This document shows, piece after piece, positions 1 through 23,541 of a stretch of 23,541 bases of DNA. The notes under the pieces were generated by a model, which saw only the letters and a list, made by a program, of their open reading frames with translations, was not told where the DNA came from and ran no database searches. Source of the stretch: a virus; the IMG/VR virus record IMGVR_UViG_3300023082_000037, positions 1-23,541 of that record; one strand, written 5' to 3'. The position numbers and the translations under genes were made by a program. The stretch's first letter is position 1. Each line of letters opens with the position of its first letter.

Positions 1-42
1 ACCGCCAGGGTGGGGGTTTGGGTGTTTGGTGATGGCAGTCAT
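1..42 (-). CDS. Start of a leftward phage gene (partial, unknown product)
   Basis: An ATG on the minus strand at 42-40 opens a frame that runs off the left edge. The visible residues are MTAITKHPNPHPGG. A GGAG Shine-Dalgarno lies 7 bases upstream, which is well placed for this start. The gene is the first one downstream of the leftward promoter and boxA leader at 165-312, so it is probably the first gene of the left early operon, the place where lambda keeps its N and recombination genes. Fourteen residues are too few to assign a family. The start is supported by the ribosome binding site and the context; the function is unknown. Confidence 0.55.
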   Translation of the reverse strand, partial: MTAITKHPNPHPGG

Positions 43-64
43 TTCGTACTCCGGTTGTCATCCC

Positions 65-88
65 AAAGCACCCTCGTGGAAGGTGCTT
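65..88. other. Inverted repeat in the leader of the leftward operon
   Basis: On the minus strand AAGCACC and GGTGCTT form a 7-bp stem around an 8- to 10-base loop, about 20 bases before the GGAG of the gene starting at 42. No T-tract follows it in either direction, so it is not a convincing terminator. It may shape the leader RNA or affect access to the ribosome binding site. It is a structural observation only. Confidence 0.35.
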
Positions 89-164
89 CAGTGATGCCTT
101 GTTTGTTCAGCCGACCTTGCGCACCGATAGTCGGATACGGAAGCGGGCAGTGTTTCGGTGTTGT

Positions 165-221
165 CCCTGAACTCAAACGCCGTATGGCGTCAGGGTCTGT
201 CTCTATCGATGTTAAAGAGCG
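165..221 (-). promoter_or_regulatory. boxA and hairpin: candidate nut-type antitermination site
   Basis: Read on the minus strand, 221-210 is CGCTCTTTAACA. This matches the core of boxA (rrn-type GCTCTTTAACA; lambda CGCTCTTA), the RNA element bound by NusB/S10. About 15 bases further downstream, 195-165 can fold. CCCTGA at 195-190 pairs with TCAGGG at 170-165, and an inner ACGCC-ATAC-GGCGT hairpin sits at 190-177. A boxA followed by a hairpin, inside the untranslated leader of an early operon, is the layout of a nut site. No matching boxA was seen downstream of the rightward promoter. Whether a phage N-like protein or only host Nus factors act here cannot be told, because the left operon lies outside the window. 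Confidence 0.6.
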
Positions 222-269
222 GCGAGACCGCTGGCCTCTGTCGCTGCTGTATGTCGCTGCGATGAGGTA

Positions 270-299
270 AAGTTACCGTACGGTAATAATGCTCGTCAA
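270..299 (-). promoter_or_regulatory. Candidate leftward early promoter (pL-like)
   Basis: On the minus strand a good -35 (TTGACG, 299-294) is followed after 18 bases by a weak -10 (TAACTT, 275-270). The two operator palindromes at 273-286 and 299-312 cover the -10/spacer and the -35 edge, so a repressor bound there would block RNA polymerase. The promoter points to the boxA leader and the gene starting at 42. The weak -10 lowers confidence; the operator overlap and the leader raise it. Confidence 0.5.
273..286. promoter_or_regulatory. Operator oL-a (TTACCGTACGGTAA)
   Basis: This is a perfect 14-bp palindrome with half-site TTACC. The same arms, TTACC-N4-GGTAA, recur at 299-312 and three times beside the repressor gene (2355-2408). 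Repeated 14-bp palindromes at both flanks of an immunity region are characteristic of CI/Cro operators. It overlaps the -10 and spacer of the leftward promoter. Its centre is 26 bp from the neighbouring site. Confidence 0.65.
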
Positions 300-312
300 T
301 ACCTATTGGTAA
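299..312. promoter_or_regulatory. Operator oL-b (ATACCTATTGGTAA)
   Basis: This is an imperfect copy of the 14-bp operator, with a single mismatch in the outer arm positions. It lies 26 bp centre to centre from oL-a, at the upstream edge of the leftward -35 element. The paired arrangement suggests cooperative binding by the S24 repressor encoded at 1641-2333. Confidence 0.6.
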
Positions 313-331
313 TAAAATATCTCGCAGGCGT

Positions 332-358
332 AAAAAAACCCGCACAGGGCGGGCTTTT
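332..358 (-). terminator. Intrinsic terminator after the DUF1654 gene
   Basis: CCCGC (339-343) and GCGGG (349-353) form a short GC stem around a 5-base loop. On the minus strand the stem is followed by seven T residues (338-332), just past the stop codon of the leftward gene at 369-617. Four T residues on the plus strand (355-358) give it weaker activity in the other direction. It also separates this gene from the pL region. Confidence 0.75.
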
Positions 359-368
359 CGCTTGAGTG

Positions 369-617
369 TCAGTAGTCAGGGCTGGCTTCCCAGGCGATAT
401 GGACGCCTCCGTCCTCTTGCCGCACGACCGTAACGCTCTCCGTATCCGATATCGCCTCGACGATTTCATCCCAGTCTTCTTGGGCTTCGTCTGCGGCCTT
501 GGTGATCACGACCTTGCGTGCCAACTGGGCTGCAGGTGAGTTGATAACCGCTTTGATCCGGCCGCCGAGGACTTCGAGAGTGGTAGGGGGGGAGGCCTTG
601 CGCTGGGATTTCGCCAT
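369..617 (-). CDS. DUF1654 domain protein
   Basis: This 82-aa protein starts MAKSQRKASPP and has the pattern I associate with DUF1654 of Pseudomonadaceae: a TxxEVLGGRIKAVINSPAAQLARK segment, an acidic middle (EAQEDWDEIVEAISD), and an ending VTVVRQEDGGVHIAWE. The function of the family is not established. The start at 617 is preferred over an upstream ATG at 692 because GGAG lies 7 bases before it, and because the upstream extension (MYSFCCLLSP...) would be translated across the LexA-type box. The gene is a single-gene transcription unit with its own terminator at 332-358. The promoter region carries a LexA-type box, so expression may be SOS-controlled. The family assignment is from memory of the domain. 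Confidence 0.75.
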   Translation of the reverse strand: MAKSQRKASPPTTLEVLGGRIKAVINSPAAQLARKVVITKAADEAQEDWDEIVEAISDTESVTVVRQEDGGVHIAWEASPDY

Positions 618-637
618 GGTACTGCTCCGTGCGATGA

Positions 638-653
638 CTGTATGGTTAGACAG
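638..653. promoter_or_regulatory. LexA-type SOS box
   Basis: CTGT-ATGGTTAG-ACAG matches the CTGT-N8-ACAG LexA consensus of gammaproteobacteria. It lies about 20 bases upstream of the DUF1654 start and overlaps the candidate -10 (TACTGT on the minus strand, 655-650), which is the position where LexA represses. The half-sites are exact; the AT-rich centre is only partly conserved (TATAAATATA in strong boxes). Confidence 0.6.
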
Positions 654-678
654 TATTCCGACAGGAGATAGAAGGCAA
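650..678 (-). promoter_or_regulatory. Candidate promoter of the DUF1654 gene
   Basis: On the minus strand TTGCCT (678-673) and TACTGT (655-650) are separated by 17 bases. Both hexamers are mediocre. The spacing, the LexA-type box overlapping the -10, and the palindrome just upstream of the -35 support this as the control region. Transcription would start near 643. Confidence 0.4.
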
Positions 679-680
679 CA

Positions 681-704
681 AAAAGAGTACATATGTACTC
701 TTTT
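681..704. promoter_or_regulatory. Perfect 24-bp palindrome (possible regulator site)
   Basis: The half-site AAAAGAGTACAT is followed by its exact reverse complement. It sits 2 bases upstream of the candidate -35 of the DUF1654 gene and between two leftward transcription units. It does not resemble the TTACC-N4-GGTAA operators or a LexA box, so a different dimeric regulator is possible. The A and T tails also make it a weak, low-GC hairpin that could act as a backup bidirectional terminator. Confidence 0.55.
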
Positions 705-717
705 GGCGATTAGGCAT

Positions 718-739
718 AAAAAAACCCGCGCTCGGCGGG
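718..739 (-). terminator. Intrinsic terminator of the repressor operon
   Basis: CCCGC (725-729) and GCGGG (735-739) pair around a 5-base loop. On the minus strand seven T residues follow (724-718). It lies about 20 bases past the stop of the leftward gene at 759-1607, so it ends the repressor and membrane-protein transcript. It resembles the terminator at 332-358 in both stem and tail. Confidence 0.75.
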
Positions 740-758
740 CCTCTTCGTGGAATCCGGC

Positions 759-1607
759 TCAGCCCTGTTTAGGTTGTGGTTGCGCCGATGCGGCGGGAGC
801 CGCCTGACTCTGCTTAAGCTGTCTTAGCAGCTCTTGAGTTTCCTTCAATACATTCTCATTAGCCGACTGAATCTTCTGTGCGTCCTGTCCTGAGGAAAAT
901 ATTCCTGAAGCGCTGCTGATAATGGTCGAGTTGACGCCCCAAACACCTAATACGATTGCAATCCCAATCGTAAGCATGCCTCCAAGCGTTGCGCGATTTG
1001 AATTTCGGACCAACCGAACACTTTCAACTATTTTCGCTTCGAAGCTGTTGACCTTCGTGTCTATCCCGCTAATTTTTGTTGAAATACCATCCAATTTTGA
1101 ATCTATTATTTTATCTCTGTCATCTAGCCTCAGGAGCACGGCCGCACTTCTTTCCGAGTGCGCGCTATCACGGGCATCCAATTCACGCTGGAACGCCTCA
1201 TGGCGGATCGAAAGCTCCTTGCGCAGCAATTCATCGCGCAGCTCGAGCTCTTTGCGGTAGTCGGTAATTTCGGTCATGTCTTCAGTATTGCCGGGAAGGG
1301 GCTTGCTGTCCACGGGGAGGTCAGAAACTCGTACCCATCCCTCCGGCGGCCCTAATGCTTCAATCCAAGCAATCTGCTGCTCGCGTGCCTTTTTGATTTC
1401 GGTGTCGAGACGACGCTGTGCCTCTTCGACACTCAATGGCGCCTCGGATACAGAAGTCTTTACGTGTCCAGCCAGAATAGCGTCACGCAATGCTCGCGTG
1501 TTGTCTTTCCTGAACAGACCCCGAAAGTCTCTCGCAGCCTCATCTTTCGTCGCCCCCGGCTTCTTTGCTTGAGTCTTTTTCTGTTCTCCCTGATGCCGAA
1601 CGACCAT
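759..1607 (-). CDS. Membrane-anchored coiled-coil protein in the repressor operon
   Basis: I do not recognise a family for this 282-aa protein. It has a basic N-terminus rich in K and Q (1-25), a charged helical region, and a long run of heptad-like charged residues with alternating D/E/R/K (about 110-200). One clear transmembrane segment lies at about 207-229 (ATLGGMLTIGIAIVLGVWG). A second short helix and a Q/A/P-rich tail follow (240-282). The positive-inside trend suggests that most of the protein is cytoplasmic with a C-terminal tail outside, but this is uncertain. It lies 33 bases downstream of the repressor gene in the same direction with no terminator between, so it should be expressed in the lysogen. 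That is the place of lambda rexAB and of many superinfection-exclusion genes. A defence role is inference from position only. Confidence 0.7.
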   Translation of the reverse strand: MVVRHQGEQKKTQAKKPGATKDEAARDFRGLFRKDNTRALRDAILAGHVKTSVSEAPLSVEEAQRRLDTEIKKAREQQIAWIEALGPPEGWVRVSDLPVDSKPLPGNTEDMTEITDYRKELELRDELLRKELSIRHEAFQRELDARDSAHSERSAAVLLRLDDRDKIIDSKLDGISTKISGIDTKVNSFEAKIVESVRLVRNSNRATLGGMLTIGIAIVLGVWGVNSTIISSASGIFSSGQDAQKIQSANENVLKETQELLRQLKQSQAAPAASAQPQPKQG

Positions 1608-1640
1608 GACCCTTGTCCTCTTGAAGTGCTCGATGCAGGC

Positions 1641-2333
1641 TCAAATCCTTCCTAAGACCTTGCTAGGCCCCAGAATTGCACCGACATAATGGATTGTTTC
1701 GATATCTTTCCATGCAACCGTTCGCCGCTCTCCATATGCGGTGTTGATCGACATCAGGCTAACCCCTTCCTCGGTTTCAAAGAGCAGCTCTTTCACCATG
1801 CTTTGCCCGTCGTTGGTAGTGACCATCACGTATTCACCAGCGACCAGGCGGTGATTAGGCTCGCAAACAGCAACCCATCCGCTGCGTATTGCTGGAGCCA
1901 TCGAATCGCCTTTCAATCTCAGCGCATAGGCGTCAGCGTCACGGGAATAGGTCTCGACCCAGCCGGCCGTATGGTCGAGGCCCGTCCAGTGACCTTCTGG
2001 TCCGAGCTGCGCAGTACCCACGATGTCAATTTTTCGCACTGCTGAAACAATTGGAGGGCCTGGCTCAACGTTGGATTCAAACCCGTTAACAGGCATCTCC
2101 TCAGAGTCGAGCGCGTAGCGCGGCAGCCCGAACGCCACTTCGACTTCTCTAGCGAAGTCTTCGCCGATCGTTTTCGACCCCGGTTTTGAGGGGTCCGACA
2201 AATATCTGGACAGCAGATTCTGCGGCTTATCGAGAAGCTCAGCCAGTCGCGACTGGGCGCCCCTGACGCCTACCCCAAATCTCTCGTTCATCAGTCGTTG
2301 CAGGTTGTGCCTGCGCACTTCGCGTATGTCCAT
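1641..2333 (-). CDS. cI: CI-like phage repressor, HTH plus S24 peptidase
   Basis: This 230-aa protein has an N-terminal HTH (about 10-70; RLAELLDKPQNLLSRYLS is the helix-turn-helix stretch) and a LexA-like S24 domain (about 100-228). The catalytic serine is Ser144 in GDSMAP and the lysine is Lys181 in SMVKEL. The protein should repress the early promoters through the TTACC-N4-GGTAA sites and lose activity by RecA-stimulated self-cleavage. The region where cleavage is expected reads VGTAQLGPEG, so the bond aligned with LexA Ala-Gly would be Leu110-Gly111. The ATG at 2333 has no good Shine-Dalgarno. Translation may be weak or leaderless, which is common for maintenance repressors. It is close in type to Pseudomonas PrtR-like regulators. 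Confidence 0.9.
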   Translation of the reverse strand: MDIREVRRHNLQRLMNERFGVGVRGAQSRLAELLDKPQNLLSRYLSDPSKPGSKTIGEDFAREVEVAFGLPRYALDSEEMPVNGFESNVEPGPPIVSAVRKIDIVGTAQLGPEGHWTGLDHTAGWVETYSRDADAYALRLKGDSMAPAIRSGWVAVCEPNHRLVAGEYVMVTTNDGQSMVKELLFETEEGVSLMSINTAYGERRTVAWKDIETIHYVGAILGPSKVLGRI

Positions 2334-2354
2334 GCGTTGGATTTTCTGTGTCCA

Positions 2355-2368
2355 TTACTTTCTGGTAA
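2355..2368. promoter_or_regulatory. Operator oR-a (TTACTTTCTGGTAA)
   Basis: This is a copy of the 14-bp TTACC-N4-GGTAA operator with one arm mismatch. It is the copy nearest the repressor start (about 22 bases upstream), so it is the likely site for negative control of the repressor's own promoter. Its centre is 15 bp from the next site. Confidence 0.6.
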
Positions 2369-2369
2369 A

Positions 2370-2383
2370 TGACCAGTTGGTAT
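2370..2383. promoter_or_regulatory. Operator oR-b (TGACCAGTTGGTAT)
   Basis: This is a 14-bp operator copy with the ACC-N4-GGT core intact and weaker outer bases. It touches the -35 (2383-2388) of the rightward promoter, between oR-a and oR-c. Confidence 0.55.
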
Positions 2384-2412
2384 TGATCTTTAGGTTACCG
2401 GTCGGTAATAAT
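2383..2412 (+). promoter_or_regulatory. Candidate rightward early promoter (pR-like)
   Basis: TTGATC (2383-2388) and AATAAT (2407-2412) are separated by 18 bases. Transcription would start near 2419, just before the GGAG of the cro-like gene. Operator oR-c lies inside the spacer and reaches the -10, and oR-b abuts the -35, so repressor binding would silence it. Confidence 0.6.
2395..2408. promoter_or_regulatory. Operator oR-c (TTACCGGTCGGTAA)
   Basis: This operator has perfect 5-base arms, identical to those of oL-a at 273-286. It sits in the spacer and -10 of the rightward promoter. Its centre is 25 bp from oR-b, close to the 26-bp spacing of the left pair. Confidence 0.65.
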
Positions 2413-2436
2413 TATCTCCCAAAGTGGAGAGATGAG

Positions 2437-2667
2437 ATGCGTACTAGGAATTCGACGTTGCTGAAGTGGCTGAAGACCGCAAGCGATGCGGCAGTTTCAA
2501 GCACCGGAACGAGTCGGGCATATCTGCGGCTCATTGCTTACGGACATAAAACTGCGTCAGCGGAAATAGCAGTGCGAACCGAGACGGCAACGAAGGGCGA
2601 GGTCACTCGCCAAGATCTTCGCCCGGATGACTGGCAGCAGATCTGGCCAGAGCTTGCGATGACTTGA
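2437..2667 (+). CDS. cro: Cro-like HTH regulator (YdaS/Cro type)
   Basis: This 76-aa protein is divergent from the repressor gene. The stretch RAYLRLIAYGHKTASAEIAVRTETATKGEVTRQDLRPDDW has the order seen in Cro/YdaS-type HTH proteins: a recognition helix, then a conserved GEVTRxDLRPD ending. The ATG at 2437 is chosen because GGAG lies 8 bases upstream and the candidate -10 is at 2407. An upstream in-frame start at 2305 would be placed before the promoter. Its expected job is to compete with the repressor at the operators and favour lytic growth. No CII-like gene follows. Confidence 0.85.
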   Translation: MRTRNSTLLKWLKTASDAAVSSTGTSRAYLRLIAYGHKTASAEIAVRTETATKGEVTRQDLRPDDWQQIWPELAMT

Positions 2668-2774
2668 CGAAACTCGTGCTGTTCCGATGAGCCAATTATC
2701 CAGCAGGGCTCTAGATCGCAGTAGTGCAGTGGATTAGCTGTTGTTTCATCCAGTACCAAATCGCAGGCACAAAA

Positions 2775-2797
2775 AAGCCGGGATTACGGCCCGGCTT
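2775..2797. terminator. Bidirectional terminator between cro and the antirepressor
   Basis: AAGCCGGG and CCCGGCTT form an 8-bp stem around a 7-base loop. Six A residues precede it, which gives a good T-tract on the minus strand; only TTCTTC follows on the plus strand. For rightward transcription it would be a leaky stop, like lambda tR1, limiting the antirepressor and replication genes. The 157 bases between cro and the next gene hold nothing else that I can recognise. Confidence 0.65.
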
Positions 2798-2824
2798 CTT
2801 CAACAACACTTGTGAGGTCCGATT

Positions 2825-3583
2825 ATGCACACCACAAACACCCAGAGCAATAGGGCACCTGATTCGTCAGTTTTCCCGATGCGCCAGAATATGACTCGCC
2901 AGTCTATGTCTTCCCGCGAGATTGCCGAACTTCTCAATTCTCGGCATGACAAGGTCAAGCAGTCGATAGAACGCCTTGTCCAGCGCGGGACAATCGTCCA
3001 ACCCCCAATGGGGGATGAACAAAATAACGATTCCCTCGGGCGCCCGCGTGCCGAATCCGTTTACCGGCTATGCAAGCGCGACAGCTTTGTCGTCGTTGCT
3101 CAGCTGAGTCCGGAGTTTACTGCGCGGTTGGTGGATCGATGGCAAGAGCTTGAAGATCAGGCTACTGGCACGCCGCGCATCCCGAGTAATTACGCGGAAG
3201 CTCTTCAGGTTGCGGCAGACCAGGCGAAAGAGAGCCAGCGCCTTCAGCAGGTTGTCGACCATCAGGCCCCAAAGGTGGCGGCGATCAATCGGCTTGCCGC
3301 CGCCGGTGGCGCTATCTGCATCAGCGATGCCGCCAAGCATCTTCAGCTTTCCCCGCCAACACTCTTTGCATGGCTTGAGGCGCACCGCTGGATATTCCAT
3401 CGCGGTGGCTCGAAACGCTGGACTGCCTATCAACCCCAGCTGACCAAGGGCTTCATGGTCCACAAGGTCACAGAGCTGAAGCCAGACGCCGAGACGGGCG
3501 CAGAGCGAGCCGCGTACCAACCCCTGATCACCCCGAAAGGCCTCACCTATCTGGCCGAAAAGAATATTGGAGCAGCACTGTGA
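2825..3583 (+). CDS. Phage antirepressor, Rha-type N-terminus plus KilAC (ANT) domain
   Basis: This 252-aa protein has a Rha-like N-terminal part (about 24-110; MSSREIAELLNSRHDKVKQSIERL) and a KilAC/ANT domain at the C-terminus (about 148-248; ICISDAAKHLQLSPPTLFAWLEAHRWIFHRGG, then YQPLITPKGLTYLAE). ANT-domain antirepressors inactivate phage repressors by binding them and can trigger induction. GAGG stands 8 bases before the ATG. It is the first gene after the leaky terminator and overlaps the replication initiator by 4 bases (GTGA), so it opens the early right operon. The target is inferred; it could be the local CI or a repressor of another phage. Confidence 0.85.
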   Translation: MHTTNTQSNRAPDSSVFPMRQNMTRQSMSSREIAELLNSRHDKVKQSIERLVQRGTIVQPPMGDEQNNDSLGRPRAESVYRLCKRDSFVVVAQLSPEFTARLVDRWQELEDQATGTPRIPSNYAEALQVAADQAKESQRLQQVVDHQAPKVAAINRLAAAGGAICISDAAKHLQLSPPTLFAWLEAHRWIFHRGGSKRWTAYQPQLTKGFMVHKVTELKPDAETGAERAAYQPLITPKGLTYLAEKNIGAAL

Positions 3584-4371
3584 GTGTTCAAGCCATGGCC
3601 TGGGCGATGAAAATTCGCAAGGCTGACCTTTCTGATTCATCTGCCCGCCATGTCCTGCTATGTCTTGCCAACTACGCTGGCGTTGATGGTCGCGGTTGCT
3701 TCCCGGCGGCTTCCACGCTGAGCGAAGACACAGGCCTTTCTGAGCGGACTGTTCGCTACAAACTTGAGCTTCTGCGCGAAGCCGGTTGGATCGTCCGGGG
3801 CAACCAAGCGCTTGCCGCTGTTTACATCGACGAGCGCGACAGACGCCCCGTGGTGTATGACCTCCACCTGTCACGGGGTGCAAATTCTGCACCCCGGTCA
3901 AAGCGGGGTGCAGATGACGGCACGGGGTGCAACCTACAACAGGACGGGGTGCAGATTTCGACAGAACGGGGTGCAGAATCTGCACCCAATACACCACTTA
4001 ACCATCAAGTAACCGAACAGCTGCAGCAGCGCGAGATTTCGGACGTTATCGACGAGCAGGATCGAAAAGCCCTGGAACCTTTCGATGACCGCCAGCGCTT
4101 TGCCATGTTCGCCACCTGGGAGGCTGACGAAAAGGGGATGTCTGATCAGATCGCCATCGCAGGCTTGCCGCCAGAGTCGGCTACCGAAGACGCGCTGAAG
4201 ACGTTCAAAGGTTTCTTCGTTGCTCGCCCGTCCGTTTTGAACAGTTCCGCCGGTTGGTGCTTCGAGTTCGTGAAGTGGATCAAACGGCAGCGGGTGCAGG
4301 CTGCTGCATCCCCAGCAGAAGACGGTGAAGCTGTTCCAGGCAACTGGGCAGCGAAGGGGGTGGTGCTGTGA
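3580..4371 (+). CDS. O-like replication initiator with HTH and DnaT-like domains
   Basis: This 263-aa protein has a winged-HTH at about 10-75 (SARHVLLCLANYAG...TGLSERTVRYKLELLREAGW). A low-complexity linker covers about 97-145. The C-terminal region, about 170-240, resembles the DnaT DNA-binding domain (LKTFKGFFVARPS...WCFEFVKWIKRQ). The linker is encoded by the iteron array at 3874-3987, just as lambda O carries ori inside its gene. It should bind these repeats and recruit the P-like loader encoded next. It starts at a GTG that overlaps the antirepressor stop and ends in a 4-base overlap with the P-like gene. The replication role is well supported by the domain order and neighbours. Confidence 0.85.
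   Translation: MSVQAMAWAMKIRKADLSDSSARHVLLCLANYAGVDGRGCFPAASTLSEDTGLSERTVRYKLELLREAGWIVRGNQALAAVYIDERDRRPVVYDLHLSRGANSAPRSKRGADDGTGCNLQQDGVQISTERGAESAPNTPLNHQVTEQLQQREISDVIDEQDRKALEPFDDRQRFAMFATWEADEKGMSDQIAIAGLPPESATEDALKTFKGFFVARPSVLNSSAGWCFEFVKWIKRQRVQAAASPAEDGEAVPGNWAAKGVVL
3874..3987 (+). repeat. Iteron array, candidate replication origin
   Basis: Five direct copies of CGGGGTGCA start at 3874, 3904, 3923, 3945 and 3967, so spacings are 30, 19, 22 and 22 bases, about two helical turns for the later ones. Inverted copies at 3888-3896 (TGCACCCCG) and 3981-3987 (TGCACCC) make outer palindromes at both ends. A less GC-rich stretch (3988-4020) follows, a possible unwinding region. The array lies in the linker of the O-like gene. 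Repeats of this kind are the binding sites of phage initiators. Confidence 0.75.
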
Positions 4372-5045
4372 GCGGCCCAACCCGCGCCGGTTATCTGGTC
4401 GAAAAGCGTCAGACCAATGCGGCCTACCAATACACACCAGAGCCAGCAGTCGCGGTGGAGATTGATCCGGCGACACAGCAGGTCATCGACGAACTGTTCC
4501 TGCGGCTTCAAGGCGCATGCGGCGCTTGGCGTCAGTCCTGGCCCAGCCAGCGAATCATGGATGCGTCGAAGCTTGAATGGCTCGCCGAGTTCATGCGGTC
4601 CGGTATCAATTCGATGGACCAGCTTCGCCACGGTATGCGCGTCGTGAGTGCCAGCAAATCAGCCTTCGTGCCTGCGCCAGGTGTTTTTGTCAGCTGGTGC
4701 TTCGCGCCTGAAGGGCTTGGTCTGCCCAGCGTTGAGGCAGCCTATTTGCAGGCTATGCGGAATTCGCACCCGAGCATGGAAGGGCGCGGCAAGTGGTATC
4801 ACCCCGCCATTTACCACGCTACGGCAGCTGCTGGATTCCTGAGCCTGCAAAGTCTGTCTCGGGAGCTTGGTCTGTTGCGCTTCGAGCAGAAATACCTCGA
4901 TCAGTGCCGGAAGATCTGGCGCGGTGAAGAGATACCGCCAGCGCCCGTTGCTCAGTTGACTGCGCCGGGCAAAACGATAACGCCCAAGGTCGGAAATGCG
5001 GCACTCGCCGGCCTTCGTGCCATCAACAAAAGGGGATCGAAATGA
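4368..5045 (+). CDS. P-like replication protein (helicase loader)
   Basis: This 225-aa protein directly follows the O-like gene and overlaps it by 4 bases through a GTG start. Residues of about 30-180 (DELFLRLQGACGAWRQSW..., LEWLAEFMRSGINSMDQLRHGM..., EAAYLQAM...W.HPAIYHAT) follow the pattern of the Phage_lambda_P family (lambda P 233 aa). The family loads the host DnaB helicase onto the origin opened by O. The C-terminus is basic and less conserved. It ends in an ATGA overlap with the next small gene. The assignment rests on the motif order, length and position after O. Confidence 0.85.
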   Translation: MSGPTRAGYLVEKRQTNAAYQYTPEPAVAVEIDPATQQVIDELFLRLQGACGAWRQSWPSQRIMDASKLEWLAEFMRSGINSMDQLRHGMRVVSASKSAFVPAPGVFVSWCFAPEGLGLPSVEAAYLQAMRNSHPSMEGRGKWYHPAIYHATAAAGFLSLQSLSRELGLLRFEQKYLDQCRKIWRGEEIPPAPVAQLTAPGKTITPKVGNAALAGLRAINKRGSK

Positions 5046-5239
5046 GCGACAACATTCATGCGCTGCCCGTCACTGTTGACCCTATGCGTGCTGTCTTCGA
5101 GAAATTCAAACGAGACGTGCCGATTCTGGTCGAGATGGCGCCGTACTTCGCAAAGGTTCGGTTTGCCACGTTCGTTGCGCTGGTCGAGAGCGGTTTCACC
5201 ATTGAGCAGGCGCTATTGCTGGTCAAGGACAAACCATGA
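5042..5239 (+). CDS. Small conserved phage protein, unknown function
   Basis: This 65-aa protein is acidic/hydrophobic and predicted to be helical. It overlaps both neighbours by 4 bases. GGGGAT upstream of the ATG is a modest ribosome binding site, helped by coupling to the P-like gene. The ending FVALVESGFTIEQALLLVK looks like a small helix-loop-helix, a pattern I have seen in short proteins of Pseudomonas phage replication regions. No function can be given. Confidence 0.65.
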   Translation: MSDNIHALPVTVDPMRAVFEKFKRDVPILVEMAPYFAKVRFATFVALVESGFTIEQALLLVKDKP

Positions 5240-5532
5240 GCAAACTCACGAATGCGGCGCGTGATCGCGAATGCCAGGTTCGGTATCCGGGCTGCTCCAG
5301 CGAATCATCCAGCACAGTGCTGGCTCACTACCGTCTGGCGGGCACCTGCGGCATGGGTATCAAACCCAACGACCTGCAAGCTGCTTGGGCGTGCGCCTAC
5401 TGCCACGACATTGCAGACGGTCGCCTGCGAGCACCGGCCATGCTGAGCCGTGATGAAGTCCGCCTGTACCACGCGGAGGGCGTCATGCGTACGCAGGACA
5501 TCCTGATTCGTGAAGGGGCGGTGGCGCCGTGA
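5236..5532 (+). CDS. YbcO-like nuclease (DUF1364)
   Basis: This 98-aa protein matches the YbcO/DUF1364 pattern: RDRECQVRYPGCSSESSSTVLAHYR at the N-terminus, CGMGIKPNDL in the middle, then ACAYCHDIADGR. The Cys-x-x-Cys-His and the LAHYR histidine are the metal and HNH-like catalytic candidates. YbcO of E. coli Rac/DLP12-type prophages belongs to the nin region and is regarded as a nuclease. Here it overlaps the VRR-NUC gene by 4 bases, placing two nucleases together in the recombination part of the early operon. The substrate is unknown. Confidence 0.8.
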   Translation: MSKLTNAARDRECQVRYPGCSSESSSTVLAHYRLAGTCGMGIKPNDLQAAWACAYCHDIADGRLRAPAMLSRDEVRLYHAEGVMRTQDILIREGAVAP

Positions 5533-5957
5533 CAGTCGCCTTGTCGATGTTCAAGCCGAAGCGCACCCGGGCGAAAGCCGTCGACCGCGAAGGTCTGGAG
5601 CAGGCCGCGCTAATGAAAGAAATCAGCATGCGTTATCCGTCGGCCGCCAAGCTGATGTTTCACGTCCCGAACGGTGGGCACCGGCACAAGCTGGTGGCTA
5701 TGAAGCTGAAAGAGCAGGGCGTGAAGGCTGGCGTTCCTGACCTGGTGCTGCCGATGGCGCGCGGCGGGTACTTTGGGCTGTACATCGAGTTCAAGGCCAA
5801 ACCACCATTCGATGCTGCTGTGTCGGCGAGCCAGGATGCCTATCTGCACGGGCTCAACGAACAGGGTTACTTGGCGATCGTATGCCGTGGTCACGTTGAC
5901 GCGCTCGAAGCGCTGCGTGCCTACCTGCTTCAACCGCAGACGAGGGCCGCAGCATGA
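5529..5957 (+). CDS. VRR-NUC domain nuclease
   Basis: This 142-aa protein uses a GTG start inside a 4-base overlap with the YbcO-like gene. Residues of about 40-125 show the VRR-NUC order: FHVPNGGHRHKLVAMKLKEQGVKAGVPDLVLPMARGG, then LYIEFKAK, then Q..Y...LNEQGYLAIVCRG. The PD...E.K residues (Pro-Asp in GVPDL; Glu and Lys in IEFKAK) form the PD-(D/E)XK nuclease core. Stand-alone phage VRR-NUC proteins can resolve Holliday junctions, so this could fill the place of lambda nin-region enzymes. It overlaps the recombinase gene by 4 bases. Confidence 0.85.
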   Translation: MTVALSMFKPKRTRAKAVDREGLEQAALMKEISMRYPSAAKLMFHVPNGGHRHKLVAMKLKEQGVKAGVPDLVLPMARGGYFGLYIEFKAKPPFDAAVSASQDAYLHGLNEQGYLAIVCRGHVDALEALRAYLLQPQTRAAA

Positions 5958-7234
5958 GCACTGCCGCCCTGAAAATTACCGACGCAGAAATCAAGCGGCA
6001 GGCCGCCGGCGACGTTCGGGATCTGCGTGACGTTGAGAATCGTGGCCTCTATCTGCGTTTCACTCGGGACCGTGCGCGGGCGTCGTGGTATCTGGTGGCC
6101 AAGGGCAAATGGAATCTTGTCGGCAGCTTCCCCGATCTGAGCGCCAAGCAGGTGGTAGCAGCGCTTCCGGCTATCCGTCTGCGCCTGGCTGCTGGCGCAA
6201 ACTCGACGCTATCCAAGTGGGCAACCACTGGTGAGCTGCTGGACTGGTTCGCTGAGCGGTATGCACGCGACCGCAACCTGTCGAAAAAGCGCAAGGACAC
6301 CAGTGCGTCAATGCTCAGATGCCACCTCGTACCATGCCTGGGTGAAACGCCTCTGGCGAACATCGACAATGCCACGCTGGACAGTCAGCTGATTTGGCCG
6401 ATGCAGCAAACCGTTGAAATCGATTACGTTCGATCCGCATTCCAGCTGCTGGCGCTGGCCTTCCGGCAAGCATTTAAGCTTCGTTTGATCTCGGCCAACC
6501 CGATGAGGGACATGAAGTTCAAGGACTTCTCTACAGCCAAGGTCGGCATCAAGGCGTCCCGGCTTCGCGGCGCTCAATTGCAGGACCTGCTTCACCATCT
6601 GGCTGGCGTCATCGAGTCCAATCCGCAGGACGGCATGTTGGCCGTGATGATGCTTTGCCATGGCACACGCATCGGCGAAACCCGGCAGGCCCGCTGGTCC
6701 CACATCAGCCTGGCTGAGCGCGAGTGGTTCATTCCCAGCGAGAACACCAAGACCGGCGTTGAGCATCATCTTCCACTGACAGATCAGGTGCGGCAGTTGC
6801 TGATCTGGTACCGCGACAAACGGCAGGCCGCCGGCTATGACGGGCAGTTCCTGTTCCCCGGGCGCGGCGGTGAAGGTCTCAGTGAGGGACGGGCCAGTGC
6901 GGTATTTGCTCGGGTTGGGAAGGGCGAGTGGACCAGCCATGACCTGCGCAAACTTGCTCGCACCTGCTGGGCAGATATCGGGATCGATCACCTGATTGGT
7001 GAGCTGCTGATCAACCATGCCATGGGCCACAACGTGAAGGTTTACGTCCAGTCGGGAGTCATGGCCCGCAAGCGTGATGCCCTGATGAAGTGGAACGCCC
7101 ATCTAGACCGGAAGGGCTTTGCCCTCATTCACGCATTGACCGGCTTTAGATTCGAAGATTCTGATAACCAGCTACAGCCCACGGATGACGTGGCCTCTGG
7201 CGCAGTTGCCAACACCACCATAGGCGAGGTTTAA
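5954..7234 (+). CDS. Tyrosine recombinase/integrase (P4-like)
   Basis: This 426-aa protein has an N-terminal arm-like domain (about 20-82; GLYLRFTRDRARASWYLV), a core-binding domain (about 86-185) and a catalytic domain (about 200-385). The residues I can place are Arg239 in HGTRIGE, Lys266 in TKTG, His329 and Arg332 in SHDLR, His355 in NHAMGH, and Tyr364 in VYVQSG. All are present, so it looks active. It could be the phage integrase or a resolvase-like enzyme for replication products. Its position inside the early right operon, after two nucleases and 4-base-coupled to one, is unusual for a lambda-like phage. No attP-like repeat was found next to it. Confidence 0.85.
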   Translation: MSTAALKITDAEIKRQAAGDVRDLRDVENRGLYLRFTRDRARASWYLVAKGKWNLVGSFPDLSAKQVVAALPAIRLRLAAGANSTLSKWATTGELLDWFAERYARDRNLSKKRKDTSASMLRCHLVPCLGETPLANIDNATLDSQLIWPMQQTVEIDYVRSAFQLLALAFRQAFKLRLISANPMRDMKFKDFSTAKVGIKASRLRGAQLQDLLHHLAGVIESNPQDGMLAVMMLCHGTRIGETRQARWSHISLAEREWFIPSENTKTGVEHHLPLTDQVRQLLIWYRDKRQAAGYDGQFLFPGRGGEGLSEGRASAVFARVGKGEWTSHDLRKLARTCWADIGIDHLIGELLINHAMGHNVKVYVQSGVMARKRDALMKWNAHLDRKGFALIHALTGFRFEDSDNQLQPTDDVASGAVANTTIGEV

Positions 7235-7236
7235 AA

Positions 7237-7629
7237 ATGACCCAAATCCGCATTCATTACCTCGTCGACCGCAAATCGTTTGCCCTCCGCACCCGGTGTC
7301 ATGTGCCCCGCGTCGGTGATGAGATCCTTTTCCCTGACTGCCACTATCGTGTTGAGTCGGTCCTCTGGATGGAAGATGACGGCGCTCCCTCGGTTCATAT
7401 CGACCTTAAAAAGGCGAGGCGCCCGATGAGTATTTGGATCGACAGAAAATCCCGGCTTGGCATTGATCCGGCCGATGTTCTGGATGCTGAGGAGGCGGAG
7501 CGTGGCGGTGCTCGCTTGCTCGTTCTGGCGATGCGCAACGGCGACACGTATGTGGTCGAGCATTTTCCCGACGGCCACAGCTGGCCCGACATCGACAAAA
7601 TTCAAGGCCTCGTAAGGTCTGCTCAATGA
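7237..7629 (+). CDS. Hypothetical protein of the early operon
   Basis: This 130-aa protein is not one that I recognise. It is soluble, with a beta-rich N-terminal half (IRIHYLVDRKSFALRTRCHVPRVGDEILF) and a second copy of a similar DRKS motif at about 69-72. It has GAGG 8 bases before the ATG and begins 2 bases after the recombinase stop. It ends in a 4-base overlap with the zinc-ribbon gene. The two halves could be small beta domains, but that is only a reading of the sequence. Confidence 0.7.
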   Translation: MTQIRIHYLVDRKSFALRTRCHVPRVGDEILFPDCHYRVESVLWMEDDGAPSVHIDLKKARRPMSIWIDRKSRLGIDPADVLDAEEAERGGARLLVLAMRNGDTYVVEHFPDGHSWPDIDKIQGLVRSAQ

Positions 7630-7937
7630 AGAAGAGTCACGGTCCCGCCTTCCGCAAGGTGATGAAGCCGCTCCGGGAATGCCTCGACTGTCGTGGCAAG
7701 GGCTTCAGCGTGGGCATCAGCTATGACCTGGACTGCTTCGCATGCAACGCCTCGGGCTGGGTCTGCGCCGAAACGGGTGACGCGCTGCCGCTGGCTGACC
7801 TGGTGCTGCAACTGAATATGAAACTGCGCGCCATGGCTCGCGACTTGGCCTCGGCCGGTCAAGCGTCAGGCGCCCAGGCGCAGTACGAAGGGAACAACCG
7901 CCGCGGTGCCGGCGGATCGCACCACACCGGCGACTGA
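7626..7937 (+). CDS. Small zinc-ribbon protein (DnaJ-type CxxC)
   Basis: This 103-aa protein has two CxxC pairs, Cys19-x-x-Cys22 in CLDCRGKG and Cys37-x-x-Cys40 in CFACNASGW. This is like one zinc module of DnaJ (CxxCxGxG). The C-terminal 40 residues are low in order and rich in G, A, S and Q. Small zinc-finger proteins of this kind are common in the nin-like region of Pseudomonas phages, with no known role. It overlaps the upstream gene by 4 bases and is followed by a 32-base gap. Confidence 0.7.
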   Translation: MKKSHGPAFRKVMKPLRECLDCRGKGFSVGISYDLDCFACNASGWVCAETGDALPLADLVLQLNMKLRAMARDLASAGQASGAQAQYEGNNRRGAGGSHHTGD

Positions 7938-7969
7938 CCGGAAACAGAATTTGGATCGGGGATATCTGC

Positions 7970-8551
7970 ATGAACATCAATTCAGCTCGTCAAGCTTGGC
8001 ATGACTGCACCTACAACCCGGCACCTGGCCAGACCTCCGACGTTGTCCAGTTGGGTGTCGTGGTTCAGGCAACTGAGCGCGGGCCTACAGCCAATCACGC
8101 AATGCACAGTGCGCTGGCTGGGCATATCCAGTCGGCAATCTCCCGCCTGCACCCGCAGGTTCGTCTGTTCGGCGAGTACATGTACGCAGCCAACCGCGAT
8201 GAAGCAATCCGGGAGGCCGCAGAGGAGCTGATCTTTGGCATGGTCGTGTCCAAGTCCAAGCGCATGACCGCAGCGAAACGCGAAAAGCTGGAATTCGTCG
8301 TCATGGGTGTGATGCGCCGGTACCGGTACATGCACCAGGGCGGTCAGTCGGCCAATGACGATCCATTGATCAAGCCGGAATCATTCCGCTCATGGTTGCT
8401 GGCCGAGTACGGCGTGCGCCTCGAATCATTCAACTGGGACCGTGATTGGGAGTGCATGGTGCGCCTGACCTTTGACTGCTGTGAGGACTTGGATCGCATG
8501 GCTTTGAGCCCGGTCGGGGCGGTGATTTATCAGATGAAGGAAGCCGCTTGA
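7970..8551 (+). CDS. Conserved phage protein at the lambda Q position
   Basis: This 193-aa protein begins MNINSARQAWHDCTYNPAPG and has a helical, basic middle (SKSKRMTAAKREKLEFVVMGVMRRYRYMHQ) and an acidic C-terminus. It has a weak GGGG ribosome site 8 bases upstream. It is the last gene before a promoter-like element and strong terminator (8548-8645) that precede the lysis genes, exactly where lambda keeps the late antiterminator Q. I see no clear Q-family motif or zinc finger (it has four scattered cysteines), so a late-regulator role is inference from position. It resembles a family I have only seen as hypothetical in Pseudomonas phages. Confidence 0.7.
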   Translation: MNINSARQAWHDCTYNPAPGQTSDVVQLGVVVQATERGPTANHAMHSALAGHIQSAISRLHPQVRLFGEYMYAANRDEAIREAAEELIFGMVVSKSKRMTAAKREKLEFVVMGVMRRYRYMHQGGQSANDDPLIKPESFRSWLLAEYGVRLESFNWDRDWECMVRLTFDCCEDLDRMALSPVGAVIYQMKEAA

Positions 8552-8576
8552 CTTCCCGTGCGGCTGGAGGCATCAT
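8548..8576 (+). promoter_or_regulatory. Candidate late promoter (pR'-like)
   Basis: TTGACT (8548-8553), 17 bases, then CATCAT (8571-8576) gives a reasonable sigma-70 promoter whose transcript would begin near 8583. The -35 overlaps the end of the upstream gene. The transcript would meet the terminator at 8619-8645 after about 60 bases, the same design as lambda pR'-6S RNA-tR'. No experimental signal is visible; this is based on spacing and context. Confidence 0.4.
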
Positions 8577-8618
8577 TTTGCCACATTGAGTATTTTGCCT
8601 ACGGCAACTTGCTCCAAG

Positions 8619-8645
8619 AAACCCGGCCATTGCGCCGGGTTTTTG
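8619..8645 (+). terminator. Strong intrinsic terminator before the lysis region
   Basis: AAACCCGGC and GCCGGGTTT form a perfect 9-bp stem around a 6-base loop, and the tail is a T-run (8640-8644). It stops transcription from the early operon and from the candidate late promoter. Late genes would be reached only by antitermination or by another promoter in 8646-8758, where I see none. The rest of that gap holds no other recognised element. Confidence 0.8.
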
Positions 8646-8758
8646 CGTTTTCGGCTCCGCCACACCCATTGCTCCGAGCTGGGAGTGCTGCCGGAGCTGA
8701 TTCAAATCCGCAGGCGAAAGACTGATAGGCCCTCCTGCTCACAACCCGAGGAAATATC

Positions 8759-9016
8759 ATGACTCCTGTAATGCGCTGCAAAATGATCTGTCACGAAATT
8801 ACACATATCCGCCATGTCAATCAGGATCGAGTAGATCCGCTTTGTGACGTTCGGTTTGGCGCGGTGTGTGCTCTGCCAGGTGATCCGCCGACCGAGAACG
8901 CAGTATTCGGAAAATTCACGCCGATGGCCTCGTATACGGCCAAGATCGTGAAGTCAGTCGCCGACAAGCTCGAGCCGGGCAAGGCGTACTACATCGACTT
9001 CACCTTGGCGGAATAG
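8759..9016 (+). CDS. Conserved small phage protein, unknown function
   Basis: This 85-aa protein has GAGG 7 bases before the ATG, an excellent start signal. Its second half (ENAVFGKFTPMASYTAKIVKSVADKLEPGKAYYIDFTLAE) matches a pattern found in many small proteins of Pseudomonas and enterobacterial phages, in which a phrase like ATPSG...I.NP.....F..GK.YYVDFT closes the protein. It is likely a compact beta-barrel-like domain; no function is known. It is the first gene after the strong terminator, transcribed alone to the next terminator at 9058-9081. Confidence 0.7.
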   Translation: MTPVMRCKMICHEITHIRHVNQDRVDPLCDVRFGAVCALPGDPPTENAVFGKFTPMASYTAKIVKSVADKLEPGKAYYIDFTLAE

Positions 9017-9057
9017 CCGCAATCATTTCTTGATTCATCAGCCCTCCAGGCTCCTTT

Positions 9058-9081
9058 GGCCGCTTTGCTGCGGCCTTTTTA
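9058..9081 (+). terminator. Intrinsic terminator in the lysis region
   Basis: GGCCGC and GCGGCC pair around TTTGCT, followed by TTTTTA. The stem-loop and T-run make a good rho-independent terminator between the small protein at 8759 and the membrane protein at 9132. Readthrough or antitermination would be needed for a single late transcript. Confidence 0.75.
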
Positions 9082-9131
9082 TTCCGTCTTGGCTGAGCAT
9101 TCGGCCTTTTTTCTTCCAGTGGATAGCCCCT

Positions 9132-9440
9132 ATGACAGATGTCTCCCGTATTGCCGACGGAACGATGTTCAAAATCGTCGTGCCCGTTCTGCAAACGATC
9201 CTGTCTGCCGGGGCGATTGGCGCTTTCGTGTATGTGGTCGGCTCGCTTAGTGCGCTGCAAAGCCAGCTTGGCGTGTATCAGACCAGCTCAGCCCTTATGG
9301 CTCAACGTGTTGATTCGCTTGAGCGCTCCAGGGAGTCGAGCGACAAGTTCATCGACACCTTGCGCAGTTCGGATCAGCGCCAAGACTTCCGGCTCGATTC
9401 GTTCACGGACGTGCTGAAGAATTTAGGACGGCCCAAGTGA
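9132..9440 (+). CDS. Single-TM coiled-coil protein of the lysis cassette (possible i-spanin)
   Basis: This 102-aa protein has one transmembrane segment at about 12-39 (MFKIVVPVLQTILSAGAIGAFVYVVGSL), followed by a helical stretch with heptad-like hydrophobic spacing (about 40-95). An N-terminal membrane anchor with a periplasmic coiled coil is the plan of an inner-membrane spanin. It ends in a 4-base GTGA overlap with a lipoprotein gene, the usual partner arrangement. The ATG at 9132 is used although its ribosome site (GGAT) is weak; an in-frame start at 9030 would read through the terminator hairpin. It could also be a holin-associated protein. Confidence 0.6.
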   Translation: MTDVSRIADGTMFKIVVPVLQTILSAGAIGAFVYVVGSLSALQSQLGVYQTSSALMAQRVDSLERSRESSDKFIDTLRSSDQRQDFRLDSFTDVLKNLGRPK

Positions 9441-9676
9441 AGCGCCTGCTGATCGTTCTGCTGCTCGCCGGGTGCGCGCAACAGGAGATACCGGTAGAGC
9501 CAGCGTCGGCAGTTCCCGCCCTGGTGGAACAACCAGCCAAACTCACATGTGAGCCTTTCACCACGAACACGCCGCAGCTCAAGCGCATGACGAAAAGCCG
9601 TGATGAGTGGAAGCGCTACGCCGAAAGCCTCGAAAAACTGCTACCTGCGGACAAGACACATGGCACTCATCCCTGA
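9437..9676 (+). CDS. Rz1-like lipoprotein (putative o-spanin)
   Basis: This 79-aa protein starts at a GTG overlapping the upstream stop. It has a lipoprotein signal peptide, MKRLLIVLLLAGC, with lipobox Leu10-Ala11-Gly12-Cys13. A proline-rich stretch follows (PVEPASAVPALVEQPAK), then a short helical end (RMTKSRDEWKRYAESLEKLL). Small proline-rich lipoproteins next to a TM coiled-coil gene are typical outer-membrane spanins, which fuse the membranes in the last step of lysis. The mature protein would be 67 residues. The spanin role is inference; the lipobox is plain to see. Confidence 0.65.
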   Translation: MKRLLIVLLLAGCAQQEIPVEPASAVPALVEQPAKLTCEPFTTNTPQLKRMTKSRDEWKRYAESLEKLLPADKTHGTHP

Positions 9677-9872
9677 ATGGCGAAAGGCCTGGCGCCTCAC
9701 AAGTGTTCAACTGGCCGCACTCGGCGCCGCGCTCAATGCTGTGGCGGTGGGTTGGTCATTGTTTCAGGGTGCGGTTGATCCTCTGGTGTTCGCCAGTGTG
9801 AACATGATCTTGAGTGTCGCCGTAGCGGTTTCCCGGGTGGTGAAGCAGCCAGATCTTCAGAAGCCGGAATAA
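9660..9872 (+). CDS. Holin (DUF7940-like, two TM)
   Basis: This 70-aa protein begins MALIPEWRKAWRLTSVQLAALGAALNAVAVGW. It has two hydrophobic segments, about 13-33 and 42-62, and a short polar tail. The opening W-x-x-AWR-x-x-SVQL and a closing SRVVKQ match small holins I know from Pseudomonas phages (DUF7940). It overlaps the lipoprotein gene by 17 bases. The ATG at 9660 is preferred over an upstream in-frame ATG because the N-terminal motif begins there. Holins form the inner-membrane hole that times lysis. No endolysin gene adjoins it. Confidence 0.75.
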   Translation: MALIPEWRKAWRLTSVQLAALGAALNAVAVGWSLFQGAVDPLVFASVNMILSVAVAVSRVVKQPDLQKPE

Positions 9873-9921
9873 ACCGCGCCGCGATTTCAGATGCGCCGTT
9901 TCGTGGCGCGAGGTGATACCC

Positions 9922-10170
9922 ATGGCTATTGAAGTCCATCCGGTTCAGACGAGTTGCAAGGGTAAGGCGCGCGCCCCGAAGACGGTGACCATGCGCGCCT
10001 ACGAGGTCTACTGTCATATGTACGGCAGCCAGGAAGCGATGGTGACGGGCGGGTGCCGCGGTGGGTTCGGTTCGGGGGAGCTGATTGCCTTCCTCTACGC
10101 CTATTCATTCCCGAAGGCTGAGTGGTCTGCACGGGTTCAAGAGGCCTTCCGGGGCATGGAGAACATGTGA
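9922..10170 (+). CDS. Small phage protein, unknown function
   Basis: This 82-aa protein begins MAIEVHPVQTSCKGKARAPK and contains a GGCRGGFGSGELIAFLYAYSFPKAEW segment. GAGG lies 8 bases before the ATG at 9922, making it better than the GTG at 9913. It has three Cys residues but no paired metal motif. It ends in a 4-base overlap with the next small gene. A short hairpin GCGCC...GGCGC (about 9891-9910) lies just before the ribosome site. No function is apparent. Confidence 0.6.
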   Translation: MAIEVHPVQTSCKGKARAPKTVTMRAYEVYCHMYGSQEAMVTGGCRGGFGSGELIAFLYAYSFPKAEWSARVQEAFRGMENM

Positions 10171-10298
10171 CCAAGAAGTCCTGGCACGTCACCACCCCAG
10201 GCTATCCACCATTCCCGATGATCATGCCAGCTGATCACGATCATGCTGGCGCACTGGCATTCGCCAAGGGCATCTGGCCTGCCTGCCACGTAGGGTGA
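10167..10298 (+). CDS. 43-aa small phage protein
   Basis: A GTG at 10167 overlaps the upstream stop as GTGA and opens a 43-codon frame (TKKSWHVTTPGYPPFPM, then ADHDHAGALAFAKGIWP). It ends at a TGA 8 bases before the next gene. The K-x-W-H-V-x-T-P-G-Y-P-P-F-P-M start and DHA-x-ALAFA-x-x-IWP end resemble very short proteins I have seen in Pseudomonas phage late regions. Coupled spacing on both sides and the lack of any other use for these bases support it as a real gene. The function is unknown. Confidence 0.55.
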   Translation: MTKKSWHVTTPGYPPFPMIMPADHDHAGALAFAKGIWPACHVG

Positions 10299-10305
10299 GA
10301 ATTCA

Positions 10306-10539
10306 ATGCTCGGCTACATGACCGCAAAACAAGCGAAGGCCTTTGGCTTCACGCATCACGGTAAGTACTTCGGCATCCCGGTATGGATCGGTGACCCTGA
10401 CGGCGAAACGATGGTCGCGACTAAGTGGGCTCCCCTGGAGTACGCAATGTCTGTGACTCATTACATTGAGGGTGCGATTCATAGTCTGCGTGGAACAGAG
10501 CCAAGCTTCATGTTCGTACTCGGGCCCGAGATTTCCTGA
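10306..10539 (+). CDS. Hypothetical small protein
   Basis: This 77-aa protein begins MLGYMTAKQAKAFGFTHHGKYFGIPVWIGDPDG. GGTGAG about 8 bases upstream is an acceptable ribosome site. The sequence is soluble, with a central beta-like stretch and no motif I can name. It runs in the same direction as its neighbours, 7 bases after the 43-aa gene and 16 before the next start. No function can be given. Confidence 0.6.
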   Translation: MLGYMTAKQAKAFGFTHHGKYFGIPVWIGDPDGETMVATKWAPLEYAMSVTHYIEGAIHSLRGTEPSFMFVLGPEIS

Positions 10540-10555
10540 CCGAGGGCCTGCGGGG

Positions 10556-11293
10556 ATGCTCAACATCAAAGGCAACGGCTTCGCTGACTTCCTTTCCGAT
10601 CTCACAGCCCTTGAGCGGGACCAGATTCCATACGCAACTCAGGAAGCTCTCAACGCTACGGCAGCGCTGGTCAAGTCGCGGCTTGAGGACGAGATCAGGT
10701 CAGTCTTCGACAGGCCCACGCCTTACACAGTGAACAGCCTGCGTATCCTTTATGCCTCGAAGAAGAAAGGCATATTCGAAGCGCGCGTCTGGATGAAGGA
10801 CGAGGCAGACGGCGCCGCGCCCGCATCGCGCTGGCTCACCCCTGAGGTATACGGCGGGCCGCGGCCTGATAAGCGTACCGAGTCGCTATTGAAGGCTCGC
10901 GGCATCCTGCCTGAGGGCAAGTTCGTCGTGCCAGGCAAGGGCGTGAAGCTCGATAGCTACGGCAACATCGGCCGCGGTCAGCTACAACGCATTCTGTCCG
11001 GCTTGGGCGCTCAGTTTGATCGCGCATCAAACAGCACCGACAGCAAGCGAAGCCTGAAGAAAGGCAACCGAACACGATACTTCTTGATGAGGCGCGGCAC
11101 TGAATCCATTGGCATTGCCGAACGGACGGGCAAGCAGCGGGATGCGGTTCAGCTCGTCATCGCATTCGTTGGTAAGCCTGGCTATGGCAAGACGCTGGAC
11201 TTCTTCGGCGTTGGTGAGCGCGAGGCAGAATCGCAGTTGCCCGCTCAGTTCGAGAAAGCATTTGAGCGGGCGCTGGCCACTCGGCGGCGCTGA
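10556..11293 (+). CDS. Conserved phage protein, possibly virion/tail-completion related
   Basis: This 245-aa basic protein begins MLNIKGNGFADFLSDLTALERDQIPYATQEALNATA. It has a conserved-looking middle (FDRPTPYTVNSL, SRWLTPEVYGGPRPDKRTE, FVVPGKGVKLDSYGNIGRGQLQRILSGLG) and ends with a helical RR tail. The opening and the helical ending are loosely like lambda gpZ, which also starts with a helix over a set of ALN residues, but similarity is weak. I have seen this type annotated as hypothetical in Pseudomonas prophages. Its location ahead of the packaging site, away from the tail genes, is odd. The ATG at 10556 is chosen over upstream starts because the conserved-looking sequence begins there. 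Confidence 0.6.
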   Translation: MLNIKGNGFADFLSDLTALERDQIPYATQEALNATAALVKSRLEDEIRSVFDRPTPYTVNSLRILYASKKKGIFEARVWMKDEADGAAPASRWLTPEVYGGPRPDKRTESLLKARGILPEGKFVVPGKGVKLDSYGNIGRGQLQRILSGLGAQFDRASNSTDSKRSLKKGNRTRYFLMRRGTESIGIAERTGKQRDAVQLVIAFVGKPGYGKTLDFFGVGEREAESQLPAQFEKAFERALATRRR

Positions 11294-11360
11294 TCAGCCG
11301 AAAGGGCTATGCACTGTTTTGGTGCGCTCGATCCGAGCATTCAGGCCGTCAGAAAAGAAA

Positions 11361-11404
11361 GGGTCCTTCCGGGGGCCCCCTGGGGGTGAGGGTAATTCGA
11401 GCCC
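11361..11404. other. Candidate cosN cleavage site
   Basis: GGGTCCTTCC (11361-11370) is followed by the perfect palindrome GGGGGCCCCC (11371-11380) and then TGGGGGTGAGGG. It lies about 180 bases upstream of the terminase genes, in a 289-base stretch (11294-11582) with no gene. The lambda right end, as I recall it, has GGGTCCTTTCC near the cos nick, and the terminase here is of the lambda GpA type that cuts at cos. The exact nick positions cannot be read from sequence alone. Confidence 0.45.
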
Positions 11405-11439
11405 CGCCTTTGAACTATGTATGACTTTTTTTCAGGGGG

Positions 11440-11541
11440 GTTGGTTGTTGTATTGTCGTCGGCCTGAAAGGCCCGGAATAGAGCCGTTTCTGCGATTTAA
11501 TACACCAACCTGACCCCCGAATACACCAACTAAACACCAAC
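11440..11541. repeat. Repeated ACACCAAC motif, candidate cosB (small-terminase sites)
   Basis: AATACACCAAC occurs at 11499-11509 and 11520-11530 (21-base spacing). A third copy, AAACACCAAC, is at 11532-11541. A related inverted copy, GTTGGTTGTTGTATT, lies at 11440-11454. They stand between the candidate cosN and the small terminase start, where lambda has the gpNu1-binding R sites of cosB. Nothing else in this non-coding stretch is recognised, apart from a run of T near 11424-11432. Confidence 0.45.
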
Positions 11542-11582
11542 CGGCTCGCGGCAGCTCCCAGCCTCGTCAATGGAGGAGGCAA

Positions 11583-12110
11583 ATGGAGCCCAAACCTCAC
11601 TGGCTGAACAAAAGTCAGATGGCGGCAAGCCTGGGCATCACGGTTCAGGCGTTCGATAAGTGGAAGGTTGAATCGGTCGCGAAAATGGGCCGGGAGAACT
11701 TCTACGACGTCCGGACTGTTTTGGATAACCGGCTTGCTCAGGCTGAACAGAAAAGCGCTGCCTCGGATACTCCTGCCGGTATTGACCCGCTCATCGAATA
11801 CAAGCTGATGGTCGAACGCCAAGGTTTGACGGCGGCCCAGCGTATTGCTCAGGAAAAAAAGAACGAGGTCGCCGACAAGCAACTTGTCCCTGTCGGCTTT
11901 GCAATATTCGCATTGTCAAAAATCGCCGCACAGCTCGGTTCTTTGCTGGATACGGTCCCGCTGAAGCTCAAACGTAAACACCCTGACATCGATGTGAGAC
12001 ACATCGAATCCCTGCAGCGCGAGATTGCTCTGGCGCGCAACCTCGCCGCCGATTCCGGTGAGCAATTACCGGAATTCCTCGATGAATATCTTGAAACCTT
12101 GGCTGATTGA
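11583..12110 (+). CDS. Terminase small subunit (DUF1441/Nu1-like)
   Basis: This 175-aa protein has an N-terminal HTH-like segment (WLNKSQMAASLGITVQAFDKWKVE, about 8-31) that should bind the repeats upstream. A central helical region and a C-terminal part follow, the latter ending in an acidic tail (EQLPEFLDEYLETLAD). It is of the type that precedes GpA-family large terminases (DUF1441, lambda Nu1 181 aa). A very strong GGAGGAGG site precedes the ATG. The gene overlaps the large subunit by 29 bases. It recognises phage DNA at cos and recruits the large subunit. Confidence 0.85.
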   Translation: MEPKPHWLNKSQMAASLGITVQAFDKWKVESVAKMGRENFYDVRTVLDNRLAQAEQKSAASDTPAGIDPLIEYKLMVERQGLTAAQRIAQEKKNEVADKQLVPVGFAIFALSKIAAQLGSLLDTVPLKLKRKHPDIDVRHIESLQREIALARNLAADSGEQLPEFLDEYLETLAD

Positions 12111-13989
12111 CCTTCAAAAGGCGATCAAAGCGGGACTCCGCGCCCTCTATAAAGAGCCTCCGCTGACTGCGGTCGAGTGGGCAGATACGCATTTTTACCT
12201 GTCGTCCGAGTCGTCCTACCAGGAAGGTAAGTGGGAAACTGCTCCGTTTCAGGTCGCGATCCTCAACAGCATGGGTAATGACCTCATCAGGATCATCAAC
12301 CTGATTAAATCTGCCCGGGTCGGTTACACGAAAATGTTGATGGCAAACGTCGGCTACAAAATTCAGCACAAGCGCCGCAACGTGCTGAGTTTTTGCCCGA
12401 CCGATCCAGATGCCGAAGAGTTGATGAAGCGTCACGTTGAAACAATGGTTCGTGATGTGCCGACCCTCCTGGAGCTGGCCCCATGGCATGGTAAAAAACA
12501 CCGGGACAGCTCGCTCAGTGCGAAAAGGTTTCAGAACGCCAAGATGCTGTGGTGTCTGGGCGGTAAGGCGAGCCGGAATTACCGTGAAAAATCGCCTGAT
12601 GAGGTGATTTACGATGAGCTTTCAAAGTTTGAAGCCAACGTAGAGGGCGAGGGCGCGCCGACGTTTCTGGGCGACAAGCGTTTGGAAGGGGCAACGTTTC
12701 CGAAATCAATCCGTGGTTCGACACCGAAAACAAAAGGCACCTGCCAGATTGAAAAGGCGGGCGAAGAGTCACCTTATTTCCTTCGTTATCACATCCCGTG
12801 CCCGCGTTGTTCTGCCAAGCAGAACCTTATGTGGGGCGGCAAGGACTGTGAATTCGGCATCAAGTGGAGCAAAAACGAACATGGAGAGGTGTCTGAAGCC
12901 TGGTACCAGTGCGCGCATAAAGGCTGCAAGGTTCTCTATCACCAGATGGTTGAAGCAGCGAAAAAAGGCCGCTGGATTTGCGAAAAGACCGGGATATGGA
13001 CTCGGGATGGCATCGACTGGTACGACCCCGATAACAAACTTCGCGCGACACCTCGCACTGTTACCTTTCACATTTGGACCGCGTACAGCACGTTCACAAC
13101 CTGGCTGGACATGGTCACCGAGTTCGACAAGGTCCGGGACAACCGAGAAAACCTGATTGCGTTCGTCAACACCACGCTCGGTGAGACGTGGGAAGACGAC
13201 CAGGGCGAGAAGGTCGACTGGGAACAGCTGTATATGCGCCGCGAGGTTTTCCCTCAGGTGCCGGCCCGCGGCTTGACGCTGATGGGGTCAATCGATACTC
13301 AGGATGACCGCTATGAAGGCCGGGTCTGGGCGTTCGGCGTAGGCGAGGAGGCCTGGCTGGTCGACAAGTGGGTGCTCATGGGCGACCCAGCGAGCGAAGA
13401 GCTTCGCCGAAAGGTTGGCCTGAAAATCCACCAGATGTATACCCGCGCGGATAACGCAAAAATGCGCGTCGAGCGGTGGTGCTGGGACTCAGGCGGGCAC
13501 TACACCGATGAGGTGTACGCCGAAAGCCGTCGCCACGGTGAAATGTGGGTGATCCCAGTTAAGGGCGCCAACATACCTGGCAAGCCGATCGCCAACTGGC
13601 CGAAGTCGCGTAACGCCAAAAAGGTCTGGTTGGTTGAGGTTGGTACCGAAAACGCAAAAGAACTGATCTACAGCCGGCTGAAAATTCAACCAAACACAGC
13701 GGGTGACGCTGTGCCGGGTTGCGTTCATTTACCTGCGAACGACGAAATCTGTGGCGAAGACGAGTTGAAACAGCTCACCGCTGAAACCAAAGAGCTGAAA
13801 ATCGAAAAGGGCAAACGCATCTATAGGTGGACTGCAAAAGGTCGGCGCAACGAAGCGCTCGACTGTTTTGTTTATGCCTTGGCAGCACTTCGTATCAGCC
13901 AGCAGCGGTTCGGGCTCGATCTCCAATTACTCGCCGGCGCTCGCCGCGCCCCAGCACAACGTGGAACGCGTAGCCGCGCCAGAGGATGA
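12082..13989 (+). CDS. Terminase large subunit (GpA family)
   Basis: This 635-aa protein (lambda gpA 641) carries a Walker A-like KSARVGYTK at 76-84 (lambda KSARVGYSK), a Walker B-like VIYDEL at 175-180, and a zinc ribbon with Cys240-x-x-Cys243 and Cys277/Cys282. The C-terminal nuclease has GSIDTQDDRYEG and WDSGGHYTDEVY. It pumps DNA into the prohead and cuts at cos. The ATG at 12082 is chosen because it has an upstream GGAA and begins the family's MNILKPW-like N-terminus; an earlier in-frame ATG at 12025 lies inside the small subunit gene. The C-terminus overlaps no gene; gpW follows immediately. Confidence 0.95.
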   Translation: MNILKPWLIDLQKAIKAGLRALYKEPPLTAVEWADTHFYLSSESSYQEGKWETAPFQVAILNSMGNDLIRIINLIKSARVGYTKMLMANVGYKIQHKRRNVLSFCPTDPDAEELMKRHVETMVRDVPTLLELAPWHGKKHRDSSLSAKRFQNAKMLWCLGGKASRNYREKSPDEVIYDELSKFEANVEGEGAPTFLGDKRLEGATFPKSIRGSTPKTKGTCQIEKAGEESPYFLRYHIPCPRCSAKQNLMWGGKDCEFGIKWSKNEHGEVSEAWYQCAHKGCKVLYHQMVEAAKKGRWICEKTGIWTRDGIDWYDPDNKLRATPRTVTFHIWTAYSTFTTWLDMVTEFDKVRDNRENLIAFVNTTLGETWEDDQGEKVDWEQLYMRREVFPQVPARGLTLMGSIDTQDDRYEGRVWAFGVGEEAWLVDKWVLMGDPASEELRRKVGLKIHQMYTRADNAKMRVERWCWDSGGHYTDEVYAESRRHGEMWVIPVKGANIPGKPIANWPKSRNAKKVWLVEVGTENAKELIYSRLKIQPNTAGDAVPGCVHLPANDEICGEDELKQLTAETKELKIEKGKRIYRWTAKGRRNEALDCFVYALAALRISQQRFGLDLQLLAGARRAPAQRGTRSRARG

Positions 13990-13991
13990 CC

Positions 13992-14201
13992 ATGACCGAA
14001 GCACAGCAGCGCTTGGCGGATGTCCGCACGGCTATCGAGAAGGTTTTGAAGGGCGGCCAGATTGTCCGTTACGGCGAGCGCCAGGTGACGCGCGCCGATC
14101 TGGCGACGCTGCGCAACCTGGAATCTGATTACGCCGCTGCAGCAGCGGCCGAAGGCAACAAATCCCGCGGACGCAACCGCATCAGCTATATGAGGTTCTG
14201 A
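13992..14201 (+). CDS. Head-tail joining protein gpW
   Basis: This 69-aa protein (lambda gpW 68 aa) reads MTEAQQRLADVRTAIEKVLKGGQIVRYGERQVTRADLATL. A two-helix and beta-hairpin plan with a VRYGERQVTR strand pair is the gpW fold. GAGG stands 6 bases before the ATG at 13992, so this start is favoured over the ATG at 13986. It sits between the large terminase and the portal, the same place as lambda W. It is needed to complete filled heads before tail joining. Confidence 0.85.
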   Translation: MTEAQQRLADVRTAIEKVLKGGQIVRYGERQVTRADLATLRNLESDYAAAAAAEGNKSRGRNRISYMRF

Positions 14202-14202
14202 A

Positions 14203-15822
14203 ATGGCTTGGTTCTCACGTACCACTCCAGAAGAGCGGATGGTGCGTGAGGTGACGCGCGCCGCTTCTGATCTGGTTCAGAGTCAGCCGAGGGCGCAGGG
14301 CGGTGGCGGCGGCAGCGAAACTCGCTGGCACGGCGCATCCCGTGCGCTACGTAGTATGTCCAGCTGGCTGCCTTTCCTTGGCAGCCCAAACCGCGATCTG
14401 AGTACGCCCGAACGTAAAACGCTTGTCGCTCGCTCTCGCGATGCGATGCGCAACCACCCGATTGCGCGCGCTGCTATTGTCCGAACGCGTACAAACGTCG
14501 TGGGTACCGGCCTGATCTGTCGTCCGCAGGTTGACCACGAAGCACTGGGCATCACTGAAGAGGCCGCCGATATTCTCAATGCGCAGATCCAGCGCGAATG
14601 GGAAATGTACGCCGGTGATCCTCGGGAGTGCGACGCCGAGGCCACGTTGAACCACTATCAGCTCCAGGCCCTTGCGCTGGTGTCCGCCATGACCGGCGGC
14701 GACTGCTTCGCCACCACGCCATGGATTGACCGTCCCGGCACCGTTTACAGCACTCGCCTTCAGCTCATTGAGACCGATCGGGTGTCAAATCCGAACGGGC
14801 AGCCCGACAGCCAGTTTCTAGTGGAAGGGATTGAATTCGATGAATACGGCGCGCCAGTTGCGCATCACATTTGCAACGGGTACCCCGACGACAAGTTTCT
14901 AAAGTACCCCCTGCGCTGGGATAGGGTAGAGGTGTTCGGCGCAGAAACTGGGCGCCGACGCGTGCTGCAGGTCTGGTGCGACAAAGAACGCCCTGGACTG
15001 AAACGCGGCGCTCCCTATCTCGCCCCGATTCTTGAACCGCTGCAAAAGCTCGAACGTTATGCCAGTGCCGAACTGATGAGCGCTGTCATTTCGGCCATGT
15101 TCACGGTCTTCATCAAGAAAAACGACAACTTCAACGATGGCGGGCAGGGCCAGCCGCTGTTTGGTGACGAGGATCCTTCACCAGGTGGGGTTGGCGGCGG
15201 CGGTGCCGTTGAATTGGGCGAGGGCGCCATTGTCGATCTTGCGCCTGGCGAAGAGCCCATGGTTGCAAACCCGGCCCGACCAAATGCCCAGTTCGACCCG
15301 TTCTTTTCGGCCATCGTCAAAGAAATTGGCGCCGCGCTGGAGATTCCGCTCGAGGAACTGATGCTGCATTACAGCAGCAGCTACAGCGCTGCCCGTGCGG
15401 CCATGCTCCAGGCCTGGCGCTTCTACACAATGCGCCGCTGGTGGTTGGTGTGCGATTTCTGCCAGCCAAGCTATGAACTGCTGTTCGATGAAGCAGTGGC
15501 ACGGGGTCGCATCCACGCCCCTGGCTACAGCGACCCGGCACTGCGCAAGGCTTACACGCGTTCCATTTGGATCGGTCCAGCGCGCGGTGCGATTGATGAG
15601 CTTAAGGAGGCGAAAGCCGCTCGCGAGCGCATTGATGTCGGCATCAGCAATGAAACCATGGAAACGGCCGCGATGACCGGCGAGACCTGGCAGCAGGTCA
15701 ACCGGCAACGTGCCCGCGAACTGGAACAGCGGCGGGCCAATGGTACGACGGCGGAGGTCGTTGCGCCGGTGGTGCCTGCTGTTCCGCCGAAGCCCGAAAT
15801 TGACGACCCAGAGGAAGAATAA
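14203..15822 (+). CDS. Portal protein (lambda gpB family)
   Basis: This 539-aa protein (lambda gpB 533) has the Phage_portal_2 pattern: RSRDAMRNHPIARAAIVRTRTNVVGTGL near 80-106, EWEMYAGDPRECDAEATLNHYQLQALALVSAM near 145-175, and a C-terminal YSSSYSAARAAMLQAWRFYTMRRWW. It forms the dodecameric ring at one head vertex through which DNA enters. GAGG lies 8 bases before the ATG. The tail ends in a low-complexity acidic stretch. The gene order W-portal-protease is conserved with lambda. Confidence 0.95.
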   Translation: MAWFSRTTPEERMVREVTRAASDLVQSQPRAQGGGGGSETRWHGASRALRSMSSWLPFLGSPNRDLSTPERKTLVARSRDAMRNHPIARAAIVRTRTNVVGTGLICRPQVDHEALGITEEAADILNAQIQREWEMYAGDPRECDAEATLNHYQLQALALVSAMTGGDCFATTPWIDRPGTVYSTRLQLIETDRVSNPNGQPDSQFLVEGIEFDEYGAPVAHHICNGYPDDKFLKYPLRWDRVEVFGAETGRRRVLQVWCDKERPGLKRGAPYLAPILEPLQKLERYASAELMSAVISAMFTVFIKKNDNFNDGGQGQPLFGDEDPSPGGVGGGGAVELGEGAIVDLAPGEEPMVANPARPNAQFDPFFSAIVKEIGAALEIPLEELMLHYSSSYSAARAAMLQAWRFYTMRRWWLVCDFCQPSYELLFDEAVARGRIHAPGYSDPALRKAYTRSIWIGPARGAIDELKEAKAARERIDVGISNETMETAAMTGETWQQVNRQRARELEQRRANGTTAEVVAPVVPAVPPKPEIDDPEEE

Positions 15823-15824
15823 TC

Positions 15825-17054
15825 ATGCCGAGAGCCTTCGAGCTGGCCAGTGCTCAGCCTTGGCTGATGCTTCCTGATGCCCTGGACAATCTGCTTGCGA
15901 TAGCCGACCGGCAAAACGACCTGGAAGCACTGGAAACGCGCTTGGGGAAACAGCTCGACAATTCCCGCACTGTCACCCAGCGCGGCAACGTTGCCGTGAT
16001 CCCTGTGACCGGTCCGATTTTCCGCTATGCGTCCTTCTTCACCCGCATCAGCGGCGCAACCAGCACCGGCACCATTGCAACAGACCTGCAGGCCGCATTG
16101 GATAACTCGGCAATCAAATCGATTGTTCTGAACATTGATAGCCCGGGCGGTGAAGCCAACGGCATCAACGAACTTGCCGACATGATTTATGCGGCGCGCG
16201 ACAAAAAAAGGATCGTTGCGTACGTCGGCGGCAGCGGCGCAAGCGCGGCGTACTGGATTGCCAGTGCGGCAAGCGAAGTCGTCGTCGATGCGACCGCGCT
16301 GGTCGGCTCCATCGGTGTCGCGCTGAACGTCTCGGTCAGCAAGGAGCAGGACGGCAAGAAAAGCTATGAAATCGTCAGCGGCACCGCGCCGAACAAGCGG
16401 CCAAACATCGAAACTGACGAGGGCCGCGCCGAGATCACCAAGACGGTGGACTCGCTGGCCAACGTATTCCTCAGCAAGGTCGCTCGCAACCTGAACGTTT
16501 CCGCTGACAAAGTCCCCGAAATGGGCGGTCATGGTGGCCTGAAAGTGGGCGCCGAGGCCGTTGAATCAGGGTTGGCGCACCGCGTCGGCTCCCTTGAATC
16601 CATAATCGCCGAGTTGGCCGGTCCTGCCAGCAACCCACCGAGGAAACCCCTTGTGACTATTGTAAAAACCACGGCGGAGCTGCACGCAGCTATTGAGGCC
16701 GGCGCTGATCCAAAAACTATCACCATCGCAGCGGCTGAAACCATCGACACGGACGCGATCCGCGCCGCTGCTACGGCAACGGCAGTTGCTTCCGAGCGTG
16801 CCCGTTACGACGGCATCACAGCGCTCGCGGCGCCCGGCTTTGACGCCGAGATCAAAGCCGCGCTTGCCAGCGGTGCCACCGTCGAAGCAACAGCTCTGAC
16901 TTTGTACACGGCTGCTAAGGATCGCGGTATCAACCTGGCTGGCATCGAGAGCGATTCAACGCGCGCCGCCGCGGCAGCCGCTGCTGCCGGTAAAGGTGAG
17001 CAAACGTTTTCCACCAAAAGCATCTGGGCCGGTCGCAAAGGAGCGAAAGCATGA
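15825..17054 (+). CDS. S49-type head maturation protease with C-terminal scaffold (gpC-like)
   Basis: This 409-aa protein has an S49/SppA-like protease domain (about 55-260): NIDSPGGEANG, then GGSGASAAYWIASAA with candidate nucleophile Ser140, and VGSIGV. A lysine at about 191 (APNKRP) is the candidate general base. The C-terminal 130 residues (277-409) are helical and Ala-rich and match scaffold-like tails; a GTG in frame at 16653 has its own strong ribosome site. It should cut the scaffold and portal-associated chains during prohead maturation. It overlaps the decoration gene by 4 bases. Confidence 0.9.
   Translation: MPRAFELASAQPWLMLPDALDNLLAIADRQNDLEALETRLGKQLDNSRTVTQRGNVAVIPVTGPIFRYASFFTRISGATSTGTIATDLQAALDNSAIKSIVLNIDSPGGEANGINELADMIYAARDKKRIVAYVGGSGASAAYWIASAASEVVVDATALVGSIGVALNVSVSKEQDGKKSYEIVSGTAPNKRPNIETDEGRAEITKTVDSLANVFLSKVARNLNVSADKVPEMGGHGGLKVGAEAVESGLAHRVGSLESIIAELAGPASNPPRKPLVTIVKTTAELHAAIEAGADPKTITIAAAETIDTDAIRAAATATAVASERARYDGITALAAPGFDAEIKAALASGATVEATALTLYTAAKDRGINLAGIESDSTRAAAAAAAAGKGEQTFSTKSIWAGRKGAKA
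16653..17054 (+). CDS. Nested scaffold protein (Nu3-like), internal start
   Basis: GTG at 16653 lies in frame inside the protease gene, with GAGGAA 7 bases upstream (16640-16645), a far better signal than chance. Translation would give a 133-aa Ala-rich helical protein beginning TIVKTTAELHAAIEAGADPK. In lambda, Nu3 is made from an in-frame internal start in gene C and guides capsid assembly. The position and domain boundary agree. No protein evidence is available here. Confidence 0.6.
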   Translation: MTIVKTTAELHAAIEAGADPKTITIAAAETIDTDAIRAAATATAVASERARYDGITALAAPGFDAEIKAALASGATVEATALTLYTAAKDRGINLAGIESDSTRAAAAAAAAGKGEQTFSTKSIWAGRKGAKA

Positions 17055-17401
17055 AATACGACATCGTTACTCAGGGTGCGCGAACTGCCGCGTTTTTGCT
17101 GAATGAAGCCAGCGGCGAACGCTCCCGCGAGCAGATTCTGTTGCTCAAGGGGACCGTCGCTTTCCCGGCTGGCCAGGTGCTGTCGAAAAACGCCGCAGGC
17201 AAATATGTGCCGTTCGTTGCTCCCGCGGCTGGCGCTGCGGTCGAAGTGGCCGTCCTTTACGAAGGCCGTGATGCCGATAACACCGCTGACCGTTATGCCA
17301 CGGGCGTGGTGCGTGACTGCGAGGTCATCGAAAGCCTGCTGGTAGGCCTGACTGATCCGGCGAAACTGGCGCTCGCTGCTTCCGGAATCATCCTGCGCTA
17401 A
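17051..17401 (+). CDS. Head decoration protein (gpD-like)
   Basis: This 116-aa protein (lambda gpD 110) has the HDPD pattern with a beta-rich fold: LLKGTVAFPAGQVLSKNAAGKYVPF, then AVLYEGRDA, then a late VIESLLVGL. It trimerises on the expanded capsid and stabilises it against DNA pressure. GGAG lies 7 bases before the ATG, inside the 4-base overlap with the protease gene. The gene lies between protease and major capsid, as in lambda. Confidence 0.9.
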   Translation: MKYDIVTQGARTAAFLLNEASGERSREQILLLKGTVAFPAGQVLSKNAAGKYVPFVAPAAGAAVEVAVLYEGRDADNTADRYATGVVRDCEVIESLLVGLTDPAKLALAASGIILR

Positions 17402-17423
17402 GCGAAGCACACCCCTTTATCTC

Positions 17424-17445
17424 AACCGCCTGATGGCGGTTTTCT
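17424..17445 (+). terminator. Short hairpin between decoration and capsid genes
   Basis: AACCGCC and GGCGGTT pair around TGAT, followed by TTCTCGTTTTT. The stem is 7 bp and the T-run is interrupted, so it may be a weak terminator or RNA stabiliser that sets the ratio of decoration to capsid protein. Transcription clearly must continue into the capsid gene. Confidence 0.4.
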
Positions 17446-17462
17446 CGTTTTTGGAGCACGGA

Positions 17463-18464
17463 ATGGCCGATCTGAGTATTTTCGCGGGCGACGATTTTGG
17501 TCGCATCGCTTTGACCACCGCTATCAACCAGCCTGTAGAGGGTGAAGCGGTACCCACCACCTTGGACTCTCTGTTCGAAGAGTCCGGCGTGACCACCACC
17601 GCGGTCTTCATCGAACGCGAGCACGACAGCCTGACTTTGGTCCCGGCTGCCGAGCGTGGCGCACCCAGCGACCCAACCACCGGTGCGGGCCGTGACATGA
17701 TCCCGTTCCAGACCATCCACCTGCCGACCCGCGCCGTGATTCGCGCCGATGAAGTCCAGGGCATTCGTGCTTTCGGTACTGAAAGCGAGCTTGAAACCGT
17801 GCAGGCCATGGTCGAAAAGCGCCTGCTGAAAATGCGTAAGCGCCTCGATGCCACCATCCGCTATCAGCGTGTCGGCGCCATCACCGGCAAGGTCTACGAT
17901 GCCGACGGCACGCGCCTGCTGCTCGATCTGTATGCCCGTTTCGGCATCACTCAGCAGACGCTGGCGTTTGCCATGAACGCAACCGAAGCCAAGCTGCTGG
18001 CGAAGGTCACCGCAGCGAAGCGTATGGCCGAAGACGTTGTCGGCGGTAGCGGCATCATCACCGGTTGGGTCGGGATCTGCGGTCGCGCTTTTTTCGACGC
18101 CTTCACCAATCATGATTCGGTCCTCAAAGCCTATGATCGCTGGAATGATGGCCAGTTTCTGCGTCAGGACAACCGCGCGGGCTTCAGCTTCGGCGGCGTG
18201 AACTGGGAAGAGTTCTACGGCAAGGTTGGCGACATCCTGTACATGGATCCGAACAAGGCTTACCTGGTACCGGTTGGCGTTGATGGCCTGTTCATCACCA
18301 ACTTCGCCCCAGCTGACTACATGGAAACGGTCAACACCACCGGTGTTCCGTTCTATGCCAGCCAAGAGGCGATGCGCCACAACAAGGGCATCGACATGGA
18401 AGCCCAGAGCAACCCGCTCAGCCTGTGCACCATGCCACGTGCAGTCATCGAACTGACCTTGTAA
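17463..18464 (+). CDS. Major capsid protein (gpE family)
   Basis: This 333-aa protein (lambda gpE 341) has the Phage_cap_E features: RDMIPFQTIHLPTRAVIRADEVQGIRAFG, the DATIRYQRVGAITGKVYD segment, and C-terminal GVPFYASQEAMRHNKGIDMEAQSNPL. It has the HK97 fold and forms the capsid lattice. GGAG lies 7 bases before the ATG at 17463. The stop overlaps the next start by one base (TAATG). Its close agreement in length and order with lambda makes this one of the surest calls. Confidence 0.95.
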   Translation: MADLSIFAGDDFGRIALTTAINQPVEGEAVPTTLDSLFEESGVTTTAVFIEREHDSLTLVPAAERGAPSDPTTGAGRDMIPFQTIHLPTRAVIRADEVQGIRAFGTESELETVQAMVEKRLLKMRKRLDATIRYQRVGAITGKVYDADGTRLLLDLYARFGITQQTLAFAMNATEAKLLAKVTAAKRMAEDVVGGSGIITGWVGICGRAFFDAFTNHDSVLKAYDRWNDGQFLRQDNRAGFSFGGVNWEEFYGKVGDILYMDPNKAYLVPVGVDGLFITNFAPADYMETVNTTGVPFYASQEAMRHNKGIDMEAQSNPLSLCTMPRAVIELTL

Positions 18465-18787
18465 TGGGAGGCTCAGAGTTCGACGACATCTTTGAAGATG
18501 CGGACGATGAGCTTTTCGTTGTTTTCGGCCAGCAAGGTGGAGCGCTCTACGAAGCCAAGGATGGCGGGATGTCGGGCACCGTTGGTGCGGTGATTCAGCG
18601 CAACGTCGGCTCTCCCGCCGGCGGTGCCTTTGTCGTCGTGGAACTTGCCGTGGACCTGCGCATAAAACACGTGCCAGCTCCTCAGCGAGGCGACCTGCTG
18701 ACGGTCAACTGCGTCCGGTACATGCTCAACGAGCACATGGGCACGGACGGGAAAATCAATCGTTTTTCTCTGATGCCGGTGACCTGA
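18464..18787 (+). CDS. Head-tail joining protein (gpFII-like)
   Basis: This 107-aa protein (lambda FII 117) follows the capsid gene by a one-base overlap. The middle segment APQRGDLLTVNCVRYMLNEHMGTDGKI is like the FII part RRGDTLTIGEENFWVDRV...DGG. The protein is small, beta-rich and acidic at the start. FII caps the head after gpW and accepts the tail. The family assignment (Phage_attach) is from position and this motif. Confidence 0.75.
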   Translation: MGGSEFDDIFEDADDELFVVFGQQGGALYEAKDGGMSGTVGAVIQRNVGSPAGGAFVVVELAVDLRIKHVPAPQRGDLLTVNCVRYMLNEHMGTDGKINRFSLMPVT

Positions 18788-19263
18788 TGGCCGCGAACAA
18801 TCTGCTGAGTGAAGGCCGAAAAGCGCTTCTCGTCAGGCTTTCAACAATATCCGTGGATAACGGATATGCCACACCGGCTGGTGCCAACACTCATTCCGGC
18901 TGGTTCAACGAAGTTCTGAAGGAGCGCAATGTGGCGTTTCCGCTCATTGTCGTCCAGAAGGCGAAAGGGCAGGCGCCTGTTGCAGGGCCGCATGCACTGA
19001 AGGTCTTTTCGGGCTTCAGCGTCATCGGCTCGGTTCAGGCCGGGATTGATGATTACGAAGACGCCATCGAGGACCTGGAACAGGATCTGCTGCGCTGCCT
19101 CATGCCGACACAGGGAGTGCTTCCCGCCTGGCTGCCGCGTGGTATTTGCGGGCTCACCATCGGCGCCCCGGAGATTTACCCTCCAGCCGAAGGCCTCACC
19201 GCCGCGACCGTCCTCATTCCGGTTTTTCTCCACACCATCATTCAGGTAAAGCCAAATGGCTAA
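18787..19263 (+). CDS. Tail terminator/completion-like protein
   Basis: This 158-aa protein begins MAANNLLSEGRKALLVRLSTISVDNGYATPAGANTHSGWFNEVL and ends GLTAATVLIPVFLHTIIQ. The stretch of about 70-105 (KVFSGFSVIGSVQAGIDDYEDAIEDLEQDLLRCLM) fits the helix and beta pattern of tail terminators, which cap the tail tube when it reaches full length. The position between the joining protein and tail tube matches lambda Z/U. It overlaps both neighbours. I cannot tell gpU- from gpZ-type roles. Confidence 0.65.
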   Translation: MAANNLLSEGRKALLVRLSTISVDNGYATPAGANTHSGWFNEVLKERNVAFPLIVVQKAKGQAPVAGPHALKVFSGFSVIGSVQAGIDDYEDAIEDLEQDLLRCLMPTQGVLPAWLPRGICGLTIGAPEIYPPAEGLTAATVLIPVFLHTIIQVKPNG

Positions 19264-19465
19264 AGTCGAAGATGCGCCGCTGTCTGCCGATAGCGCTGGC
19301 GCTCCAACTGAGCGCGCCGCCCCGACCTTTGAAGTCGAGCTGGTCAAGCCCCACACCCATGCCCGCAAAAATCTTCTGCCGGGTGCAAAAATCAAAGTCA
19401 CCGCTGAGCAACGTACCTGGCTGAAAGGCCTGGGTGTGATCGCTGGCGACACTTCGGAGAAGTGA
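19256..19465 (+). CDS. Small tail-region protein (DUF7210-like)
   Basis: This 69-aa protein has a low-complexity start and an ending FEVELVKPHTHARKNLLPGAKIKVTAEQRTWLKGLGVIAG. This V...PHTHA.K...PG..I.V....WL...GV pattern is common in small proteins just before tail tube genes of Pseudomonas phages, and I associate it with DUF7210. It overlaps the upstream gene by 8 bases and is 3 bases from the tail tube. No experimental role is known to me. Confidence 0.65.
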   Translation: MAKVEDAPLSADSAGAPTERAAPTFEVELVKPHTHARKNLLPGAKIKVTAEQRTWLKGLGVIAGDTSEK

Positions 19466-19468
19466 AAC

Positions 19469-20218
19469 ATGGCACGCGAAATTGAAACGTTCGTAGTGGG
19501 CGGTCTGGTAAAAATGCGCCCGTATGGCGTCGGCGGCGCGTTCACGGCCGTTGGCTTGGTCTCAACCATGCAACAGGCCATTGAAAAAACCGACATCACC
19601 CTGGCGGACACCACTACCCCGCAGGGCGGTGAGTACGACGCGTTGAGCCGTATCACCAGCATGTTGCTGACCATGAACTGGCGTGAGCTTTACACCGGTA
19701 ACCTGGCGGCGATGTACTGGGGCGATGTGACCAAGGTCCCGGCGAAGACCGTGACCGACGAAACCCACGTGGCGACCAAAGGCGGCACAATCCTGCTGGA
19801 CAACATGCCGCTCATCATCACCTCGGTAACTTCTGCTGTCGGCAGCACCGTGTTCGTTGAGGGCGACGATTTCCAAATGACCGGTTCGGGTATCGAGATT
19901 CTGGAAGCTGGCGACATCGCCGATGCAGCCTCCTTGAAGATCACGTACAGCTCGGCGTCCGTGGATGTAATCGAAGCGCTGACCAACAGCGGCAAGGTTT
20001 ACGAAATCCTTTTCGAAGGCGCGAACGCTGCCGGTACCAAACAGCGCTTGAACCTGCAGTACTTCCGCTGCCAGCTCAGCCCGTCGGCGAGCACTGACTG
20101 GATCAGTACTGACGATTTCATGGGCGCGGAAGTGGTTGCGAAGGTGCTTTCTGATCCGGCCAAAGTTGGTGCTGGCAAGTCGAAGTACATGAAAATCATG
20201 AAGGAAGTAGCGGCTTAA
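19469..20218 (+). CDS. Major tail tube protein (gpV-like)
   Basis: This 249-aa protein (lambda gpV 246) has a beta-rich body, with repeats of short strands such as GTILLDNMPLIITSVTSAVGSTVFVEG and a C-terminal LNLQYFRCQLSPSASTDWISTDDFMGAEVVAKVLSD typical of tail tube proteins. GGAG stands 8 bases upstream of the ATG. It polymerises into the tail tube around the tape measure. A strong hairpin follows its stop (20236-20263). The call rests on fold-like pattern and place in the tail operon. Confidence 0.85.
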   Translation: MAREIETFVVGGLVKMRPYGVGGAFTAVGLVSTMQQAIEKTDITLADTTTPQGGEYDALSRITSMLLTMNWRELYTGNLAAMYWGDVTKVPAKTVTDETHVATKGGTILLDNMPLIITSVTSAVGSTVFVEGDDFQMTGSGIEILEAGDIADAASLKITYSSASVDVIEALTNSGKVYEILFEGANAAGTKQRLNLQYFRCQLSPSASTDWISTDDFMGAEVVAKVLSDPAKVGAGKSKYMKIMKEVAA

Positions 20219-20235
20219 TTCGTCGCTCAGTGCCT

Positions 20236-20263
20236 CGGCACCGGGTTCCCGGTGTCGGTGCCG
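20236..20263 (+). other. Strong RNA hairpin after the tail tube gene
   Basis: CGGCACCG and CGGTGCCG form perfect 8-bp arms, and an alternative inner CACCGG-GTTC-CCGGTG hairpin nests between them. Only CCTTTGG follows, so it is not a clear terminator. It may slow polymerase or protect the abundant tail tube message from decay and reduce expression of the chaperone gene. Confidence 0.45.
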
Positions 20264-20299
20264 CCTTTGGCTCGCTCAGTTTTACTGACTGGAATGAAC

Positions 20300-20602
20300 A
20301 TGGCAGAAATCACAACGTCCACGGTCCATGAGATCAACGGGCTGGAGGTGGTTTTTCGAGAACTCACCGTCGCCGATATCCGGAAACTCATGACGGGGGA
20401 ATCGGAAACCGATCTTGTTGGCGATAGCCTCTTCGAAACCATCCGCATTTCGGATATCCCCAAATTTACGTCTCTGCTCCCCGAGCAGATCGATCTGCTT
20501 CGCCCGAGCCATATCCGCGCAGTGATTGGTTATTGCGAGAAACAAAACCCGGATTTTTTCGCATGGCTGGCCAGGCTCAACAAACCCCTGGCCAGGCACT
20601 GA
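20300..20602 (+). CDS. Tail assembly chaperone (gpG-like)
   Basis: This 100-aa protein reads MAEITTSTVHEINGLEVVFRELTVADIRKLM and ends NPDFFAWLARLNKPLARH. It precedes the tape measure gene, where lambda G and GT act as chaperones that bind the tape measure. It contains a T-TTT-TTC slippery site at 20554-20560 near its end, for making a longer GT form. The ATG at 20300 is taken because GGA lies 7 bases upstream and the helical region begins there; an ATG at 20294 is also in frame. Confidence 0.8.
   Translation: MAEITTSTVHEINGLEVVFRELTVADIRKLMTGESETDLVGDSLFETIRISDIPKFTSLLPEQIDLLRPSHIRAVIGYCEKQNPDFFAWLARLNKPLARH
20554..20560 (+). promoter_or_regulatory. -1 ribosomal frameshift site (T-TTT-TTC)
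   Basis: In the zero frame the codons are GAT TTT TTC GCA. T-TTT-TTC fits the X-XXY-YYZ slippery pattern exactly. The zero frame ends 40 bases later at 20602, whereas the -1 frame stays open to 20700. This is the expected G/GT signal of lambda-like tails (GGGAAAG in lambda). Confidence 0.7.
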
Positions 20603-20700
20603 AAAACCTCGACGACTGCGTCTGCGCACTTATCCGTGTCGGGCACCATCAGGTGCTGGCATATCCCTGGCGGCTGTTTTTGCGAGCCCTGAAAGGTTGA
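20560..20700 (+). CDS. T-part of the GT frameshift product
   Basis: The -1 frame after the slippery site encodes RMAGQAQQTPGQALKNLDD then CVCALIRVGHHQVLAYPWRLFLRALKG, giving a fusion of about 133 aa with the G part. Helical ends with a Y-P-W-x-x-F motif are characteristic of tail chaperone second parts. A separate ATG (20563) in this frame lacks a good ribosome site, so frameshifting is the likely route. The stop is 6 bases before the tape measure ATG. Confidence 0.7.
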   Translation, partial: RMAGQAQQTPGQALKNLDDCVCALIRVGHHQVLAYPWRLFLRALKG

Positions 20701-20706
20701 AAACCC

Positions 20707-23541
20707 ATGCGTGACATCGAGCTTCGCCTGACGGCTGACCTGGACAGTGCAACCAAGGAAGTGGCCACGTTCCGCAAGGAATACGGCAACCTGGTCAAGG
20801 CTGTTGAGAAGCCGTTGCGCCAGGTGAATGCTTTTCGTGATCTCGAAACAAATGTCGAGCAGACCGGCAAGGCAATGCGGGATGCACGCGAGCGGGTGCG
20901 TGAGCTTTCTGGCGAGTTGATCAAGGCAGAGAACCCGAGCCGGCAGCTTCAGGAATCGTATCGTGCTGCTGGTCGCGAATTGCAGCGGCTCGAGCGGGTA
21001 GAAGGCACCCAGACGGCCCAGTTGGCGCAGATGAGCGCCGGCCTGAGAGTGGCGGGCATCGACACCCGCAACTTGGCCCGCGAGCAGTCACGCCTCAGCA
21101 GCGAATACGGCAAGGCGATGGGCGCCGGCCGCGCAGACAGCGCGTTGAGTAATGCTCGCAGCGCGCTGGGCGCGAACGCCGTTCGCGATACCCAGATCGA
21201 ACTGGCGAAACTTCGTGAGCAGTACAGCCTGGTGAAAGCCTCGGGCGAACTGTCTGCCCGAGATCTTGGCATTGCCCAGGCCAACTACCGCCGCAGCGTA
21301 ACGGCGACGCTGGTGAAACTCCGCGAATTGCGCGCGGTAAACGCTGCGCCGATGAAGGCAGCAACCCCGGCGGTTGCGGATACCTCACGGCAAACGTTCG
21401 GCATCAAACAGTTGCGCGACCTTCGCACGCAGCTTGCTTTCCTGAACTCGGATTACCAGCGCCTCACCCGGTCAGGCGTTCTGTCCGCCGAAGAACGCGC
21501 CGTTGCCGAAAATCGTTATCGTCAACAGGTCGAACAAACGCGCCGCTCGATCGCGGCTCTTTCCGGGGCTCAGGCCAGGCAGGCAAGAAGCGGCACCGCT
21601 GCAAAGCCGTCATCGGGTCTCGCTGAAAACATCACCCTTGCCGGTGCTGGGCTGACAGCGATCGCCGCCAGCGTGGCTTATCTGAAAGCGACTGACACCG
21701 CTAAAAAGATGGAAGCGCAGCTGCGTCTGTCCACGTCCAGCCAGCAGGAATTCAACGAAGCCCAGCGGGCAACGTTCGAAATTGCTCAACGCAATCAGGC
21801 GCCTCTCGAAGGGGTTGTGACCCTGTATGCGCAACTTGCTCCTGCGCTGGCCCAGATGGGGCGCGGCCAGAAAGATACGTTGGGCGTCATTGATGCAGTT
21901 ACCCAATCGTTGCGAATCAGCGGCGCGACGGCCAGCGAAACTGCCAGTACCGTCCTGCAATTCTCCCAGGCGCTTGGTTCGGGCGTTCTGCGCGGTGACG
22001 AATTCAACTCGATTGCGGAAAACTCTCCGCGGTTGCTGCGCGCACTTGCGGACGGGCTCAAAGTGCCGACCGGCGCTCTGCGGGCGATGGCGGCAGAGGG
22101 CAAACTGACGGCCGATGTCATCGTCGACACCTTGCTTGGCCAGCTTCCGAAATTGGCCGCTGAAGCGAAAAACTTGCCCGAAACATGGGGTGGTTCGTTC
22201 GAGCAGCTGAAAAATCAGATGATCGTCACCACAAAGCAATTTGATGATTTTTCAGGCGCTTCAAACACAGCCATTGCGGCGGTGCATGGCTTTACGGCCG
22301 CGCTGTCGAAATTCTCCAGCGGAGAGTTTGGCGACTTCTTCCGCGATACAAAACAGTCGGTTGGTGGCTTCAATAATGATATCGCCGGCGCGCTGGCCAA
22401 AATGCGGGACCTCACCGAGGCCCGCGCCAAGCTGGACAAGAACAACCCCAAAGACACGGTTTTCTACAATTGGAAGTTCTATAACAAAGGCGATTTTGAC
22501 AAGGCGCTTTCGTTACTTAGTACGTTTGTAACTGATTCTAAGAAGGCCAGGGACAAATTGGCTGCCGACCAGGGCCTTTCAGACTCCCAGACCGATAAAG
22601 CAAGTAACGAACGGTTCGATGCCGCTCGGGCGCAAAGCGTCAAGCTCAAAGAGTTGCAGACCCAAGTTTTGGCGGAAGCAAAAAAGGGCCTGCACGATCA
22701 GGTAGCAGCAGAGCGCGAAGCCACCTCGGCGCTGAAGAAGGCGAAGGACGAACAGCTCGAAACGCAGAAGAAATACAAAGATGCACTTGCGGGATTGGAT
22801 AGCACCGAGGCCGGGGAGGCGTCATACGGGAACGCGCAGGCCCTGAAAGTGGGCGCCAGAAATGCGCTTCAGAGTGGTGATGTCGACGGCGCCAAGAAGA
22901 AGGCTCAGGCATCGCTAGAAATGCTGCAGAAGCTCGCAGATGCCGGGGGCAACACTTTCGGCTTTGCCGGTTTTATTAAAGAGCTCCAGAGCATCGAAGT
23001 TGCTGCGGACGGTATAAATGTTGCCAAGGCCGAGGACAGTCTTTCAGCGGCAACAGCCAAAACGGCAGAGCTAAAAGCCGAGCTTGCAAAGCTCAAGGAT
23101 GTGCAGATTACACCGGTCCTCAGCGACGAGGCGGTCGCTGCGGTTGTCAAGCAGATGAAAGACCTGCGGGTCACGCTGGGGCTGGAGTTCGCAGGAGCGG
23201 CCATTCAGCCTACACAGGAAATGAAAACCATCGCAGGGCAGGACAATGCCCCGGTTTCCTTCCCGACAACAACCACTGCCGTGCCAAAAGATCAGCAGGT
23301 CCGACAGCCTGTCTCCACCGTCGTCGAAACGCCTGCACCAAACAACAAGCTTAAATATCAGGCTGGCGTCACTGATTATGCGCAGCAGGATCTGAGCGTT
23401 AAGGTCGAGCCGGTGCTCGAGGAGGACTACTACCAGAAGATGGTGCGGGAGGTCGCCGCGCGCGGGAAAATTCCCGTGTCACTGGAGCCGATGGTGGCGG
23501 AAGACGCGGCAGGGAAGATTGATGTTCCTGTCACGTCGAAA
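20707..23541 (+). CDS. Tail tape measure protein (partial, 3' end off the window)
   Basis: Open for 945 codons with no stop to the edge. The N-terminal half is a long coiled coil (MRDIELRLTADLDSATKEVATF, then repeated R/E/Q-rich helices to about residue 295). A hydrophobic stretch follows (ITLAGAGLTAIAASVAYLK, about 305-325), then the tape measure domain (TIGR02675 type; AQLRLSTSSQQEFNEAQRAT, then ISGATASETASTVLQFSQALGSGVLRGDEF, then LRAMAAEGKLTADVI). More coiled coil follows (about 640-790) and low-order segments near the edge. It sets tail length and is ejected with DNA. It follows the GT stop by 6 bases. Confidence 0.95.
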   Translation, partial: MRDIELRLTADLDSATKEVATFRKEYGNLVKAVEKPLRQVNAFRDLETNVEQTGKAMRDARERVRELSGELIKAENPSRQLQESYRAAGRELQRLERVEGTQTAQLAQMSAGLRVAGIDTRNLAREQSRLSSEYGKAMGAGRADSALSNARSALGANAVRDTQIELAKLREQYSLVKASGELSARDLGIAQANYRRSVTATLVKLRELRAVNAAPMKAATPAVADTSRQTFGIKQLRDLRTQLAFLNSDYQRLTRSGVLSAEERAVAENRYRQQVEQTRRSIAALSGAQARQARSGTAAKPSSGLAENITLAGAGLTAIAASVAYLKATDTAKKMEAQLRLSTSSQQEFNEAQRATFEIAQRNQAPLEGVVTLYAQLAPALAQMGRGQKDTLGVIDAVTQSLRISGATASETASTVLQFSQALGSGVLRGDEFNSIAENSPRLLRALADGLKVPTGALRAMAAEGKLTADVIVDTLLGQLPKLAAEAKNLPETWGGSFEQLKNQMIVTTKQFDDFSGASNTAIAAVHGFTAALSKFSSGEFGDFFRDTKQSVGGFNNDIAGALAKMRDLTEARAKLDKNNPKDTVFYNWKFYNKGDFDKALSLLSTFVTDSKKARDKLAADQGLSDSQTDKASNERFDAARAQSVKLKELQTQVLAEAKKGLHDQVAAEREATSALKKAKDEQLETQKKYKDALAGLDSTEAGEASYGNAQALKVGARNALQSGDVDGAKKKAQASLEMLQKLADAGGNTFGFAGFIKELQSIEVAADGINVAKAEDSLSAATAKTAELKAELAKLKDVQITPVLSDEAVAAVVKQMKDLRVTLGLEFAGAAIQPTQEMKTIAGQDNAPVSFPTTTTAVPKDQQVRQPVSTVVETPAPNNKLKYQAGVTDYAQQDLSVKVEPVLEEDYYQKMVREVAARGKIPVSLEPMVAEDAAGKIDVPVTSK

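Follow-up and report, generated by a model that had tools for sequence, protein, structure and literature searches.

Five putative operators of a single sequence type in a lambdoid immunity region accompany the DNA-binding domain of the repressor

The left part of the viral record IMGVR_UViG_3300023082_000037 carries two clusters of similar inverted repeats on either side of a repressor operon, which raises the question of whether these repeats are the operators of a lysis/lysogeny switch, which protein binds them, and how much of the phage immunity can be read from their sequence. The window analyzed here is the entire 23,541-base IMG/VR record, and all of it was scanned for the motif. The preliminary description had listed five TTACC-N4-GGTAA sites in a lambda-style arrangement, two of them with perfect arms; all five were found at the coordinates claimed, as follows:

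273-286, minus strand: oL1, TTACCGTACGGTAA, no mismatches over the ten arm bases, in the spacer/-10 region of candidate promoter pL
299-312, minus strand: oL2, TTACCAATAGGTAT on the minus strand, one arm mismatch
2355-2368, minus strand: oR3, TTACCAGAAAGTAA on the minus strand, one arm mismatch, containing most of the candidate pRM -35 box
2370-2383, minus strand: oR2, ATACCAACTGGTCA on the minus strand, two arm mismatches
2395-2408, minus strand: oR1, TTACCGACCGGTAA on the minus strand, no arm mismatches, in the spacer/-10 region of candidate promoter pR

The start-to-start spacing of 26 bp at the left and of 15 and 25 bp at the right was reproduced, as were the two perfect-arm copies, of which only 273-286 is a full palindrome, the other (2395-2408) having an asymmetric center. 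These figures are far from chance. Two sites with perfect arms were observed against a mean of 0.0 in 400 dinucleotide-preserving shuffles, and four sites with at most one mismatch against a mean of 0.14 and a maximum of 2, while neither cluster was reproduced in any of the 400 shuffles. A random frequency of the motif elsewhere in the phage had been named beforehand as the outcome that would speak against the operators; all four sites of the window with at most one mismatch fall inside the two clusters. Matches with two mismatches outside the clusters (at 3999, 9830, and 21380) are at the chance level, with 8 in total versus 3.3 expected. A chance origin of the sites was rejected on these statistics.

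The genes of the immunity region are:

1-42, minus strand: beginning of the first gene of the leftward pL operon, truncated where the record ends and preceded by a GGAG ribosome site
369-692, minus strand: DUF1654 protein, 107 aa, between cI and oL
759-1607, minus strand: 282-aa protein, between cI and oL, for which no family match was obtained
1641-2333, minus strand: CI-type repressor, 230 aa, with an N-terminal HTH (recognition helix 38-45) and an S24 peptidase domain
2437-2667, plus strand: Cro-type repressor of the YdaS family, 76 aa

The divergent repressor and cro genes flank oR, and the context assumed for these sites is borne out by the family assignments of both products. The S24 domain of the repressor matches its Pfam family with an E-value of 1e-16, and Ser144 and Lys181 are invariant across 20 relatives; the classical Ala-Gly cleavage site was not pinned down in this protein. 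A search of PDB sequences gave no solved chain similar to the repressor. The AlphaFold model has a four-helix N-terminal HTH of high confidence (helices 3-19, 26-34, 38-45, and 58-67); by Foldseek, the whole predicted repressor is closest to lambda CI, and a further match, with 30-31% identity across 77-79 columns, is to the repressor of a Salmonella temperate phage (5d50). The small rightward protein matches PF15943 above the curated cut-off (E 3e-8) and the Cro structures 8co2 and 8c7k with E-values of 5e-10 and 9e-10. Rightward of cro lie the Rha/ANT, DnaT-like, and lambda-P-like replication genes and an integrase gene.

Relatives of the whole repressor again have the oR triplet at an equal position, and usually the oL pair where the locus extends far enough. 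For a comparison independent of the sites, 80 viral loci were picked solely via alignment of the repressor DNA-binding domain, the operators being ignored. Distances were measured from the repressor start, where the three right sites stand at about -74, -49, and -34, and a locus was counted if it had oR1 with at most one mismatch at -72 to -76 and oR3 with at most two mismatches at -33 to -37. By this rule, 53 of the 58 best-matching loci (listed as L103 to L157) carry both sites, and none of the 22 weakest-matching ones (L158-L179) does. Several of the 80 loci are near-copies, so that there are fewer than 80 independent cases. Of 23,100 positions drawn at random in these loci, 9 passed the rule. 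Several HTH relatives (L144, L148, L149, L150, and L154) lack the sites or have degenerate ones. Searching the other way round, with the oR signature as the query, gave 42 loci, and in 40 of them a repressor-like reading frame adjoins the site; L037 is a clear exception, and L045 stops at the sequence edge.

Exchanges between the two parts of the repressor point in the same direction. The repressor of L006 is 78% identical to that of the window in its C-terminal part and has an unrelated HTH, and its 26-kb record contains no site with at most one mismatch, so that this locus presents itself as a natural domain swap. Similarly, the sites are absent from phage PS-1, which has only the C-terminal part in common, and from Turba, which has a different HTH. 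Conversely, L012, L097, L021, and others keep both the HTH and the sites, with repressors of only 144-177 residues in which no S24 region is obvious C-terminally. The C-terminal parts of the short repressors (144-166 aa) of L012, L097, L020, L021, and L043 are unlike the S24 region, which suggests induction by means other than RecA-stimulated cleavage.

Sequence and comparison, then, show that the sites exist, that their positions are fixed, and that they are linked to the repressor DNA-binding domain, and the oL/oR reading with two plus three operators is supported. We consider it very likely that the five sites are operators of a lambda-type lysis/lysogeny switch bound by dimers of the S24 repressor, and probably by the YdaS-type Cro as well. 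The sites might instead mainly serve Cro or the downstream Rha/ANT regulator, with the S24 repressor recognizing something else, since Cro-type proteins normally use the operators of the repressor and a Rha/ANT protein is encoded after cro; however, the presence of sites tracks the repressor HTH over the 80 loci chosen by this domain alone, and identical sites stand beside quite different cro genes (MEKLLAYLNSL... versus MRTRNSTLLKWLK...), which makes such an assignment improbable.

The association with Pseudomonas was supported by the closest named relatives, Pseudomonas sp. dw_358 and P. paraversuta, and by the oL pair, which occurs in 6 of 399 Pseudomonas genomes, at one place each, the reversed-pattern control giving no hit in the 399. 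Among named phages, the layout is present in PseuP_224 (Pseudomonas protegens) and in mEp043 and CharmingMan (Escherichia), and JBD68 (P. aeruginosa) has a TAACC variant of the arm. We found no description of the TTACC-N4-GGTAA motif or of the operators of mEp043 or CharmingMan in the open literature. This distribution bears on a further candidate, a host regulator acting on the early promoters of the phage. Such regulation is a general possibility for any site overlapping phage promoters, and nothing more specific was found in its favor; the rarity of the oL pair in the host genomes, and the fact that the viral sites adjoin one repressor type at fixed distances, make it very improbable, and it was rejected as an explanation.

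The overlap of the operators with the -10 and -35 elements of pL and pR, as claimed earlier, also stood. Three details go beyond that account: the candidate pRM -35 box lies within oR3, the repressor mRNA is predicted to be leaderless, and the bases at which oR2 and oL2 break the palindrome are the first ones of putative -35 boxes. The promoters, all three predicted, are:

270-299, minus strand: candidate pL, -35 TTGACG (299-294), 18 bp, weak -10 TAACTT (275-270), read from the sequence
2341-2369, minus strand: candidate pRM, -35 TTTACC (2369-2364), 17 bp, -10 GAAAAT (2346-2341)
2383-2412, plus strand: candidate pR, -35 TTGATC, 18 bp, -10 AATAAT

Their anatomy was compared in 90 immunity regions forming 53 clusters, gathered by the oR1/oR3 rule; the arms served to select these clusters, and arm conservation among them is therefore not independent, unlike that in the 80-locus comparison. 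The oL pair is found in 40 of the 53 clusters, usually 26 or 25 bp apart (the arms were fixed in this search). The pR spacer is 17 or 18 in 51 of 53 clusters, and an oR1-oR2 spacing of 24 or 25 bp tends to accompany a promoter spacer of 17 or 18 bp. Where oR2 and oL2 deviate from the palindrome, the deviating base opens the -35 box of pR and pL, respectively: base 2383 of oR2 is the first T of the former, and base 299, the last of oL2, is the first T of the latter. Position 1 of oR2, a site outside the selection rule, is A in 49 of 53 clusters, and the last base of oL2 is T in each of the 40 pairs, the search pattern having permitted A or T. The -35 boxes of the relatives read TTGATT, TTGACT, or similar for pR and TTGAC for pL, and the GGTATTGAC junction at pL is found again in most of them. 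The oR1 and oL1 sites terminate at the -10 boxes of pR and pL, respectively. The pRM -35 box TTTACC is oR3 plus one preceding base, and in 44 of 53 clusters the best pRM -10 (GAnnAT-like) is placed at -12 or -11 relative to the repressor ATG. Since this -10 ends about 6 bases before the ATG, the pRM start is predicted at the ATG itself and the repressor transcript should be leaderless, like that of lambda.

One could argue from the same overlaps that the repeats are promoter sequence, alike through their -35 and -10 elements, as the sites cover parts of pL, pR, and pRM and hexamer parts lie inside them. Promoter function leaves unexplained the dyad arms around N4, the perfect copies, the 15/25/26 spacing, and the loss of the sites with a change of the HTH; promoter similarity alone was rejected, and we give it hardly any credence.

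With the sites taken as operators, a switch can be proposed. Repressor on oR1 and oR2 would cover both the -10 and -35 boxes of pR and turn off cro and the replication genes, and on oL1 and oL2 it would likewise cover and stop pL. A dimer at oR2 would lie directly upstream of the pRM -35 box, with its center at about -44 from the predicted start, and could activate the repressor's own leaderless transcript; filling of oR3, which contains this -35 box, would turn pRM off. Cro would prefer oR3 and thus block pRM in lytic growth, and after DNA damage the S24 domain would cleave itself under stimulation by RecA, which would relieve repression. Binding, cooperativity, and looping are inferred throughout. 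In lambda, a tetramer loop between oL3 and oR3 assists the filling of oR3. No such assistance is expected here because oL3 is absent, and an octamer loop joining oL1-oL2 to oR1-oR2 over about 2.1 kb would still be possible.

The region is of a known kind, a lambdoid immunity region in the five-operator (2 + 3) form as in 933W, but its operator sequence and spacing are distinct. The lambda-style description held for the divergent cI and cro genes around three oR sites over pR and pRM, for oL lying beyond the cI operon, for an S24 repressor with a predicted fold closest to lambda CI, and for oR2 adjoining and oR3 overlying the pRM -35 box, with a leaderless cI predicted here. It did not hold for oL, where lambda has three sites (oL1-3) and both the window and its relatives have two, nor for the 14-bp TTACC-N4-GGTAA sites with oR2 and oR3 nearly abutting (15 bp), nor for Cro, which is of the YdaS type. 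The count of predicted operators is closest to that of the 933W/H-19B type, which has five operators in total (PMC3317979) and no OL3 (PMC5977221), as here; the sites annotated there are 17 bp long with an N5-type center and TTTATC/GATAAA arms. The repressor of the Stx phage ST2-8624 is 31% identical to that of the window, and its sites have related arms (TTTACCATTTTGATAAA), but that phage possesses an OR0 and its operator sequence is unlike that of the window. In CP-933P, the CI-like repressor PaaR2 and a YdaS-type Cro share operators and the repressor gene is leaderless (PMC8630535); the window has the same opposition of a CI-like repressor and a YdaS-type Cro, and a leaderless repressor is predicted, whereas the CP-933P repeats are 18 bp long with GTTTAGTAA half-sites and four of them stand in the intergenic region. 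The E. coli phage mEp043 and phage CharmingMan share the oR triplet (-73/-48/-33 or -74/-49/-34) and an oL pair 25-26 bp apart, and differ by an HTH of another subgroup and by inner operator bases that are mostly C/T, not G; in mEp043, cII and N are annotated. Finally, phiV10 (epsilon15-like) has an HTH relative of the repressor and clusters of TTACC/GGTAA arms flanking the repressor gene on both sides, with an N5 center (e.g., TTACCTGTTGGGTAA) and other spacing. Two more perfect TTACC-N5-GGTAA copies lie about 2.4 kb off on the cro side in phiV10.

The proposal that immunity specificity can be read from these sites has to be divided. The arms alone give no such specificity, because they recur in at least 53 repressor clusters (drawn at 85% DNA-binding-domain identity), and the arms of the predicted operators define a superfamily rather than an immunity group; the inner bases may carry specificity, the differences between groups being confined to them. 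In particular, nine clusters have Arg at repressor residue 4, and base 6 is G in 32 of their 34 oR1 and oL1 half-sites; where this residue is Tyr, Phe, Ser, His, or Asn, nearly every cluster has C or T at base 6. Residue 4 is the top single column by mutual information, followed by residues 55 and 40. On the tree, the Arg/G clusters form a single clade, which means that the association rests on approximately one evolutionary change, and it is offered as a lead, not a rule. Residue 4 was briefly considered as part of a lambda-type N-terminal arm, which was dropped as the model has helix 1 at 3-19, and no direct contact with base 6 is claimed because the residue lies within this modeled helix. 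More speculatively, TTACC-N4-GGTAA might be one old operator code, nearly constant while C-terminal parts are swapped, through which prophages would cross-regulate between species, with specificity limited to base 6 (G where residue 4 is Arg, C/T where it is Tyr, Phe, Ser, or His); we put this forward tentatively, as an idea that may well prove wrong.

What the comparison adds is the family-wide constancy of the operator, the promoter logic, and caution about the arms as a marker of immunity groups. The sequence rule locates the immunity region with its promoters and delimits the cI-to-oL cargo interval on either side in many unstudied temperate phages, and it predicts which repressors should recognize one another's operators, a testable map of superinfection immunity. 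Since the operator and DNA-binding domain are constant while the C-terminal part swaps, the family also lends itself to natural experiments that ask whether repressor cooperativity or the promoters determine the operator spacing.

Several minor observations concern the neighborhood of the sites. The cargo position between cI and oL is occupied in lambda by rexAB. In the relatives, this interval varies from near zero to several kb, and in L147, L104, L012, L115, and L015 it holds defense-like genes, with matches to AriA/AriB (PARIS), PD-Lambda-2_B, and PDC-M63A/B and a weak HipA-like match. Terminator-like hairpins are located at 323-353, between the cI operon and pL, and at 2775-2792, after cro and before Rha/ANT (tR-like); a hairpin with a T run near 717-745, after the 282-aa gene, was spotted by eye.

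The pL transcript contains an exact boxA, CGCTCTTTAACA, at 221-210 on the minus strand, the sole exact match to the pattern in the window. It is followed by hairpins, and the leader (43-262, minus strand) has a fold z-score of -2.5. Of 67 relatives, 17 have the core CGCTCTT no more than 260 bp from oL1, mostly 45-57 bp after it. The pL leader may well include a nut-like antitermination site; the position of an N gene would be off the record. Rfam gave only sub-threshold matches, and the leader conserved among relatives was unmatched in the one locus tested. That leader, shared by about 20 relatives (L104, L010, L101, L118, L018, and others) approximately 30-250 bp after oL1, has at least four hairpins with 555 of 559 cells paired and several compensatory changes, and is possibly an antitermination or other cis-acting RNA.
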